Shown here: piece after piece, positions 1 through 64,000 of the stretch | Layout: each line of letters starts with the position of its first letter | Numbering within the stretch: the first letter of the stretch is position 1 | Position numbers and translations under genes: made by a program | The notes under the pieces: generated by a model | What the model saw: the letters and a program-made list of their open reading frames with translations, nothing else | Database searches by the model: none | What the model was told of the DNA's origin: nothing | DNA from: Pseudonocardia acidicola | Lineage (GTDB): Bacteria > Actinomycetota > Actinomycetes > Mycobacteriales > Pseudonocardiaceae | NCBI RefSeq assembly: GCF_012911935.1 | Contig: NZ_JAAXLA010000026.1 | Coordinates: 1 to 64,000 of the forward strand | Length of the DNA stretch: 64,000 nucleotides | Direction: 5' to 3'

Positions 1-701
1 GTCCACACCGGAGTCTGCAGCCGTTCGGCAAGCTCGACGACGAGGTCGAAGGCGCGCTCGTCGTCGGCCTCCGGCCCCACCACCAGCGCCGGGGCCGAGG
101 CGCCCTGCAGCCGGTCGGCCAGCTCGGCGACGAGCTCGGGGGTGGCCGCGCCGGCCGCGCGCACCCGCCGCCGGGCCAGGTGGGCCACCTCGTCGGCATC
201 CACGTCCCGCGCCCAGTCGTCCAGCGGCAGGGACACGAACACCGGACCGGCCGGCGGCAGCGTGGCCAGGTGGAAGGCCTCCGACAACGCCCGCGGTACG
301 TCCTGGGCCCGGGCCGGCTCGAACGCCCATTTCACCTGCGGCTCGGGCAGCCGGGTCATCGCCGGCTCGGCCAGGACGGACCCCAGGCCGATCATCGCGC
401 GGGCCTGCTGCCCTGCGGTCACCACGAGCGGCGTGTGCGAGGCGCGAGCGTTCGCCAGGTTGCCCATCGCGTTGCCCAACCCGGCCGCGGAGTGCAGGTT
501 GACCAGCGCCGGGCGGCCGGTGGCCTGGGCGTAGCCGTCGGCCATGGCCAGGACCGCGCCCTCGTGCAGCCCGAGGACGTACCGGAAGTCCGCCGGGAAA
601 CCGTCGAGGAAGGGCAGCTCGTTCGAGCCGGGGTTGCCGAAGACGGTGGTGAGTCCCCAAGCGCGGAGCAGGTCGTAGGTGGTCTCGCGAACCGTGGGCA
701 C
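1..701 (-). CDS. mdlC: Benzoylformate decarboxylase-like ThDP enzyme (C-terminus beyond window)
   Basis: This is the N-terminal 233 residues of a thiamine-diphosphate enzyme. The start is GTG at 701, preceded by a GGAGGA ribosome binding site; the ATG at 720 is out of frame. The protein opens with VPTVRETTYDLLRAWGLTTV and FGNPGSNELPFLDGF, then LHEGAVLAMADGYAQATGRP and AAGLGNAMGNL, the pyrimidine-binding domain with the activating Glu that is typical of benzoylformate decarboxylases. The family converts benzoylformate to benzaldehyde and CO2. The divergent aldehyde dehydrogenase at 970 could oxidise that aldehyde. The 268-base gap between them should hold both promoters. Related 2-oxoacid decarboxylases or acetolactate-synthase-like enzymes are less likely. 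The cut at base 1 is the window edge. Confidence 0.85.
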   Translation of the reverse strand, partial: MPTVRETTYDLLRAWGLTTVFGNPGSNELPFLDGFPADFRYVLGLHEGAVLAMADGYAQATGRPALVNLHSAAGLGNAMGNLANARASHTPLVVTAGQQARAMIGLGSVLAEPAMTRLPEPQVKWAFEPARAQDVPRALSEAFHLATLPPAGPVFVSLPLDDWARDVDADEVAHLARRRVRAAGAATPELVAELADRLQGASAPALVVGPEADDERAFDLVVELAERLQTPVW

Positions 702-969
702 GGCGGTCTCCTCCAGGCATCGGCGAACCCGGCGGCGAACCCGGCCGGGGCGACGGAAACGGACGGTAGCCGCGCCGACACATGGTCTGAACAGGGTCGC
801 AGCACAACGGCGACATCTACGTCAGATGTCTCGGTCCGGCCTGCCGGATCGCACCAGGCGCATCGGGTCCGATGCCCTGCGAGCCGGACCGCCGTGCGAC
901 CTACCGTCACCGGGCACGCCCCGTACGACCGGTTCCGCAGCCCCCTGCGACGATCCCGAGGAACAGACG

Positions 970-2433
970 ATGGTGTCTTTGGACCAGCTACCCGAGATCA
1001 GAACCGATCTCTTCATCGACGGTGAGGTGCGCGGCGCCGACGACGCACTGCAGGTGATCGACCCGGCCGACGGGGTCTCCGTGGTCGGCTACGCCGCGGC
1101 CGCGACCGCCAAGCAGGCCGAGTCCGCCGTGGCCGCGGCGCACCGCGCCTTCCCGGCCTGGGCCGCCCGCCCCCCGCAGGAGCGGGCCGCGCTGCTGACC
1201 GCGGCTCTCGCTCCCCTGGAGGCCGACCGCCCGACGACGGCGGAGGTGCTCACCCGGGAGAACGGCAAGATCCGGATGGAGTCGTTCGTCGACTCCGTCG
1301 TGTTCGCCCACCGCTTCGACCTGGCCACCGGCCTGACCGACGAGCTCGGGCACGTGACGCGCCTGCCGGCACCGCCCTACCGGACCGAGATCTCCTACCT
1401 GCCGCTGGGCGTCGTGACGATCATCGTGCCGTTCAACTGGCCGCTGGCGATCCTGGCCGCCTCGCTGCCGCAGGCGCTGCTGGCCGGCAACACCGTCGTG
1501 GTGAAGCCGCCGCCCACCGCCCCGCTGGCCACCGTCCGCACCGTCCAGCTCGTGGCCCGGTCGCTGCCCCCGGGTGTGCTCAACGTCGTCACCGGCGCCG
1601 ACGCGGAGATCGGCGCGGCGCTGATCCAGGACGCCCGGGTCAAGAAGGTCTGCTTCACCGGTAGTCCGGACGGCGGCAAGCGGATCATGTCCATGGCCGC
1701 CGAGTCGCTGACCCGCGTGGCGCTGGAGCTGGGCGGCAACGACCCGGCGATCGTGCTGGCCGACGCCGACCTCGGCCCCGATGCGCTGCAGCGCCTGTTC
1801 ACCGGGACCTTCGACTCCACCGGTCAGATCTGCATGGCGACCAAGCGCCTCTACGTTCACCGGTCGCGCTATGAGGAGGTGGTCGAGGGTCTGTCCGCGA
1901 TCCTCGCCGCCACCCGGCTGGGTCACGGCCTGGACGAGGGCGTGACCATGGGCCCGCTGCACAGCCGGCGGCAGCTTGAGTACGTGCAGGAGCTCACCGC
2001 GCAGGCGCGCCGGTCCGGTGCCGAGGTCCGCGAGTTCGGGGAGGCCGCCGAGGGCGCCGACATCTCCCGCGGCAACTTCCTCCGGCCGTCCCTGGTGCTC
2101 GACCCGGCCGACGACGCGCGCGTCGTGGTCGAGGAACAGTTCGGCCCGACCCTGCCGATCCTGCCCTTCGACGACGAGGACGACGCCATCGCCCGCGCCA
2201 ACGACACCTGGTCGGGGTTGTGCTCCTCGGTCTGGACCACCGACCTCGACCGGGCCGCCGTGCTGGCCGCCCGGCTGCGGACCGGCTACACCTTCGTCAA
2301 CGCCCACGGCGCCGCCCACCTCGACGAGCGGGCCCCGTTCGGCGGCTTCAACCACAGCGGCATGGGCCGCGAGATGGGCATCGAGGGCATCCGCGAGTTC
2401 ATGGACACCCACTCGGTCGGCTTCCCCGCCTGA
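970..2433 (+). CDS. NAD(P)-dependent aldehyde dehydrogenase (benzaldehyde-type candidate)
   Basis: A 487-residue aldehyde dehydrogenase of normal family length. The ATG at 970 follows GAGGA and gives the usual N-terminus; the open frame upstream lacks family features. Landmarks are PFNWPLAI, the nucleotide-binding FTGSPDGGKRIM, ELGGND with general base Glu253, GQICMATKR with catalytic Cys288, and EEQFGPTLPI. The family oxidises aldehydes to carboxylates with NAD(P). Divergent pairing with a benzoylformate decarboxylase suggests benzaldehyde to benzoate, as in mandelate catabolism; the substrate is inference. The next 80 bases lead into gene stumps, so this may be the last intact gene of its transcript. 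Confidence 0.9.
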   Translation: MVSLDQLPEIRTDLFIDGEVRGADDALQVIDPADGVSVVGYAAAATAKQAESAVAAAHRAFPAWAARPPQERAALLTAALAPLEADRPTTAEVLTRENGKIRMESFVDSVVFAHRFDLATGLTDELGHVTRLPAPPYRTEISYLPLGVVTIIVPFNWPLAILAASLPQALLAGNTVVVKPPPTAPLATVRTVQLVARSLPPGVLNVVTGADAEIGAALIQDARVKKVCFTGSPDGGKRIMSMAAESLTRVALELGGNDPAIVLADADLGPDALQRLFTGTFDSTGQICMATKRLYVHRSRYEEVVEGLSAILAATRLGHGLDEGVTMGPLHSRRQLEYVQELTAQARRSGAEVREFGEAAEGADISRGNFLRPSLVLDPADDARVVVEEQFGPTLPILPFDDEDDAIARANDTWSGLCSSVWTTDLDRAAVLAARLRTGYTFVNAHGAAHLDERAPFGGFNHSGMGREMGIEGIREFMDTHSVGFPA

Positions 2434-2520
2434 CCCACTCCGCATCCCGATGGGCTGCGCTGCGCCGGCCGGTCCGTCGCACCGCAGCAACGACACATCG
2501 ACAGGGAGTTCGACGCCACC

Positions 2521-2619
2521 GTGATCAGCCTGACCGACGCCCCGGAGGGCTACGCCGAGTTCGGCTCCGGTGTGGCCCGTACATACGTCACCGACCCGCA
2601 CCGCGGGAGTGTCGGGTGA
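2521..2619 (+). pseudogene. C-terminal stump of zinc alcohol/formaldehyde dehydrogenase
   Basis: Only 32 codons remain, reading VISLTDAPEGYAEFGSG and ending near TDPH. This matches the extreme C-terminus of glutathione-independent formaldehyde dehydrogenase-like zinc alcohol dehydrogenases, where ISL-DAP-GY-EF-G and DPH are conserved. The remaining roughly 370 residues are absent. Its TGA overlaps the GTG of the next stump as GTGA, so the two were once adjacent in an operon. Confidence 0.6.
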
Positions 2620-2986
2620 GCGCCACCGTCGTCCTCGTGCACGGCGCCTGGCACGGCTCCTGGTGCTGGGACGAGCTCGTCCCGGCGCTGGAGGCCCACG
2701 GGCCGCGGCGGTGGCCCGGCTTCAGCCGCAGTCGTTGAGCTCGTGCCGGCAGCCGCTGCGGGCAGCGGCGTGGGAGACCATCCCTGCGACGTATGTGGTC
2801 GCCGACAGCGACCCGGGGCTTCCCCCGGTCGTCCAGGAGGGGATGACGACCGGTCGGGCCGACCGCGTGGCCCACATCGACGCCGGACACTCGCCGTTCC
2901 TGTCCCGGCCACGTGAGTTGGCGGCGATGATCGCAGAATGTGAGGAGGTGACTGCCGCACCGCAACCCCGCAACGGAAGGACATGA
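2616..2986 (+). pseudogene. Alpha/beta hydrolase with internal deletion and frameshift
   Basis: The 5' part (2616-2738) encodes VSATVVLVHGAWHGSWCWDE, the oxyanion-hole start of an alpha/beta hydrolase, and ends after PRRWPGFSRSR. The C-terminal part continues in another frame to 2986 with PATYVVADSDPGLPP and DAGHSPFLSRPRELA, which carries the catalytic His. The central region with the nucleophile Ser, more than 100 codons, is missing. The gene cannot make an active hydrolase. The junction lies near 2735-2760. Confidence 0.75.
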
Positions 2987-3030
2987 CCATGGCGTCCGCA
3001 CCCGTACCCGGCCATCCGGTGCTGCCCTGA
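2983..3030 (+). CDS. 15-residue ORF overlapping the SDR start
   Basis: ATG at 2983, behind GGAAGG, opens a 15-codon frame (MTMASAPVPGHPVLP) whose TGA shares its last base with the ATG of the following SDR (TGATG). It may serve as a translational-coupling leader for that gene, which has no good ribosome binding site of its own. It could equally be the N-terminal scrap of a lost gene. Function is unknown. Confidence 0.35.
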   Translation: MTMASAPVPGHPVLP

Positions 3031-3803
3031 TGGATCTGGGCATCACCGGCCGCACCGCCCTGGTCTGTGCCTCGACCGGCGGTCTGGGCTATGCGGTCGC
3101 CGCAGCGCTGGCCGCCGAAGGCGTCAGGGTGGCGATCACCGGACGCCGTGGGGACGTGGTCGAGCAGCGCGCCGCCGAGTTGCCCGGTGCCGCCGGTTTC
3201 GTCGTCGACCTCGCCGACCTGACCGCAGTCACCGGGCTGCTCCCACGAGTCGAGCACGTACTCGGCGCCGTCGACATCCTGGTGCTGAACAGCGGTGGCC
3301 CGCCGCCCGGCACCGCGGAGGCGTTGAGCGACGAGGACTTCACGGCCGCGATCGACGCGCTGGCCCGCGCACAGCGGCAGCTGGTCGGCGCCGCGCTGCC
3401 GGCGATGCTCGCCCGCAACTGGGGTCGCATCCTGGCCGTGGGCTCCTCCGGCGTCGTCGAGCCGTTGGCCAACCTGGCCGCATCCAACGTCGGTCGAGCT
3501 GCGCTGGCCGCCTATCTCAAGACCTTGTCCGCCGAGGTCGCATCCCGAGGCGTCACGTGCAACATGCTGCTTCCCGGACGCATCGACACCGACCGCGTGC
3601 GGCTCATCGACCGTGCGAGAGCCGAGCACACCGGTTCCTCGGCCGAGGAGGTCGCGGCGGCCTCGCGCGCCACCATCCCGGCCGGGCGTTACGGCACTCC
3701 GCAGGAGTTCGGCCAGGCTGCTGCGTTCCTGTGCTCGGCAGCAGCCGGTTACATCACCGGCAGCCAGCTGCGCGTCGACGGCGGGATGGCCCGCAGCTAC
3801 TGA
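3030..3803 (+). CDS. SDR-family oxidoreductase with atypical active site
   Basis: A 257-residue short-chain dehydrogenase of normal length, starting at ATG 3030. The N-terminal Rossmann motif is degenerate (ALVCASTGGLGYAVA in place of TGxxxGxG), followed by LVLNSGG for NAG and AVGSSGV around the active-site Ser. Where the usual YxxxK is expected the protein has ASNVGRAAL, so Tyr and Lys appear replaced by Ser and Arg. The C-terminus (TGSQLRVDGGMARSY) is classical. Such SDRs are often annotated as 3-oxoacyl reductase-like, but the substitutions leave catalysis in doubt. Translation may be coupled to the small upstream ORF. A convergent hairpin follows. Confidence 0.8.
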   Translation: MDLGITGRTALVCASTGGLGYAVAAALAAEGVRVAITGRRGDVVEQRAAELPGAAGFVVDLADLTAVTGLLPRVEHVLGAVDILVLNSGGPPPGTAEALSDEDFTAAIDALARAQRQLVGAALPAMLARNWGRILAVGSSGVVEPLANLAASNVGRAALAAYLKTLSAEVASRGVTCNMLLPGRIDTDRVRLIDRARAEHTGSSAEEVAAASRATIPAGRYGTPQEFGQAAAFLCSAAAGYITGSQLRVDGGMARSY

Positions 3804-3812
3804 TCTGCCACT

Positions 3813-3838
3813 GAGGACGCCGCTCGCGCGGCCTCCTC
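3813..3838. terminator. Convergent hairpin between SDR and phasin-like gene
   Basis: An inverted repeat pairs GAGGA with TCCTC and GCCG with CGGC around a CTCGCG loop, with one C-C mismatch. It lies between two convergent genes and overlaps the stop codon of the minus-strand gene. There is only a short T-run on the plus side (ATTT), as is common for actinomycete terminators. Confidence 0.45.
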
Positions 3839-4238
3839 ATTTCTTCGCAGCGTCGCGCGCGGAACGCGCGGTGCTCGAAGCCTTCGCGCCGACATCCTCG
3901 GAGGCCTCAGCGGCCTTGTCCGCAACGGCCTCGGCCGCGCTCACCGTGTGCGCGGTACCCGAGTCGGCCGCGCGAGCGGCTTGCTCGGTGACCGCCTCGG
4001 CAGCCTGAGCCCCTGAGGACAACAGGGAGTGCATGAGCCGGCGCTGGTTCTCCAGCATCTGCTCGAGGAAATTGAACGTGTTGTCCACGACGGCGTGCGC
4101 GTCCGGCAGTGAGCGCTGGCCGCCGGTCACACTGCTCGCAAAGCCCTGAAGGGTCTCCGCCCAGGTGCGGGCGGCCGCGGTGAGCGCCTCCTGGCTGCGC
4201 TTGGCGATATCGGCGAACTGGTTGCTGGGCGTCGTCAT
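3837..4238 (-). CDS. Phasin-like small helical protein
   Basis: A 133-residue Ala/Glu-rich protein predicted to be nearly all helix. ATG at 4238 follows GGAGGGAAC. Residues 1-75 (QFADIAKRSQEALTAAARTW, NTFNFLEQMLENQRRLMHSL) resemble actinobacterial phasin-like proteins, which coat polyhydroxyalkanoate or lipid granules. The C-terminal 50 residues are Ala-rich with scattered Lys and end in AKK, reminiscent of DNA- or surface-binding tails. No polymer synthase is visible nearby, so the role is inferred from composition only. It could be a general amphipathic helix or stress protein. Confidence 0.55.
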   Translation of the reverse strand: MTTPSNQFADIAKRSQEALTAAARTWAETLQGFASSVTGGQRSLPDAHAVVDNTFNFLEQMLENQRRLMHSLLSSGAQAAEAVTEQAARAADSGTAHTVSAAEAVADKAAEASEDVGAKASSTARSARDAAKK

Positions 4239-4649
4239 CGAACTGTTCCCTCCCTGTCCCGGACTCGAGGTCCGCTCGTTCAGCCACATCGGCCCGCAGT
4301 GAGCCGGTCCGTTCAGGTCATCGTGACGGTGCCGGCCTGCTGGCCATGGCGTCCGGCTCACGCTCCGATCCGGCCGGACCCGCCGGCCGCACGAAGGCCC
4401 GGACGCCAACCTCGGCGGCTCGTCAGGATCGCGACAACACGGCGTACCCGCCAGGGTCCACTGTCACTCCCTCGCGGTGCGGGACGCCCGACGCGGAACG
4501 GTCGCACGCGCGCCGGGAGGGACGTGCTCTGATCAAGTCTTCCTCAAGTTGCTGGTCCTGACCCGGATACCGGGCCAACACTGGGAGACGAGATCGCGCA
4601 CAGCGTCCGGGGGGACGCCGAGGGGCGCGATCGCAGGAGGGCACCGAAG
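4239..4649. other. Intergenic region, no supported gene
   Basis: About 410 bases between the divergent phasin-like and His/Gly-rich genes. Short open frames here have no ribosome binding site or recognisable protein pattern. The region presumably carries the promoters of both flanking genes; I see no clear -35/-10 pair. Confidence 0.5.
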
Positions 4650-4913
4650 ATGGACCCCATCAAGATCATCTTGCTCGTCTTCTGCGCGCTGACGTTCGTC
4701 GTGCTCGTCAAGGGCGTCATCGGACCCGTCGGACCCGACCGCGACCGCCCCGGAACCGGCGGCCGCCACCAGCCCCACGGCGCCGACCTCTACCCCGGTG
4801 CGTCCACCGGATCCGTCGCCGGCGGCACCAGCCACCACGGTCACAGCGGCCACGCCGGTGGTCACCACGGAGGCAGCCACCACGGCGGCTTCGGCGGCGG
4901 CCACGGCTTCTGA
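4650..4913 (+). CDS. Small membrane protein with His/Gly-rich tail
   Basis: An 87-residue protein with ATG at 4650 behind AGGAGGG. Residues 5-25 (KIILLVFCALTFVVLVKGVI) form one membrane segment. After a Pro/Asp linker, residues 60-87 hold many His and Gly (HHGHSGHAGGHHGG, then HHGGFGGGHGF), a composition that can bind Ni, Zn or Cu. No family is recognised. The tail orientation cannot be told from sequence. It may be a metal buffer or simply a low-complexity surface protein. Confidence 0.55.
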   Translation: MDPIKIILLVFCALTFVVLVKGVIGPVGPDRDRPGTGGRHQPHGADLYPGASTGSVAGGTSHHGHSGHAGGHHGGSHHGGFGGGHGF

Positions 4914-4971
4914 CCGCGATCACGCTCGCTCCCGGGCACCCCGCACGTGGGCCTGACCCAGCGCAGCCGCC

Positions 4972-5598
4972 TCAGGCCACCGCGCGGGCCTGCTCCACCG
5001 CGAGGGCGTCGACCAGGTCGTTCATCGGGTCGCCCGAGTGGCCCTTCACCCAGCGGAACGACACGTTGCCGCGGTCGCTGACCAGCGTGATCAGCGGTTC
5101 CCACAGGTCCCGGCTGACGACCGGCTTGCGCGCGCTGGTGACCCAGCCGCGGGCGAGCCAGCCCTTCCACCAGCCGTCGCGAAAGCAATTCACTACGTAC
5201 GTCGAGTCGCTGACGACCACCAGCGGGCCGTCCAGCGCCCGGACCGCCTCCAGCGCGGCCCGGATCTCCATGCGCTGGTTGGTCGTGGCCGGCTCGCCGC
5301 CGCTGCGCTGCCGGCCGTCCCGCGTGGCCCACGCCCAGCCTCCAGGGCCCGGATTGCCCGAGCACGCGCCGTCGGTCCAGACCTCGAGGGCCCCGTCGGC
5401 GGCCGGCATGTCGGGTCGCGGCGCGGACCGCGTCGGACGGGCGCGGGGCGCGGCCGCCGTGGCCGCCGTGGACGCCGCCGCGCTGCCGGCGCAGGCGAGG
5501 TGCGCCCAGGTGCTGCCGGCCCGCGCGATCTCCTCGCCAGGCTGGATACGGGACGAGCAGACGCCGCAGGTGGTGGCGTACTTCGCGGTCATCGACAC
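4972..5598 (-). CDS. rnhA: Ribonuclease HI with N-terminal Cys-rich segment
   Basis: A 208-residue protein whose last 140 residues are RNase HI, which cleaves RNA in RNA:DNA hybrids. All four acidic catalytic positions are visible: TDGACSGNPGPGGW, NQRMEIRAALEA, VSDSTYVVNCF and the final Asp in KGHSGDPMNDLVDALA. The first 65 residues (CGVCSSRIQPGEE, then WAHLACA) look like a small zinc-binding module followed by an Ala/Arg linker, an actinobacterial extension in place of the eukaryotic hybrid-binding domain. The start may be GTG 5598 or ATG 5592. Confidence 0.9.
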   Translation of the reverse strand: MSMTAKYATTCGVCSSRIQPGEEIARAGSTWAHLACAGSAAASTAATAAAPRARPTRSAPRPDMPAADGALEVWTDGACSGNPGPGGWAWATRDGRQRSGGEPATTNQRMEIRAALEAVRALDGPLVVVSDSTYVVNCFRDGWWKGWLARGWVTSARKPVVSRDLWEPLITLVSDRGNVSFRWVKGHSGDPMNDLVDALAVEQARAVA

Positions 5599-5859
5599 CC
5601 CGACACCCTAGAGGCGCTCGGCGCAGCACCTCCGACAGCTGGTAGCCGTGACGGTCGGAGGGGCTTGGTGCGATCCCGCGCCGACGGCGGTGGACACCGC
5701 CGACGGCGCAGCCGGAGGTCGGCGCACCCGCCATCGACCCGTCCACCGCGCGGCAGACCTTCGCCGAGCACCGCGACACGCTCGGCCCGCAGCCTCGGTC
5801 TGGCCTGCAGCATCATCTGCTGGCGCCGACTCGACAACAACTCGTCGCGTCAGCACCTC

Positions 5860-6462
5860 TCAGTCGTAACGGAGCTCCCTGGACCGGGTCCGCTTGAGCT
5901 CGGAGAAGTGCGGATTGCGTGCGATCAGCAGCGTTCCGTCGAACATGTCGAGAGCGTCCTGACCTCTGGGGATGGCACTCAGGACGGGTCCGAAGAACGC
6001 GACGCCGTCCACGTGGATAGTGGGCGTCCCGACGTCCAGGCCGACCGGCTCCATGCCGGCATCGTGACTCTTTCTGACAGCCTCGTCGTAATCCGTGGTG
6101 TCCGCGGCCGCGATGAGGTCGTCAACGTCCAACCGCGCGAGCGTCTCGCGGATCACCTTGTCTCTGCCGCGGACTCGTTCGACGTGGAAAAGCCGCCCGA
6201 AAGTCTCGTAATAACGTCTGAGTCCGGGCTGGCCGAGCCGTTCCTCTACCGCGCCCGCGACCCGTACCGGCCGCCAGGCGCTGTCCAGGCCTTTCGCCGA
6301 CTCGGGCGTGTGCCCCTCGCGGCCGTCGTTGAGGACCGCCAGGCTCATGATCCGCACGTTCAGGTCGATGTCGCGCTGCGCTTCAACCTCTTTGATCCAG
6401 CCGAACGCGATCCAGGCGAAGGGACAAACCGGATCGAAGTAGAAGTCGACCTTGTTCACCAT
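5860..6462 (-). CDS. DsbA-family / mycothiol-dependent nitroreductase-like protein
   Basis: A 200-residue thioredoxin-fold protein of the DsbA/Rv2466c type. It begins VNKVDFYFDPVCPFAWIAF, with the active-site Cys in a CPFAW motif that lacks the second Cys of classical CxxC, then a helical insertion (residues about 60-140) and the cis-Pro strand GTPTIHVDGVAFFGPVLS. Family members are cytoplasmic mycothiol-linked reductases in actinobacteria. Loss of the resolving Cys implies a monothiol mechanism. It lies 222 bases downstream of the exported peptide gene, with a large inverted repeat between them. Confidence 0.7.
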   Translation of the reverse strand: MVNKVDFYFDPVCPFAWIAFGWIKEVEAQRDIDLNVRIMSLAVLNDGREGHTPESAKGLDSAWRPVRVAGAVEERLGQPGLRRYYETFGRLFHVERVRGRDKVIRETLARLDVDDLIAAADTTDYDEAVRKSHDAGMEPVGLDVGTPTIHVDGVAFFGPVLSAIPRGQDALDMFDGTLLIARNPHFSELKRTRSRELRYD

Positions 6463-6530
6463 GCCAATGTCTCATGTCCGCGCCGGGCCCCCGGCGAGCG
6501 ATGCTTGACATCTGTGGATCAGGTGGAAGG

Positions 6531-6606
6531 GGGTCGTACCCTCCCGGTGCTCTTGAGGCTCTCACGCAAGACCGGCACTGCAACGCCGGTCGGGAAGGTA
6601 CGACCC
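6531..6606. promoter_or_regulatory. Long composite inverted repeat
   Basis: Arms 6531-6546 and 6591-6606 pair over 16 bp with one mismatch (GGGTCGTACC against GGTACGACCC at the base). The 44-base interior can form a second stem (GTGC with GCAC, TCTTG with CAAGA). It lies between the peptide gene and the DsbA-like gene, both on the minus strand. It could be a terminator for the cyclase-peptide transcript, an mRNA-stabilising structure or a small RNA. There is no T-tract. Confidence 0.5.
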
Positions 6607-6684
6607 GTGCATACCGTCATGCCCGAGGAGCCCGGCGGCGGCGATGGCCGCGGCCCGGCGAGACCCCTCTTCGGGTGCGGGTTA

Positions 6685-6879
6685 TCAGACGCCCCAGTTC
6701 CAGTTCGTCTGCATGTTCTGCTCGGCGGCCTGGGTCGTGGCGGTTGACACCAGCGCGGGGACTGCGGCGAGTCCGGCCAGGCCCGCGCAGACGGCGGCGG
6801 CCGTGAATGTCGCGGCAACGCGCGCCAGGATCCCGCGGGACGTCGGCCAGTGGCTGGGACGTCGTGAGGTGGAGACCAT
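6685..6879 (-). CDS. Exported small peptide with C-terminal NWNWGV
   Basis: A 64-residue precursor starting at ATG 6879 behind GGAGGGCAGACAAA. Residues 1-20 are basic (STSRRPSHWPTSRG), residues 20-45 are a hydrophobic signal segment (VAATFTAAAVCAGLAGLAAV), and TTQA is a plausible signal peptidase I site. Cleavage there would release a 13-residue peptide, AEQNMQTNWNWGV. The gene ends with TGATAA, a double stop. It lies 58 bases after the diguanylate cyclase on the same strand and is probably cotranscribed. The NWNW core matches the NWxW of the five micro-ORFs at 8636-8956. No known family is recognised. The short mature part and signal sequence suggest a secreted signal or ligand; that is inference. 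Confidence 0.7.
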   Translation of the reverse strand: MVSTSRRPSHWPTSRGILARVAATFTAAAVCAGLAGLAAVPALVSTATTQAAEQNMQTNWNWGV

Positions 6880-6937
6880 TTTGTCTGCCCTCCTGCTGCC
6901 GGATGGCCACCAAGGCTACCCCGCTCACGGGTCCTGG

Positions 6938-8311
6938 CTAGTCCAATCGGTCGGGAAGGGCGCGGGGTGTACGGCGGGGGCGTCGTTCGCCGGACTTGGT
7001 GCGCTGGGTGGGCGGGGAAGCGTCCAGGTGCGACCCCATCCGGACGGCGTTGCGTCCGGCACGCTTGGCTGCGTAGAGGGCTGAGTCAGCGACCTCGAGC
7101 AGCTGTCGAAGCTCGGCGCCGTCCTGCGGGAAGGTTGCTCCGCCGACCGAGACGCTGATGTCGTTGACGGTCAGGGGCCCGTCAGGCGTCGGGATCTCAA
7201 CGGCGAGGTGGTCGATCCGTTGACGGATCCGTTCGGCTACGAAGTGCAGCTCAGAGCGCTCCCCGTTAGGTCGGTCGCCCAGCCCGAGCCCGGGTAGCAG
7301 GACGACGAACTCCTCGCCGCCGAATCGACCGACGAGATCGTTATCGCGGACCTCGGCTCGCAACGCTCCCGCGATGGCAGAGAGCACCTGGTCGCCGGCG
7401 AGATGTCCGTGCCGATCGTTGATGGCCTTGAAGTGGTCGAGATCGATGATGAGGACCGCGGCGCTCGCGGCGGTGCGCTGCGCACGTCGCAGAGCTCGCG
7501 CCGCCTGGTTGTGCCAGGCCGCCGCGTTGAGCAATCCCGTCTTGCTATCGGTATTCGCCTGCTCTTCCAGCTGGCGAACGAGGATCGCCCGGTGCAGGAC
7601 GAGGAGTGGCGGAAGAACCAGCGCAGCGTGGAAGGGATTTCCGGACAGCAGCATTCCAGCGGCCAGTGCACCCATCGAGAGCGTGGCCACCTCGAGCATG
7701 ACCTCGTCACCCCGACCGAGAACGTGCAGGAACTTCGCGTCGGAGCTGAGCACGATCACCCCCACGATCAACGACGTGTTGATGACGGTGTAGGCGAGCA
7801 ACGCCAGGACGATGGTGAAGAAGCCTCTGTTGCTGCTGAACAGCTCGTCGCGGCCGAGGTAGCCGAGAACGGCTGATGCTGCGTGAACGGCGAGCAGGAT
7901 CGTCGACGCACTGAACACCTGCCGGTACGTCGGTGTCTTCGCCGGGCGCAGGACTCGGAAGTACAGATGCCCGTAGATGATCAGCACTACTGCACTTGCC
8001 AGTAGCGGGGGCAGCAGTAGCGCCGCAGCGAAGGTCCACACCGAGCTGAGGTCGATGTGGCGGGTCTCTGTCACTCGGCGTCGGATCCGCTCGACTCCGA
8101 GTGAGACCTCGGTGTGCACGACTCCGGCCGCGGCCAGCACGCCCAAGATCCATAAATATTGATCGACATCGTGGATCGCGAACAGGTCGGCGACCAGAAC
8201 GCCCGCCGTGAGCAGTTCAACCGAAAGGACCGCAGTCAGCAGCCGCGAGGGTAGGGACCACACCGCCCAACGGGTGATCCAGTTCTGACTACGCGGTGAC
8301 GGCGGCATCAT
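6938..8311 (-). CDS. Membrane-bound diguanylate cyclase (GGDEF)
   Basis: A 457-residue protein starting at ATG 8311 behind GGGGGAGG. About six membrane segments fill residues 20-240, forming an N-terminal sensor region with no clear named domain. A GGDEF domain follows from about 254 to 425 (TDSKTGLLN, IDLDHFKAIND, GGEEF at 331-335). The active site is intact and the product-inhibition site RxxD is present (RDND at 322-325), so c-di-GMP synthesis is expected at the membrane. The C-terminus is a basic tail. A promoter-like GTGACA-N17-TACGAT lies upstream. The small exported NWNWGV peptide follows in the same operon, and the NWxW micro-ORFs lie divergently. A peptide-sensing role is speculation. 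Confidence 0.9.
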   Translation of the reverse strand: MMPPSPRSQNWITRWAVWSLPSRLLTAVLSVELLTAGVLVADLFAIHDVDQYLWILGVLAAAGVVHTEVSLGVERIRRRVTETRHIDLSSVWTFAAALLLPPLLASAVVLIIYGHLYFRVLRPAKTPTYRQVFSASTILLAVHAASAVLGYLGRDELFSSNRGFFTIVLALLAYTVINTSLIVGVIVLSSDAKFLHVLGRGDEVMLEVATLSMGALAAGMLLSGNPFHAALVLPPLLVLHRAILVRQLEEQANTDSKTGLLNAAAWHNQAARALRRAQRTAASAAVLIIDLDHFKAINDRHGHLAGDQVLSAIAGALRAEVRDNDLVGRFGGEEFVVLLPGLGLGDRPNGERSELHFVAERIRQRIDHLAVEIPTPDGPLTVNDISVSVGGATFPQDGAELRQLLEVADSALYAAKRAGRNAVRMGSHLDASPPTQRTKSGERRPRRTPRALPDRLD

Positions 8312-8635
8312 TTGATACCTCCCCCGTCCCCGCCGCGTTCATCCTCATAGGTACCCCCAACTAGACGGATCGTAGCCGGGAGACGACCAGCTGTCACAGG
8401 TCCGACGGGGAGGCGGCGCCTGGCAGCGACGAAAGGTCAGGATGACACGGGTGGCCGTGACGCTGAGTGATCTCGGACCGGACTACCGGCTTGCACGTCG
8501 AGCAGACCCTCAGCCACCCACCTGCTGCCGTGATCACTCTCCCGACTGAGACCCTGTAGGGGCTTGTGACTCTCCACACGACGGCCGAGCTGCCAGGCGA
8601 TGGCGGCCGACAGGTGCTCCGGGAAGGAGGTACCG
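8312..8635. other. Divergent intergenic region, cyclase to micro-ORF array
   Basis: These 324 bases separate the cyclase start from the first plus-strand micro-ORF. The minus-strand side holds the predicted cyclase promoter. On the plus strand I find no convincing -35/-10 pair for the array and no c-di-GMP riboswitch consensus. A minus-strand short frame beginning MRMNAAG near 8350 overlaps the cyclase start but has no further support. Confidence 0.4.
8369..8397 (-). promoter_or_regulatory. Sigma70-type promoter candidate for cyclase-peptide operon
   Basis: Reading the minus strand, GTGACA (8397-8392) and TACGAT (8374-8369) are separated by exactly 17 bases, close to the vegetative actinomycete consensus. 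The cyclase ATG lies 58 bases beyond the -10 box. Spacing and position fit, but one hexamer pair in GC-rich DNA is weak evidence. Confidence 0.4.
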
Positions 8636-8659
8636 GTGCGTAATTGGGTTTGGAACTGA
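8636..8659 (+). CDS. Micro-ORF 1 of NWxW array (M-R-N-W-V-W-N)
   Basis: GTG at 8636 follows AAGGAGG with a 5-base spacer, one of the strongest ribosome binding sites in the window. The frame encodes seven residues, VRNWVWN read with initiator Met, then TGA. Codons differ from the other copies (CGT, AAT, GTT), yet the R-N-W-x-W pattern is kept. Far below annotation size limits; the case rests on the five-fold repetition. Confidence 0.7.
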   Translation: MRNWVWN

Positions 8660-8712
8660 GCGAATCCGCCGCGCGATTGAGCGGGCGACACATTCACCGA
8701 GAGGAGACATTC

Positions 8713-8736
8713 ATGCGGAACTGGATTTGGAACTGA
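8713..8736 (+). CDS. Micro-ORF 2 of NWxW array (M-R-N-W-I-W-N)
   Basis: ATG at 8713 follows GAGAGGAGA. It encodes MRNWIWN and TGA. With copy 1 it shares the final Asn that copies 3-5 lack. The spacer before it shows no clear similarity to other spacers, while the peptide is conserved. Confidence 0.7.
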   Translation: MRNWIWN

Positions 8737-8795
8737 GCGAGATCTGACTCGTTCCGAGCATGATCGTGGATTTCGACCCCTGAGGAGGGTTAGCC

Positions 8796-8816
8796 GTGCG
8801 CAACTGGACTTGGTGA
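8796..8816 (+). CDS. Micro-ORF 3 of NWxW array (M-R-N-W-T-W)
   Basis: GTG at 8796 follows GAGGAGGG. Six codons encode VRNWTW (initiator Met), then TGA. It uses ACT for Thr where copies 4 and 5 use ACC, and GTG where they use ATG, so it is a diverged copy that keeps the same peptide. Confidence 0.7.
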   Translation: MRNWTW

Positions 8817-8861
8817 ACAGCGGCTGAATTGCCCAATCGACCCGACTCGAGAGGAACACCC

Positions 8862-8882
8862 ATGCGCAACTGGACCTGGTGA
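8862..8882 (+). CDS. Micro-ORF 4 of NWxW array (M-R-N-W-T-W)
   Basis: ATG at 8862 follows CGAGAGGAACACCC. It encodes MRNWTW and TGA, identical in DNA to copy 5. The upstream spacer (ATCGACCCGAC, then CGAGAGGA) also resembles that of copy 5, so these two are a recent duplication. Confidence 0.7.
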   Translation: MRNWTW

Positions 8883-8935
8883 ACCCCAGCCGACCCACCC
8901 GATCGACCCGACCCGACCCGAGAGGAGCAACACCC

Positions 8936-8956
8936 ATGCGCAACTGGACCTGGTGA
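8936..8956 (+). CDS. Micro-ORF 5 of NWxW array (M-R-N-W-T-W)
   Basis: ATG at 8936 follows CGAGAGGAGCAACACCC. It encodes MRNWTW and TGA at 8954-8956. The array ends here: one base later begins the stop codon of a convergent transporter remnant, so no intact plus-strand gene follows. That argues against a leader-peptide role for a downstream gene. Confidence 0.7.
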   Translation: MRNWTW

Positions 8957-8957
8957 A

Positions 8958-9503
8958 TCAGTCATGAGTGGACGGAGCACAGCCTTGGCGGGTGTGAGTC
9001 CTCGCGGTAGTCCCGAACGTGGTGATGATGGCGATCAACGCCCCGGCCGCGCCGCTGAGCGCGACGGTCGTCGGAGCGCCGAGTGCCTCCGCCACTGGTG
9101 CCGCGATGAGCAGGGCGAGGCCCTGGGAGGCTACGAGGCTTGCGGTAGCAACGCCGAGGGCTTGACCTCGGACCTCGGTCGGGGTCGCGCGCACGAAGCT
9201 GGCCTGGGTCTGCAGCCGGTAGGCCGTCGAGCCGGCTCCGGTGAGGGCCCAGAGGGCGACCGATGTGGCGAGGCCGGGGGCCAGCAGGCAGGCGACGAGT
9301 GGGACGCCGGACATGGCCGCCGGCGGCCTGATCAAGCGCGGCCTTCGCTCATCGGAGACGAACCGTGTGAACGCCCAGGCACCGACGACACCGCCGGCGG
9401 GCATGGAGGCCATCAGGGCGGCGACGGCCACCGGTCCCCCGCCGTGGGCTGCGGCGTAGGGCGCCGCGAGTCCCTCGGGGACGACGTAGAACCCCTTTGC
9501 GCT
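8958..9503 (-). pseudogene. C-terminal half of an MFS transporter
   Basis: The open frame 9503-8958 begins after an in-frame TAG (9506-9504) and reads KGFYVVPEGLAAPYA, then several membrane segments (LVACLLAPGLATSVALWALT, QALGVATASLVASQGLALLI, GAAGALIAIITTFGTTA). The segment VRATPTEVRGQALG is a typical MFS loop. About 180 residues match the C-terminal half; the first six helices are missing. The upstream sequence belongs to a different gene remnant. Confidence 0.65.
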
Positions 9504-9561
9504 CTACAACCCTTCCTCGTGGCCGGGGCCGCACGATGGGCCCGGGCAGGGCCTCGGCGAT

Positions 9562-9861
9562 CTACCTCCTCCACCTGATCGTCGCCGGTCTCCGCGCTGA
9601 TGCCGCGTCTGCAGCCTCGTCTCCGGGTCCGCCTGCACGCGTTATGGACCGCGCGAAGGCCACTGCGGCGAGAATGCGGGTCTCCACGGTGCTCGACACA
9701 GAGGAGCCGTGGCCGGCGTCGTAGCGCAGCACCTCAGGCTCACCACCAGCGCGCTCGAGTGCCTGCAGGTAGTTGTCGATCTGCCGGGCCGGGCAGCGGG
9801 GGTCGTTGCGTCCTGCGAGCACGAGGATCGGCGCCGTGACCTGGTCGACGTACGTTGATGC
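9562..9861 (-). pseudogene. C-terminal fragment of S9 (prolyl oligopeptidase-like) peptidase
   Basis: The fragment encodes YVDQVTAPILVLAGRNDPRC, QIDNYLQALERAGGEPEVLR and YDAGHGSSVSS, the conserved C-terminal part of S9-family alpha/beta hydrolases with the catalytic Asp (GRND) and His (AGHG). Upstream sequence in this frame loses similarity, so the beta-propeller and nucleophile Ser are gone. It ends in TAG at 9562. Together with the neighbouring MFS stump it marks a decayed block. Confidence 0.6.
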
Positions 9862-10193
9862 GAGTCCCCAGCATCTGCCCCGCCGTTTCCCCTGTCGCGG
9901 GACAGCTTCGACGCCGGCCGGGCCCAGCTCGGCGTGTTCGGCAGGTACACCGCTGTGCGCTGCTCCCGTCCACGGTCGGTGCAGGCTGGCCCCCGGCCGT
10001 GGCGGCGGGACGGCGTGTCGGCCGTCTCGGCGGCCGGCCATGGCCAGGCACCGTGCCACCGGGGTTGAACGGCTCGGGCATTATCTGCACCCGCGGTGGT
10101 GTGGCTGGTCGGCAGCCGACGGCACCGACCGGGGTGAGGTCGACCTCGGCCCCTGGCCAGTGCGGGGCCGGACTCGGGAACGGAGAAGGGTGG
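9862..10193. other. Intergenic or decayed sequence
   Basis: About 330 bases upstream of the acyl-CoA-dehydrogenase-like gene. Open frames on both strands lack recognisable motifs and are probably scrambled remains of the S9 peptidase locus. The promoter of the plus-strand gene at 10194 should lie in its right end. Confidence 0.4.
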
Positions 10194-11210
10194 ATGTCGC
10201 TGGTTGCCGCTGAACTGCCGGTTGCCGAGATTCGAGGCTTCTTCGGCCCTCGCGCAGCCGCGGTGGACCGCTGCGAGGTCGACGTCCGCGACGGGCTGCG
10301 CTTTCTGGCCGAACGCGGCCTGCTCGGGCATCCCGAGCTGCGGGTCAGCTTCGAGCTGATCAGACTGGTGGCCCGCTCGGATCTGGCGTCGGCGTTCAGC
10401 TTGTGGGCGCACACGATGGTGGTGCAGTGCGTGGCGGCCTCGCCGTCACCGCGGATGCGGGCGACGGCCGATCAGCTGCGGCGCGCGACGGTGTGGGGCT
10501 CGACGGCGATGGCACCGGCGATCAAACACATGGCCGGGCTGGGTGAGCTGCCGGTGACGTTCCGCCGCGACGGCGACATCCTCGTCCTGGACGGTCGGAT
10601 CCCGTGGGCGTCGAACCTGTTCGGCCGCGACCTGGTCGTGGCGCTGGCGGCCAGGGGGGAGGATGGCGAGCGGCTGGTGCTCGCGGTGACCGGCGAGAAT
10701 CCCGGGCTGTCGCTGGGCGGCCCGCAGGACCTGCTGGCGATGAGCGCCACCGCCTCCTCCGACCTCGTCCTGCGCGGGGCCCGCGTCGAGCCGCAGGCGG
10801 TGATCAGCACCGATTTCGTCGGCTACCTGAAGGCGATGAAGCCGCGCCTGCTCATCCTGCAGACCGCGTTCTGCCTCGGGCTGGCCGCCGAGGCGCTGAC
10901 CGCCGCCGAGGCGTGGCCGGCGCGGACGATGGCCGGCTACCACGACGATCACGCAGCCCTGGCGCAGCAGTTCGCCGACCTTGACCAGCGCGCGGCCGCG
11001 TTGGTGGAGGCCCTCGCGCCGGTGCGCGAGGTGGTGCAGACCCGGCTGCAGGCCGGGCGGCTGGCGCAGGCCGCCGTCGAACTGGAGCTACGGATCGCCG
11101 GCGGGGCCGGGTTCGCCGCCGGAAGCCCCACCGCGCGGCGCTACCGCGAGGCCGCCTTCCTGCCGGTTCAGACCCCGACCGAAGGGCAGCTGCAGGCCGA
11201 GCTCCGCTGA
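10194..11210 (+). CDS. Acyl-CoA-dehydrogenase-like flavoprotein
   Basis: A 338-residue protein; ATG at 10194 behind GAGAAGGG. It has the acyl-CoA dehydrogenase layout: an N-terminal helical part (AELPVAEIRGFFGPRAAAVD, RFLAERGLLGHPELR), a middle beta domain (DGRIPWASNLFGRDLVVALA, GENPGLSLGG) and a C-terminal helical domain (FCLGLAAEALTAAEAW, ELELRIAGGAGFAAGSPTAR). It is shorter than canonical enzymes (about 380) and the catalytic Glu is not obvious. Similar proteins are annotated only as acyl-CoA dehydrogenase family. Substrate unknown; neighbours are stumps, so context gives no help. Confidence 0.6.
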   Translation: MSLVAAELPVAEIRGFFGPRAAAVDRCEVDVRDGLRFLAERGLLGHPELRVSFELIRLVARSDLASAFSLWAHTMVVQCVAASPSPRMRATADQLRRATVWGSTAMAPAIKHMAGLGELPVTFRRDGDILVLDGRIPWASNLFGRDLVVALAARGEDGERLVLAVTGENPGLSLGGPQDLLAMSATASSDLVLRGARVEPQAVISTDFVGYLKAMKPRLLILQTAFCLGLAAEALTAAEAWPARTMAGYHDDHAALAQQFADLDQRAAALVEALAPVREVVQTRLQAGRLAQAAVELELRIAGGAGFAAGSPTARRYREAAFLPVQTPTEGQLQAELR

Positions 11211-11598
11211 CCCGGCCGCGCGGTCCAGGCGCACCCCCGGCCCTCCCGCGTCGCACCCGGCCCTGCACTTGTCATCACGTCTGCCACCGCGGCCTGGATG
11301 TTCAGCCTCTGATCAGGTGGCTTTCGCCCACCTGGCCCTCGATCGAGCGCCGCCCACACATCGGTGCACCACCTGCCGACCGGGCCCGCATGGATGATGC
11401 CGTCGGCGCCGCCCGTATCGCTGAAGAACGGACTGACACAGGTCCTGAACTGGGGTTATGCAACCGCGTCGGCGAGTGCCCCAACACCACATGCGCTCCA
11501 CTCGATCGCATGAAGACCGTGATCTCGGTGTTAGTCGAGCGCCGATGCGCGGGCACCCAAGGCCTGTCCGGCTAGACGCGATGACGGAAGGCTGACAC
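11211..11598. other. Intergenic region, no supported gene
   Basis: About 390 bases before the stress-protein gene. Short open frames lack ribosome binding sites and protein-like patterns. The right end must carry the promoter of the YsnF/PRC gene. Confidence 0.4.
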
Positions 11599-12387
11599 GT
11601 GACGATCAAGACAGACGACGTGCGAGACCTGCTGGGCCGCGAGGTCTACGACGCCCACGGCGACAAGGTCGGCAAGGTCGGGCAGGTATACCTCGACAGT
11701 CAGACCAGCGCACCGGTGTGGGCCACGGTGAAGACCGGCCTGTTCGGGACCAAGGAGTCCTTCGTGCCGCTGGCGGGAGCGACCCGCGCCGGCCGCGACC
11801 TCCACGTGAACACCTCGAAGGACACGATCAAGAACGCCCCCCAGGCGGGCGGCAACGACGGTCGCCTGTCCCGGGCCGAGGAACAGCAGATCTACGCCCA
11901 TTACGGCCACTCCCACCCCGATGCCGCGCCCGGCGCCGGCGCTGCCCGCGGCCACGACACTGCGAGTGACACCACCAAGCATGCCCGCGCCGAGGGCGAC
12001 TCGGTCACCCGCTCCGAGGAGCGCTTGCGGGCCGGCACCGAGACCGTCGAGACCGGTCAGGTGCGACTGCGCAAGTATGTCGTCACCGAGGAACAGCAGG
12101 TCACCGTTCCGGTCAGCCGTGAAGAGGTCCGCGTCGAGCGCGAGCCGATCCGCGACGGCAACGCCCGCCAGGGCAGCGACATCGGCGAGGAGGAGCAGTC
12201 GGTGACCCTGCACGCCGAACGCCCGATCGTCACCAAGGAGACCGAGGCGGTCGAGCGGGTCCGGCTTCAGACCGACACCGTCCGCGATCAGGAGACCGTG
12301 TCCGGTCAGGTTCGCAAGGAGCACGTCGAGATCGACGACCCGGACGGCCAGATTCGCACGCAGCGCAGCAGGCAGGACCACAGGTAG
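11599..12387 (+). CDS. PRC-barrel and YsnF/AvaK (DUF2382) stress-associated protein
   Basis: A 262-residue protein, GTG at 11599. Residues 1-75 form a PRC-barrel (LLGREVYDAHGDKVGKVGQV, VKTGLFGTKESFVPL). Residues about 140-255 match DUF2382: RSEERLRAGTETVETGQVRL, VPVSREEVRVEREPI, then further repeats rich in Glu and Val. The hydrophilic linker between holds His and Ala. DUF2382 proteins are linked to general stress responses in bacteria, but the molecular function is not established. It stands alone, with a long palindrome after the stop. Confidence 0.85.
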   Translation: MTIKTDDVRDLLGREVYDAHGDKVGKVGQVYLDSQTSAPVWATVKTGLFGTKESFVPLAGATRAGRDLHVNTSKDTIKNAPQAGGNDGRLSRAEEQQIYAHYGHSHPDAAPGAGAARGHDTASDTTKHARAEGDSVTRSEERLRAGTETVETGQVRLRKYVVTEEQQVTVPVSREEVRVEREPIRDGNARQGSDIGEEEQSVTLHAERPIVTKETEAVERVRLQTDTVRDQETVSGQVRKEHVEIDDPDGQIRTQRSRQDHR

Positions 12388-12428
12388 AGCGGCGCTTCGT
12401 GACGGACATGCCGCGGGGATGTCCCCGA

Positions 12429-12460
12429 CCGACGTGCCGGGGACATCCCCGGCACGTCGG
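12429..12460. terminator. 32-nt near-perfect palindrome, likely terminator
   Basis: A 15-bp stem (CCGACGTGCCGGGGA with its complement) around a CA centre lies 42 bases after the stress-protein stop. A second partial copy of the motif (GCCGCGGGGATGTCCCCGAC) sits just upstream. There is no T-tract. It fits an I-shaped actinomycete terminator; a protein-binding palindrome is an alternative. The following 120 bases may hold a C-terminal gene scrap ending LRKPV. Confidence 0.55.
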
Positions 12461-12580
12461 CTGCCCGGCGGCCGAGGCGATCCGGTTCGCCGAGGAACAG
12501 TGCGAGGCGTTCGGCACCCGGGAACCCTGGTCCAATCTGCGCAAGCCCGTGTGATGAACGGGTCGCGCCCGAGACCCGGA

Positions 12581-13078
12581 TCACCGACCGCCTGGATGGC
12601 TCGGGAGATCGCCGGTGGGCGGTCGACAGGTACGGCAGACGCCGAGGACCTCGAGGGTGTGGGTGGTGTCGGTGAAGTCGTGGCGGGGGCCGACAGCGGC
12701 TGCCCAGGCTTCGACGGTGTCGGAATGGATGGGGATGCTGTAGCCGCAGGCCCGGCAGCGCAGGTAGTGGTGGTGCCCGGGTTCGCGGTGGTAGCGGAAC
12801 AATTCGGTGCCGTCCTCGCCGCGGGTGGTGTCGATGTCGCCGGTGCCGGTGTAGGCGTGCAGGGCTCGGTAAACGGTGGACAACCCGATCTCGTGGTTGT
12901 CCGACGTCAGCTGGGCGTGCAGGGCTTGAGCGTCGATGAAGCCGGGGTTTTCGGCCAGTGCGGCCAGGATGACCCGGCGTTGGGCGGTGATGCGGGGGGC
13001 GGCCCCGGGCAGGGGCGGGCTCACCGACTCAGGTCCGCGCCGGGGCGCCGGGTCTGGTCGTGGCCGGGGGCCGGACAT
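12581..13078 (-). CDS. Fur-family regulator, probably zinc-responsive (Zur)
   Basis: A 165-residue Fur-family repressor. ATG at 13078 is preceded by GGAGGTGATC. After a Pro/Arg-rich N-terminus comes the winged helix (RITAQRRVILAALAENPGFI, LSTVYRALHAY), then the metal-binding and dimerisation part (HREPGHHHYLRCRACGYSIP, ending with a second CxxC, CRTC). These Cys pairs form the structural zinc site. Zur is favoured over Fur because the stop codon of a metal-ABC-permease-like fragment lies 2 bases upstream, an arrangement typical of znuBC-zur. Confidence 0.8.
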   Translation of the reverse strand: MSGPRPRPDPAPRRGPESVSPPLPGAAPRITAQRRVILAALAENPGFIDAQALHAQLTSDNHEIGLSTVYRALHAYTGTGDIDTTRGEDGTELFRYHREPGHHHYLRCRACGYSIPIHSDTVEAWAAAVGPRHDFTDTTHTLEVLGVCRTCRPPTGDLPSHPGGR

Positions 13079-13080
13079 GA

Positions 13081-13290
13081 TCACCTCCACGGGGCTGCTG
13101 TCCACCCGGCCCTCGGACGGGCCTGGGCGGGGATGGGGGCGATGCTGTCGGGTCCGGGGCGGCGCCGGGCGCGGGTCGGGCCGGCGGTGAGGGCGGCGAT
13201 CGCGTACTCGGCGGCGGCGATGGCCATGATGGTGAAGCTGGGCGGGAGCACGGGTAGGGCGTAGGCCAGCCCGCGCTCCTGCGGGCAAGA
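13081..13290 (-). pseudogene. C-terminal fragment of metal ABC transporter permease (candidate)
   Basis: The minus-strand frame ending in TGA at 13083-13081 reads ALPVLPPSFTIMAIAAAEYA, then a short Arg/Pro tail. The hydrophobic segment and the tight junction with the Fur-family gene suggest the end of a ZnuB-like permease. Upstream, similarity is lost and a PAP2-like scrap appears on the other strand, so the bulk of the gene is missing. The family call rests on one helix and context. Confidence 0.4.
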
Positions 13291-13374
13291 GCCGGTGACT
13301 CCCCTCCCCCGGGGTTTCCCCAACCCCGACGCGCCCCGAACTGCTGGGCGCCCCGCCTCGGAAGGCGAGATCTC

Positions 13375-13497
13375 GTGATCGACGACAACGAAGACTTCCG
13401 CTGGTGGATCAACCGGCAGACCTTCGGTGCGGTCAACGCCTTTGCCCGGCGCACCAGCTGGCTGTCCCCGGTCCTGGCCGGCTACGCCAACTACGGG
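13375..13497 (+). pseudogene. N-terminal scrap of PAP2-like phosphatase (candidate)
   Basis: GTG at 13375 behind AAGGCGAG opens VIDDNEDFRWWINRQTFGAV and FARRTSWLSPVLAGYANYG, like the N-terminus of actinobacterial PAP2-family phosphatases. The frame then degenerates. About 40 residues of an expected 200 remain. Confidence 0.4.
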
Positions 13498-13893
13498 AGG
13501 CGCTGTCCGGCGCCAGCCAGGAGTCGCAGGTGCCGCACAGCCGGCCCCGCTCAGGTCCCGCGGACGGCGCGGTGTCGACGCGGCCTGCGGCACACGTCCT
13601 GGGTCCCACATTCGTCGGATGCGGCCCAGCCTCGCCGAACCGTCAGAGGCGATGATCCGGTCGGGATGCCGGGCTTCCTCGACGAAGGTGGCGTAGAGCG
13701 CAGCGAGCCGCTCGAGACATGCGCGAGGACGGCGTTCGAGTCGGCCGCGCCGGCACGTCGGGTACGAGTCCTGGCTGGCGCGAGCATGCGATGCCGCTGG
13801 ACGTCGACCCGCTGCCCCGCATCGCTCCCGACATGCCGAATCGCTCTCGGCACGTCGCAACGATGCCGAACTGTCGTGCCAGTACTGAGCGCC
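13498..13893. other. Decayed or intergenic sequence
   Basis: About 400 bases downstream of the terpene synthase stop. A minus-strand stretch near 13640-13720 (LERLAALYATFVEEARHPDR) looks protein-like but has no clear boundaries or family. No intact gene is supported. Confidence 0.35.
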
Positions 13894-14913
13894 CTAGATC
13901 AGGACCTGGCCGACTTCACACTGGTTCTCGCCCTGCGGAATCCGAGATTCTCCCTTTGCCTCCGAGGCCGCGTAGCGTCCGGACTGCTCGGCCCAGTCGT
14001 AGTCTCCGCGTACGACGCTACGGAGTGCGTCGCCCACGTATCGGCGCACGCTCTCCCGTTCCCGGTCATTCAGTCCCAGTGACTCGTACAGTGATACCAG
14101 AGAAGCCTCGAGACCGCAGAAGCGTTCAAGGCGTTCGCGGACCATCTCGCGCATGAACTCGATGACCGCAGGACGACTGCACCGCTGTTCACGTTCGAGG
14201 ATGAGCACAAGATTGTGCGGATCCCCCCACGATTCCTCCTTTTCGACGGAGCAGATGTCGTTGTGGAAGATGACAGCATCACGGGCAAGGGCTCGCATGG
14301 CCGTCAGGTGGTCACTCTTGAAAGCGGCCTCGGGCACCTCGAAGTGACCCACGCGTTCGGCAAGGTCAAGTATCGGGTGAACGCCGATCGAATCGCGTCG
14401 CAGCTGCATGTACTCGTCAGAGGTGAGTATCGTCCCGGACCGCCGATGGACGACTTCGGCGAGAAAGCTGTTCATCAAGACTCTCCAGCTATCGGACGCG
14501 CGGGCACGCCAGGCTGCCGACATTCCCTCGCACGTGCGTCTCCACATATCGGCGAACGCCGCGAGGATCGGTTCCGACGGCGGCACCACGGTAGGGTCGA
14601 GCAACTCGATGAGGGCATCATTGTACTTACGCGCCCGATCGGGATCTTGCCCTGGCAGTGCATCGAATGTGTCATCGTAGATGAAAAACCAGCTCAACTG
14701 GTCCACGGCCAGGTCGAGGTCAGGTCCCTGCGCCGTGGGGTGGAATCGCGCGGCGAGCTCAACGAATCGGGCTCGAGCATGACGCTGGGCAGCCTTCTCG
14801 GTGCAGATCAGACCAAACGAACGCGGCCACTCGAGATGGACCGATTCCGCTCTCTCGAAATCCGGGCTGATGCGCGGCGGGAACGGAATGGGAAGCTGGA
14901 CACCATTGGGCAC
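13894..14913 (-). CDS. Class I terpene synthase
   Basis: A 339-residue bacterial terpene cyclase of normal length; GTG at 14913 behind GGAG. The Asp-rich Mg site is YDDTFD (about residue 78) and the NSE/DTE site is NDICSVEKE, both intact. Flanking patterns LSWFFIYDD and GHFEVPEAAF are typical. Such enzymes ionise farnesyl, geranyl or geranylgeranyl diphosphate and cyclise the cation; product cannot be told. It is the last gene of a minus-strand series idsA-ispH-dxs-ispG, 187 bases after ispG, with a hairpin between. Codon third positions are less GC-rich than its neighbours, which hints at later acquisition. Confidence 0.9.
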   Translation of the reverse strand: MPNGVQLPIPFPPRISPDFERAESVHLEWPRSFGLICTEKAAQRHARARFVELAARFHPTAQGPDLDLAVDQLSWFFIYDDTFDALPGQDPDRARKYNDALIELLDPTVVPPSEPILAAFADMWRRTCEGMSAAWRARASDSWRVLMNSFLAEVVHRRSGTILTSDEYMQLRRDSIGVHPILDLAERVGHFEVPEAAFKSDHLTAMRALARDAVIFHNDICSVEKEESWGDPHNLVLILEREQRCSRPAVIEFMREMVRERLERFCGLEASLVSLYESLGLNDRERESVRRYVGDALRSVVRGDYDWAEQSGRYAASEAKGESRIPQGENQCEVGQVLI

Positions 14914-14984
14914 GTCTTACTCCAGACAGTGAGCGGGAAGGAATGATTACCAATCGAGGGCGAGCGGCCATATCTCATCGTGAG

Positions 14985-15015
14985 GCGCAGGTTCTCTCGC
15001 TGCGGAGACCTGCGC
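14985..15015. terminator. Hairpin between ispG and terpene synthase
   Basis: GCGCAGGT (14985-14992) pairs with ACCTGCGC (15008-15015) around a 15-base loop. It could attenuate transcription running from ispG into the terpene synthase. No T-tract is seen on the minus strand. Confidence 0.3.
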
Positions 15016-15100
15016 TGTGTCCTGCTCGCTCGACGTGCTGCGCAGGCCTGAGTCGGTAACCGCGGTCAGGCGGTCACCACTGTCGGCGGGTAGTCAGAGT

Positions 15101-16216
15101 TCACCGTGAATCCGAGTTCACGTGGTCGGTGAGGCGGAGAGCCTCCTCGATCAGGGTCTCGACGATGCGGTGTTCGGGGACGGTTTTCACGATGGCGCCT
15201 TTGACGAAGATCTGCCCCTTGCCGTTGCCGCTGGAGACGCCGAGGTCGGCTTCGCGGGCCTCGCCGGGGCCGTTGACCACGCAGCCCATGACCGCGACAC
15301 GGAGGGGGTGGGGGAAGTCCGCGAAGGCGGCTTGGACTTGCCGGGTGAGTGCGTAGACGTCGACCTGGGCGCGGCCGCAGCTGGGGCAGGAGACGATCTC
15401 GAGCCGGCGGGGGCGCAGGCCGAGGGATTCGAGGATCTGGGCGCCGGTCGTGACCTCCTCCACGGGGGGTGCGGAGAGGGAGACGCGGATGGTGTCGCCG
15501 ATGCCCTCGTTCAGGAGGATGGCGAAGGCGACGGCGGATTTGATCGTGCCTTGCGGCGGGGGGCCGGCTTCGGTGACGCCGAGATGGAGCGGGTAGTCAC
15601 AGCGTTCGGCGAGCCGCCGGTAGGCGTCGACCATGACGAGGGGGTCATGGTGTTTGACGGAGATTTTGATGTCGGTGAAGCCGTGTTCTTCGAACAGGGA
15701 GCATTCCCACAGCGCGGACTCGACGAGGGCTTCGGGGGTGGCCTTGCCGTATTTGTCGAGGAGGCGCTTGTCCAGGGACCCGGCGTTGACTCCGATGCGG
15801 ATGGGGACGCTTGCGGCCGCGGCGGCTGTGGCGATCTCGCGAACCTTGTCGTCGAATTTCTTGATGTTGCCGGGGTTCACGCGGACGGCGGCGCAGCCGG
15901 CACCGATGGCCTGGAAGACGTATTTGGGTTGGAAGTGGATGTCGGCGATGACCGGGATCGGTGATTTGCGGGCGATGGTGGGGAGGGCGTCGGCGTCGTC
16001 CTGGCTGGGGACGGCGACCCGGACGATCTGGCAGCCGGCCGCGGTGAGTTCGGCGATCTGTTGCAGGGTGGCGTCGACGTTCGCGGTGGGGGTGGTGGTC
16101 ATGGATTGCACGCTGACCGGGGCGCCGCCGCCGACCGGCACGCCACCGACGTCGATCCGACGGGAGCGGCGCCGGGCCCGGGGCACCGTGGGCTCGCCCA
16201 ACGTTACGGCGGTCAT
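15101..16216 (-). CDS. ispG: 4-hydroxy-3-methylbut-2-enyl diphosphate synthase
   Basis: A 371-residue IspG (GcpE), the penultimate MEP-pathway enzyme, which converts MEcPP to HMBPP with a [4Fe-4S] cluster. It has [47 protein letters not shown] and [17 protein letters not shown]. The cluster ligands lie in [11 protein letters not shown] and [13 protein letters not shown] at 16216 overlaps the dxs stop by one base (TGATG); GTG at 16219 is the alternative. Tight coupling to dxs and ispH indicates one operon that feeds the downstream terpene synthase. Confidence 0.95.
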
Positions 16217-18018
16217 CACACGGCTCCGTTCGTCGTGAGCAGATCTGAGGGTCTGGTCGTCGTGAGGACTTTCAGGATCGTGTCGGCGATCGCTGTGCCG
16301 GTCAGGCCGTGCGCGGCGAGCAGATCGGCGCGACGGCCGGCATCGAGGAACGCCGGCGGCAGACCGAGGGTGTGCACGGGCGTGTCGACGTCGGTGTCCG
16401 TGCAGGCCGTGGCGAGAGCGGCACCCAGTCCGCCGGTGCGGACGCCGTCCTCGACGGTGACCGCGAGCTCGTGGCGGGCGGCCAGGTGCACCAACGCCGG
16501 ATTGACCGGAAGCGCCCAGCGCGGGTCGATCACGGTGACCCCGATCCCGTGCTCGTCGAGTCGGCGGGCAGCGTCCAGGCAGCTCGGGGCGAGTGCGCCG
16601 TAGGAGACGATCAGCACGTCCAGCGATCTGCGCCGGCCGCGGTGCAGGACGTCGAGGCCGTCCATCCGGGTGACCGCTGCGATGTCAGCGTCCGCGCCGG
16701 CCTTGGGGTACCGCACGACGGTGGGGCCGGCGGTGACCGACACCGCCTCGCGCAGCAGTTCCCGCAGGGTGGCGGGGTCGCGGGGGGCGGCCAGGCGCAG
16801 ACCCGGTACCGCACCGAGGATGACCGGGTCCCACATCCCGTGGTGGCTCGGTCCGTCGGGGCCGGTGATGCCGGCGCGGTCGAGTACCAGGGTGACCGGC
16901 AGCCGGTGCAGAGCGAGGTCCATGAGGAGTTGGTCGAAGGCGCGGTTGAGGAACGTGGCGTAGATGGCGACGACCGGGTGCAGGCCCGCCATGGCCAGCC
17001 CCGCGGCGGAGGCGACGGCGTGCTGTTCGGCGATGCCGACATCGAAGAACCGGCGGGGGAATCGCCGCCCGAACGGGGCCAGCCCGGTGGGGCCGGGCAT
17101 CGCGGCGGTGATCGCCACGATGTCCTCGCGTTCGGCCCCGATCGCGCAGATCTCCTCGGCGAAGACGTCCGTCCAGGTCCGCGGCCCGGGTGGGGCCGCG
17201 CCGGTGGCGGGGTCGAGAACGCCGACGGCGTGCATGAGCTCGGCGGTCTCGGCCTCGGCGGGGGCGTAGCCGCGGCCCTTGCGGGTGACGCAGTGCACCA
17301 CCACGGTCCGGCCCATCGAACGTGCGTGCCGTAGTGCCCGTTCGCACGCGCTGATGTCGTGGCCGTCGACGGGCCCCACATAGGCCAGACCCAGGTCGGT
17401 GAACACGTTGCGGGCCCCGCGGCCGCTGTCGCGGAGTGCGCTCAGGTGGTGGGCGAGGCCGCCTGCCGTGGGGGCGTAGGAGCGGCCGTTGTCGTTGACG
17501 ACGATGACGACGGGCCGGTTCGGCGCACCGCCGAGGTTGTTCAGCGCCTCCCAGGCCATGCCGCCGGTGAGCGCCCCGTCCCCGACCACGGCGACCACCG
17601 CCCGATCAGCCTGCCGGGTGAGCCGGTAGGCCTTCGCCAGGCCGTCGGCGTAGGCCAGCGCCGCGGAGGCGTGGGAGTTCTCGATGTGGTCGTGGACCGA
17701 CTCGGCCCGGCTCGGGTAGCCGGACAGGCCGCCAGGCTGCCGCAGCGCATCGAAACCCTTGCGCCGCCCGGTGAGGATCTTGTGGACGTACGTCTGGTGG
17801 CCGGTGTCGAACACGATCGTGTCCTGCGGGGAGTCGAACACCCGGTGCAGCGCGATGGTCAGCTCCACCATGCCCAGATTCGGGCCCAGGTGGCCACCGG
17901 CCGCGCAGACCTTCTCGACCAGGAAGCGTCGGATCTGCTGCGCCAGCACCGGCAACTGGTGCGGGGCCAGCCGGCGCAGATCGGCTGGGTCGTGCACCTT
18001 CTCGAGCAGGGTGCTCAT
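16216..18018 (-). CDS. dxs: 1-deoxy-D-xylulose-5-phosphate synthase
   Basis: A 600-residue DXS, slightly short for the family (620-640). It catalyses the first MEP step from pyruvate and glyceraldehyde 3-phosphate. Visible are [33 protein letters not shown], the ThDP motif [18 protein letters not shown] and the Pyr-domain [20 protein letters not shown] with its Glu. ATG at 18018 overlaps the ispH stop by 4 bases. Since dxs controls flux, a cluster copy would boost supply for the terpene synthase; whether another dxs exists elsewhere cannot be seen here. Confidence 0.95.
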
Positions 18019-19283
18019 GGGTGGGCCACCTTCTCCGGGACCGCGAAGCGGATGTTCTCCTCGGCGACGGCGCGTTCTTCCACGTGGATCGGGCCGAGCC
18101 CGGACAACGCCGCGACGACCTGGTCGACCAGCAGCGGGGGTGCGGAAGCGCCGGCGGTGAGACCGACGGTGTCGACGTCGCTCAGCCAGGCCAGGTCGAT
18201 GTCGGTGGCGTCATCGATGAGGTATGCCGGCACCCCCCGCCGGTGGGCGAGCTCCACCAGGCGAACCGAGTTCGAGGAATTCGGCGAGCCGACGACCAGC
18301 AGCAGGTCGGCGTCGGCCAACACACTGGACACCGCCCGTTGCCGGTTGGTGGTGGCGTAGCAGATGTCGTCCGAAGCGGGCCCGGCCAGCGCCGGGAACC
18401 GGGCGCGCAGCGCGTCGACCACCTCGGTGGTCGCGTCGACGGCGAGGGTGGTCTGGGTCAGGTAGGACACCTTTTCCGGGTCGGCCACCTGCAGCCGTTG
18501 GGCTTCCTCGGCGGTCTCGACCAGCATCATGGAGTCGGGGGCTTCGCCGAGGGTGCCCTCGACTTCCTCGTGTCCGGCGTGGCCGATGAACACCACGGTG
18601 TCGCCGCGGGCGGCGAACCGCCGCGCCTCGGCGTGCACCTTGGACACCAACGGGCAGGTCGCGTCGATCACGTCCAAGCCCCGCCGGTCGGCCTCGGCGC
18701 GCACCGCCGGGGACACCCCGTGAGCCGAGAACACCACGGTGACCCCGTCGGGCACCTGGTCCAGCTCGTCGACGAACACCGCCCCGCGGCGCTCCAGATC
18801 AGCCACGACGTGGGAGTTGTGCACGATCTGTTTGCGCACATACACCGGGGCGGCGTACCGGTCCAGGGCCCGCTGGACGATCTCGATCGCGCGTTCCACC
18901 CCGGCGCAGAAGGACCGGGGCGAGGCAAGCAGCACGGTACGCGGCCGGCACGCGGCCAGTGCCGCCACCACCGCATCCCGTGCGGCGTGCTCGAGAGCTC
19001 CACCGCGGACGGCCGAGGCGGCCAGGCCCAGTTGCCCGTCGGCACCGCAGATCGTGGCCACGAACGCGCTGGACTCGTCACCCGGCCCCGCCGCGCGGAC
19101 GTGAAGCGGTGTGGCCTCTGTCGTCACGCCCCGGCGGCGCAGGGCGCCGACCAGTAGCGGGGCCGCGGGACACTCGGATCGCGTCTGGTCGGGCAGGCGG
19201 ACTGTGCTGGCCACACTGACCTCGCCTGCCAGCGCAGTGGCCGGGGCGAAGGTCGCCACGGATGGTGGGTGTAGCTGCGTCAT
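18015..19283 (-). CDS. ispH: HMBPP reductase (IspH) with N-terminal extension
   Basis: A 422-residue IspH, the last MEP enzyme, making IPP and DMAPP. The core begins near residue 115 ([20 protein letters not shown]). The three [4Fe-4S] Cys lie in [19 protein letters not shown] and [11 protein letters not shown]; the substrate-site motifs SAHGVSP and [11 protein letters not shown] are present. The first 115 residues, including [20 protein letters not shown], are absent from housekeeping IspH (about 310-340). The start is ATG 19283 behind GAGGAGC. The extension has the look of a small alpha/beta domain and its role is unknown. Confidence 0.92.
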
Positions 19284-19299
19284 GGTGGGCGCTCCTCGG

Positions 19300-20325
19300 T
19301 CAGTGATCGCGGCGGGTGATGAAGCGGGCCAGCGTGAGCAGGTCCGCCCGGGCGCGCGGTGCGCGGGCGGCCCGCTCCAGGGACCGGGTCGCGATGCGCA
19401 GGTGGTGGTCGGCCCGTTCCCGGGCCCAATCCCGGGCACCGGCCGCATCGATCAGCGCGGCCAGGCGGGGCAGATCGTCGCCGCCCGCCAGCGTGTCGCC
19501 GGTGTACCGGCGGGCGAGCTCGTGGCCCGCAGCGTTGCCTGACGTCAGCGCGGCGACCACCGGGAGTGACTTCTTGCGACTGGCCAGGTCCGAATAGACG
19601 GGTTTTCCGGTCGCGGCCGGATCCCCCCAGATCCCCAGCAGATCGTCCACGAGCTGGAACGCCAGCCCCACCTGGCGACCGAAATCATCGAAGTCGGCCA
19701 CCGCGCCCGGCTCGGCACCCGCGCTCAGCCCGCCCAACGCGCAGGCACACCCCAGCAGTGCACCGGTCTTGCTACCGGCCATCGCCGTGCACTCATCGAT
19801 GCCCACATCGACGCGATGCTCGAACGCGACATCCGCGCTCTGCCCGTCGCACAACTCGATGACACATTCCGCCAGCCGCTCCGCGGCCGCGGGGACGCCT
19901 GCGAGCACCTTGCCGGCCAGGGCCAGCATGGCATCGCCGGCCAGCATGGCATCGGCCACGCCGAACACCCGCCATGCCGTCGGGCGGTGCCGTCGAGTCG
20001 GGTCACCGTCCATGATGTCGTCGTGGAGCAGCGAGAAGTTGTGCACCAGCTCCACCGCCACCGCCGACGCGACCGCCGCGCCGGCATCACCACCGGCCGC
20101 CTCGGCCGACAACAACACCAGCGCCGCCCGGATCGACTTGCCACCCTCGCCGCGGATCGCCGTACCGTCGGCCTCCCACCACCCCAGGTGGTATCCGGCG
20201 ATCCGCCGCATCGACGCCGGCAAGCACCCCACCGCCTCCCGCAACGCCGGCTCGGCCACGCCACGGCTCCACGCCAACACCTCACCCGCGGACCGCGCCC
20301 CGGGCGCCACATCCAGCGCCGTCAT
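19300..20325 (-). CDS. Trans-polyprenyl diphosphate synthase (FPP/GGPP-type)
   Basis: A 341-residue isoprenyl diphosphate synthase, ATG at 20325 behind AAAGGGGAG. The first Asp-rich motif is [10 protein letters not shown] with RRHRPT following, the second is [28 protein letters not shown] is the IPP-binding Arg region. Small residues before the first motif ([10 protein letters not shown]) suggest a C15-C20 product, but length cannot be set by eye. It is the first gene of the operon, 16 bases before ispH. The product would be the substrate for the terpene synthase. Confidence 0.9.
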
Positions 20326-21541
20326 AGAAACGCTCCCCTTTCTGTTCTAGTCGGAAACGGCGGGCGGCAGCAGTCGCCGGTACTGCGCCCGACAACAAAA
20401 TAACTATCGCCTCGGCAACATCGCGTCGACGCAGTTCTGTGCTACTCCGCCGCAGGTCGGGACCGAGTCGGATGAAAAGTCCCACGGCCCGTGAAAAGTC
20501 TCGCAACAAAATCCTGCAACGCCGAACCGCACCCTGAGAATCGCCCATTGGTGGCCATCTGCGATTGACGCCCGCATTTCGGTTGCTTCGCGAAGCACAC
20601 TGTCAGAAGCCACCCGAATTGGGCAGCCCATCCGACCTTCGGATCCCGACATGGCCCAATCCGACTGGTGCGACCTCTACGCAGAGGGACCACTGCAAGC
20701 GCAACCTCCGCCTGTCAGGGGTCTCGGCCGCAACCCCACGTCCGTCACGAAGCGACGCCATCGACCACTGTCCGCTACAGATCACGCACCGCGGTTGGGC
20801 CAGACGAGATCCACACGCAGGCCCGAGCCCACCTCGACTCCGAGTGGAGACCGTGGCAACAGCTGCTCAAGCCGGCAGGCTCGGGTAGCGCTTACCGCAA
20901 GAGCGCGTGCAGCTCCTCGACGCCGGCAGGACGCGACCCAGCTCGAAGGGCCTTCCTGATGGGCCAGCCGCGTCGGCCGCACACCATCGACCTTGCTCGG
21001 CTACGACGTCCGCGGCAGCGACTCCTCCCTGTCGACCGCGGCCGGTACGTGCGCAATCTGCACCGCGCCTGCCGCCCGGACGCGCCGGTCCACGTCCTCG
21101 CGCTGTCCGACACCGGACCGGACTTCGGGCCTCAGGTCAGCGACACCGTGTTCCGGGAGGCGTTCGGAACACCGGCAACAGAGGCGCCGACGGATCCGGG
21201 ACATCCCGCACCCGAATGCGGGCCCACCGGGCGCGAGACAGGAAGCGCCACCGGCGTTGGCGGCCAGCAGGAGCACCGGCGGTCATGACCAGCATGCCGG
21301 CCGATGAGCTTCGACGCGCAGCGGCGACGAGGGTGATCGCGGCGGCCAGTGCGGTCCAGGTGCGCGGCGCAGTCCAGCCGGACGAGCCGGCGTTCTCGCG
21401 ACCGGTTCCGCACGGCATCGGCTACGGAGCTGTTCCCCGGCTGCCGGCCGGGTCGAAGGCCTCAGGGTGGGAAAGCAGGGTGGGAAATCCGGCCGACCCG
21501 GGACATGATGATTCGTTGTCCCGAAACCGTCAGGAGGACCG
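20326..21541. other. 1.2-kb gene-poor stretch
   Basis: The left end must hold the promoter of the isoprenoid operon. Several open frames of 60-220 codons run through the stretch on the plus strand, but I recognise no family, domain or paired ribosome binding site, and amino acid content is typical of shadow frames. One protein-like segment (VLGYDVRGSDSSLSTAAGT, near 20990) might be a gene scrap. No intact gene is supported. Confidence 0.4.
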
Positions 21542-22027
21542 GTGGCACTATCTGTCGGCGATCGCATCCCCAACGTGACGCTCATGACCATGAGCGGAGA
21601 GGGCCCGAGACCGGTCGAGAGCGACGAGGTGCTCGGCACGGGCACCGTGGTCCTGTTCGCCGTGCCCGGCGCCTTCACCCCTACCTGCTCCGACCACCAT
21701 CTGCCCGGCTACGTCCTGCGGGCCGACGAGCTGCTGGCCAAGGGCGTGGACACGATCGCGTGTATCGCCGTCAACGACGCCTTCGTCCTGGACGCCTGGG
21801 GCCAGGCCCGAGACACCGGCGACAAGATCCTCATGCTCGGGGACGGCAACGGCGAGTTCACCGCCGCAGCGGGGTTGGAGCTCGACGGCCGCGGCTTCGG
21901 TCTCGGGACCCGCTCCCAGCGCTACGCCGCGATCCTCGACGATGGCGTGGTGCGCGAACTCCTCGTCGAACCCGACCCCCTCGGCGTGACCGTCAGTTCC
22001 GCGGACACGGTCCTCGAGAGGCTGTGA
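21542..22027 (+). CDS. Prx5-type peroxiredoxin
   Basis: A 161-residue peroxiredoxin, GTG at 21542 behind AGGAGG. The active site is PGAFTPTCSDHHLPGY, with the peroxidatic Cys near residue 49 and conserved Thr and Pro. VDTIACIAVNDAFVLDAWGQ is typical of the Prx5 group, whose members reduce hydrogen peroxide and organic peroxides with thiol donors. No second conserved Cys is evident, so a 1-Cys mechanism with mycothiol or mycoredoxin is likely. Cytoplasmic. It stands alone. Confidence 0.9.
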   Translation: MALSVGDRIPNVTLMTMSGEGPRPVESDEVLGTGTVVLFAVPGAFTPTCSDHHLPGYVLRADELLAKGVDTIACIAVNDAFVLDAWGQARDTGDKILMLGDGNGEFTAAAGLELDGRGFGLGTRSQRYAAILDDGVVRELLVEPDPLGVTVSSADTVLERL

Positions 22028-22482
22028 CCACAGGCTGGCGAGGCGCTGCCGAACTCCAATTCGAGCACGTCGTACTGAGCGTCCAGGCCGGTCCTGAGCG
22101 GTCGTCACCAGGCGTACGGCCCTGCCGACCGCTGGCGGCCCGACGGCCTCTCAGCCCGGAACAGGTCGGCGAGCACTACGTCGGCTTCGCCTTCGACCTC
22201 ATTTCGCCTTCGACCTCATGCGGTACATGACGTCCTGAGCGCACGCTGCAGAGCAGCAGCCAACCCCGGCATGCACGGGGGCGGAGACGCCGAACCGTGC
22301 AGCGCGGCCGAGGGCATCGCCTCGCGCGTCGATCCCGTTGATGCCAGCCGAGGATCAGCGGTCTCCACCCGCCGATGATCTGTCCGATGACCTTCGAGCA
22401 GCGTGATGCCGTGGGAAGGGGCATCCACCAACTCACGCAACACCCGGCGTTCGCCGGCCGCTACGACGAACCCGCCGTTCTG
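22028..22482. other. Intergenic stretch with a 17-bp tandem duplication
   Basis: No intact gene. A perfect tandem repeat of 17 bases lies at 22186-22202 and 22203-22219. If one copy is removed, the plus-strand frame reads HYVGFAFDLMRYMTS and stops, which looks like a protein C-terminus, so the duplication may have shifted the frame of a gene remnant. The family is not recognised. Confidence 0.45.
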
Positions 22483-22890
22483 CTAGCCCTTCACCGCGGC
22501 CGCCGCGGCCTCCGCCACGGTGACGTCCTGCTCGACGGAGCCGGCGCTGACGCCGACCGCGCCGACCAACTCGCCCTCGCGGTAGATGGGCACGCCCCCG
22601 CCGAAGGCGACCATCCCGCCTGCCGTCTGCTCGAGCCCGTAGAGCTCGGCGCCGGGCTGCACCAGCGGGGTGAGCGCAGCCGTCGGGGCGTTCATCAGGA
22701 TCGACGTGACCGCCTTGCGCTGGGAGATGTCGATGCTGGCTCGGATGGCGCCGTCCTGCCGGCCGAACGCGAGGAGGTGCCCTCCGGCGTCGACGACGGC
22801 GATGTTCATCGGCTGGCCGATCTCCTCGGCCTTGGCGAGCCCGGCGGTGAGAATGCGCTGGGCATCGGCGAACGTCAGCGTTGCGCTCAT
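22483..22890 (-). CDS. GlcG/HbpS-family protein (PduO C-terminal-like)
   Basis: A 135-residue GlcG/HbpS-type protein; ATG at 22890. Typical features are LTFADAQRILTAGLAKAEEI, NIAVVDAGGHLLAFGRQDGA, RKAVTSILMNAP and the glycine-rich GGGVPIYREGELVGAVGVSA. The family includes haem-binding HbpS and the C-terminal domain of the corrinoid adenosyltransferase PduO. It lies divergent (149 bases) from the diol dehydratase operon, where such proteins often occur. A role in cobalamin or haem handling is inference. Confidence 0.8.
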   Translation of the reverse strand: MSATLTFADAQRILTAGLAKAEEIGQPMNIAVVDAGGHLLAFGRQDGAIRASIDISQRKAVTSILMNAPTAALTPLVQPGAELYGLEQTAGGMVAFGGGVPIYREGELVGAVGVSAGSVEQDVTVAEAAAAAVKG

Positions 22891-23039
22891 GCCGGACAGC
22901 AAACCGCGTTTCGGGCGTCCGCAACACCTCTCCGTCGGGTCGGGTCCGTCTGGCCGCCACGCCTAGGCAGCGGCCCCCGGAACGTGGTACGTGTCACGGA
23001 CCGGCAATCCCGGCCCGATGACTCGAAGAGGACCCGTCG

Positions 23040-23483
23040 ATGACCCAGAGCCCCCCGGCGACCACGCTCGGCCCCGCGGACTACCCGCTGTCGATCAACC
23101 GCCCCGAGCTCCTGCGCACGCCGACCGGCAAGGCACTCGCCGACCTGACGATGGACGCCGTCGTCTCCGGCGAGGTCGGCCCCGACGACGTGCGGATCGC
23201 CCCGGAGACGCTGCTGCTGCAGGCCCAGATCGCCGACGCGAGCGACCGGCCACAGCTCGCGGCCAACTTCCGGCGCGCGGCGGAGATGACCGCGATCCCG
23301 GACGCCGAGGTGCTCGAGATCTACAACGCGCTGCGGCCGCGGGCGTCGAGCAAGGAGCGGCTGCTGGAGATCGCCGAGCGGCTGGAGGAGCACTACAGCG
23401 CCGCGGAGTCGGGGGCCCTGGTGCGCGAGGCGGCCGAGGTCTACGAGCGCCGGAACCTGCTGGCGCGGCCCGAGCAGGACTGA
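23040..23483 (+). CDS. pduE: Diol/glycerol dehydratase small subunit
   Basis: A 147-residue small (gamma) subunit of adenosylcobalamin-dependent diol dehydratase. It aligns well by eye with Klebsiella PduE: DYPLSINRPELLRTPTGKAL, DVRIAPETLLLQAQIA, RPQLAANFRRAAEMTAIPDA and EIYNALRPRASSKERLLEIA. The subunit supports the alpha-beta core. It starts at ATG 23040 behind GAAGAGGA. Here it comes first, whereas known pdu/dha operons run large-medium-small. Confidence 0.92.
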   Translation: MTQSPPATTLGPADYPLSINRPELLRTPTGKALADLTMDAVVSGEVGPDDVRIAPETLLLQAQIADASDRPQLAANFRRAAEMTAIPDAEVLEIYNALRPRASSKERLLEIAERLEEHYSAAESGALVREAAEVYERRNLLARPEQD

Positions 23484-23497
23484 GAGGGGAACCCACG

Positions 23498-25204
23498 ATG
23501 ACCGCCACCCAGCCCGTGCCGTCCCGCCGCACGTCCATCCGGACCGAGATCCTCGAGAACCGCCCGGTGAACCTCGACGGCTTCGTCGAGGAGTGGCCCG
23601 AGAAGGGCCTCGTCGCGATGGAGAGCGAGTTCGACCCGCGCCCGAGCGTCCGGGTCGAGGACGGCCGGATCGTCGAGCTCGACGGCACGCCGCGCGCCGA
23701 CTTCGACTTCATGGACACCTTCATCGCCGACCACGCGATCGACGTCGCGACGACGGAGGCCTCGATGGCCGTCCCGTCCGACGAGATCGCCCGCATGCTG
23801 ATCGACCCCGGCGTCTCCCGCCGCGACGTGCTCGCGGTGACCCGCGGGCTCACCCCGGCCAAGATCCTCGACGTCGTCCGGCTGATGAACGTCGTCGAGA
23901 TCATGCAGGGGATGCAGAAGATGCGGGCGCGGCGCACGCCCGCGAACCAGGCGCACTCCACCAGCGCTCGGGACAACCCCATCCAGGTCGCCGCGGACGC
24001 AGCCGAGGGCGCCCTGCGCGGGTTCGCCGAGCTCGAGACGACGCTGGGCGTGGTGCGCTACGCACCGCTGGTGGCGATCGCGCTGCAGGTCGGCGCGCAG
24101 GTGGGACGCGGCGGGGTGCTCACCCAGTGCGCGCTGGAGGAGGCCACCGAGCTGGAGCTCGGCATGCGCGGCATCACCGCCTACGCCGAGACGATCTCGA
24201 TCTACGGCACCGAGTCGGTGTTCGTCGACGGCGACGACACACCGTGGTCCAAGACCTTCCTCGCCTCCGCCTACGCCTCGCGCGGGATCAAGATGCGGTT
24301 CACCTCGGGAACGGGCTCTGAGGTGCAGATGGGCAACGCCGAGGGCAAGTCCATGCTGTACCTGGAGATCCGCTGCATCCTCATGGCCAAGGGCGCGGGG
24401 GTGCAGGGCCTGCAGAACGGCTCGATCAGCTGCATCGGCGTGCCCGGCGCCGTACCGGGCGGCATCCGGGCGGTGGCCGCGGAGAACCTCGTCGCGAGCA
24501 TGGTCGACCTCGAGTGCGCTTCGGGCAACGACCAGTCGTTCTCGCACTCGGCGATGCGCCGCACCGCCCGGCTGATGCCCCAGCTGCTGCCGGGCACGGA
24601 CTTCGTCTGCTCCGGCTACTCCGGGGTTCCGAACGCCGACAACATGTTCGCCGGGTCCAACTTCGACACCGACGACTACGACGACTGGAACACGATCCAG
24701 CGCGACCTGCAGGTCGACGGCGGCCTGCGGCACGTCCGGGAGGACGTGATCCTGCAGGTGCGGGAGAAGGCGGCCCGGGCGCTGCAGGCGCTGTTCGAGT
24801 ACCTCGACCTCCCGCAGATCACCGACGCCGAGGTGGAGGCGGCCGTCTACGCCAACTCCTCGAACGACTACCCGCTGCGCGACGTGCTCGCCGACCTCAA
24901 GGGGGCGCAGGCGGTCATGGACCGCGGCGTCACCGGTCTCGACCTGGTCAAGGGGCTGGAGGCCACCGGGTTCTCCGACGTCGCGGAGAACCTGCTGACC
25001 GTGCTGCGCCAGCGGGTGTCCGGCGACCTGCTCCAGACCTCGGCCATCCTCACGCCGGACTTCGTCCCGCTGTCGGCGATCAACGACGCCAACGACTACG
25101 CCGGCCCGGGCACCGGCTACCGCCTGCAGGGCGAGCGGTGGGAGGAGCTCAAGAAGCTCCGCCACGTCACGTCCGCGACCAACCCCGAGACCGAGGTGGG
25201 CTGA
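23498..25204 (+). CDS. pduC: Diol/glycerol dehydratase large (catalytic) subunit
   Basis: A 568-residue catalytic subunit that dehydrates 1,2-diols or glycerol to aldehydes by a B12 radical mechanism. Family stretches are near-continuous: RPVNLDGFVEEWPEKGLVAM, MRARRTPANQAHSTSARDNP, GVLTQCALEEATELELGM, DGDDTPWSKTFLASAYASRG, MRFTSGTGSEVQMG and CIGVPGAVPGGIRAV, so the substrate and K-site residues appear intact. ATG at 23498 follows GAGAGGGG, 14 bases after the small subunit. Choosing between propanediol and glycerol as substrate is not possible by eye. Confidence 0.95.
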   Translation: MTATQPVPSRRTSIRTEILENRPVNLDGFVEEWPEKGLVAMESEFDPRPSVRVEDGRIVELDGTPRADFDFMDTFIADHAIDVATTEASMAVPSDEIARMLIDPGVSRRDVLAVTRGLTPAKILDVVRLMNVVEIMQGMQKMRARRTPANQAHSTSARDNPIQVAADAAEGALRGFAELETTLGVVRYAPLVAIALQVGAQVGRGGVLTQCALEEATELELGMRGITAYAETISIYGTESVFVDGDDTPWSKTFLASAYASRGIKMRFTSGTGSEVQMGNAEGKSMLYLEIRCILMAKGAGVQGLQNGSISCIGVPGAVPGGIRAVAAENLVASMVDLECASGNDQSFSHSAMRRTARLMPQLLPGTDFVCSGYSGVPNADNMFAGSNFDTDDYDDWNTIQRDLQVDGGLRHVREDVILQVREKAARALQALFEYLDLPQITDAEVEAAVYANSSNDYPLRDVLADLKGAQAVMDRGVTGLDLVKGLEATGFSDVAENLLTVLRQRVSGDLLQTSAILTPDFVPLSAINDANDYAGPGTGYRLQGERWEELKKLRHVTSATNPETEVG

Positions 25205-25207
25205 GCT

Positions 25208-25798
25208 GTGACCACATCGACCACTCCCGCGACGCAGCGCAGCGTCAGCCTCAGCGAGACCGGGCCCGCGCAGCGGGGCACCCGCCCCGACGAGGTCGTG
25301 ATCACGGTGTCCCCGGCGTTCGCCGGGCAGTTCACGAAGACGATCGTCGACCTCCCACATGCCGAGGTGCTGCGTCAACTGCTGGCCGGCATCGAGGAGC
25401 AGGGCGTCACGGCCCGGGTGATCCGGGTCCGCGACACGGCGGACCTCGCGGCGATCTCCCACCTCGGCGCGAAGCTCTCCGGCTCGGGAATCGCGGTGGG
25501 CGTGCTGTCCCGTGGGACGACGATGATCCACCAGAAGGACCTGCCGCGGCTGTCCAACCTCGAGCTGTTCCCGCAGTCGCCGTTGCTCGACGCGGAGGTG
25601 TTCCGCAAGATCGGCTCGAACGCGGCGCAGTACGCCAAGGGCGAGTCGCCCGAGCCTGTCCCGACGCGCAACGACCAGATGGCGCGACCGCGCTGGCAGG
25701 CCAAGGCGGCGCTGCTGCATCTCAAGGAGTTCGAGTGCATCGAGCCCGATCGCGGTCCGGTCGAGGTGAAGCCCGTGTTCGAGCTGAGCCGCGCCTAG
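25208..25798 (+). CDS. pduD: Diol/glycerol dehydratase medium subunit
   Basis: A 196-residue medium (beta) subunit that binds the cobalamin. It has DEVVITVSPAFAGQFTKTIV, HAEVLRQLLAGIEEQGVTAR and VIRVRDTADLAAISHLGAKL, then SGSGIAVGVLSRGTTMIHQK and LSNLELFPQSPLLDAEVFRK. GTG at 25208 lies 3 bases after the large-subunit stop, so expression is coupled. The N-terminal 30 residues are short and polar and do not look like a microcompartment-targeting helix, in line with the lack of shell genes. Confidence 0.92.
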   Translation: MTTSTTPATQRSVSLSETGPAQRGTRPDEVVITVSPAFAGQFTKTIVDLPHAEVLRQLLAGIEEQGVTARVIRVRDTADLAAISHLGAKLSGSGIAVGVLSRGTTMIHQKDLPRLSNLELFPQSPLLDAEVFRKIGSNAAQYAKGESPEPVPTRNDQMARPRWQAKAALLHLKEFECIEPDRGPVEVKPVFELSRA

Positions 25799-25810
25799 TG
25801 AGCCGGTGAG

Positions 25811-27646
25811 GTGGGCACGAGGCTCGTCGTCGGCGTCGACGTCGGCAACTCCACCACCGAGGCCTGCCTGGCGCGCGTCGGACCCGACGGGGCGGTGACC
25901 TACCTCGGCACCGCCCTGAAGCACACCACCGGGGTCAAGGGCACGCCCGAGAACGCCGTCGGCGCGGTGGCCGCGGTGCGCGAGGTGCTCGCCCGCACCG
26001 GGGCGGGCGTCGGCGAGCTGCACACGGTGCTGCTCAACGAGGCCACGCCGGTGATCAGCGGACTGGCCATGGAGACGATCACCGAGACGATCATCACCGA
26101 GTCCACGATGATCGGGCACAACCCGGCCACGCCGGGCGGTGAGGGCCTCGGTGTCGGCGTCACCGTGCCGATCGGGGAACTGCTCCGCGACCGCCACGAC
26201 GTCGAGGGCCCCGTGATCGTCGTCGTCCCACATGGCTGGGACTTCGACGACGTCGCGGACACGCTGAACGCCGTGGTCCGCGGCGGGGTGGACGTGGTGG
26301 CCGCGGTGCTGGCCGGCGATGACGCGGTGCTCGTGACGAACCGGCTCGAGAGGCGGATCCCGGTGGTCGACGAGGTCGCAGCCGTGGAGAAGGTGCCGCT
26401 GGGGATGCTCGCCGCCGTCGAGGTGGCCCCGCCCGGGCGGACGATCCGCACGCTGTCGAACTCATACGGCCTGGCGACCGTGTTCGCGCTCGACCCCGCC
26501 CAGACCCGGCAGGTCTCCCCGGTGGCGAGGGCGCTCACCGGCAACCGGTCCGCGGTCGTCATCCGGACCCCGTCCGGGGACGTCACCGATCGGATGATTC
26601 CGGCCGGCGCGCTGGAGCTGCGCGGGGCGGGCAAGACCCTGCGGGTCGAGGTCGACGCCGGCGCCGACGCGATCATGGACACGCTGGCCCGGGCGCAGCC
26701 CGTCGAGGACGTGCACGGCGAGCCCGGCACTCACGTCGGGGGCATGCTGGCGCAGGTCCGCGACACGATGACCGACGTCACCGGCCAGCCGGCGGGCGAG
26801 ATCGCCATCCACGACGTGCTGGCCGTCGACACCATCGTGCCCGCCGAGGTGCGCGGCGGGCTCGCCGGCGAGGTTGCGCTGGAGCACGCCGTCGCGCTCG
26901 CGGCGATGGTGAGCACGGACCGCAGCCGCATGCAGGCCGTCGCCGATCAGGTCGCCGCCGAGCTGGGCACCTCGGCGGGGGTCGGCGGGGTGGAGGGCGC
27001 GATGGCCGTGCGCGGGGCCCTCACCACGCCCGGGGTCGACCGCCCCGTCGCGGTGATCGACCTCGGCGGCGGCTCGACCGACGCGGCCCTGCTCACCGCG
27101 ACCGGCGAGATCACCGCGGTGCATGTGGCGGGGGCCGGGGAGCTCGTCACCAAGCTCATCGACTCCGAACTGGCGCTGGACGACCGGGAGGTCGCCGAGA
27201 GCGTCAAGCGCTACCCGCTGGGCAAGGTGGAGAGCTTCTACCACCTGCGGCACGAGGACGGCACGGTGGAGTTCGTCGACGAGCCGCTGCCGCCGCACGT
27301 GTTCGCGCGGGTCGTGGTGATGACCCCCGACGGGCTGGTCCCGGTGCCCACGCGGCACAACCTCGAGGCCGTCCGCCGGGTGCGGCGGGAGGCCAAGCGG
27401 CGGGTGTTCTGCGTGAACGCTGTGCGCGCCCTGCGGCAGGTGGTGCCGCACGGCAACCTGCGTGCACTGGACTTCGTGGTGCTGCTCGGCGGTTCGGCAC
27501 TGGACTTCGAGATACCCGACATGATCGCCGATGCGCTCGCCCCGCACGGCATCGTCTGCGGCACCGGGAACATCCACGGCAGCGAGGGCCCTCGCAACGC
27601 GGTGGCGTCCGGGCTGGTGGACGCGTACGCCGAGGAGCCGGGGTGA
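25811..27646 (+). CDS. ddrA: Diol dehydratase reactivase large subunit
   Basis: A 611-residue reactivating chaperone ATPase (DdrA/PduG). The N-terminal ASKHA fold is visible (RLVVGVDVGNSTTEACLARV), as are VLNEATPVISGLAMETITET, the swivelling-domain region, and the second phosphate motif VAVIDLGGGSTDAALL. The complex exchanges damaged cobalamin for fresh adenosylcobalamin. GTG at 25811 lies 12 bases after the medium subunit and the stop overlaps the next gene by 4 bases. Full family length suggests a working system. Confidence 0.93.
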   Translation: MGTRLVVGVDVGNSTTEACLARVGPDGAVTYLGTALKHTTGVKGTPENAVGAVAAVREVLARTGAGVGELHTVLLNEATPVISGLAMETITETIITESTMIGHNPATPGGEGLGVGVTVPIGELLRDRHDVEGPVIVVVPHGWDFDDVADTLNAVVRGGVDVVAAVLAGDDAVLVTNRLERRIPVVDEVAAVEKVPLGMLAAVEVAPPGRTIRTLSNSYGLATVFALDPAQTRQVSPVARALTGNRSAVVIRTPSGDVTDRMIPAGALELRGAGKTLRVEVDAGADAIMDTLARAQPVEDVHGEPGTHVGGMLAQVRDTMTDVTGQPAGEIAIHDVLAVDTIVPAEVRGGLAGEVALEHAVALAAMVSTDRSRMQAVADQVAAELGTSAGVGGVEGAMAVRGALTTPGVDRPVAVIDLGGGSTDAALLTATGEITAVHVAGAGELVTKLIDSELALDDREVAESVKRYPLGKVESFYHLRHEDGTVEFVDEPLPPHVFARVVVMTPDGLVPVPTRHNLEAVRRVRREAKRRVFCVNAVRALRQVVPHGNLRALDFVVLLGGSALDFEIPDMIADALAPHGIVCGTGNIHGSEGPRNAVASGLVDAYAEEPG

Positions 27647-28002
27647 CCCACGGCCGCGAGGTGGAGCGCCCGTCGATCGTCATCCAGCGGCACGCCGATG
27701 CGGTGCCCGGTGCGCTGCATGAGGTGTGTGCGGGCGCGGAGGAGGAAGGGGTGCCGACCCGCGTCGAGCTCGTCGGGGACGGCGACGATCGCGACGCCGT
27801 AGCCCTCGCGCATGCGGCCGCGCTGAACTCCAAACTGAAGGTCGGGGTGGGTATCGACGCGGGCGGTCGCATCGTGGTTCACCACGCCACGCTGCCGCCC
27901 CGAGCCCCTGCCCACACCACCTCCCTCGCCGCCGGCCCGCCGGACTGGCGGCGCGCAGGTCAGGTGGCCGCCCGGATCGTCACGGGGCTGCCGATCGCCT
28001 AG
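27643..28002 (+). CDS. ddrB: Diol dehydratase reactivase small subunit
   Basis: A 119-residue DdrB/PduH-type subunit that resembles the dehydratase medium subunit and displaces it during reactivation. It has RPSIVIQRHADAVPGALHEV, AGAEEEGVPTRVELVGDGDD and the dehydratase-like LNSKLKVGVGIDAGGRIVVH, and a C-terminal RRAGQVAARIVTGLP. GTG at 27643 overlaps the large-subunit stop as GTGA. It closes the operon. Confidence 0.88.
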   Translation: MTHGREVERPSIVIQRHADAVPGALHEVCAGAEEEGVPTRVELVGDGDDRDAVALAHAAALNSKLKVGVGIDAGGRIVVHHATLPPRAPAHTTSLAAGPPDWRRAGQVAARIVTGLPIA

Positions 28003-28028
28003 CCGTGCGAAGGTGGGTCTCATGAGGC

Positions 28029-28478
28029 GTGCCGCGGCGCATCGGCGGGCTGGGGGCGGAAGCGACCCGGGGAAGAAGGGCAGCGAGGGAGCGCGCGCCC
28101 CGAGCGTCGGCGGGTCGAGGGCACCGGGCCGGCCGGCGGAGCTTCTTCGATCGGTATGCCACCCCGGTGTCGGAGCGGACGTCGCGGGCGCTGTTCTTCG
28201 TGCTGTGTCTGCTGTTGGTGCTGTTGTGGGCGCCGTCGATTCTGCTGCTGCAGAGTGTCGACACCTGGCAGTTGATCATCAACACGGTGACCACGATCGT
28301 GATCGTTCTGCTCGCGGCGCTGCTGCAGAACACCCAGAAGCGGTCCGACGATGCGGCGCAGGCCAAGCTCAACGCGATCGCCGATGCCCTCGCGGACCTG
28401 ATGGGCGACACCCACCCCAGGGACGCGCGCGATCTGCGGGCGGCGGTCGGGCTGGAGAACCGCGAGTCGGCCAGCTGA
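28029..28478 (+). CDS. Small membrane protein, low-affinity iron permease-like
   Basis: A 149-residue protein with a basic N-terminus and two membrane segments (RALFFVLCLLLVLLWAPSIL and LIINTVTTIVIVLLAALLQN), followed by NTQKRSDDAAQAKLNAIADA and DARDLRAAVGLENRES. This two-helix plus amphipathic tail pattern matches the low-affinity iron permease family, whose role in iron uptake is shown mainly in fungi. GTG at 28029 is the likely start, though GTG 28170 in PVSERTSR is possible. It is separated by 26 bases from the reactivase and is probably a separate unit in function. Confidence 0.7.
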   Translation: MPRRIGGLGAEATRGRRAARERAPRASAGRGHRAGRRSFFDRYATPVSERTSRALFFVLCLLLVLLWAPSILLLQSVDTWQLIINTVTTIVIVLLAALLQNTQKRSDDAAQAKLNAIADALADLMGDTHPRDARDLRAAVGLENRESAS

Positions 28479-28549
28479 GCGCATTACGTCAGTCAGCGCC
28501 GACCACGGCGACGGTCGTCGACCTCACTCTCGATCTCAATGCGGAGACC

Positions 28550-29578
28550 TCAGCCTCGCCGGTTGATCAGCATCCGCGGGATGTGGAGGCCGAGCCGGGC
28601 GGCCCGACTCAGAGCCAGCGCCCGGTCGGGGGCGCCGAGCATGGCGGTGATGTGCTGGATGCGACCGGTCACGGTGCCCTCGGCCAGCTGCAGCCAGGCG
28701 GCGATGCGCCAGTCCGGCCAGTCGTCGATGAGCAACCCGAGGATGGTCAGGTCGAACGGCGTCAGCCCGTGCAGGCTCCCCGGTGGGGAGAGCAGCACGA
28801 TCGCCCACAGGTGGAAGGGGGGCTCAGGCGGGCAGCGCAGCGCGGTGACTCGCAGCAACCGGCCGGCGGGGTCCGGGCACAGGAACCGGGCCCGGTCGGC
28901 GCCGTCGTCGAGCTGGCGGGCGGCGGTGAGGGCCACGGCCGAGCGGGCTTGTAGCAGCCGGTGCCCGGGCAGCGCGCTGAGCGGCAGCACCTGCCCGAAC
29001 CGGGTGAGCACCGCGCCGGCCACCGCGTCACGGACGGTTCCGGCGAGGGTGGTGACGGCGCGCATCGGGTCGACCGCATGCGCGATCAGCGGGGCCAGCC
29101 GGCCGGCAAGCTCACACGCCGCATCGGTGACATACGCCGGGGTGTCGGTGTGCAGGGCCAACACCCCCAGGTGGGTGCCACCCGGGGGGCGGAGGCCGAC
29201 GGCCAGCGCCTCCCGGAACCCAGCGGGAGTGAGGTGTTCGGCCCAGAGCCTCAGCTCTGCGGGCGGGACCGGGGAATCCCGCAGCCGCAGGGGTAGATCC
29301 AGCCGAGTGAGGCCGACGCGCTCGAGGTCCTCAAGATTGGCCGGACTCGTGAGATAGCGGCGCGTCCTGTCCTCGTGGCCGTGGATCACCAGCTCGTGGT
29401 GTTCGTGCTGTTCGGGGTCGAGCAGTGCCAGGTGACCGGCCTGGAACCGCAGCACCCGGTGCAGCGGCCCCAGCAGCGCCTCGGCCCGCTGCGCGGTGCT
29501 GGCCGGGGTCGCGGCGATCCCGGCCACCTCGGCGACGATCGCGGCGGCGGCGCTCGACCCGAGCTCTGGAGCGGCCAC
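28550..29578 (-). CDS. LuxR-type regulator with N-terminal GAF-like domain (paralogue 2)
   Basis: A 342-residue protein, GTG at 29578 behind GAGGAGG. Residues about 20-180 look like a GAF-type sensor (LLGPLHRVLRFQAGHLALLD, LGVLALHTDTPAYVTDAACE). The C-terminus is a LuxR helix-turn-helix (GLTPFDLTILGLLIDDWPDW, RIAAWLQLAEGTVTGRIQHI). It is the same length and layout as the gene just upstream, and lies 12 bases from it. The ligand is unknown. Targets may include the neighbouring dehydratase operon or the pair itself. Confidence 0.75.
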   Translation of the reverse strand: MAAPELGSSAAAAIVAEVAGIAATPASTAQRAEALLGPLHRVLRFQAGHLALLDPEQHEHHELVIHGHEDRTRRYLTSPANLEDLERVGLTRLDLPLRLRDSPVPPAELRLWAEHLTPAGFREALAVGLRPPGGTHLGVLALHTDTPAYVTDAACELAGRLAPLIAHAVDPMRAVTTLAGTVRDAVAGAVLTRFGQVLPLSALPGHRLLQARSAVALTAARQLDDGADRARFLCPDPAGRLLRVTALRCPPEPPFHLWAIVLLSPPGSLHGLTPFDLTILGLLIDDWPDWRIAAWLQLAEGTVTGRIQHITAMLGAPDRALALSRAARLGLHIPRMLINRRG

Positions 29579-29590
29579 GTCCGCCTCCTC

Positions 29591-30619
29591 TCAGACCCGG
29601 ACGCGAAGCCCGGGCGGGATGTGGAGGCCCTGGTTGAGGGCCCGGACCAGGGCAACCCCGCGGTCGCGGGTACCCAGCCGCGTCAGTACTGAGTCGATGT
29701 GGTCGGCGAGCTGGTAGCGGGAGACGCCCAGCGCGGCGGCGATGCGGGCGTCGGGCCATTCGGCCAGCAGCATCCCGAGCACCTCCAGTTCGATATCGGT
29801 CAGGCCTCGTCGCGGCCCGGCCGCGCACACCACGAGCGCCGCGCGCAGGAAGTCCGGTGGCTCGTCGGCGCAGCCCAGCACCGTGACCCGCCGCAGCACC
29901 AGACCGCCCCCGCCGGCCTGCCGCGTGGGGTCGGGGCACAGGAATGCCGCGTACTGCTCCCCGTTCGCGACCTGCCGGGCGGCCACCTCCAGCAGCGCCG
30001 AGCCCGGGCCCAGCAACGGGTGATCGGGCAGCCCGGTCAACGGCAGCACCGCGCCGGCCCGCGTGAGGACCCCGCCGCCGTGGGCGCCGCGCACCGCCCG
30101 GGCCGCCGCCGCCGGCGTGCGGGTCGGGTCCAGCGCGGCCGCGATCGTCGGTGTCAGCAAACAGAGCAGGTCCCTCGCCGCATCGGTTGGATGCGCCGGC
30201 GTGTCGGTGGTCAGCGTAAGAGAACCCAGATGCCGGCCGTCCGGCGAGAACAACCCCGCGGCCACGCCCTCCCGGAACCCGGCCGGCCACAGGTAATCCG
30301 CCCACGTCACCACCTCCTGGACCGGGACCATGAAATCCCGGACGCAGATCGCCCGCCGGTGCCGAGTAAGCCCCACCAGCTCCACATCAGCGACGGTCCC
30401 CGGTCCCTCCAGATGCCGGCGGGTCCGCTCGTCGTGCCCGGCGATGGCCAGCGGGGCGAACGTCTGCACGTCCGGATCGAGCAGCGCCAGCCAGTGGGCT
30501 TCGAACGGGACCAGCCGGTGCAACGGCTCCAGCAGCGCCTGCGCCCGCTGCGCAACCGACCCGCGCGACGCCGCAATCCGGGCTACCTCGAGGGCCACGC
30601 CCAGCGTGTCCTGCGCCAT
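29591..30619 (-). CDS. LuxR-type regulator with N-terminal GAF-like domain (paralogue 1)
   Basis: A 342-residue paralogue of the downstream gene. ATG at 30619 behind AAGGA gives exact length agreement; longer upstream frame is disregarded. Parallel segments are LLEPLHRLVPFEAHWLALLD, LGSLTLTTDTPAHPTDAARD and the HTH GLTDIELEVLGMLLAEWPDA, RIAAALGVSRYQLADHIDSV. Upstream lies a scar with integrase and CoA-transferase scraps. Tandem duplication followed by divergence suggests two related signals or a heterodimer. Confidence 0.75.
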   Translation of the reverse strand: MAQDTLGVALEVARIAASRGSVAQRAQALLEPLHRLVPFEAHWLALLDPDVQTFAPLAIAGHDERTRRHLEGPGTVADVELVGLTRHRRAICVRDFMVPVQEVVTWADYLWPAGFREGVAAGLFSPDGRHLGSLTLTTDTPAHPTDAARDLLCLLTPTIAAALDPTRTPAAAARAVRGAHGGGVLTRAGAVLPLTGLPDHPLLGPGSALLEVAARQVANGEQYAAFLCPDPTRQAGGGGLVLRRVTVLGCADEPPDFLRAALVVCAAGPRRGLTDIELEVLGMLLAEWPDARIAAALGVSRYQLADHIDSVLTRLGTRDRGVALVRALNQGLHIPPGLRVRV

Positions 30620-30760
30620 GGCGCCATCCTTCAGCCCCTGGGCCGGTGCGACCATGGATCGACGGCACCGAACGGCAGGGGTTCGCGCAGGCGCAGCCGG
30701 CCGGGCAGACACTCAGCCAAGAACAGGTCGAGCTTCTCCACCCCGGCCTCCACCGACCAG

Positions 30761-30832
30761 ACCTCGCGCCTCGTGGGCCACAGCGCGACATCGGTCACCG
30801 AGCTGATCTACCGCACGCAGATCCGGCCGCCA
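30761..30832 (+). pseudogene. C-terminal scrap of tyrosine integrase
   Basis: The frame reads SRLVGHSATSVTELIYRTQI and RP, the conserved end of actinobacterial tyrosine recombinases: LVGHS-T-VTE--YR-QIRP. The catalytic Arg/His (GHS) context is visible but the rest is gone. It marks an old insertion site of an integrative element. Confidence 0.6.
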
Positions 30833-30900
30833 CCGAGACCGAGCCCGTTGAGATCCACCGCATCGTCAATCGCTTCCTCGGCGGTGACCACCTTGTCCAT
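30808..30900 (-). pseudogene. N-terminal stump of CoA-transferase alpha subunit (ScoA-like)
   Basis: ATG at 30900 behind CAGGAGAAG starts MDKVVTAEEAIDDAVDLNGL and GLGGGRICVR, then stop. This resembles the N-terminus of 3-oxoacid CoA-transferase subunit A (MDKVV, then a glycine-rich CoA site). The frame breaks where it meets the integrase scrap on the other strand. In the comparable mycobacterial leucine locus scoA/scoB are neighbours, so this looks like a truncated operon member. Confidence 0.5.
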
Positions 30901-30995
30901 GTCGGGCTTCTCCTGACGAGTTCGTCAATGGATGCGGAGGTGGCGTGCTGTGCCAGCGCGAGGCGGTCGTGACGACCGACGTGGAGCTCGTCTGC

Positions 30996-32744
30996 TCAGG
31001 GGTCGACGATCTCGCAGAGCACGGTGCGGGACGCGATGGACGCTCCGACCGACATCGACCGCGACCGCACGATGCCTACTCGGTGCGCGAGCACCGGGTT
31101 CTCCATCTTCATCGCCTCGACCACCGCGATCAGGTCCCCCTTCTCGACGGTCTGTCCGTCCTCGACGGCGACCCGGACGAGAGTGCCTTGCATCGGGGCG
31201 GTGACGGCGTTGCCGAGGATCTCGTTGTCCTCTGCTCGCTGTAGCGCCGCGGATTCACGGCGGATCGTCGTGGCCCGGTCCCCCAGGTTGGCCAATCCGG
31301 GAGCGCTGACCGACATGAGCCGCCGGCCCACGCGTACGGTCAGCTGGTCACCGGTCGGCTCGGGCTCCCGCAGGATCTGGTCGAGGTTCTGCTCGATCCA
31401 GCGGTTGTGTACCGCGAACGACCGCTCAGCGGTGAAGTCAGGGTGATCGAGCACTTCGCGGTAGATCGGCAACGGGGTCGGCACCCCTTCGATCCGCGTC
31501 TCGGCCAGCGCTCGGCGGGCCCGCCGCAGCGCTTCGTCACGGTCGCGCCCGGTGACGATGAGCTTGGCGAACATCGAGTCGAACCGGCCGTCGACGGTGT
31601 CGCCCTCGAGGACCCCCGAGTCGACCCGGACACCGGGTCCGGAGGGCATCCGGTAACCGGCGAGGGTCCCCGGTGAGGGCAGGAAGTTCCGCGCCGGGTC
31701 CTCGGCGGTCAGCCGGAACTCGATGCTGTGTCCCCGCGGCTCGGGAAGCTCGCCGGAGAGCGGGGCGCCTGCCGCGATGCGGAACTGCTCGGCGACGAGG
31801 TCGACGCCGGTGCTCTCCTCGGTGACCGGGTGCTCGACCTGCAGTCGGGTGTTGACCTCGAGGAAGGAGAGCGTGCCGTCGTCGCCGAGGAGGTACTCGA
31901 CGGTTCCGGCGCCGACGTAGCCGGCTGCCCGGCAGATCCGCTCGGCCGAGGAGCGGAGGGCCTGCTCCTGGTCGGGGGTGAGGAAGGGGGCGGGGGCTTC
32001 CTCGATCAGTTTCTGGTTGCGGCGTTGCAGGGAGCAGTCCCGCAGGCCCACGACGAGAACGGTGCCGTGGGTATCGGCGAGGACCTGCGCCTCGACGTGC
32101 CGGGCGCGGTCGAGGAACCGCTCGACGAAGCACTCGCCGCGGCCGAACGCGGCAACGGCCTCCCGGGTGGCGGCGGCGAAGGCCTCGGGGATCTCCGCCT
32201 CCTCGCGCACGATCTTGAGCCCGCGGCCCCCACCACCGAAGGCGGCTTTCACGACCAGCGGGAAGCCGTGGCGGCGGCCGAACTCGACGATCTCGGCTGC
32301 GTCGTCGACGGGGTCGGTGGTGCCGGGGGCGAGCGGGGCGCCGACCTCGCGGGCAATCCGACGCGCGGCGACTTTGTCCCCGAGCTCGCGGATCGTCTGT
32401 GGTGGCGGGCCGATCCACACCAGACCGGCATCGAGCACGGCCTGCGCGAAGTCCGCGTCCTCGGAGAGGAAGCCATATCCGGGGTGGACACCATCAACAC
32501 CGGAGGCGAGGGCGGCTGCGACCAGCACATCGGCGTCGAGGTAGGTCGTCGCGGCGTCGCTGCCGTCGAGGGCCACGGCGTCGTCGGCCTCCCGCACGTG
32601 GAGGGCGTCGCGGTCGGGGGCGGCGTGGACGGCGACGCTGCGCAACCCGGCGTCGCGCGCGGCGCGGATCACCCGGACGGCGATCTCGCCGCGGTTGGCC
32701 ACCAGGACCGAGCGCAGAGGCTCTTTGGGCTCATCGGTCAGCAC
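30996..32744 (-). CDS. Acyl-CoA carboxylase biotin carboxylase/BCCP subunit (AccA1-like)
   Basis: A 582-residue fusion: biotin carboxylase ([62 protein letters not shown]) to about residue 450, a linker domain, then a C-terminal biotinyl domain with VEAMKMENP. It carries out ATP-dependent carboxylation of biotin and serves the carboxyltransferase at 37375. In leucine breakdown this pair carboxylates 3-methylcrotonyl-CoA. Its ATG at 32744 overlaps the LLM gene by 7 bases. It is the last intact gene of the operon. Confidence 0.93.
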
Positions 32745-33682
32745 CGGGATCCGGTCTCCTTCCGGACGGGGATGGTCACCAATGCGGGGGCGACCTCATG
32801 GGCGAAGATCTCGGCGCTGCGGTCGAGGTCGTCGGCCGGGCAGGCGGGGGCGAACAGGACGGTCTCGGCGCCGGCGTCGGCGTACTCGCGCAGCCGGTCG
32901 GTGACCTCGGCCGGGGTGCCGGCGGGGACGTAGCGGTCGGCGAGCGGGGCGAAGTCCTGGCGGTAGATCGCGCCGAGGGTGTCGAGGGCGGTGCGCCGGG
33001 CCGCCCGCCCGTCGGCGCCGACCGCACCCCAGCAGAACAGGGCGCCGCGGGCGCCGGGCCGGCCGAGCTCGGCGGCGTGCGCCCGAACCGTTCCCAGGCC
33101 GTCGGCGAGCTGCGCGGGTGTGACCATGTACGGGAGCCAGACGTCGCCGAACCGGGCAGCCCGACGCAACGACGCCGGGCCCCGCCCACCGACCCACATC
33201 GGCGGGCCCGGCCGCTGCACCGGCAGCGGATCGAGCCGCACGCCGTCGTAGCGGGCGAACCGGCCTTCGTGGGTGAGCGTCTCGCCGGCGAAGAGTCGGG
33301 CCATGACCTCGAGCCCCTCGGTGGTGCGGGGGCCGCGCTCCTCCGGGGCGATTCCGCACGCGCGCAGCTCGGCCGGGAACTCCCCGCCCACACCGACGCC
33401 GAACTCGAACCGGCCACCGCTGACGCCGTCGAGCGTCGCTGCCATCTTCGCCGCCAGCGCCGCGGGATAGGTCGGCAGCAGAGTGACGGCGCTGAGCAGC
33501 CTGATCCGGCTCGTCGCCCCCGCCGCGGCGGCCAGCGCGACGAACGCATTGGTCGCCGGAACATGGAAGAACACATGCTCACCGCAGGCCAGCAGGTCGT
33601 AGCCGAGCTCCTCCGCCCGCCGTGCGAGCGGGACCAGCCGGTCCAGCGGGATCTGGGGCGGGATCATCAGTCCGATCCTCAT
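32738..33682 (-). CDS. LLM-class F420-dependent oxidoreductase
   Basis: A 314-residue luciferase-like TIM-barrel protein, typical of actinobacterial F420 enzymes. Signature parts are [47 protein letters not shown] and [23 protein letters not shown] at 33682 overlaps the CitE-like gene as ATGA, so it is translated as part of the operon. No such enzyme is in the mycobacterial leucine locus as I recall it, so its substrate may be a pathway side product; FMN is an alternative cofactor. Confidence 0.85.
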
Positions 33683-34524
33683 GCTTCTGCTCTTCCGATT
33701 CCCGCCCGTGCGAGCACGCCCCGGGCCATCGTGATGTGCGCGGCGTCGACCATCTGTCCGTCCACGACGCCGACGCCGGCCGCGGCGGCGGCGAGCACCT
33801 CGCGGGCGCGCGCGGACTCCTCCGCCGACGGCGTGAACACCAGATGGGCCGCCTCGACCTGCAGCGGGTGCAGGCAGATCTTGCCGTGGTAGCCCAGGTC
33901 ACGGCCCTGTTCCGCGTCGGTGCGGAAGACGTCGGTGTCCCGCACGGCGACCACCGCCTGGTCGATCGAAGGTACCCCCGCCAGGTGCGCGGCCAGGCAC
34001 ACGTGGCTGCGTGCGTGGAGCACCTCGAGGCCGCCGGGAGTGCGGCGCCCGCCCAGGTCGGCGATCAGGTCCTCGGCTCCGAAGTAGACGGCGTCCGGGC
34101 GGTCCTCGCCCTCGGCGGCGAGCAGCGGCCGTGCGTCGGCGACCCCGAGCGCGCTCTCCACCCCGACGACGACCCGCGAGCCGGCGGGCAGCGCGGCGCG
34201 GACCTGCCGCAGCTGCTCGACCCGCTCGTACTTCGGCAGCACCACCCCGTCGACCGGGGCGTCGGCCACGGCCGCGAGGTCGGCCGCGTACCACGCCGTG
34301 CCGGGCGGGTTGATCCGCACCAGCACGACACCGGCGCCAGGCCGCTCGGCCCGCAGCGCGGCAAGCGCGCCCGCGCGGGCCCGCTCCTTCTCCCCCGGCG
34401 CGACCGCGTCCTCGAGATCAACGACGACGACATCAGGCCGGCAGCGGGCCACCTTCGCCACCATCTCGGGCCGCCCGCCCGGCACGAACAGCAGGCTGCG
34501 CGCCAGCACCGGACTCGCGGTCAC
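33679..34524 (-). CDS. CitE-like HMG-CoA/citramalyl-CoA lyase candidate
   Basis: A 281-residue HpcH/HpaI-CitE family lyase. It has ARSLLFVPGGRPEMVAKVAR, VVVDLEDAVAPGEKERAR, RINPPGTAWYAADL and VVGVESALGVADARPLL, with Mg-binding Glu/Asp (GVESALGV, YFGAEDLIADLG) and GKICLHPLQVEA. GTG at 34524. Pairing with MaoC hydratase and acyl-CoA carboxylase mirrors Rv2498c/Rv2499c of M. tuberculosis, where the lyase is reported to act on HMG-CoA and citramalyl-CoA in leucine and itaconate breakdown. The same job is inferred here. Confidence 0.8.
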   Translation of the reverse strand: MTASPVLARSLLFVPGGRPEMVAKVARCRPDVVVVDLEDAVAPGEKERARAGALAALRAERPGAGVVLVRINPPGTAWYAADLAAVADAPVDGVVLPKYERVEQLRQVRAALPAGSRVVVGVESALGVADARPLLAAEGEDRPDAVYFGAEDLIADLGGRRTPGGLEVLHARSHVCLAAHLAGVPSIDQAVVAVRDTDVFRTDAEQGRDLGYHGKICLHPLQVEAAHLVFTPSAEESARAREVLAAAAAGVGVVDGQMVDAAHITMARGVLARAGIGRAEA

Positions 34525-34750
34525 GTGGCGCTCCCCCGCACGACGACAACCTCGGGTGTGGCCGCTGCGGTCAGGTCGGTCTCGATGATCGTGCGGGCCC
34601 GGCCGACCTGCCGGCCCCCGACGGCGATCGCGCCGAGGTGGCCCGTGATCACGCTGCCGTCCCGGTGACAACCCTCATGTCACTGCCGCCGCGGGCAAGG
34701 TCGCGTTGCGACACCGCCAGCACACAGCCCCGTGACAGCAGTCCGGTCAC
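34521..34750 (-). pseudogene. Broken hotdog thioesterase-like gene
   Basis: Two short frames fill the gap between MaoC and the CitE-like gene. The first (34750-34649) starts as GTGA overlap with the MaoC stop and encodes [20 protein letters not shown]; the second (34652-34521) encodes VITGHLGAIAVGGRQVGRAR and TIIETDLTAAATPEVVVVRG, the end of a PaaI-like hotdog protein, and overlaps the next GTG. They overlap at GTGA. The gene is shortened to about 75 codons, though coupling is preserved, so it may persist as a translational relay. Confidence 0.5.
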
Positions 34751-35262
34751 GGCGCGCTCCCGTTCTCGGAACCATCCTTCCCGGGGCCGGCCGGCCGCCT
34801 GTGCATCAGACCGGTCCGCCGGGCGCGGCAGACCAGCTCGTCGCGCTGGTTGTAGGCGCGGTGCTCGAACACGACGAGCCCTGCGTCGGGCCGCGACCGG
34901 GAGGCCCGGGCCTCGACGACCTCGGTCTCAACGCGCACGGTGTCGCCGGGGAACACCGGCTTCGGGAAGCTCACCTCGTCGAGCCCGAGCTGGGCGACGA
35001 TCGTGCCCAAGGTGAGCTCGGGGACCGAGAGCCCGACGACCAGCGCGACGGTGAACATACTGTTCACCAGGGGCCGGCCGAACTCGGTGCCGGCCGCGTA
35101 GTCCGCGTCGAGGTGCAGCGGCGCGGGGTTCATCGTCATCGTCGTGAAGAGCACGTTGTCGGTCTCGGTGACGGTGCGCCGGGTGGCGTGCTGGACCACC
35201 GTCCCCGCCTCGAGCTCTTCGAACCAGCGGCCGGACACGGCGCGTTCGTCGTTTCTCGTCAT
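34747..35262 (-). CDS. MaoC-family hydratase (itaconyl/methylglutaconyl-CoA hydratase candidate)
   Basis: A 171-residue MaoC/hotdog hydratase. [20 protein letters not shown] opens the fold; [20 protein letters not shown] contains the hydratase Asp/Asn-His region ([13 protein letters not shown]). Then [20 protein letters not shown] and [19 protein letters not shown]. Cognate with Rv2499c, reported in the leucine/itaconate route next to the CitE-like lyase. ATG at 35262 overlaps the hydratase stump stop by one base. Confidence 0.82.
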
Positions 35263-35366
35263 CAGGTCTCCTGAGGCTGGAATCGGTCGGCGGAGAAGTC
35301 GGGCGCCCGGTGCTCGACGAAGGCGGCCACGCCCTCCGCGCCGGTCCGGGCTCGCGCGGTGCTCAC
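35262..35366 (-). pseudogene. C-terminal stump of enoyl-CoA hydratase
   Basis: Thirty-four codons read [20 protein letters not shown] and [12 protein letters not shown]. The [16 protein letters not shown] pattern is the well-known C-terminus of crotonase-family enzymes (EGVAAFLEKRKPDF). The rest is deleted; 11 bases upstream ends the acyl-CoA synthetase. Its TGA overlaps the MaoC start. The lost gene was probably a methylglutaconyl-CoA hydratase or similar. Confidence 0.65.
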
Positions 35367-35377
35367 ATTCGGGCCTC

Positions 35378-37348
35378 TCACTTCTGGACCGCGGCCGCGA
35401 CGACGTCCAGGGCGGTCGCGTCCTCCATCGCGCTGGTGTCGCCGGTGGGCTCGCCATGCTCGATGAGGTCACGCAGCAGCCGGCGCATGATCTTGCCGGT
35501 GCGGGTCTTCGGCATCGCCGCGGTGACGTAGACGCGGTCGAGCTGGGCGTAACCACCGAGCTCGGCGACGACACGGCGCTTGATGTCGGCCAGCACGTCG
35601 TCGGCCTGCGCGTCGTCGGCCAGGGCGTCATGGGCCAGGGTCACGAACGCGATCGGCACGGTGCCCTTGGTGTCGTGCGGCACCCCGACGACTGCCGCCT
35701 CGACGACGGCCGAGTGGGCGGTGACGACGGCCTCGATCTCCATGGTGGAGATGCGGTGCGCGGCCACATTGATGACGTCGTCGGCGCGGCCGAGCACCCA
35801 TAGGTGCCCGTCATGATCCAGGACAGCCTCGTCGTGGGTGGCGTAATGACCCGGGAAGCGCGAGAAGTAGGTGGTGACGTAGCGCTCGTGGTCGTTCCAG
35901 ACGGTACGGGCCAGCGTCGGAAACGGCGTGGTGAGCACCAGGTTCCCCTTGACCCCCGGCGGGACCGGCTCGCCGTCGTCGTCGACGATCGCGTACTCGT
36001 GTCCCGGCACCGGGGTGCCGACCGAGCCCGCCTTCAGCGCCTCCGCCCCGTACACCGGGTAGGTCCAGGTGGAGCCGGTCTCGGTCTGGCCGTAGGCGTT
36101 GACCACCGGAGCATCGAAGGTGCTGGTGGTCCACTCGAAGGTGTCCGCGTCCAGCGGCTCGCCCTGCATGGTGATCAGCTTCAGGCCCAGCGGGTGCGCG
36201 GCGGCGAGATCGTCGCCGAACTTGCGCAACATCCGGGCGACGGTCGGTGCGGCGAGCACCTTGGTGACGCGGTGCCGCTCGCAGATCTCGTAGAACCGGG
36301 CGGTGGTCGGGGTGTCCAGCGCGCCCTCGAAGCAGGCGATCGTCATGCCGCAGGCCAGCCCGCCCACCACGGCCTGGATGGGGAAGGTCAGCCAGCCGAC
36401 GTCGGCGGCCACCCAGTACACGTCGTCGTCCTCGTGGCCGACCTGCCAGTGGGCGTTGGCCCACGTGCCGAGCAGGAAGCCGCCGACGCTGTGCACCACG
36501 CCCTTCGGCGTGGACTCGGTGCCGCTGGTGAAGATCAGGAACGACGGCTCGTTGGGGTCGAGCGGGACCGCGGGCGTGCCGGCCGCGCCGGTCTCCAGCA
36601 CCGCGGCGTAGGCGTGCTCACCCTCCTGCAGTGTGACGCCGTCGCCGGTCCGGTCGACGACCACGGTGGCCCGCACGGACGGGACCCGGTCACGGGCGGC
36701 CCGCAGCGTCTCCAACAATGGGATCCGCTTGCCGCGCCGGTAGCTGGAGTCGGCCACGACCACCGCGGCCGCTCCCGAGGCCTGCAGCCGCGACGCCACC
36801 GCCTCCTCGCCGAACCCGGAGAACAACACGGTGTAGATCGCGCCGATCCGGTTGCAGGCGTGGATGGTCGTGAACGCCTCGACGAGATTGGGCATGTAGA
36901 CGCCGACGACGTCGCCCTTGCGCACCCCGAGCTCGAGCAGGCCCGCGGCGAGCCGGGAGACCTGGTCGGCGAGTTCGGCGTAGGTGAGCGTCCGGACCTC
37001 ACCGGGCTCGCCCTCCCAGATCACCGCCCGGCGGTCAGCGGTGACCGGGTCCTCGGCCCAGCGGTCGACGCAGTTGTCCGCGACGTTGATCCGTCCGCCC
37101 TCGAAGTACCGGAAGTCGGAGATACCTCCGGAGCGGACGGTGTGCCAGGGCTGCATCCAGCGCTGCTGGTTCGCGACCCATTCCCAGTACTCGTCGGCAC
37201 CGGACAGGGAGCGGACGTGCTCCAGCTCGGCCACCCGGCCGGGCCTGGTCCAGTGGGGCGGCAGGGGTCGTAAGGGGTTGGCGATGAGCTGGGCGAGAGG
37301 ATCGTTCGTGTCCGCGTCGGGCGTGCTCTGCGACGTACTCGAAGACAT
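35378..37348 (-). CDS. Acyl-CoA (acetoacetyl-CoA-like) synthetase
   Basis: A 656-residue AMP-forming CoA ligase of the acetyl/acetoacetyl-CoA synthetase subgroup. It has a long N-terminal domain ([16 protein letters not shown]), the P-loop [57 protein letters not shown] and the catalytic Lys near the end ([17 protein letters not shown]). ATG at 37348 follows GGAAGGACG. In this operon it could activate acetoacetate released by the HMG-CoA lyase, replacing the truncated CoA-transferase; isovalerate is another possible substrate. Confidence 0.85.
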
Positions 37349-37374
37349 CGTCGTCCTTCCAGGTGTCAGGTCGG

Positions 37375-38940
37375 CTACACGGGGCTGATGAGGTGGTGTC
37401 GCCGACCCGTCGAGCGGGTCCAGCGGTCGGCGTCGACCATCCGGGCGATCAGCTCCGCGCGCAGGGCGGCCGGCTCGACGACGGTGTCGACGACCAGGTC
37501 GCTGCCCATCCGGAGCAGGTTGATGTCGGCGCGTTGCTCGGCCGTGCGCTCCTCGACGTAGGCGGCGCGCTCGTCCTCGTCGGCGATAGCGGCGATCTTG
37601 TTGGCGTAGACGGCGTTCACCGAGGCCTCGGCGGACATCGGGCCGATGGTCGCCGTGGGCAGCGCGATGGTTGCGCGCGGCTCGAAGCCGGGTGCGCACA
37701 TCGCGTAGTAGCCGGCCGCGTAGGCCTTGCGCAGCACCACGGTGTACTTCGGCACGTCCGCCGAGGACATCGCCGCGATCAGTTTGGCGCCATGCCGGAT
37801 GATGCCCTGCCGCTCGACATCCACGCCGACCATGAAGCCGGGGACGTCCTGCAGGAACACCATCGGAATGCTGAACGCGTCGCACAGCGAGATGAAGCGG
37901 GCCGCCTTGTCCGCGGAGTCCACGAAGATCGCCCCGCTGCGCACGCTCGGCTGGTTGGCGATGAGGCCGACCACCTGGCCGTCGAGGCGGGCCAATCCGA
38001 CAACGATCTCCTGGGCCCACCGGGCCTTGATCTCGAAGAACGACCCCGCGTCGACGACACCCTCGATCACGTCGCGCACGTCGTAGGCGGAGTTGGGGTC
38101 GAGGGGGACCACGTCGCCGAGGACGCGCTCCGGCTCGGCGGGCTCGGAGCGTGCGGGCGCCGAGCGGAAGTCGTCGGGCAGGTAGGACAGCAGGAGCCGA
38201 GCGGCGGCGATGGCCTCCCAGTCGGTGTCGAAGACCTCGTCGCCGCAGCCGGAGACGGTGGCGTGCATCATCGCCCCGCCCATCTCCTCCAGGGTGGTGC
38301 GCTCGCCGGTGACCTTCTCCGCCACCCGCGGGCTGGCGAGGTACATCGAGGCGTTGCCGGCGACCATGCCCACCCAGTCGCAGAAGGCCGGCATGTAGGC
38401 CCCGCCCGCGGCCGAGGGCCCGTGCAGGCAGCAGATCTGCGGCACCCGGCCGGACAGCCGCACCTGCAGGTGGAAGATGGCTGATGCGCCACGGCGGCCG
38501 GGGAAGAAGCCCATCTGGTCGGTGAGCCGCCCGCCCGCGGAGTCCACGAGGTAGACCACCGGCAGCAGATCGCGGTCGGCCCGCTCCAGGATCCGGATCT
38601 GCTTCTCGCAGGTCAGCTCCCCCCAGGACCCGGCCTTCACGGTGAAGTCGTGCGCGATCACCGCGACGGGTCGGCCCTCGACGCGGCCAACGCCGGTGAT
38701 GACGCCGTCCGCGGGTAGCGCGTCGTCGGCCGCCGAGGCCAGGACACCGTCCTCGACGAAGGTGCCCGGGTCGAACAGCACGGCCAGCCGCTCCCGAACG
38801 GGCAGCTTGTTGGGCCAACGCGTCGGGTCGCCGCCACGCAGGGCACGGTCGCGAGCAGCCGCGACGTCCGCGACGGTCGGCGCTCCCGTCAGGCCCGCGG
38901 TCGAGGCGGCGAGGCGGGCGGTGTCGGTGGCGGCCGTCAC
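37375..38940 (-). CDS. Acyl-CoA carboxylase carboxyltransferase subunit (AccD1-like)
   Basis: A 521-residue carboxyltransferase subunit, partner of the biotin carboxylase at 30996. Crotonase-like halves are visible: PVYLVDSAGGRLTDQMGFFP and QICCLHGPSAAGGAYMPAFC (acyl-CoA side), then RSGAIFVDSADKAARFISLC, PGFMVGVDVERQGIIRHGAK (biotin side). The pattern is that of 3-methylcrotonyl-CoA carboxylases. GTG at 38940 overlaps the acyl-CoA dehydrogenase stop as GTGA. Confidence 0.92.
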   Translation of the reverse strand: MTAATDTARLAASTAGLTGAPTVADVAAARDRALRGGDPTRWPNKLPVRERLAVLFDPGTFVEDGVLASAADDALPADGVITGVGRVEGRPVAVIAHDFTVKAGSWGELTCEKQIRILERADRDLLPVVYLVDSAGGRLTDQMGFFPGRRGASAIFHLQVRLSGRVPQICCLHGPSAAGGAYMPAFCDWVGMVAGNASMYLASPRVAEKVTGERTTLEEMGGAMMHATVSGCGDEVFDTDWEAIAAARLLLSYLPDDFRSAPARSEPAEPERVLGDVVPLDPNSAYDVRDVIEGVVDAGSFFEIKARWAQEIVVGLARLDGQVVGLIANQPSVRSGAIFVDSADKAARFISLCDAFSIPMVFLQDVPGFMVGVDVERQGIIRHGAKLIAAMSSADVPKYTVVLRKAYAAGYYAMCAPGFEPRATIALPTATIGPMSAEASVNAVYANKIAAIADEDERAAYVEERTAEQRADINLLRMGSDLVVDTVVEPAALRAELIARMVDADRWTRSTGRRHHLISPV

Positions 38941-40097
38941 GAGGCCCTGCCCGGCGTCGTGCTCGCAGTCATGCCCTTGGAGAGGATCTCCAGCTGGACC
39001 TCGTCCGTGCCGCCACCGATCCGCAGGATCCGGGCGTCACGGTAGTGCCGGGCGACCGGCGTCTCCTCCACGAACCCGGCCCCGCCGAAGAGCTGCACCG
39101 CGTCGTCGACGACCCGGTTCGCCGCCACCGCGGCCAGGTACTTCGCACGGGCCACCGACACAGCCGCCTCGGGATGCCCGGCGTCCATCCGCGCAGCAGC
39201 CTGGTACGTGACCAGCCGGGCCGCGTCCAACTCGATCTCCATCACCGCGATCCGGTGCCGGATCGACTGCAGGTGCGCCAACGGCGCGCCGAACGCCTCC
39301 CGCTCGCGCACGTACGCCCGGACCAGGTCCAGGCACTCGGCGGCGTGACCGAGCCCCATCCCCGCCAGCGCGATCCGCTCGAGCTGGAAGCCCTCCATGA
39401 TCTGGTAGAAGCCGCGGTTCTCGGTCCCGACGACGGCCGACCGGGGGACGACGACGCCGTCGAGGACCACCTCGCGGGTGTCCGAGGAGTGCCAGCCCAT
39501 CTTGCGCAGCGGCCGCCCGAACGACAACCCGGGCGTGTCACGCTCGACGGCGAAAAGGGTGATCCCCGAATGGCGGGGGCCGCCGGAGCGGGCGGCCACC
39601 ACCAGGACGTCGGCCACGCCCGCGTTGGTGATGAACATCTTCCGGCCGTCGAGCACCCAGCCCTCGTCCGTTCGCCGGGCCCGGGTGGCGATGGCCGCGA
39701 CGTCCGAGCCGGCCGCCGGCTCGGTGACCGCGATGGCGGCCACGGCCTCCCCCGCTGCGAGCGGGCCCAGCCACCGCTCCCGCTGCTCCTCGGAGCCGTG
39801 CCGGACGAGGTGCGGGCCGGCCATGTAGGCGCTGACCAGGGCAGTTACGGCGATGCCGCCGCTGGCGCGGGTGAGTTCCTCGGCCATGATCGCGACGGCC
39901 AGGGCGCTGCCCTCCGATCCGCCGTACGACTCCGGGGTGACCAGGCCCAGCAGACCGGCGGACCCCAGCGGCTTCCACAGCTCCGCCGGGAACGCTCCTG
40001 CGGCCTCGGCGGCGTCCACCAGCGGGCGGACCTCGCGGTCGGTGAAGTCCCGGCACATCTCCCGGAACGCCGCGTGATCGTCATCGATCTCCCACAT
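38937..40097 (-). CDS. Acyl-CoA dehydrogenase (isovaleryl-CoA-type candidate)
   Basis: A 386-residue FAD acyl-CoA dehydrogenase of normal length. Landmarks are AVTEPAAGSDVAAIATRA, MFITNAGVADVLVVAA, FQLERIALAGMGLGHAAECL, ASVARAKYLAAVAA-like helix, LFGGAGFVEETPVARHYRDA and RILRIGGGTDEVQ. ATG at 40097 behind GAGGCGG lies directly downstream of a TetR-type palindrome, so this is the first gene of the repressed operon. Position before AccD1 points to isovaleryl-CoA as substrate; that is inference. Confidence 0.9.
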   Translation of the reverse strand: MWEIDDDHAAFREMCRDFTDREVRPLVDAAEAAGAFPAELWKPLGSAGLLGLVTPESYGGSEGSALAVAIMAEELTRASGGIAVTALVSAYMAGPHLVRHGSEEQRERWLGPLAAGEAVAAIAVTEPAAGSDVAAIATRARRTDEGWVLDGRKMFITNAGVADVLVVAARSGGPRHSGITLFAVERDTPGLSFGRPLRKMGWHSSDTREVVLDGVVVPRSAVVGTENRGFYQIMEGFQLERIALAGMGLGHAAECLDLVRAYVREREAFGAPLAHLQSIRHRIAVMEIELDAARLVTYQAAARMDAGHPEAAVSVARAKYLAAVAANRVVDDAVQLFGGAGFVEETPVARHYRDARILRIGGGTDEVQLEILSKGMTASTTPGRAS

Positions 40098-40117
40098 GCT
40101 GTGTACCGCCTCACAAA

Positions 40118-40139
40118 CTCGACCGACCGGGCGGTCGAG
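40118..40139. promoter_or_regulatory. TetR operator palindrome
   Basis: CTCGACCG (40118-40125) and CGGTCGAG (40132-40139) form perfect 8-bp arms around ACCGGG. The site lies 21 bases from the acyl-CoA dehydrogenase start and 84 bases before the divergent TetR gene, as expected for shared control and autoregulation. Confidence 0.7.
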
Positions 40140-40222
40140 ATCTTCGGCAGAATAGCCTTCCGATGTCAACCCCCCGGGCCCGGCTACCGTGGGGAGAGCG
40201 GGACCGGCGGACGGGAGAGCAC

Positions 40223-40858
40223 ATGACGCAGACCGCGCCGAGACGGGCGATGCTCACCAAGGCGGACGCTCAACGGCAGCGCGTGGTCTCCGAGTCGGTG
40301 GAGATCTTCAGCAGGCGAGGCTTCCGAGCCACGTCGATGAACGAGATCGCTGCGGCCGTGGGCTTGTCGAAACCGACGCTCTACCACTACTTCCGCAGCA
40401 AGGAGGAGCTGCTCGTCCGGATCTATTCGGACGTGCTCGACGAGAGTCTGGAGATGGGCCGCGAGACCGTGGCAGCGGCAGCCTCCCCGCTGGACGCCAT
40501 CCGCGACCTCATCTCCTCGCGTGTGGCCTACACCTGCCACAACCAAGCCCTGCTCAAGGTGTGCTTCGAAGAGGAGCACGAACTGCCGGCAGAGCTGTCG
40601 GCCGAGGTCCTGTCGCGACGGCGCGCCTTCGAGAACCTCTTCCTCACCGCGGTGCAGGAGCACCTTGAGCAACACCCGGGCCTGAACCTCGGGATGACAC
40701 CGTCGATCTATGCCAACATGTGCCTCGGTGCGGTCAACTGGTCCTACAAGTGGTTCCGACCCGCTGGGCCCTCCACCCCAGAAGAACTCGGCCGTCAGAT
40801 GGCTCGCTCGCTCACGGCCTCGATCGACCCCGCTTTCGTGCGCGACAAGGCGCACTGA
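40223..40858 (+). CDS. TetR-family repressor of the acyl-CoA operon
   Basis: A 211-residue TetR protein. ATG at 40223 follows GGGAGAG. The N-terminal HTH is canonical (VESVEIFSRRGFRATSMNEI-like region; AAAVGLSKPTLYHYFRSKEE), and the C-terminal ligand domain resembles KstR2/FadR-type acyl-CoA sensors (NMCLGAVNWSYKWFRPAGP). It is divergent from the operon at 40097 and the palindrome between them is the predicted target. The likely inducer is an acyl-CoA pathway intermediate. Confidence 0.88.
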   Translation: MTQTAPRRAMLTKADAQRQRVVSESVEIFSRRGFRATSMNEIAAAVGLSKPTLYHYFRSKEELLVRIYSDVLDESLEMGRETVAAAASPLDAIRDLISSRVAYTCHNQALLKVCFEEEHELPAELSAEVLSRRRAFENLFLTAVQEHLEQHPGLNLGMTPSIYANMCLGAVNWSYKWFRPAGPSTPEELGRQMARSLTASIDPAFVRDKAH

Positions 40859-40905
40859 ACTGCCCCGGCGTGTCCGGAGACTCGATCCTCTGAGGAGATG
40901 GAGTC

Positions 40906-41121
40906 ATGACACGTCGTCCCCAGCCGCCGTATCCGCCGGAGTTGCATGAGCGGGCGGTGCGGATGGTCGCTGAGATCCGAGACGACTACGACTCGCTGTG
41001 GGCGGCGATGAACGCCGTCGCCGAGAAGCTGGGAGTCGGCACCGGGGAGACGGTGCGCAAGTGGGGCCGTCAAGCCGAGCCAGACGCCGGCCAGGGTCCC
41101 CGATACAACCGACACAATTGA
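40906..41121 (+). pseudogene. Truncated IS3-family transposase OrfA
   Basis: ATG at 40906 behind GAGGAGATGG encodes RRPQPPYPPELHERAVRMVA and VRKWGRQAEPDAGQGP, the N-terminal HTH of IS3-family OrfA. It ends after 71 codons where about 100 are expected, and no OrfB follows. A simple insertion-sequence remnant at the edge of the NAD salvage operon. Confidence 0.8.
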
Positions 41122-41365
41122 TACGATCGAAACAGTGTGAAGAGTGTCGCTCGTCCTTGCGGTTTCGAGGTTCGGCGGATGTTGTTGTCGTCCCTGATCT
41201 CACCCGGCAAGTGGCGCCCAGTGTCGTCGGCCTCGTCCTGAGAGGCTTCTTCGGGTAGCACCCGTCGCCTCCCGGTTACCCTGCCGCCGCTTTTCCGGCT
41301 GCGCGCTTGACCGTGATTTCCGTGGCCGCGTCCAGGTCATTTCCGGTCCACGCGATATCAACTCT

Positions 41366-41382
41366 CGAACAATTCCTGTTCG
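41366..41382. promoter_or_regulatory. Inverted repeat upstream of NAMPT gene
   Basis: CGAACA and TGTTCG are perfect 6-bp arms with a 5-base spacer, 38 bases before the NAMPT ATG. It could be an operator. The spacing does not fit the actinobacterial LexA box, where CGAAC and GTTCG are 4 bases apart. The remaining 240 bases back to the IS3 remnant hold no supported gene. Confidence 0.35.
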
Positions 41383-41419
41383 GCTGCCCTGCTGTTCCGA
41401 TGAACCGAAAGGCTCTCCC

Positions 41420-42888
41420 ATGGTCAGCAAGTTCTCCGATTCGGAAACATCATCCTCAACACCGACAGCTACAAGCATTCGCACCACGTGCTGTATCCGC
41501 CGGGCACCGAGTACGTGTCGAGCTACATCGAGTCCCGCGGTGGCCCCTATCCCGCTCACCTGTTCGTCGGGTTGCAGGCCTTCATCAAGGAGTACCTGCT
41601 CAAGCCGATCACGCTGGAGGACATCGACGAGGCCGAGGTCGTCACCCGGCAGCACCGGCTCCCGTTCAACCGGGACGGCTGGCTGGGCGTCCTGAACGAC
41701 TACGACGGGTATCTGCCGCTGGAGATCGAGGCGGTGCCCGAGGGCACCGTGCTGCCGATCCGCAACGCGCTCGTGCAGATCATCAACACCGACCCGAAGT
41801 ACTTCTGGCTCACCAGCTTCGTCGAGACCCCGCTGCTGCGGTCGGTGTGGTACCCGACGTCGGTCGGCACGCTGAGCTGGCTGTCGAAGCAGATCATCAA
41901 GCAGGCCCTGGACAAGACCTCCGACCATCCCGAGATCATCCGCGACCTGCTGCACGACTACGGCGCCCGCGGGGTGAGCTCGCAGCAGTCGGCGGCGCTG
42001 GGTGGGCTCGCGCACCTGGTGAACTTCGAGCAGACCGACACGATCTCCGGTTCGCTCGCCGCGCAGCGCTACTACAACGCGGTCGCGCCCGGCGCGTCCG
42101 GGCCGAACTCCGAGCACTCGACGATGACGGCGTGGGGTCGGGAGAACGAGGCCCAGGCCTACGCGAACGCGATCCACAAGTACCGCGGCTGGCCGGCCAT
42201 CGTCATTGTGGCCGACTCCTACGACCTCGACAACGCGGTGCACAACATCTTCGGCCGAGAGCTCAAGGACCTGGTCGACAACCAGACCGGGACGGTGTTC
42301 GTGCGGCCTGACTCCGGGGAGCCGGTGACGGTCGTCGCGGACACCATCGAGGGGCTGATCGAGCATTACGGCTACGTCGAGAACAGCAAGGGCTACAAGG
42401 TGCTGCCCGACCGGATCCGGGTCTGCCAGGGCGACGGCATCACCCTCGACAGCCTGCGCGCGATCTACGAGGAGCTCGATCGCCGCAAGCTTGCCGCCGA
42501 CAACGTCTACTTCGGCATGGGTGGCGGCCTGCTGCAGCACATCAACCGGGACTCGCTGCATTTCGCACAGAAGGCCAACGCCGTGCAGATCAGCGGTGAG
42601 TGGGTCGACATCTGGAAGAGCCCGAACGGGGTCGACCTCAAGGCGTCCAAGCGCGGCCGGCTCGCGGTCCGGCAGGTCGACGGCCGCTACGAGACGGTGT
42701 CGAAGGACTCGGTCCCGGCCGAGGAGAACCTGCTCCAGCCGGTCTACCGCAACGGGAAGCTGCTCAGGCGCTGGGACTTCCTCGAGCTCGTCGAGCGCAG
42801 CGAGCGGACGGTCCCTGAGGAGTACTACGCGTCCGTCATCGCCCCGCGCCCTCAGTCCGCCGCATCGCTGCCGATCGCGGGGGCATAG
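41420..42888 (+). CDS. nadV: Nicotinamide phosphoribosyltransferase with 5' frameshift
   Basis: NAMPT, about 489 residues, makes NMN from nicotinamide and PRPP. The body is strong: NTDSYKHSHHVLYPPGTEYV, PLEIEAVPEGTVLPIRNALV, ETPLLRSVWYPTSVGT, FEQTDTISGSLAAQRYY, VADSYDLDNAVHNIFG, VRPDSGEPVTVV and FGMGGGLLQHINRDS. The natural start is ATG 41420 (GAAAGG upstream), giving MVSKFSD, but the frame must then shift by one base near 41438-41442 to enter GNIILNTDSYKHSHH. As written, in-frame translation can begin only at GTG 41488, losing the N-terminal NTDSYK segment. This is either a sequencing error, a real frameshift or programmed slippage. Confidence 0.88.
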
Positions 42889-42916
42889 CCGATCGCACCG
42901 GGACAGGAATCCACAC

Positions 42917-43642
42917 ATGACATCAGAACCGACCCATGGGGTCATCCCCGCCCTCGACGTCCCTCACCTCGACGACGTGCTGCGCCTGGTCGAGGCGACC
43001 ACCGGCATCGACGGCGTCGTCGGCTACAAGGTCAGCCAAGCCACGGTGCTGGAGATCGGGCTGGTCGCCGCGGTGAAGGCGCTGCGCACGGTCACCGCGC
43101 ACCCGTTGTACTACGACCACCAGAAGGCCGGGCTCGACGTCCCGTCGAACGGGCCCGCGTTCGCAGCCGCCGTCGCGGCGGCCGGCGTCGACGGGGTGAT
43201 CGTCTTTCCGATCGCCGGGCCGACCGCGGTGCGCCGGTTCGTGGGCGGGGCGCTGAACCACGGCGTGCGGCCGATCGTCGGCGCTTCGTTACCGCTGCCC
43301 GACTTCGCGATCTCCGGTGGTGGCTGGGTCGCTGACGATGTGCTGCCGCGCGTCGCGGAACTGGCGCTTGCCGAGGGCGCTCGCGACGTCATCGTTCCCG
43401 CCCACGACCCGGAGCAGGTCGCCGCAGTGACCGCCGCCCTCACCGACCGCGAGCCCGACCTGACGTTCTTCCTGCCCGGGATCGGTGCACTGGGCGGCGC
43501 CATTCCGGAGGCCTTCCGAGCGGTGCGCGGCCCGCGGGCGCACGCGATCGTCGGGCGCGCGATCTACGCCGATCCCGATCCCGCCGAGGCCACCCGCCGG
43601 CTGGCCGGCGAAGCGCTCGCGTTCAGCGCCGCCACCCCTTGA
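42917..43642 (+). CDS. OMP decarboxylase-like (HUMPS superfamily) protein
   Basis: A 241-residue TIM-barrel protein starting at ATG 42917, 28 bases after NAMPT. VIPALDVPHLDDVLRLVEAT, GVVGYKVSQATVLEIGL and PLYYDHQKAGLDVPSNG give the Lys/Asp catalytic pattern of orotidine 5'-phosphate decarboxylase-like enzymes, and PGIGALGG and AIVGRAIYADPDPAEATRRL the phosphate-binding end. Possible roles are true OMP decarboxylation or a nucleotide reaction tied to NMN/PRPP metabolism. Its placement in a nicotinamide salvage operon argues for the latter, without direct evidence. Confidence 0.7.
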   Translation: MTSEPTHGVIPALDVPHLDDVLRLVEATTGIDGVVGYKVSQATVLEIGLVAAVKALRTVTAHPLYYDHQKAGLDVPSNGPAFAAAVAAAGVDGVIVFPIAGPTAVRRFVGGALNHGVRPIVGASLPLPDFAISGGGWVADDVLPRVAELALAEGARDVIVPAHDPEQVAAVTAALTDREPDLTFFLPGIGALGGAIPEAFRAVRGPRAHAIVGRAIYADPDPAEATRRLAGEALAFSAATP

Positions 43643-43665
43643 GCCACCGACCCGAGGAGCAGACC

Positions 43666-44169
43666 ATGTCCGAACTGTTCGACCGAGAGTTGCTGGAGCA
43701 TGCCGCGGAGGTGCTGCGCCGGGCCGCGCAACTCGGAGTACGCGTCGCCACCGCCGAGACGGTGACCGGCGGGCTCGTCGCGGCCGCGCTGACCTCTGTG
43801 TCCGGGGCGTCCGCGGTGTTCGAGCGCGGCTTCGTCCTCTACCACAGCTCCGCCAAGGCCGTCGGGCTCGGCGTCGATCCGGAGGTCTCCGCCGAGCACG
43901 GCGCCGTCAGCGCCGCGGTGACCGAGGGCCTGGCCACCGGGATCATCGACAATTCCACCGCCGACGCCGGAGTGGCACTCACCGGGTACGCCGGGCCCAC
44001 CGGCGGCAACGAGCGTGACCCGGTCGGTACCGTCTACACCTCCGCGCTGCGCCGCGGCGGCAAGGTCGTCACCGAACGCCACGTCTTCGACGGCGACCGC
44101 GCCGAGGTGAAGCTGCAGGCCGTCGAGGTGGCCCTGCGCCTGCTGGGTGACCAGCTCCGGGAGCCGTGA
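43666..44169 (+). CDS. pncC: PncC/CinA-C NMN amidohydrolase-like
   Basis: A 167-residue stand-alone CinA C-terminal domain. Members deamidate NMN to nicotinate mononucleotide. ATVETVTGG-type start (VATAETVTGGLVAAALTSVS) and YHSSAKAVGLGVDPEVSAEH, GYAGPTGGNERDPVGTVY are conserved. In characterised enzymes the motif is AESCTGG with a catalytic Ser; here Ser-Cys is Thr-Val, so activity may differ or be lost. ATG at 43666 behind GAGGAG. Together with NAMPT it would convert nicotinamide to NaMN for the main NAD route. Confidence 0.8.
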   Translation: MSELFDRELLEHAAEVLRRAAQLGVRVATAETVTGGLVAAALTSVSGASAVFERGFVLYHSSAKAVGLGVDPEVSAEHGAVSAAVTEGLATGIIDNSTADAGVALTGYAGPTGGNERDPVGTVYTSALRRGGKVVTERHVFDGDRAEVKLQAVEVALRLLGDQLREP

Positions 44170-44175
44170 CCCGGC

Positions 44176-44829
44176 GTGACGGCGCTGCACCTGTTCGACA
44201 TGGACGGCACACTGCTGCGCGGCAGCAGCGCGAGCCTCGAGCTGGGGCGCCGGATCGGGCGGCTCGCCGAGATCGAGGGGTTCGAGGTCGCCTCGGCGAC
44301 CGGTTTGATGGACAACCTCGGTTTCGCGCGGGCGTGCCATCCGATCTGGCAGACGATCACCGAGTCCGACATCGACGCGGCGTTCCACGGCGCGCCCTGG
44401 ATGGAGGGCGTGGCGCAGGTGTGGGCTGACATCGCCGCCCGCGGCGAATACTCGGCGGTGATCTCGATGTCGCCGCTGTTCTTCGTCCGGCGGCTGCTCG
44501 GCTGGGGGGTCGGTACGGCGCACGCCACCGACATCACGGTCGGCGGGCCGTTGGACCCGGCGCTGGTGCTGACCACGCAGTCGAAGGTGACCATCGCGCA
44601 CGAACTGCTGGCACGCTACGAACTGTCACCCGACGACTGCGTGGCCTACGGCGACTCGCGCTCGGACACCGCGCTGTTCCGGGCGCTGCGGCACACCGTC
44701 GCGGTCAACGGCGACGCGGAGATCCGGGCCCTCGCGCGCGTGACCTACGAAGGCACCGACCTGCGGGCCGCCTACCGTCGGGCCCGGACGCTGCTGGCGG
44801 CCCGTACCTCGGACGAGGAGGCGGGGTGA
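44176..44829 (+). CDS. HAD-family phosphatase (SerB-like)
   Basis: A 217-residue HAD hydrolase with GTG at 44176. Motif I is LFDMDGTLL; motif II SMSPLFFVRRLLGWGVG; motif III Lys in TTQSKVTIAHELL; motif IV AYGDSRSDTALFRAL. The C1 cap and EGVAQVWADIAARGEYSAVI place it in the SerB/PSPase-like group. The substrate may be a mononucleotide or sugar phosphate. It lies 6 bases after pncC and 1 base before the PRPP synthetase gene, so it is part of the salvage operon. Confidence 0.82.
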   Translation: MTALHLFDMDGTLLRGSSASLELGRRIGRLAEIEGFEVASATGLMDNLGFARACHPIWQTITESDIDAAFHGAPWMEGVAQVWADIAARGEYSAVISMSPLFFVRRLLGWGVGTAHATDITVGGPLDPALVLTTQSKVTIAHELLARYELSPDDCVAYGDSRSDTALFRALRHTVAVNGDAEIRALARVTYEGTDLRAAYRRARTLLAARTSDEEAG

Positions 44830-44830
44830 G

Positions 44831-45664
44831 ATGAGCACCGGATCGAGCACCGCGACGATCGCCGGCACACCCTCGAGGCGACGGCGGGTGATGCTTGTCG
44901 GCGGCCGCAGCTACCCCGAGCAGGTCGCCGAACACCTGGACGTCGCGATCACACCGCAGTCGGTGCACGACCTCGCCAACGGCGAGATCGTCATCCGTTT
45001 CGAGGAGCCGGTGCGCGGGGCCGACGTGTTCGTCGTGCAGTCGGTCGGTCCGGCACCGACCAAGAGCCTGGCCGAGACGCTGATCATGGTCGACACGCAC
45101 GCCGACCAGATCCAGGGTTTCTTCGACGGGCCGGTGGACCACCTGCTGGCCCAGTCGCTTCTCGCCGACCACATCGTGGCGAGCCATTCTGGCCGCGACG
45201 TCACCGTCGTCTCTCCGGACGCCGGCCGGGTGCGACCGGCGGAGAAGCGGGCTGACCACCTCGGGGGCGTGCCGCTGGCCTTCATCCACAAGGCCCGCGA
45301 CCCGAAGGTGCTGCCCAACCAGGTCGTCGCGCACCGCGTCGTCGGCGACGTCGAAGGCAGGCTGTGTGTGCTCGTCGACGACATGATCGACACGGCCGGG
45401 ACGACCACCGGCGCCGTGCAACAGCTGTTCGCCGCAGGCGCCGGCCACGTGGTCGTCGCCGCGCCGCACGGGGTGCTCTCCGACCCCGCCGCCGAGCGGC
45501 TGTTCCGCTGCGGCGCCTGCGAGGTCGTCGTGACCAACACCCTCGAGGTGCCCGACGACCGGTGGTCCCCCCGATTGACAGTGCTGTCCATCGCACCGCT
45601 GATCGAACGAGCCATCCAGCAGATCATCGAGGACGGCTCTTTGACCTCGTCGTTCGAGCGCTGA
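44831..45664 (+). CDS. prs: Ribose-phosphate pyrophosphokinase lacking ATP-loop segment
   Basis: A 277-residue PRPP synthetase, where about 315-325 is normal. N-terminal (GEIVIRFEEPVRGADVFVVQ) and C-terminal parts are clear, including the PRPP loop VLVDDMIDTAGTTTGAVQQL. Between LAETLIMVD and THADQIQGFFDGPVDHLL about 45 residues are missing, including the region with the RQDKK ATP-binding loop and IPYxxYxRQD. The join keeps the frame and looks like a deletion between two MVD/xVD-coding sites. It may be inactive, or a regulatory partner. ATG at 44831 (GGGGTGAG). Confidence 0.82.
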   Translation: MSTGSSTATIAGTPSRRRRVMLVGGRSYPEQVAEHLDVAITPQSVHDLANGEIVIRFEEPVRGADVFVVQSVGPAPTKSLAETLIMVDTHADQIQGFFDGPVDHLLAQSLLADHIVASHSGRDVTVVSPDAGRVRPAEKRADHLGGVPLAFIHKARDPKVLPNQVVAHRVVGDVEGRLCVLVDDMIDTAGTTTGAVQQLFAAGAGHVVVAAPHGVLSDPAAERLFRCGACEVVVTNTLEVPDDRWSPRLTVLSIAPLIERAIQQIIEDGSLTSSFER

Positions 45665-45917
45665 CCCGTGCCCCACCTCGAAACGCAGGGCTCGGCACCG
45701 GCGCCGGGCCGCCGGTCGTCTCGGCGGCGGGCCACCGGCGACCACCCGACCTCGCCGAACCTGACATCGCGGCGCCACGTCGACCTACATCGTTCCGCCA
45801 GCGCGCTGTGTCACTGACCCGTCCCGCACCCCGGCCCCATCCCGCACCAGCAGGGCGAGCCGCGGTGCGGGGCGGCCGTCGCCGTATCAGGACACCACCG
45901 CGCCCGGAGATTCCGCT

Positions 45918-46499
45918 GTGCCCATCGACGACACCCACCCGACCACGACCCCCGCGGCACCGCCCGCGCTGCAGATCCGGCTCCTGATCGAGGTCGAAGT
46001 GGCCACCACCAACAACCCGGCCACCACGACCCGCATCGCCGAGGCCGTCGACACCGCCATGAGTGGCCTACTTGGCAGCATCCCCGACGTCCGCGCCGCT
46101 ACGGTGACCGCGCTCGGCGCACTGCACCTTGCGGCCCCGGCCCGCGGGGTGTTCGACCTGCGCAACCAGGAACTTGCGGTCGACGGTTCCGCGACCCGGT
46201 TGACCCCACGCGAGTCGGCGGTGCTCACCTACCTGGTCAAACGACCCAACGCTGCAGTCTCCCGGGAGGAGTTGCGCGACGCCGTCGACGACACCGACGG
46301 CTCGCTCGGCCCGCGGGCCGTCGATGTGATCCTCTCTCGGCTGCGCGCGAAGCTGCCCTGGATGCCACCCCCGCTGACCACCGTGCGCGGCATCGGCTAC
46401 CGCTACGAACCGTCGGCGCAGTTTGTCGTCCTCGGCGACACCCCGGCCGGCACGGCGCTGCCATGGACTCCGATCAGCCCAGGCCCAGCCCCGCGATGA
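45918..46499 (+). CDS. OmpR/PhoB-type winged-helix DNA-binding protein
   Basis: A 193-residue protein with GTG at 45918. Residues 80-165 form a Trans_reg_C winged helix (FDLRNQELAVDGSATRLTPR, ESAVLTYLVKRPNAAVSREE, SLGPRAVDVILSRLRAKLPW and TVRGIGYRYEP). There is no receiver domain: the N-terminal 75 residues are a Thr/Ala-rich segment resembling a small ferredoxin-like or dimerisation region. It is 253 bases after the prs gene. Possibly a regulator of the salvage operon; no target site is identified. Confidence 0.78.
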   Translation: MPIDDTHPTTTPAAPPALQIRLLIEVEVATTNNPATTTRIAEAVDTAMSGLLGSIPDVRAATVTALGALHLAAPARGVFDLRNQELAVDGSATRLTPRESAVLTYLVKRPNAAVSREELRDAVDDTDGSLGPRAVDVILSRLRAKLPWMPPPLTTVRGIGYRYEPSAQFVVLGDTPAGTALPWTPISPGPAPR

Positions 46500-46600
46500 A
46501 GGCCTGCAGCAGCATCGCGCTGTCCACCTGCTCCTTCGACGGCCTCACAGACTCTGTGATCGGCAGAGGCGTGGGCCGATCAGGCGGCTTCTCGTAACGG

Positions 46601-47002
46601 TCAGCGGATCACCTGGACGGTGATGTCGTCCAGGTCGAGGCCGGCCCAGGCGGTGTCCGCGGTGACCGCCGGCCACTGCAGGCGGGCGCCCAGGGCGAGG
46701 CAGCAGCGGTCGCCGAGGGACAGCCCGGCCGCCCGGGTGCGGGCCCAGAGTTGGGCGGCGGTGACCGCGTCGGCCGCGGTGACCGGTTCGACCCGGAGCC
46801 CGAGGGTGCGCAGCCGGGTGGTGGCCCGGTCGGCGTCGACGCCGTGCTGGGCCAGTTTCTGCCAGGTCTCCGACCAGTTCGCCGCGGAGATCACCGCGGT
46901 GCCCAGCAGCGGGTGCACGGCCTCGGCGCCGGGCTCGGCGCGCAGCCAGGCCAGCACCGCGGAGGCGTCCAGCACCGCCGGCTGCCCGGCGGCGGCGGTC
47001 AC
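46601..47002 (-). CDS. PIN-domain toxin (VapC-like)
   Basis: A 133-residue PIN ribonuclease. Conserved acidic residues are in AVLDASAVLAWLRAE, WSETWQKL, LSLGDRCCLALGARL and AVTADTAWAGL. GTG at 47002 overlaps the antitoxin stop as GTGA, so it needs antitoxin translation. VapC toxins cleave RNA (tRNA or rRNA) when freed. The 100 bases between 46499 and 46601 hold no gene. Confidence 0.88.
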   Translation of the reverse strand: MTAAAGQPAVLDASAVLAWLRAEPGAEAVHPLLGTAVISAANWSETWQKLAQHGVDADRATTRLRTLGLRVEPVTAADAVTAAQLWARTRAAGLSLGDRCCLALGARLQWPAVTADTAWAGLDLDDITVQVIR

Positions 47003-47277
47003 GCCTGGTCCTCGCGGGCCGCCTCGGCGCGCCGGTCGGCGAGCAGCTCGTCGACCACCGAGCCCTCGCCGGTCCAGGCGGCGGCGACGTCGCGGCGCAG
47101 CCGCTCGGCGAGCTGCTCGCGGGTCTCCAGGACCACCCGGCCGTCCTCCACGTACACCACCAGGGGCACCCCGGCCTCGATGCCGGCGGCCCGGCGGATC
47201 TGCGCCGGGATGGTCACCCGGCCCTGCTCGTTGACGGTCAGATCGGCGCTCGGCGCATCTGCTGCGTTGCCAGCCAT
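46999..47277 (-). CDS. AbrB-type antitoxin
   Basis: A 92-residue antitoxin with an N-terminal AbrB/MazE swapped-hairpin domain (LTVNEQGRVTIPAQIRRAAG, GVPLVVYVEDGRVVLETREQ) and a C-terminal helix for toxin binding (SVVDELLADRRAEAAREDQA). It starts at ATG 47277 close to a TAG-rich upstream border. It overlaps the PIN toxin by 4 bases and would repress the pair. Confidence 0.88.
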   Translation of the reverse strand: MAGNAADAPSADLTVNEQGRVTIPAQIRRAAGIEAGVPLVVYVEDGRVVLETREQLAERLRRDVAAAWTGEGSVVDELLADRRAEAAREDQA

Positions 47278-47918
47278 GAGTCGAGTCTAGTGACACATCA
47301 GACAGTCATGTGGCACATCTCGTCAAGGCTCGCCGAATGGGATGCAGTAGCGCCACCTCTCTGGGTCTGTCGTCCCGGTACCGAGGGTCCAGTCAAGGCC
47401 AACCGAGCCCGAAACCTCCGAGTTAGAGGAGCCTCAGCCACTGCCAACAAAACGGGATTTCGTTGGTGTCGCCGGTCCCCGACCGGGCTTCGGGGCTATG
47501 GGAGACAGTTCCCAAGCGACGGTCGTCCCTTGCTACCCGGATACGTGGGAAGGCGGGAGCGGAGTGGGCACGTCGCTGAGGTGACGAGACCCGGGAGGCC
47601 CCGGCCCTCACGGGCGGGAGGTCCGGCCGGAAGGGCCCATGCTGCTGCCTCGGTCCCCTGCACCGGCCCGTGGTGACGTCAGCTGGGAGCCGTGGCCGAG
47701 GACGGGCAGCAGGTGGAGAAGCCGCGGACCGTACGAGAGCGGGTGTAGGCGGCGAAGATGAACCCGGAGCGGTTCGAGTCGATGGTGGCCGCGGGCCGGG
47801 TGTGGCTGGACCGGGTGCTGGCTGACAAGGCCTACTCGTCCCGGGCCGACCGCGCCTATCCATGCCGTACCGCTCTCTCAACAGCCCCTGGCGTCCCGCC
47901 GGCCTTGGCCGGCCTCGC
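47278..47918. other. Gene-poor stretch with hairpin and transposase scrap
   Basis: A hairpin at 47444-47466 pairs CCAAC with GTTGG and AAA with TTT around CGGGA. The stretch 47560-47700 has strong GC runs but no gene. From 47758 the plus strand reads MNPERFESMVAAGRVWLDRV and LADKAYSSRADRAYP, like the C-terminal DDE region of an IS5-family transposase (ADKAYSSR), truncated at both ends. No intact gene is supported. Confidence 0.45.
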
Positions 47919-49625
47919 TCAGAGCTGGATGCCGGGCCGGTGCTGGGGCCCGCGGGGACCGTAGTCGACCTCCGCCATTTTATGGCCGGAGGCGAGGGCG
48001 GCCGGCGGGACGTCGTACTTGTCCATGATCGCCTCGATGAAGATCATGCCGTCGTGCGGAACTGCCAGCGCGGCCTGAAGTTCGGCCGCGGTCTTCACGA
48101 CGAATGTCCGGGCGTTCGTCCCCGGGTGCAGGACCTTCGGCAAGTCGGCGTAGGACCAGTTGGCAATGTCGTTGAACTTGCCGTCCTTGCCGCAGATGGT
48201 GCGCTCGATCGTGTAGCCGCCGTTGTTGATCAGGAAGATGATCGGCTTGAGGTCGTGCCGCAGCATCGTCGACACCTCCTGCGCCGTGAGCTGGAAGGAC
48301 CCGTCTCCCACCAACAGCAGGTGGCGGCGGTCCGGCGCGGCCAGCATCGTGCCGAGGACCGATCCCACCGTGTAGCCGATCGAGCCCCAGACGGCCTGCG
48401 TGACGAAGGTGCAGCCCGGCGGGAGGTGCAGTCCCCAGCCGCCCGCTTCGGAGGTGCCGTCCTCGGCGATGATGACGTCGCCCTCGCGGACGAAGCCCTG
48501 GACCAGGTCCCAGTATGCGTTCTGCTCGAGCGGACCGGACGGCACCGCCACCTCCGATGCCGGCACCGCCGAATACGTCCGGGGGGATGCCGGCTGCTCC
48601 CTGGAAGAGACGCTGTCGGCGACCCGGCGAAGCAGTTCCTTCAGGTAGACGGCCTGGTAATTGTCGGGGCCGATGTCGACGGCGTCACCACGGGCGTCGA
48701 TCCGTTCCGTGGGAAGCGCGTCGGAGAAACCGCCGGACGTCGTGTCCACCCGCCGCACCCCGATCGCCAGCAAGCAGTCGCTGTCCTCCACCGCCTTCCG
48801 CACCTCGGGCGCGCTGCCGGCCCCGACGTAGAGGCCGAGGAAGTACGGGCAGGTCTCGTCGATGACCCCCTTGACGGTGTTGATGGCGGCGATCGGCACC
48901 TGCAGCTTGCCGGCTAGTTCCTGCAGCTCATCGGCCACGCCGTAGCGGTCCGCGGCGATGTCGACGAGGATCGCGGGCGAGCGCGCCCTGGTCAGCCGGG
49001 TGACGATCTCGTCGGTGCACGTGCTCAGCCGTTCGGTGTCGCTCGGTGGCATCACCAGGTCCAGCGGCTCCGCCGGGACCTCGACATCGAGGTAGGCGAT
49101 GTCGGAAGGCAGTTCCATGTAGACCGGCCGCTTGCGCTGCCAGGCGGTGAGGATGAGCCGGTCGATCTCGGCTACGGCGTTCTGCGGCGTCAGCCTGGTC
49201 TGCGCCACCGTGAACGGGGTGTACGCCTTCAGGACGGCGTCGTAGTCGGTATCGGCGGACGTGTGGTGCATCAGCAGGTTCCGGTCCAGCGCCTTCAGCG
49301 GAAGCGACCCGCAGACGGTGACGATGGGGACGTACTCGCTGTAGGCGCCGGCGACACCGTTGATGGCGCTCAGCGCCCCGACGCCGTTGGTCACGACGAG
49401 TGTCGAGAGCCCGCTGATCCGTGCGTACCCGTCGGCCGCGTAGGCAGCGTTCAGCTCATTGCAGTTGCCCACCCACGTGAACTCGTTGTCCTCCTCCATC
49501 TGCACCAGGAACTCGAGGTTGAAGTCGCCGGCGACTCCGAACAGGTGCGGGGTGCCCACTTCCCGCAACCGCCGCAGCAGGAAATCCCCGATCGTCATCG
49601 TCGAACGGGTGGTCTTCGATGGCAT
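47919..49625 (-). CDS. 2-oxoacid (pyruvate/indolepyruvate) decarboxylase
   Basis: A 568-residue ThDP decarboxylase of normal PDC/IPDC size. ATG at 49625 follows AGAAGGGG. Features: TIGDFLLRRLREVGTPHLFG, GNCNELNAAYAADGYAR with the cofactor-activating Glu, NLLMHHTSADTDYD with the HH pair that separates PDC/IPDC from other ThDP enzymes, and LLVGDGSFQLTAQEVSTML plus LINNGGYTIERTI, the GDG-N(N) diphosphate motif. Substrate is open: pyruvate, indolepyruvate or branched-chain 2-oxoacids. It sits between two IS5-like remnants and is probably mobile cargo. Confidence 0.9.
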   Translation of the reverse strand: MPSKTTRSTMTIGDFLLRRLREVGTPHLFGVAGDFNLEFLVQMEEDNEFTWVGNCNELNAAYAADGYARISGLSTLVVTNGVGALSAINGVAGAYSEYVPIVTVCGSLPLKALDRNLLMHHTSADTDYDAVLKAYTPFTVAQTRLTPQNAVAEIDRLILTAWQRKRPVYMELPSDIAYLDVEVPAEPLDLVMPPSDTERLSTCTDEIVTRLTRARSPAILVDIAADRYGVADELQELAGKLQVPIAAINTVKGVIDETCPYFLGLYVGAGSAPEVRKAVEDSDCLLAIGVRRVDTTSGGFSDALPTERIDARGDAVDIGPDNYQAVYLKELLRRVADSVSSREQPASPRTYSAVPASEVAVPSGPLEQNAYWDLVQGFVREGDVIIAEDGTSEAGGWGLHLPPGCTFVTQAVWGSIGYTVGSVLGTMLAAPDRRHLLLVGDGSFQLTAQEVSTMLRHDLKPIIFLINNGGYTIERTICGKDGKFNDIANWSYADLPKVLHPGTNARTFVVKTAAELQAALAVPHDGMIFIEAIMDKYDVPPAALASGHKMAEVDYGPRGPQHRPGIQL

Positions 49626-49835
49626 CGTGTTGTCCCCTTCTGAACCAGTTCACGCGCCCGTCGGAGCGACCACAGGCCGTCACACGCCAGTCGTCAGGCT
49701 GGCTCGCCGGGCCGTAACGCCACCGTAGGCACGCGCAGGGCCACGACCAATCAGTAGAACGACCCAAGACCTGGTCTCATGACCTGGCGTGTCGGTACGT
49801 GACCTGCACGCCTTGATCGTTGATCTTCATCCGGC

Positions 49836-50331
49836 GTGGCGGTACGCAAGCAGCAGCGGTTGATCGGGGATCGGCTCCGGGAGCTGATCGAGCCGTTGAT
49901 CCCACCCCGTCCTGCGGCCCGGGTGGGCGCCCGCGCATCGACGACCGGGCCGCGCTGGAGGGGATCCTGTTCGTGCTGCACACCGGCTGCCGGTGGCGCG
50001 ACCTGCCCCCGCAGCTGGGCTGCGGCTCCGGGCACACCGCGTGGCGTCGGCTGCGGGAGTGGGAGGCCGCCGGGGTCTGGGACCGGCTGCACCGGCGGGT
50101 GCTCGACGAGCTGCCCGAGGCCGAGCTGCTGGACTGGTCCCGCGCCTGCATCGACGCGGTGTCGGTGCGGGCGAAAAGGGGGGCAAGCTGACCGGCCGCA
50201 ACCCGACCGACCGGGGCAAGGCCAGCAGCAAGTACCACCTGCTCTGCGACGCCGACGGGATGCCGCTGTGCGCGCGGATCTCCACAGCGAACCCGCACGC
50301 ACTGCACGGCCTGGGCCCCCGGAGCCGACAC
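49836..50331 (+). pseudogene. IS5-family transposase, frameshifted and truncated
   Basis: GTG at 49836 encodes RKQQRLIGDRLRELIEPLIP; a one-base loss near 49922 shifts into GRPRIDDRAALEGILFVLHT and GCRWRDLPPQLGCGSGHTAW, RRVLDELPEAELLDWSRACI; a second loss in a G-run near 50175 shifts into GGKLTGRNPTDRGKASSKYH. It ends after HALHGLGP, about half length. The remnant at 47758 may be the other end of a related element. Confidence 0.8.
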
Positions 50332-50394
50332 CGAGCGCCCCGACCCGGGCCAGCACCGGCCGCCACCGAACGAACGACAGGAGGGAGCAGGGGC

Positions 50395-50970
50395 ATGACC
50401 ATCGTGACGAGCGCCGGGCCGCGGGCGGCCCGGCGCGCCCGCCGGTGCCGGTCGATCGGCCCCGGTGCGGCCCCTGGGCTGTTGCGGATGCCGACCCCTG
50501 AGCGCCGCATCCACGAGGGCCGCGCGGTCATCAACCGCGCCGAGCTCATGCGGCAGCTGCAGATCGGCGAATCCACCGCCGAGCGCTGGTACCGGGAGCG
50601 GGCCGAGAACGGCCACCCCGAGCCGGTGCACCGCGAGGGCCGGCGGCTGTACTGGGACGAGGACGAGGACGAGGACGAGGCGGTGGCCCGGGCGCAGGAG
50701 CGGGAGGCGGCGAAGAAGGCCACGCTCACCCCGGTCGATCGCAGCGCCGAGCCGGACGAGTTGGTCGACGCCGAGGAGGCCGCCCGGATCCTGGGCTACG
50801 CCAGCCCGCGGACGATCACCAGCTATCTCGCCCGCAACGTGGGCTACTTCCCCGACCCCGACGACGTCGAGGGACGGCGCTGGCACCGGCGCACGCTGTG
50901 GGCGTTCGCCGACCGGCGCTCCCGGCCCGGCCGCGCCGGCCACGCCAACACCCGGTCCGACCAGCGCTAA
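50395..50970 (+). CDS. HTH DNA-binding protein with two helix-turn-helix units
   Basis: A 191-residue protein starting at ATG 50395 behind GGAGGGAG. Two HTH_17/MerR-like units are visible: NRAELMRQLQIGESTAERWY with GHPEPVHREGRRLYWDEDED, and VDAEEAARILGYASPRTITS with NVGYFPDPDDVEGRRWHRRT. They are joined by an acidic and then Lys/Glu-rich linker. Both units have the look of excisionase-type DNA readers seen in mobile elements. Its position after a transposase remnant fits an accessory-element gene. Confidence 0.6.
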   Translation: MTIVTSAGPRAARRARRCRSIGPGAAPGLLRMPTPERRIHEGRAVINRAELMRQLQIGESTAERWYRERAENGHPEPVHREGRRLYWDEDEDEDEAVARAQEREAAKKATLTPVDRSAEPDELVDAEEAARILGYASPRTITSYLARNVGYFPDPDDVEGRRWHRRTLWAFADRRSRPGRAGHANTRSDQR

Positions 50971-50992
50971 CCGCCGCGCCCGGGACGAGACC

Positions 50993-51286
50993 ATGTCACT
51001 GACCAGTCAGCTCGCCCGGGGAGACCTCGGCCGATGGTTCGCCCGCACGATGCCCGGCACGACGGCCGTGGCCGCCGAGGTGGCACACGCCGCCGCGCGG
51101 GTGCGTCCGGTCCGCCCGCAAGCCGGGGCCGTGCTCGGGGACCGGCATTGGGCCGACGTCGGGGGCGCGTTCGGCGCCCGATTGGGCGCGCTGGTACAGG
51201 CCGCCCCGCCCTGCCACGGGCTGTATCCCGTCGCGGCTCCGGGCCGCAGGCGACCGCTTAAAGTGCTCAGAACCAGGCAGAAGTGA
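50993..51286 (+). CDS. Fragment of conserved actinobacterial protein
   Basis: A 97-codon frame from ATG 50993. MSLTSQLARGDLGRWFARTM and HWADVGGAFGARLGALVQAA resemble the N-terminus of a conserved actinobacterial protein of unknown function. After APPCHGLYPV the sequence turns into unrelated RRRPLKVLRTRQK, so the C-terminus has been lost, probably by a deletion before the GntR gene. Confidence 0.45.
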   Translation: MSLTSQLARGDLGRWFARTMPGTTAVAAEVAHAAARVRPVRPQAGAVLGDRHWADVGGAFGARLGALVQAAPPCHGLYPVAAPGRRRPLKVLRTRQK

Positions 51287-51302
51287 TCAGTGAAGGGGCC
51301 CG

Positions 51303-51977
51303 ATGGCGCGCGCGGCGGATATGGCCTACCAGGCCATTCAACACGGCATCGCCACGGGGGACTTTCCGCCCGGTAGTTGGATCCGCGAACCCGAGGTCGC
51401 CGCTCGGTCCGGGGTCAGTAGGACGCCCGTACGGGAGGCGCTGCGTCGGCTCGACGCCGAGGGCATCGTCGAGCTCGTTCCCAACCGCGGCGCGCAGGTC
51501 ATCGGGTGGACGGCCCAGGACCTGGACGACATCTTCGACCTTCGAATGATGCTCGAGGGCTACGCGATCCGCCGGGCCGTCGAGGCACCACGGGTCGCCA
51601 TAGACCTACCGGCCCTGGAATCGCTGTGCTCGGAGATGGAACGGCTGCTCGCCGAGGGCGGCCCGGCCAACTGCAAGCGGATCAGTGAGCTCGCCGTTCA
51701 GTTCCACAGCGACTTGCACCAGGTGGCCGGCAACCGGCAGCTGATAAGCATCCTGCCGGGCCTCAACCGGGTCCCGCTGGTGCGTGCGGCCAACCAACAG
51801 CGCACGCACGATCAGCTCGTCCGGAGTCTGGCCCAGCATCGGGAGATGCTCGAGGCGATCGCCGCCGGCGATGCGGAGTGGGCCGAGGCAGTCATGCGCG
51901 CGCACGTACGTGCCGGGCGTACGGCCATGCAAAGAGGCACGGGCGTTGCTCGTGCCGATTCTCCGCCCGGTTCGTGA
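51303..51977 (+). CDS. GntR/FCD regulator (paralogue A)
   Basis: A 224-residue FadR-type regulator. ATG 51303 behind GAAGGGG. Winged helix (AYQAIQHGIATGDFPPGSWI, REPEVAARSGVSRTPVREAL) and FCD effector domain (DLDDIFDLRMMLEGYAIRRA, FHSDLHQVAGNRQLISI, AVMRAHVRAGRTAM) with the metal-binding Asp/His pattern. It is clearly related to the regulator at 59184; together they flank the catabolic cluster. Convergent with the MBL gene; a short GGACC/GGTCC hairpin at 51983-51999 may separate them. Confidence 0.88.
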   Translation: MARAADMAYQAIQHGIATGDFPPGSWIREPEVAARSGVSRTPVREALRRLDAEGIVELVPNRGAQVIGWTAQDLDDIFDLRMMLEGYAIRRAVEAPRVAIDLPALESLCSEMERLLAEGGPANCKRISELAVQFHSDLHQVAGNRQLISILPGLNRVPLVRAANQQRTHDQLVRSLAQHREMLEAIAAGDAEWAEAVMRAHVRAGRTAMQRGTGVARADSPPGS

Positions 51978-52021
51978 GTTCTGGACCGCCTGAGGGTCCG
52001 CCGTCGCCGCCGTGCCGTTGC

Positions 52022-52867
52022 CTATTCCCCGCCCATCGCCGCGAGCATCATGTCGAGGACGGCCTGGTCGGGGCAGGGCGGCGGCTCGGCCCCGGCGAGG
52101 CGGCCGATCATGTCGAAGGCCTGCGCGACCCGCGGTCCGTCGATCACCGGGCTGTGTCCGGAGATGATCGTGGACATACCGTGGCTCTGCACCTCCTGCA
52201 CGCACGCCGCGTAGCGGGTGGCGTCGACCATGCTCAGCCACGGCGACAGCGCGTGGATGCCGAACATGACCATGCCACCCCACCACGCCTCGGGGTCGAC
52301 GTCCGCGATGGTGTCGACCGGTGTGATGCCCGGCCCGCCGGGCACCGGCGCGGCGAACGCGTCGGCCGCCCAGTAGACGCCGGTCGAGGAGTCGAACAGG
52401 CCGCGGGTGGCGGGGGAGTCGTAGACCGGGGGCCGCAGCGCCACCAGGGTGCGGTCGTCGGCGTCGAAGGACTGGCCGTCGTTGACCCAGCGGCACCGCT
52501 CCAGCGGGAAGTCGTAGGCGTTGGCGAACCGCTCCACCAGCGTCCAGCTGCACACCAGCCGAGCGTTGGGACAGGCGTCCATCACCTGGCTGAGGTTGCC
52601 GGTGTGGTCGGAGTCGTCGTGGGTCAGGAAGACCCAGCGCACGTCCTCGGGCTCCACCAGGCCGAACACGTCCTGCAGCCACTGGTCGCGGTTGCGCGCG
52701 CTGCCGGTGTCGACGATGACCGGCTCGGCGCCCTGGATGACGGCCGAGTTGAGATACACCGACAGCGGTGCGCCGAGGGCATGCTGGACGTCCTGGATGA
52801 GGAAGGTGCCCGGCGCGATCTTTTTCGGCTGCTGGTGCACGGTGGGAACAGCGTCGAGGAGTGCCAT
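52022..52867 (-). CDS. MBL-fold hydrolase (ODP-like)
   Basis: A 281-residue metallo-beta-lactamase-fold protein. The metal motif is LTHDDSDHTGN (HxDxDH), preceded by AEPVIVDTGSARNRDQWLQD, and later ligands are in YWAADAFAAPVPGG and STIISGHSPVIDG. THDDSDH instead of THxHxDH marks the flavodiiron/ODP-type subgroup, some of which bind diiron and O2. It lies last in the minus-strand operon, 43 bases after the CoA ligase, and may be a thioesterase or oxygen sensor. Confidence 0.8.
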   Translation of the reverse strand: MALLDAVPTVHQQPKKIAPGTFLIQDVQHALGAPLSVYLNSAVIQGAEPVIVDTGSARNRDQWLQDVFGLVEPEDVRWVFLTHDDSDHTGNLSQVMDACPNARLVCSWTLVERFANAYDFPLERCRWVNDGQSFDADDRTLVALRPPVYDSPATRGLFDSSTGVYWAADAFAAPVPGGPGITPVDTIADVDPEAWWGGMVMFGIHALSPWLSMVDATRYAACVQEVQSHGMSTIISGHSPVIDGPRVAQAFDMIGRLAGAEPPPCPDQAVLDMMLAAMGGE

Positions 52868-52910
52868 GGTCGTCTCGCTTCTGCGTCGGAGCTGCTTCGG
52901 ACGTGCCGGG

Positions 52911-54419
52911 TCAGGTGCGCGCGGGGGCCTCGAGGTCGGACTCCGCGGCGGTGCGCTCCGTGGGGAGCTCCTTCTTCGCGATCTTCTGCGTCTCGGTGAG
53001 CGGCCAGGACTCGACGAACTCGAGGAAGCGGGGCCGTTTGTAGGGCGGCAGCCGCTCCGCGCACCAGTCCCGCAGTTCCTCCGCGCTCACCTGCTCGCCG
53101 GGGCGCACCATGACGAACGCCTTCACGTCCTCCTCGGTGAGCGGCGATGGCACGCCGATCACCGCGCTGGACGAGACGGCCGGGTGGGCGTCGAGGACGA
53201 CCTCGACGTCGGCGGGCGACAGGTTCTCCCCCCGGCGGCGGATCAGCTCCTTGACCCGGCCGGCGAAGTAGAGGTTGCCCGCCTCGTCGGCGCGGGCCAG
53301 GTCACCGGTGTGCAGCCAGCCGTCGCGCAGCACCGCGGCTGACTCCTCCGGCATGCCGAAGTAGCCCGGTGTGGTGGCGGGGTTGCGCAGCAGGAGCTCG
53401 CCGGCCTCGCCCGTCGCGACGTCGTCGCCGGTGGCCGGGTCGACGATCCTGGCGCTGTTGATCTCCCCGAGCCGCGGGTGCTGGCGGGGCCGGCCCATGG
53501 AGCCGTACGCGATCGGCTCGTCGACGGGCGAGATCAGCCCGTACGGCGACTCGGACAGCGCGTAGCCGATCACCAGCCGGAAGCCGAAGCGCTGCTCGAT
53601 CTCCTCGTGCCGCTCTCGGTGCGGTGCGGGCGCGGAGTAGCAGTAGCGCAGCCGGTGGTCGCGTTCGACCGGTGACGGGTCGCGGGTCATGAGGATCTCG
53701 ACCATGGCGCCGATCGCGTTGAACACCGTGGCGCCGGTGTCGCGCACGGTCTCCCAGAAGGTGCTCGCCGAGAAGTGCGGCAGCAGCACGAGGCGGGCGC
53801 CGCAGCCGTAGGACCCGAGCGTGGAGTACGCCTGCGCGTTGAGGTGCGACAGCGGCAGCGTCGTGAGCAGCACGTCGTCGGCGGTGAGGCGGAGCCAGTA
53901 CGGGTAGCCCTCGGCGGCCATCGTGTACATGCCGTGGGTCTCGATGATGAACTTCGGCCGACCGGTGCTGCCCGAGCTCTGGATGTAGGACGCGGGCTGG
54001 TCGGGCGTGCACACCGCGGGCTCGGCCGGCTCGCCGGTGCAGATGCCGGCGACGTCCACCCTGGTCACCGACGCGGGCACCGGGGTGCCCGCCGGGGCCA
54101 CGACGAGGCGCGCCCCGGTCTCCTCGACGACCGCGGCGAGCTCGGATGCCGCCGCCTTCGGGTTGACGGCGACGCTGACCGCGCCGGTCAGCACCACCCC
54201 CAGCCAGGCCCGGACGAAGTCGAGCCCGTTGGGCAGGACGATCACCACGTGGTCGCCCGGCGCCACCCCGAGCGCCCGCAGCCCTCCCACGCAGCGGCGG
54301 GCGTCGGCGTACATCTCCGCGCGGGTCGACTCGCCGTCGGGCGTGTGGCACCACGGCTCGTCCGGCCACCGCTGCGCGCCCTGGGCGAGGAACTCGGAGA
54401 AGGTCAGGATGTCGGCCAC
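52911..54419 (-). CDS. AMP-forming acyl-CoA ligase
   Basis: A 502-residue fatty-acid/aryl-CoA ligase. GTG at 54419 behind GAGGAGCG. The P-loop is SYIQSSGSTGRPKFIIETHG, then YCYSAPAPHRERHEEIEQRF, GYALSESPYGLIS, WLHTGDLARADEAGNLYFAG and the Lys in TETQKIAKKELP. The sequence resembles crotonobetaine/carnitine or cyclohexanecarboxylate-type ligases. It probably activates a carboxylate formed by the oxygenases in the same operon. Confidence 0.88.
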   Translation of the reverse strand: MADILTFSEFLAQGAQRWPDEPWCHTPDGESTRAEMYADARRCVGGLRALGVAPGDHVVIVLPNGLDFVRAWLGVVLTGAVSVAVNPKAAASELAAVVEETGARLVVAPAGTPVPASVTRVDVAGICTGEPAEPAVCTPDQPASYIQSSGSTGRPKFIIETHGMYTMAAEGYPYWLRLTADDVLLTTLPLSHLNAQAYSTLGSYGCGARLVLLPHFSASTFWETVRDTGATVFNAIGAMVEILMTRDPSPVERDHRLRYCYSAPAPHRERHEEIEQRFGFRLVIGYALSESPYGLISPVDEPIAYGSMGRPRQHPRLGEINSARIVDPATGDDVATGEAGELLLRNPATTPGYFGMPEESAAVLRDGWLHTGDLARADEAGNLYFAGRVKELIRRRGENLSPADVEVVLDAHPAVSSSAVIGVPSPLTEEDVKAFVMVRPGEQVSAEELRDWCAERLPPYKRPRFLEFVESWPLTETQKIAKKELPTERTAAESDLEAPART

Positions 54420-54430
54420 GGGCGCGCTCC

Positions 54431-54811
54431 TCAGGTTGCGAAGACGGGGGTGGTGTCGACGGTGATCCGCTGCTCGCGGCACCGCCCGTCCTCGGCGAAG
54501 ACGAAGAAGCAGCCGCCGCGGACGGTCACCTCCTTGCCGTCCTTGCGGGTGTAGACGACGTCGCACTCGAAGGCGATCAGGTCGTCCTCGAGCTGCCACG
54601 CCTGGTGCAGGACGTGGCGGATCGCGTCGACGCTGCCGAGCAGCCCGGTCAGCGCTTCCCGGATCCCGTCGCGGCCCTCGATCGGGTCGGCGTTGGCGAA
54701 GACCATCCGGGCGTCCTCGGTGAACATCGCCATGTACGCGTCGGTCTCGCCGGCGTCGATGGCGCGGTAGTAGTCGCGGAGCCAGGCCTGGTTCTTCTCG
54801 GTCGCATGCAT
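54431..54811 (-). CDS. SnoaL-like/NTF2-fold protein (B)
   Basis: A 126-residue NTF2-fold protein with ATG 54811. RDYYRAIDAGETDAYMAMFT, DARMVFANADPIEGRDGIRE and a C-terminal sheet (EVTVRGGCFFVFAEDGRCRE) are typical of the SnoaL_2 family, which includes cyclases, isomerases and hydroxylase partners. It lies 11 bases after the flanking oxygenase, matching the pattern of the second oxygenase/SnoaL pair at 56983-58649. Confidence 0.8.
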   Translation of the reverse strand: MHATEKNQAWLRDYYRAIDAGETDAYMAMFTEDARMVFANADPIEGRDGIREALTGLLGSVDAIRHVLHQAWQLEDDLIAFECDVVYTRKDGKEVTVRGGCFFVFAEDGRCREQRITVDTTPVFAT

Positions 54812-54822
54812 GAGGGACTCCT

Positions 54823-56031
54823 TCAGAGCAGGGGGGAGTTGGGCGCCAGGCCGGCGAGCGCGCGGCCGTGGAACTCCAGGCCGGTGGTGGGCGACATGAT
54901 CGCGTGCACCTTCAGGGCGGCCGCGTCCCGCGCGAGCCGCTGCATCGGGGAGCTCTTGTGGATCGCCGACGCCCCGGACGCGGCGCGCAGGATCTCGACG
55001 GCCTCGGCGTACAGCTCGGTGGCGTAGGCGACCTGACCCCAGAGCTGGGCGTGCTCGCCGTCGGCGTACGGGGTGTCCTCGGCGGCGTGGCGGTCGACGA
55101 TGTCGGCCACCTCGAACGTCAGGGCGTCGGCGGCGCGGATCCGCAGCGCGGCCTCGGCGGCCTGGTGGTGCCGGATCGGCGCCTGGCTCTGGTCGCCGTA
55201 GGTGGTGTAGGTGATCGGGCGCCCCTGCAGGCGGCCCAGGAAGTGGTCCAGCGCCGCGCGGGCCACGCCGGGGAAGCCGAGCGAACCGGTGGTGAGGATC
55301 GTCGAGATGATCGGGGTGCGGTAGAGCGGGGTGCCGGCGTTGAGCTCGGACCGGAACCTCCCCTGCTGGGCGTCGCCGAAGTGCATCATCCGATCGCCGG
55401 GAACATGGATGTCCTCGCCGAGCACCGTGTTGCTGCCGGTGCCGCACAGCCCGCTGACCTGCCAGTCGTCGACGATGGTCATGCCCTCGTAGGGCACGAG
55501 GAACATGCCGAAGCCGGGGGCGTCGGACTCGGGGTCGATCACCGCGCTGCGGATGGCGTAGCGCGCGTGCGCGCACCCGGTGTTGAACGGCCAGCGGCCG
55601 GACAGCCGGTAGCCGCCCTCGCCGTCGGAGATCGCGACCGTGCCGCCGAGCGGGAACGACACGGTGATCCGCACGTCCGGGTCCGCGAAGATCTCGTCCT
55701 GCACGTGGTCGGGCAGGAGCGAGGCGAACAGTGTGCCGTCGCTCCACAGCCCGGACACCCACGCGGTGGACGAGCAGCCCTTGCCGAGCTCGCTGTACAC
55801 CTCGACCTTGGTGCGGGTGTCGGCCTCGTAGCCGCCGTACCGGCGAGGGAGCGTCAGCCGGAGCAGGCCAGCCTCCTCCAGTGCCCGGACGTTGTCCACG
55901 GGCAACTTGCCCTCCTGCTCGCAGCGCTCGGAGTTGCTGCGCAGGAACGGGACCAGCTCGGCCGCGCGGGCGACGAGCTCCTCGCGGGTGGGCACGTCCG
56001 TCGAGGTCGGATCGTCGATCGTCGAAGTCAC
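54823..56031 (-). CDS. Acyl-CoA-dehydrogenase-fold flavin oxygenase (paralogue 2)
   Basis: A 402-residue protein related to HsaA/DszC-type flavin monooxygenases and acyl-CoA dehydrogenases. GTG at 56031 behind GAGGAGGAC. Key segments are LPRRYGGYEADTRTKVEVYS, GKGCSSTAWVSGLWSDG, SGRWPFNTGCAHARYAIRSA, VSGLCGTGSNTVLGEDIHVP and the C-terminal SGASAIHKSSPMQRLARDAA. Such enzymes use reduced flavin from a separate reductase, which is not visible here. Substrate unknown; probably a cyclic or aromatic compound. Confidence 0.85.
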   Translation of the reverse strand: MTSTIDDPTSTDVPTREELVARAAELVPFLRSNSERCEQEGKLPVDNVRALEEAGLLRLTLPRRYGGYEADTRTKVEVYSELGKGCSSTAWVSGLWSDGTLFASLLPDHVQDEIFADPDVRITVSFPLGGTVAISDGEGGYRLSGRWPFNTGCAHARYAIRSAVIDPESDAPGFGMFLVPYEGMTIVDDWQVSGLCGTGSNTVLGEDIHVPGDRMMHFGDAQQGRFRSELNAGTPLYRTPIISTILTTGSLGFPGVARAALDHFLGRLQGRPITYTTYGDQSQAPIRHHQAAEAALRIRAADALTFEVADIVDRHAAEDTPYADGEHAQLWGQVAYATELYAEAVEILRAASGASAIHKSSPMQRLARDAAALKVHAIMSPTTGLEFHGRALAGLAPNSPLL

Positions 56032-56118
56032 GGAGGGTCCTCCTCGTCCGGGCACGGCGGGCCGGCTCAGGGCCCCGCGCGAGGCGGGGCCCGAGCTGCG
56101 GGCCGTCGTGAGGGTGGG

Positions 56119-56958
56119 TCAGATGGTGAAGAACAGCCTGCGGAAGGTGTCGATCGCGTCCTGGTCGCCGGTGGCGGTGCCGCCCTGCAGGCGCTGGTAG
56201 ACGTCGAGGCAGAACTCATTGCAGGGGAAGGAGAACGTGGCGTCGGCCTTCTCCGGGGCGCCGGGGGCGAAGGTGAGGCCGCCGCCCTGGATCTGCACGG
56301 TCCAATGCTCGTCACCGGAGGTGTTGATGTGCACGTCGATGGTGAGGTCCACACCCTCGGCCAGCTCCGGGGCGAAGCAGATCTGCATCAGCCCGAACAT
56401 GAACGGGACGAGGGTGTCGGAGGCCTCCTTGTCGACGAACGCCTCCTTGCCCAGGGCCTTGCGCAGGTCCCAGTTGTGCACCGAGTAGTCCATGAGCTGG
56501 AACGCGGCCATCATGAACGCCGGCACCGGGCCGACCCACTTGTGCGGCACGATCTTGCCGGCCCACTCGTCCTCGGTGAGCCGGTCGAAGTAGCTGAACA
56601 TCAGCTCGGCGCAGGCGTCGAGGCGGCCCAGGACCTCCCAGCGGTAGACGCTGCGGTACTCCCGCGCGCTCTTGCCCAGCGCCTCGCCGTAGGCGCGCAT
56701 GCCGCGCGGCTCCTCGGTCGGGAAGCCGTGCTCGCCCTGCTTGAAGTAGCCGAGGTAGCCGAAGGCGGCGTCGAGCAGGTGCCCGGCCATGTCCCGGACC
56801 TCCCACATGTCGCACGGGGTCTGGGCGTGCCACTCCTCCTCGCTGGCGGCCACCATCATGTCGAAGGACTTCTGGTACTCCTGCCGGATCAACCGGATCA
56901 TCGTGTCCTTGCCGGCGAACTGGGTCACGTCGACTCGGGTCGGGAGGGTGGACGTCAT
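56119..56958 (-). CDS. Maleylpyruvate-isomerase-family (mycothiol-dependent) protein
   Basis: A 279-residue protein. The internal ATG 56958, with AAGGAG just before it, is preferred to ATG 56973. The N-terminal DinB/MDMPI metal domain has WHAQTPCDMWEVRDMAGHLL and FQLMDYSVHNWDLRKALG with three His for zinc. The C-terminal part (VHINTSGDEHWTVQIQGGGL, ADATFSFPCNEFCLDVY) is an SCP2-like domain. The family includes mycothiol-dependent maleylpyruvate isomerase. It may isomerise or conjugate a ring-cleavage product in this cluster. Confidence 0.75.
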   Translation of the reverse strand: MTSTLPTRVDVTQFAGKDTMIRLIRQEYQKSFDMMVAASEEEWHAQTPCDMWEVRDMAGHLLDAAFGYLGYFKQGEHGFPTEEPRGMRAYGEALGKSAREYRSVYRWEVLGRLDACAELMFSYFDRLTEDEWAGKIVPHKWVGPVPAFMMAAFQLMDYSVHNWDLRKALGKEAFVDKEASDTLVPFMFGLMQICFAPELAEGVDLTIDVHINTSGDEHWTVQIQGGGLTFAPGAPEKADATFSFPCNEFCLDVYQRLQGGTATGDQDAIDTFRRLFFTI

Positions 56959-56982
56959 CGTGAACTCCTTCATTGTGCGGGA

Positions 56983-57450
56983 TCAGCAGGTCGGGACGTC
57001 GATCTGACGGAGCCAGTCGTCCCGGTCGTAGAGCGTCTTCACCGAGGTGACCGCGCCGTCGCGGGTGCGGAGCACCACGACGCCGGGCAGCGAGAAGCGC
57101 TGGCCCGCGCCCTGGTGCACGCGGTCGCGCCAGGTGAGCCGACCGGTGAACGCGCCGGTGAACACAACCTCGGCGAGCACCGCCCCGTTCGCGGCGGCGG
57201 CCGGGGTCGACACGAGCCCCATCGCGAGGCCCGCGAACGTGACGGTGGTGGTGCGCAGGAAGTGCGCCACCGCCGCGTCCCGCGACCGGGCCGGCTCCGC
57301 GCGGAACAGCGAGTGCACCTCGACGTCGTCGGCGAGCACCTCGCGCAGGGCCGGGACGTCGCCGGACTCGTGGGCGTCGTACCACCGGTCGAACACAGCC
57401 AGCGCGTCGGCCGGGTCGACGGTGGTCTGCCCGACGGGAGCGGCGCTCAC
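56983..57450 (-). CDS. SnoaL-like/NTF2-fold protein (A)
   Basis: A 155-residue NTF2-fold protein with GTG at 57450, overlapping the oxygenase stop (GTGA). ALAVFDRWYDAHESGDVPAL, REVLADDVEVHSLFR and ARSRDAAVAHFLRTTTVTFA are typical. The second half binds a small ligand (FTGRLTWRDRVHQGAGQRFS, SVKTLYDRDDWLRQID). Partner of oxygenase paralogue 1. Confidence 0.78.
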   Translation of the reverse strand: MSAAPVGQTTVDPADALAVFDRWYDAHESGDVPALREVLADDVEVHSLFRAEPARSRDAAVAHFLRTTTVTFAGLAMGLVSTPAAAANGAVLAEVVFTGAFTGRLTWRDRVHQGAGQRFSLPGVVVLRTRDGAVTSVKTLYDRDDWLRQIDVPTC

Positions 57451-58649
57451 AGCATCGGGGTGTTCGGCGCGAGCCCGCACAGCGAGCGGCCGTAGATCTC
57501 GATGCCGGTGGCCGGCATCATCACGGCGTGCGTCGCGAGGGCCTGGGCGTCGCGGGAGACGAGCTGGATGGGCTGGCTCTCGTGGATGCCGCTGGCCCCG
57601 CTGGCCTGCCGCAGCGTCTCGACGGCCTCGCCGAAGAGCCGGGTCGAGTACGAGACCATGCCCCAGATCTCGGGGATCTCGCCGGGCTCGTAGGGATCGC
57701 CGCTCTGCGCGTGGCGGCTGACAATGTCGGCAGCCCCCCGCATCAGGTGGTCACCGGAGCGGATCTTCATCGACGCCTCCGCCACGTGGTGGTGCGTGAT
57801 CGGGGCCTCGCTGCGCTGCCCGTAGCCGGTGTAGGCGATCGGGCCGCGGGTGGGGAGCCGCTCGAGGAACAGCTCCATCGCCGCCTTCGCCAGGCCGGGG
57901 AAGGTGGCGCCCCCGCTGGTGAGCACGTACGGGACCGCCGGGATCCGGAAGATCGGCCGGTCCTTGTTGTTCTCGCTGCGCCCGAAGCCGAGCTTGAACT
58001 CCTCGAGCCGCAGCATGCGCTCCTCGGGGACGAACACGTTCTCGCCGACGACGCTGTTGCTGCCGGTGCCGCGCAGCCCGCTGACGTGCCAGTCGTCCAG
58101 GATCGTGAGCTCGGCGTAGGGCAGGAGGAACAGGCAGACCTCGGGCTTGCCGGCCTCGAGCTCGACCACGGCCGGCTCGGCGACCCAGGTGCCGTCCAGG
58201 CATCCGGTGTTGAACGGCCATTTGCCGCTGACGCGGAATCCGGTGCCGTCGCGCTCGGCGCGAGCGGTCGGGACCAGCGTGGCGGTGCAGTGCACGTTCG
58301 GGTCGCTGAAGATCTCCCGCTGCACCTCGTCGGGGAAGTGCGACACGATGAAGTCGGCGTCGGAGTAGAGCGTGGCCACCCAGGCCGTGGAGCCGCAGCC
58401 GCGGGCCAGCTCCCCGAACATGGTGATCTTCGACTGGGTGTCGATCTCGGACCCGCCGTACTCCACGGCGCGGGTGGCCCGCAGGATGCCGGACTCCTCC
58501 AGTGCCCGGAGGTTCTCCCGCGGTATGCGGCGCTCGCCGTGCGCCTGCGCCGCGTTGGCCCGTAGCAGCGGCACCAGGTCGGTGGCGCGCTGCACCAGCT
58601 CCGCCCCGGTGAGGGTGGCGCTCGGGCGGCGGTCGACCAGTTCTGTCAT
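57447..58649 (-). CDS. Acyl-CoA-dehydrogenase-fold flavin oxygenase (paralogue 1)
   Basis: A 400-residue paralogue of the gene at 54823, ATG 58649 behind AAGGAGTGG. Parallel segments are RAVEYGGSEIDTQSKITMFG, GCGSTAWVATLYSDADFIVS, SGKWPFNTGCLDGTWVAEPA, VSGLRGTGSNSVVGENVFVP and SGASGIHESQPIQLVSRDAQ. Duplication together with a SnoaL gene suggests two successive or alternative hydroxylations. The long upstream region with a palindromic GTATAC site should carry the cluster promoter. Confidence 0.85.
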   Translation of the reverse strand: MTELVDRRPSATLTGAELVQRATDLVPLLRANAAQAHGERRIPRENLRALEESGILRATRAVEYGGSEIDTQSKITMFGELARGCGSTAWVATLYSDADFIVSHFPDEVQREIFSDPNVHCTATLVPTARAERDGTGFRVSGKWPFNTGCLDGTWVAEPAVVELEAGKPEVCLFLLPYAELTILDDWHVSGLRGTGSNSVVGENVFVPEERMLRLEEFKLGFGRSENNKDRPIFRIPAVPYVLTSGGATFPGLAKAAMELFLERLPTRGPIAYTGYGQRSEAPITHHHVAEASMKIRSGDHLMRGAADIVSRHAQSGDPYEPGEIPEIWGMVSYSTRLFGEAVETLRQASGASGIHESQPIQLVSRDAQALATHAVMMPATGIEIYGRSLCGLAPNTPML

Positions 58650-59183
58650 GTCCCACTCCTTTGTGGACGTACAGGTCAGAGCGCGGCTGTCGGGCGGCCG
58701 CCACCCGGGCCGGGGCCCGTCCAGGCGGGAACCCGCGTCGTCGGTTGGCGAAGAGGCGGCGTTCAGGACGCCGCCGGTGGATCCCATCCAAGTTGGGGTG
58801 CCAGCGGGCGCTCGGCTACCACTGCTCCCCGGGAACAGCGGGACGCCTGCTCCCCGCAATGTTGTATACGACTTGACTGTAAGGGCGGTCACAGCAGCGC
58901 GTCAAGAGTTGCCCGGGGAATCTGTTCTGTCGCGCCGTTCACCGGCATGGGACAGCGCTCTCATGCGCAGACCGGAGGGCAGTTAGCTGCCAAGACGGTG
59001 CCTGAGAGGCCAGGGGCGACGCTGTCCGGGGTCGATCGAGGACGGACCCCGCGCGCCAGCCGATGATGGGCCTGGCGTTCCTGGCGACGGGACAGCTCAG
59101 AGGAACTGTGTACGAACAGCCGTTTCGTCCCCATCGCTGCCCCGATCTTCAGGCAGGCAAATGTGTACGATCCGCCACCCTGG
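58650..59183. promoter_or_regulatory. Upstream region of catabolic operon with GntR-like site
   Basis: About 530 bases between the first operon gene and the regulator stop. GTTGTATACGAC at 58861-58872 is an imperfect palindrome centred on GTATAC, close to the TTGTATACAA-type sites bound by FCD regulators. It is 211 bases from the oxygenase start. CTGTGTACGAAC near 59105 and TGTGTACGATCC near 59162 are weaker variants. No gene is supported. Confidence 0.4.
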
Positions 59184-59876
59184 TCAGGCAGAGGCAAGGC
59201 TGGGGTCGCCGTCGATCCCGCCGGTCCGGCGCTCCTGTTCCATCTCCCGCAACGAGTGCCGGCCGGCACGCAGGTGGGCTCGCATGACACCTTCCGCCCA
59301 GTCGCCGTCGCCGATTTCGAGCGCTTCGAGGATCTCGCGATGCGAGGCGAAGGCATGCTCGAGGTCGGCCGGTGTGTGGTGGTGGAAGGCTTCGCGGACG
59401 AACGGCGTGGCGAGCACCGTCGGAATGATCGCGAGCAGCTGCCGATTCTGTGAGGCCTGGGCCAGCATGGTGTGGAAGTCGATGCAGAGCTGGCCGATGC
59501 GCTGCAGGTCCTGCTCGTCGGCCTCGGGCAGCAGTTGCTCCATCTCCGTGCACATGGCCCGTAGCGCGACAAAGTCGACGTTGTCCGGGGCCTGCGCGAC
59601 ACGGCGCACTCCGTAGCCCTCGAGAAGCACCCGTAGGTCGTAGATGTCGTCAAGATCCTGCGCCGTCCAGCCGACGACTACGGCCCCACGGTTGTGCAGG
59701 ATCTGTACCACACCTTCGGCCTGCAGCCGGTGCAGCGCCTCGCGCACGGGGGTGCGGCTCACACCCGCCGCGGTTGCAACGTCCTCCTCGCGCAGCCAGC
59801 TCCCGGGCGGGTACTGACCGCTCGCGATGCCGCGCTGCAGGGCCTCGTACGCCACCGCTCTCGCCGATCTCGCCAC
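59184..59876 (-). CDS. GntR/FCD regulator (paralogue B)
   Basis: A 230-residue FadR-type regulator, close in sequence to the one at 51303 (AYEALQRGIASGQYPPGSWL, REEDVATAAGVSRTPVREAL, DLDDIYDLRVLLEGYGVRRV, AVMRAHLRAGRH-type end GVMRAHLRAGRHSLREMEQE). GTG 59876 is chosen because GGAGGT precedes it at 4-base spacing and the protein start then matches the paralogue; GTG 59894 and 59918 are possible. It probably controls the minus-strand operon and the plus-strand genes from 60225. Confidence 0.85.
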   Translation of the reverse strand: MARSARAVAYEALQRGIASGQYPPGSWLREEDVATAAGVSRTPVREALHRLQAEGVVQILHNRGAVVVGWTAQDLDDIYDLRVLLEGYGVRRVAQAPDNVDFVALRAMCTEMEQLLPEADEQDLQRIGQLCIDFHTMLAQASQNRQLLAIIPTVLATPFVREAFHHHTPADLEHAFASHREILEALEIGDGDWAEGVMRAHLRAGRHSLREMEQERRTGGIDGDPSLASA

Positions 59877-60224
59877 TTCGACCTCCGTCGTCACGCCCGC
59901 CTCGTCCTGTGACGCCACGCCGACTCGGTCGCGTCGGTGACCCACTGAGAGGAAGATTGGATACAAGCTACCGCTTGGGCGGTCCGCCGGTCGAGGCTTC
60001 CATCCAGGCCCGTCAGGGGCTTGATATGGCATTTCGGCTTCTAGCGACCTCAGTCTGGCCCTGTCCGTAAGGCGACCTCTTGTGACCTTATAGCAAAGTC
60101 GCATACGATCCTGAAACGGCCGGGCCGCGATCTTTTTGCCCCGCGCTGTTCTTCGAGCCCGTCCCGCCCTGGTCGTCCGCGGCCTGGGCCCGCTCACCGC
60201 CCAACGCAGACGCAGGAGGACGAG
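59877..60224. promoter_or_regulatory. Divergent regulatory region, GntR and VOC genes
   Basis: About 350 bases without a gene. GTCGCATACGATCC near 60098-60111 resembles the GTATAC-centred candidate at 58861 and may be a regulator site. ATTGGATACAAGC near 59955-59967 is another half-match. The right end contains GCAGGAGGACGAG, the ribosome binding site of the VOC gene. Confidence 0.35.
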
Positions 60225-60719
60225 ATGGCAGCCATCAACTACGCAGGCTTGAACCACCTCGCGCTGGTCACCGACGACATGGACAAGACGGTGCGGTTCT
60301 ACCGCGACGTCCTCGGCATGCCGCTCGTCGGCACCACCGGCAACCGCGATGAGAACTACCCCCATCGGCACTACTTCCTCAGCATCGGGCGCGGCGCGTC
60401 GATCGCGTTCTTCGAGTGGAAGGACGTCGAGCTGCCGGGTCGGAAGGACTCCGGGGTCCCGGCCTCGGGTATCCAGTTCGACCACGTGTCGATCAGCGTC
60501 GACTCCGACGAGGACCTGGAGAACCTCCGGAAGCGGCTGAGCGACTGGGGCTCCGACGTCAGCGAGGTGGTCGACCACGGCCTGCTCCGTTCGATTTACG
60601 CCACCGACCCGAACGGGATCTCCATCGAGTTCTCGGTTCCGGCCCGCGACCTCGACGCCGACCCGTGGTTCGACGACGCCGACCCCGTGTCCGCTGTGCG
60701 GGAGACCCAGGTCGGCTGA
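60225..60719 (+). CDS. VOC-family glyoxalase/dioxygenase-like protein
   Basis: A 164-residue VOC-fold protein, ATG 60225 behind GGAGGA. YAGLNHLALVTDDMDKTVRF gives the first metal His, HYFLSIGRGASIAFFEW, then QFDHVSISVDSDEDLENLRK with the second His and TDPNGISIEFSVPARDLDAD with the Glu. Small single-domain VOCs act as lyases, isomerases or dioxygenases. In this cluster it might open or rearrange a ring intermediate. It is followed after 4 bases by the lyase gene. Confidence 0.85.
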   Translation: MAAINYAGLNHLALVTDDMDKTVRFYRDVLGMPLVGTTGNRDENYPHRHYFLSIGRGASIAFFEWKDVELPGRKDSGVPASGIQFDHVSISVDSDEDLENLRKRLSDWGSDVSEVVDHGLLRSIYATDPNGISIEFSVPARDLDADPWFDDADPVSAVRETQVG

Positions 60720-60723
60720 GTCG

Positions 60724-61515
60724 ATGACCCTCTTCGAGACCGACCTCCCCACGATGGCCACGTCGATCGGGCGCTCCACGGCTGACGACATCTGGGTGCA
60801 GGGCTACAACCTCGCCGACGAGCTGATGGGCGAGGTCGACTTCGGGAGCGTCTTCTACCTGCTGATCACGGGCAGGCTGCCCAGCGCCGGCGAGGCGCGG
60901 ATCTTCAACGCCGTGCTCGTGGCGCTGGCCGACCACGGGCTCACACCCACGGCCCTGGCCGCGCGGCTCACCTACACCGGTGCTCCGGACTCGATCCAGG
61001 GCGCGGTCGCAGCCGGCGTCCTCGGCGCCGGGTCGGTCTTCCTCGGGGTGTTCGAGGACGCCGGCCGCGTGCTCACCGCCGCCGCTCCCGACGCGGCGAC
61101 ATCCGACGAGGAGCTCGACCGTCTCGCGGCCGGGATCGTGGAGAACCACCGCAGCCGAGGAGCTCGGATCCCGGGCCTTGGGCATCCGTTCCACAAGAAC
61201 GGCGACCCCCGCACCGCGCGACTGCTCGCCATGGCCCGCGAGCTCGACGTCCTCGGACCGCACACGCGGCTGATGCTGCGCGTCCAGGCACAGGCCACGT
61301 CCCCGTCGGGCAAGCCACTGCCGCTCAATGCGGGCGGCGCCTGCGGTGCGCTGCTCTGCGACCTCGGCATCGACACCGCGGTGCTCCGCGGCGTGGCCGT
61401 CGTGTCCCGGGCAGCGGGCGTCGTCGGGCATCTGGCAGAGGAGGCGCGCGCCCCGATGGGCCGCACGCTCTGGTACCTCGCCGAGCGTGAGGCCAGCTAC
61501 GAGCCGCGACGCTGA
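60724..61515 (+). CDS. Citrate synthase-fold lyase (citryl-CoA lyase-like)
   Basis: A 263-residue protein with the short citrate-synthase fold. DIWVQGYNLADELMGEVDFG and FYLLITGRLPSAGEARIFN open it, and GARIPGLGHPFHKNGDPRT contains the catalytic His motif GxGHPxHK. It lacks the large N-terminal domain of citrate synthase (about 430 residues), as do citryl-CoA lyases. It probably cleaves a tertiary 3-hydroxyacyl-CoA to acetyl-CoA plus a keto acid. ATG 60724. Confidence 0.78.
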   Translation: MTLFETDLPTMATSIGRSTADDIWVQGYNLADELMGEVDFGSVFYLLITGRLPSAGEARIFNAVLVALADHGLTPTALAARLTYTGAPDSIQGAVAAGVLGAGSVFLGVFEDAGRVLTAAAPDAATSDEELDRLAAGIVENHRSRGARIPGLGHPFHKNGDPRTARLLAMARELDVLGPHTRLMLRVQAQATSPSGKPLPLNAGGACGALLCDLGIDTAVLRGVAVVSRAAGVVGHLAEEARAPMGRTLWYLAEREASYEPRR

Positions 61516-61540
61516 CGGCCGCCCGGCAGGGGAGGACGAG

Positions 61541-62119
61541 ATGATGCAGAAAGCTGCACCTGCCTACACCGGCGAGGTTGTCGTCGGTGGAGCCCCCGCA
61601 GTCCGCGAGCTGCGCGGGCTCCGGATGACGAAGGTGGCGGTGGGCTCATACAACAACACCTACCTGTTGGAATGCACCACCACCGGTGAGCGGCTGATGA
61701 TCGACGCCGCTGCAGAGTCGGGCACCCTGCTCGAGCTGGTGGGCACCGGTGGGCTCGGCCAGGTCCTCCCCACCCACTTCCACTTCGACCACTGGGGCGC
61801 GCTCGCCGAGGTGGTGAATCGGACGGAGGCCACCACGCTCGCGCACCCGGCCGCCACGGTCGGGATCCCTGTGCCGACCGGCAACGCCGTCCGCGACGGC
61901 CGGTTCATCGTCAAGGGGACGCCCCGGGAGAAGGGCGTCGACGTCCGCTGCGCGCTCACGTTCGTCCGCGAGGCCCGCCAGCCCGACATCGACCTGGTGA
62001 TCCTGGCCTCGCACGACAGCGACCTCGACCCGGCGCTCGACGAGGCCGCCGCGCTCGGCATGGCGAAGGTAGAGACGTTCTGCTGGGTCGACCCGCAGCG
62101 GAAGCCCGGGCGCGGATGA
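61541..62119 (+). CDS. Chimeric MBL-fold / NYN-domain ORF
   Basis: A 192-residue frame from ATG 61541 (GGGGAGGACGAG). Residues 1-105 are the N-terminal half of an MBL hydrolase (YNNTYLLECTTTGERLMIDA, VLPTHFHFDHWGALAEVV), with the HxHxDH metal motif as HFHFDH. From about residue 125 (KGTPREKGVDVRCALTFVRE, DIDLVILASHDSDLDPALDE) the sequence is the C-terminal half of a NYN/PIN-like ribonuclease. The junction is near 61855-61910. Half of each domain is missing, so the product is probably inactive, a fusion left by a deletion. Confidence 0.7.
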   Translation: MMQKAAPAYTGEVVVGGAPAVRELRGLRMTKVAVGSYNNTYLLECTTTGERLMIDAAAESGTLLELVGTGGLGQVLPTHFHFDHWGALAEVVNRTEATTLAHPAATVGIPVPTGNAVRDGRFIVKGTPREKGVDVRCALTFVREARQPDIDLVILASHDSDLDPALDEAAALGMAKVETFCWVDPQRKPGRG

Positions 62120-62156
62120 AGCGGCAGCCGCGGCCTGCCCCGCGATCTCCAGACGG

Positions 62157-62884
62157 TTGCGGGCGAGCAGGTCGAGCTGTTCGAGGTCGTCGATAACCGA
62201 CGAGGCCACGGTCGATACCGCGGCGGTGTGCAAGGACCCCGACCAGCTGTCGCTCGACCTGGACCTGGGTGACGAGCGGGACGAGCCCGTGCGGGTCGTG
62301 GGCACGCCCGCCGAGAGCGCGGCGGTCGAGCCCGAGGCCGAGGTGGCGGGGAACGAGATCGTCGTCGACGAGAGCCAGACCGCGTTGTTTGCGGTCGCGC
62401 CCTCCCCCACCGACGTCGCGGCCGCTACGTACCGGCGAGAGGCCGGGCGGCGCTGCACAGGTCGAGGCCGGTGACCCGCAGCCGGTGACCGTCGGCGAGG
62501 CCCGCCGCCAGGTCGAGATTCTCGCCGCGCTGCGCGCCGAGATCGCCGCACGCACCGAGAACCACGAGGTGGTCCACGGCTGGCAGCATGACCGCGACGT
62601 TACCGACCAGCAGGTCGAGTCGGAGCGGGTCCGGCGCGTCCAGGCCGAACACCATGGCCACCGCATCGAGCGGGGGCAGGACGTCGACCTCGACCGCGGC
62701 CCGACGACCAACGGTCGCCGACCGGGTCGCCTGGGCGATGTTCGGGATCGCGCTCCTTCTGCCGACCACCGGGCTGGTGCTGATCGAGCCGAACATGCTG
62801 CAGGGCGGGACGCTGATCCTCGGTCTGACCCCGCCGCTGGCGGTCAGGGCGCTGGCCGGCGTGGTTGTCGGGCTTGTTCAGTGA
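62157..62884 (+). pseudogene. Frame-broken hypothetical gene(s)
   Basis: Three protein-like stretches lie in different plus frames: CKDPDQLSLDLDLGDERDEP with an acidic follow-up (62157-62440), EARRQVEILAALRAEIAART with a His-rich tail (62485-62700), and a membrane segment DRVAWAMFGIALLLPTTGLV ending at 62884. Codon use in each looks real. They may be parts of one frameshifted gene or several scraps of an element-borne locus. No family is recognised. Confidence 0.4.
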
Positions 62885-62891
62885 GGAGCGG

Positions 62892-63791
62892 TCACCCCGG
62901 CAGCGCGTAGGCCCCGGAAGCGATGTCCTCGAAGAGCGTCGGGCCCGTCGGCGTCCAGCCGAGCATCTCCCGGGTGCGGGCGCTGGATGCGGTGAGGTCC
63001 ATGCCGAAGAAGCGTCCGATCCAGCCGAAGTGCGCCTCGGCGTCCTCCGGCGCGACCGACACCGTCGGCAGGCCCAGGTAGTCGCCGATGGCGGCGGCGA
63101 TGTCACGGGAGGGGAGACCTCCCTCGGCCACCGCGTGCATCCGCGAACCCGCCGGGGCTTTCTCCAGCGCGAGCGCGACCATCCGCGCCGCGTCGGAGCG
63201 GTGCACCGCCGCCCAGCGGGTCGAGCCGTCGCCGATGTAGCCGGCGGCCCCGCGCTCCTCAGCGATCTTCGTCAGCGTCGCCGTGAAGCCGTGGTCGCCC
63301 ATGCCGTGCACGGTCGGGGAGAAGCGCAGCGCCACCGGGCGGACCCCGCGTCCGGCGTAGGACAGGGCGAGGTTCTCGCTACCGCCGCGGATCGAGTCGG
63401 CACCGTAGTACGGCGAGGCGTCGTCCTCGGTCAACGGCCCCTCGGTCGCTCCCGATGCCAGCCCGGAAGCGAGCAGGAACGGCCGGTCGCTGCCCTCGAG
63501 CGTGTCGAGCATCCGCTGGACCGCGGCGTGCTCGCTGCGGCCGGCCCCGGCGTAGTCGGAGAAGTCGTGTTTGAAGGCGAGGTGGATGACGCCGTCGGCA
63601 GCCGTGGCTGCCGAGGCGAGGCTGTCGAGGTCGTCGAGGCTGCCGCGGTGGGCGGTGGCACCCTTCGCCTCGAGCGCGGCGGCCGCCTCGTCGGAGCGGG
63701 CAAGGCCGACGACCTCGTGGCCGTGGGTAAGCAGTTCGTCGGTGACGGCCGAGCCGATCCAGCCGGAGGCACCGGTGACGAAGACGCGCAT
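62892..63791 (-). CDS. NAD-dependent epimerase/dehydratase (extended SDR)
   Basis: A 299-residue extended SDR. RVFVTGASGWIGSAVTDELL carries the TGxxGxxG motif, ALARSDEAAAALEAKGATA-type cofactor region VGLARSDEAAAALEAKG follows, then IHLAFKH, and SYAGRGVRPVALRFSPTVHG. The usual YxxxK position is not clear (SGGSENLALSYAGRG region), as in NmrA/atypical SDRs. ATG 63791 behind AAGGTG is preferred to GTG 63800. It faces a TetR gene over two operators, so it is probably repressed by it. Confidence 0.85.
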   Translation of the reverse strand: MRVFVTGASGWIGSAVTDELLTHGHEVVGLARSDEAAAALEAKGATAHRGSLDDLDSLASAATAADGVIHLAFKHDFSDYAGAGRSEHAAVQRMLDTLEGSDRPFLLASGLASGATEGPLTEDDASPYYGADSIRGGSENLALSYAGRGVRPVALRFSPTVHGMGDHGFTATLTKIAEERGAAGYIGDGSTRWAAVHRSDAARMVALALEKAPAGSRMHAVAEGGLPSRDIAAAIGDYLGLPTVSVAPEDAEAHFGWIGRFFGMDLTASSARTREMLGWTPTGPTLFEDIASGAYALPG

Positions 63792-63811
63792 GACGGGCAC
63801 CTTCCCTAGAG

Positions 63812-63860
63812 ATGACAGTGACTGACATCAACCTTAGCCCCTTATGTCAGTAACTGTCAT
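63812..63860. promoter_or_regulatory. Two 17-bp TetR operators
   Basis: ATGACAGTGACTGACAT (63812-63828) and ATGTCAGTAACTGTCAT (63844-63860) are both ATG(A/T)CAGT-n-ACTG(A/T)CAT sites; the second is nearly the reverse complement of the first. They are 15 bases apart, centre to centre 32 bases or about three helical turns, between the divergent epimerase and TetR genes. Confidence 0.8.
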
Positions 63861-63876
63861 CACTACACTTCTCGCC

Positions 63877-64000
63877 ATGGGTCGCTGGGAGCCGGACGCG
63901 CGGGGGCGGATGATCCGCGCTGCGATGGAGCTCTTCGCCGAGCGCGGCTTCGAACAGACCACCGCCGGCGACATCGCCGAGAGCGCCGGCGTCACCGAGC
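63877..64000 (+). CDS. TetR-family repressor (C-terminus beyond window)
   Basis: The first 41 residues of a TetR protein from ATG 63877: GRWEPDARGRMIRAAMELFA, ERGFEQTTAGDIAESAGVTE, the standard start of the HTH. The gene runs off the right end. It is divergent from the epimerase gene with two operators between, so autoregulation and repression of that gene are expected. Confidence 0.9.
   Translation, partial: MGRWEPDARGRMIRAAMELFAERGFEQTTAGDIAESAGVTE

Follow-up and report, generated by a model that had tools for sequence, protein, structure and literature searches.

The window (the whole stretch of 64,000 nucleotides [nt] of Pseudonocardia acidicola DNA that was analyzed, on contig C84) contains five tandem open reading frames (ORFs) of six or seven codons beside a divergent gene for a membrane diguanylate cyclase, which raises the question of whether genes this small are real and, if so, what their peptides do. 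The first-pass annotation had read them as five tandem plus-strand units, each with its own ribosome binding site, and we confirmed that all five micro-ORFs are real: they lie on the plus strand, all end in TGA, and each is preceded by a GGAG/GAGG-type Shine-Dalgarno (SD) site 5 to 8 nt upstream (Table 1; peptides are written with an initiator Met, GTG starts included). The micro-ORF pattern had five matches in the window versus 0.01 expected from dinucleotide-preserving shuffles, and none of 100 shuffles reached five. Across the whole 7.16-Mb genome, the strict pattern matched the five array units and one isolated position on contig C99, and a reversed control pattern had no match. The isolated sixth match (C99:57958-57975, minus strand; locus L006; GTGCGGAACTGGGGCTGG) may be due to chance.

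TABLE 1 Features around the micro-ORF array of the window
Feature	Position	Strand	Description
Membrane diguanylate cyclase	6938..8311	-	Multihelix N-terminal domain with a predicted ECF S-component fold and only weak similarity to MASE9, followed by a GGDEF domain whose GGEEF motif is intact
Sigma-70-like promoter match 5' of cyclase gene	8369..8397	-	Consensus match only
Micro-ORF 1	8636..8659	+	GTG start, M-R-N-W-V-W-N, TGA; SD GGAGG at 8626-8630
Micro-ORF 2	8713..8736	+	ATG start, M-R-N-W-I-W-N, TGA; SD AGGAG at 8702-8706
Micro-ORF 3	8796..8816	+	GTG start, M-R-N-W-T-W, TGA; SD AGGAGG at 8783-8788
Micro-ORF 4	8862..8882	+	ATG start, M-R-N-W-T-W, TGA; SD AGAGGA at 8850-8855
Micro-ORF 5	8936..8956	+	ATG start, M-R-N-W-T-W, TGA; SD AGAGGAG at 8921-8927
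MFS exporter-type gene remnant	9087..9494	-	tblastn: only residues 249-384 of 415 found

Within the window array, identity was 0.29 between spacers and 0.86 between amino acids; by codon position it was 0.92 and 0.88 at positions 1 and 2 and 0.45 at degenerate third positions. Since spacer identity is far below residue identity, the constraint acts on the peptide, in agreement with the earlier proposal that the peptide is the conserved entity. The accompanying claim of spacer divergence also held, with the correction that five units leave four spacers, not five, and that units 3 to 5 still have partly similar flanks. The first unit begins 325 bp past the start of the divergent cyclase gene. 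A plasmid blastn search with the array region, an Rfam scan of window positions 6900 to 10500, and a simple promoter scan for the array itself returned no match.

Are such arrays peculiar to this locus? A DNA pattern search of 199 genomes (the window's own and its relatives) yielded 17 clusters, the window's included, in which two to seven exact matches lie in tandem, so that the motif arrays recur in related genomes. Between the two Trp residues, nearly all units of any one array carry the same residue (N, H, G, T, or E), the exceptions being the window array (V/I/T) and one R in L036; this residue varies from array to array, even inside one genome. We retrieved 20 neighborhoods, comprising the 16 clusters other than the window's and four single matches, one of which (L054) was rejected as a chance match because a long ORF contains the pattern. 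A homologue of the window cyclase was found at all 16 other clusters and at the three remaining singles; with the window, this amounts to 17 of 17 clusters, which makes the GGDEF gene the constant neighbor that the first-pass annotation had suggested looking for. The homologous part of the cyclase starts 205 to 499 bp from the first unit in 17 of 19 neighborhoods, and in the two exceptions transposase genes have been inserted: in L041 they lie between cyclase and array, and in L036 they lie inside the cyclase gene as well as next to it. Even so, both loci retain six or seven micro-ORFs that are intact. Tail-to-tail pairs of this cyclase type were also seen beside one array (L038, L042, L044, L046, and L048 to L051).

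Beyond the cyclase, no gene was common to most of the 20 neighborhoods. The gene next to the array is convergent in nine of them, including the window's, and codirectional in 11; eight of these 11 have an orthologous DXS gene downstream on the same strand (all Pseudonocardia loci, with RNWGW, RNWTW, or RNWEW arrays). In the window, a terpene synthase gene followed by IspG/GcpE (15101-16219) and DXS (16216-18018) genes occupies positions 13894 to 18018 of the minus strand.

The cyclase gives the second handle on the locus. PF00990 (GGDEF) was matched by all 57 family members. G331-G332-E333-E334-F335 is invariant; R322 and D325 are invariant too, with a spacing that we take to be that of an I-site. 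The predicted model had a mean pLDDT of 90 for the whole protein and 91 for the membrane domain alone. For the latter, Foldseek placed RibU first (E value of 0.065, probability of 1.00), and the top 16 entries of VIA-align 2 were all ECF S-components or CbiM (Z of 13.3 to 9.9), led by 4hzu_S (Z of 13.3, rmsd of 3.9, 158 aligned residues), with the next entries at Z of 8.0 and then 6.9. A Z of about 13 can be common for helical bundles, so the argument lies in the clean gap after 16 rows and not in the Z value. The membrane domain is thus predicted to have the six-helix ECF S-component fold, a resemblance of a predicted model and not proof of homology. MASE9 (PF20972) was matched weakly by seven of the 57 members (E value of ≤0.01), and PF07694 was not among the four families that they matched.

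Collecting loci by their cyclase revealed a wider micro-gene family. We assembled 56 loci from named genomes and 40 that were handpicked from family-genome matches, including the second locus of the window's own genome, and applied a motif-free detector (two SD-preceded ORFs of 4 to 8 codons, 40 to 200 bp apart, sharing at least four C-terminal residues) to those 95 loci in which 400 bp or more lay upstream of the cyclase. On the divergent strand, 49 of the 95 loci had a de novo array (duplicates are still counted; see below), versus 0/95 on the other strand and 0/95 after local shuffling. Downstream of the cyclases, the detector found 1/56: in L068, two MRNRGW units adjoin another major facilitator superfamily (MFS) match. 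L068 is the same place as L038, and its MRNRGW pair lies near the second cyclase. In other families of the class, arrays were present at 10 of 19 loci, versus 0/19 on the other strand. Pooled, arrays occurred at 59 of 114 cyclase loci, with 293 units, or at 56 of 108 with duplicates removed. A further 20 loci had one SD-preceded micro-ORF of similar type (singles picked by eye), and 32 of the 108 distinct loci had no array and no such single micro-ORF either. At about nine loci, the array is 1.7 to 2.1 kb away, past another cyclase-sized gap.

The arrays consist of 2 to 23 complete genes of 5 to 8 codons with SD sites, each array encoding one nearly constant peptide, and their hosts are Pseudonocardia, other Pseudonocardiaceae, and other families of the class. 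The longest are MRNKSW arrays of 18 to 23 units, with S and H variants, in L073, L088 (P. dioxanivorans CB1190), and L096. Other multi-unit peptides include MRNHNW (13), MRNRTWI (7), MRNRAW (8), MRDNTWT (8), MRDNNWN (8), and MRANSWD (5), and further arrays encode MRNWxW, MRSWDW, MRSRDN, TNRDN, MRTREH, MRDKIW, MRHTSWS, and, in Actinophytocola, MTNKDW/MNKDW. The RNWxW motif therefore holds as a real array peptide, but as a family definition it is too narrow, being one branch of a wider family. In many arrays W, K, H, or R is paired with the constant Trp, and Trp is absent from several (NRDN, SRDN, and TREH). The residue after Met is variable within some arrays (R/S/A/T/C), and in L129 and L135 the N termini vary in length; because the C-terminal core is steadier than the N terminus, the sequences suggest that the core is probably the part that is recognized. 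Paralogous modules of one genome differ in these residues, with RNWTW and RNKSW in the window's genome and RNWNW and RNWGW in G013. The second module of the window's genome (L122; contig C110, 156000-162000) comprises an MFS gene, three MRNKSW-type units, and two cyclases of this type.

The cyclase-first search was far more productive than a broad R-x-W-x-W-type pattern, which was run against 397 genomes of the order and 396 of the phylum. Among the matches listed, there was one close pair outside Pseudonocardia (MRSWDW in G091), which proved real, and the others look like scattered singles. A membrane-domain profile matched 16 of 118 genomes of the class at 1e-25 and, in a sample of 149 genomes of the phylum at an E value of ≤1e-22, only the window's own genome.

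Of the 107 loci that extend 1.5 kb or more upstream, 46 have an MFS gene 5' of the cyclase gene in the same orientation (six duplicate loci are still counted in this figure and in the 49/95 for arrays). These MFS proteins are 42 to 57% identical to that of L041, and where such a locus has an array, the array lies in the interval between the MFS and cyclase genes on the opposite strand. De novo arrays were found in 35 of the 46 loci with the MFS gene and 19 of the 61 without it (Fisher P value of 5e-6; the loci are not independent), and the 19 include, by the 2.5-kb limit, at least L082 and L105, in which the MFS gene lies just outside, as well as L128, in which it is on the other strand. Six of the 11 MFS loci without a de novo array have a single candidate micro-ORF. 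L118, L120, L150, L151, and L153 have the MFS gene and the cyclase and no convincing micro-ORF. Two MFS proteins were tested; both matched MFS_1, and the MFS_3 cutoff was passed by one and just missed by the other. Their nearest NCBIfam models were an H+ antiporter family, EntS, and Tap, none at cutoff, and the protein is predicted to be of the efflux type. Many RNWxW loci, the window's included, lack it or have a broken copy.

Conservation at the level of the peptide extends to the wider family. In 29 arrays with 213 units, for which a start and a stop were required of every unit, mean pairwise identity was 0.37 for spacers, 0.53 for SD sites, and 0.965 for amino acids, with 0.96 and 0.97 at codon positions 1 and 2 and 0.87 at degenerate third positions. 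The spacers are thus far less conserved than the ORFs, the comparison by which the first-pass annotation had proposed to distinguish genes from a plain DNA repeat. Cores were also sought without requiring a start or stop, although they were drawn from arrays first found with both and so are not fully independent: of 223 occurrences, 215 had a start at the expected codon, seven had it one codon earlier, and one (L082) had none; a stop followed within two codons in all 223, and an SD-like site preceded 221. In the MRNKSW arrays, the Ser codons AGC and TCC are mixed (10/13 in L073, 13/8 in L088, and also 12/7 and 5/3), two base differences that leave the residue unchanged, while the Asn, Lys, and Trp codons beside them are fixed.

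We then compared peptide distances with those of the neighboring proteins in 49 of 56 loci (L139, L143, L148, L152, L158, L169, and L173 were left out). Left out beforehand were near-identical loci (such as L070, L075, L093, L096, L157, and L166), duplicates, weak singles, and loci with a second cyclase between the array and the query cyclase (such as L079, L080, L082, L083, L087, L090, L094, and L112). Peptide distance correlated more strongly with membrane-domain distance (r of 0.559) than with GGDEF distance (0.392). The partial Mantel correlation with the membrane domain given GGDEF was 0.455 (P = 0.0005), versus −0.155 (P = 0.99) with GGDEF given the membrane domain, figures to be read with the caution that such tests can be liberal and that the membrane domain evolves faster than GGDEF and may simply be the better clock. 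The partial correlation was 0.521 in Pseudonocardia (n = 24) and 0.352 in the others (n = 25), and 0.424 and 0.382 for the two halves of the membrane domain. In the 27 of the 49 loci with a long MFS match, it was 0.348 (P = 0.0005) given the linked MFS protein, versus 0.027 (P = 0.36) for peptide and MFS given the membrane domain, a control that only partly removes the faster-clock caveat (mean distance, 0.485 versus 0.637). A first run on 30 of 57 loci, the other 27 having been left out because the retrieved range cut their cyclases short, agreed with this result; between the runs, L123 and L134 were removed, L170 was added, and the peptide N termini of L108 and L117 were rewritten. With these caveats, peptide sequence appears to track the membrane domain and not the GGDEF domain or the MFS protein.

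Taken together, we consider it probable that the array, an exporter, and a cyclic di-GMP (c-di-GMP)-making receptor form a compact peptide-signaling module. The array would be its signal gene: every micro-ORF would be translated straight into a peptide of 5 to 8 residues with no leader, and many copies would raise peptide output. The neighboring efflux-type MFS protein, decayed at the window locus and present at the second locus of the genome, would export the peptide. The S-component-fold membrane domain predicted for the divergent cyclase would then bind the peptide, and binding would set GGDEF activity, so that the c-di-GMP level would report on the peptide. Where a genome has paralogous modules with different peptide residues, each would have its own receptor. 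Translation in the cell, export, binding, and the direction of the effect are inferred. S-components bind ligands within the membrane domain. Counting against the module, these ligands are vitamins or metals, which a hexapeptide exceeds in size; no protease is linked to the arrays; the MFS gene is missing or damaged at many RNWxW loci; and 32 distinct loci have the cyclase and no recognizable peptide gene.

The arrays look like a previously unrecognized peptide signaling system. No description of the micro-ORF family was found in the open-licence papers searched, in line with the initial remark that such repeated peptides belong to no familiar family. Their genes are about six codons long, beyond the design of gene callers, with a product that stays nearly constant across genera and families while the surrounding DNA drifts. 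Their peptides are candidate ligands for a membrane diguanylate cyclase type that is widespread, and the two together are a candidate signaling circuit of actinomycetes, bacteria whose development is controlled by c-di-GMP. We give about even odds to a reading in which these modules are a new mode of bacterial communication: peptides about four to seven residues long and without a leader would each be the entire product of a micro-gene present in up to 23 copies, an adjacent MFS pump would export them, and membrane receptors with the S-component fold of vitamin transporters would read them and respond with c-di-GMP synthesis, in several private dialects per genome across a class of actinomycetes.

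Peptide quorum sensing in Firmicutes includes the Rap-Phr, Agr, and ComX systems. As there, a small peptide gene adjoins a presumed receptor gene (at 56 of the 108 distinct loci), and one genome may hold several pair-specific paralogous pairs; unlike there, the arrays show no visible precursor, leader, or processing peptidase, the receptor candidate is a membrane diguanylate cyclase, and the hosts are actinomycetes. The cyclases share with MASE9 a membrane domain carried on diguanylate cyclases, but the window protein is under the Pfam cutoff (20.0 versus 24.3 bits). An S-component-type membrane fold acting as a receptor is known from 5TMR sensors, some of which are fused to GGDEF/EAL (Partipilo and Slotboom 2024, PMC11109136); the predicted fold joined to GGDEF here is similar, whereas 5TMR sensors belong to PF07694, and the part of that article available to us describes no peptide partner for them.

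Biarylitide precursors, of the type MxYxx, are the nearest relatives in size and differ in partner enzyme, sequence, and context. The biarylitide gene bytA is an 18-bp, five-codon complete gene of a kind missed by automatic detection, and multicopy precursors of this type occur in Lysinibacillus, according to the available part of PMC13417212. The micro-ORFs are likewise tiny complete genes, part of the family has aromatic residues two apart, and the sequences of 5 to 8 codons differ from MxYxx; moreover, no P450 gene is linked in the window's genome, several arrays have no Trp, copies reach 23, and the constant partner is a diguanylate cyclase. An analogous reading would make the micro-ORFs ultrashort precursors of ribosomally synthesized and posttranslationally modified peptides (RiPPs), in which an enzyme encoded elsewhere joins side chains (for example, [W/K/H/R]-x-W), the MFS protein exports the product, and the cyclase regulates or senses it. 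Biarylitides are P450-cross-linked from five-residue precursors, with up to six copies reported in the same source, and such cross-linking would suit both the Trp partner residues seen in many arrays and the many P450 genes elsewhere in the window's genome. We nevertheless regard this reading as unlikely: none of the 27 PF00067 (P450) or 18 PF04055 (radical-SAM) matches of the genome is on C84 or C110, the contigs of its two arrays, which bears out the first impression that neither enzyme is nearby; no gene but the cyclase recurs in most of the 20 neighborhoods; and several arrays have no Trp. Rather unlikely, too, is a peptide that stays in the cell and serves the cyclase as an intrinsic regulator, by binding to it on the inner side or in the membrane. 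It draws on the same linkage and covariation data, and the absence of a signal sequence and of a processing gene and the frequent lack of an adjacent MFS gene would suit it; the efflux-type MFS gene that 46 of 107 loci have beside the cyclase and array argues against it, as does the fact that known S-component-fold domains take their ligands from outside.

Attenuators and minigenes are short ORFs of a similar kind, and translation itself could be the function of the micro-ORFs, as a leader peptide, a tRNA-sequestering minigene, or a ribosome-stalling device. Trp codons before TGA (219 of 223 stops) recall such elements, and the same-strand DXS gene downstream of eight orthologous arrays would provide a target; a leader role at these eight loci alone is possible. 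A leader-attenuator should have a regulated same-strand gene directly downstream, but 9 of the 20 neighborhoods and the 46 MFS loci have a convergent gene next to the array, so that there is no common downstream target. The variable residue is also nearly uniform within an array and different between arrays, some of which have no Trp, and as a general account we judge this reading quite improbable. A plain DNA or RNA element, such as an array of binding sites that is open by accident, is strongly disfavored and scarcely credible: it could account for degenerate third positions more conserved than spacers and for an Arg codon that is mostly CGC, but not readily for the in-frame starts, stops, and SD sites around the 223 cores or the AGC/TCC exchanges, and Rfam is blank around the window array. 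After testing, the DNA-repeat, attenuator, and P450/radical-SAM RiPP readings were thus ranked below the signaling module.

Selection on the peptide is not the only force on these genes. Arg before the core (156 cases) is encoded by CGC in 131, CGT in 18, and CGG in 7, compared with 43%, 7%, and 41% of Arg codons in the long genes of the loci. Because third positions (0.87) are more conserved than spacers and this Arg is mostly CGC, some nucleotide-level, translational-efficiency, or RNA-level constraint acts as well. TGA, which ends 85% of long genes, is preferred more strongly still by the micro-ORFs (219 of 223), which also avoid CGG at Arg codon 2.
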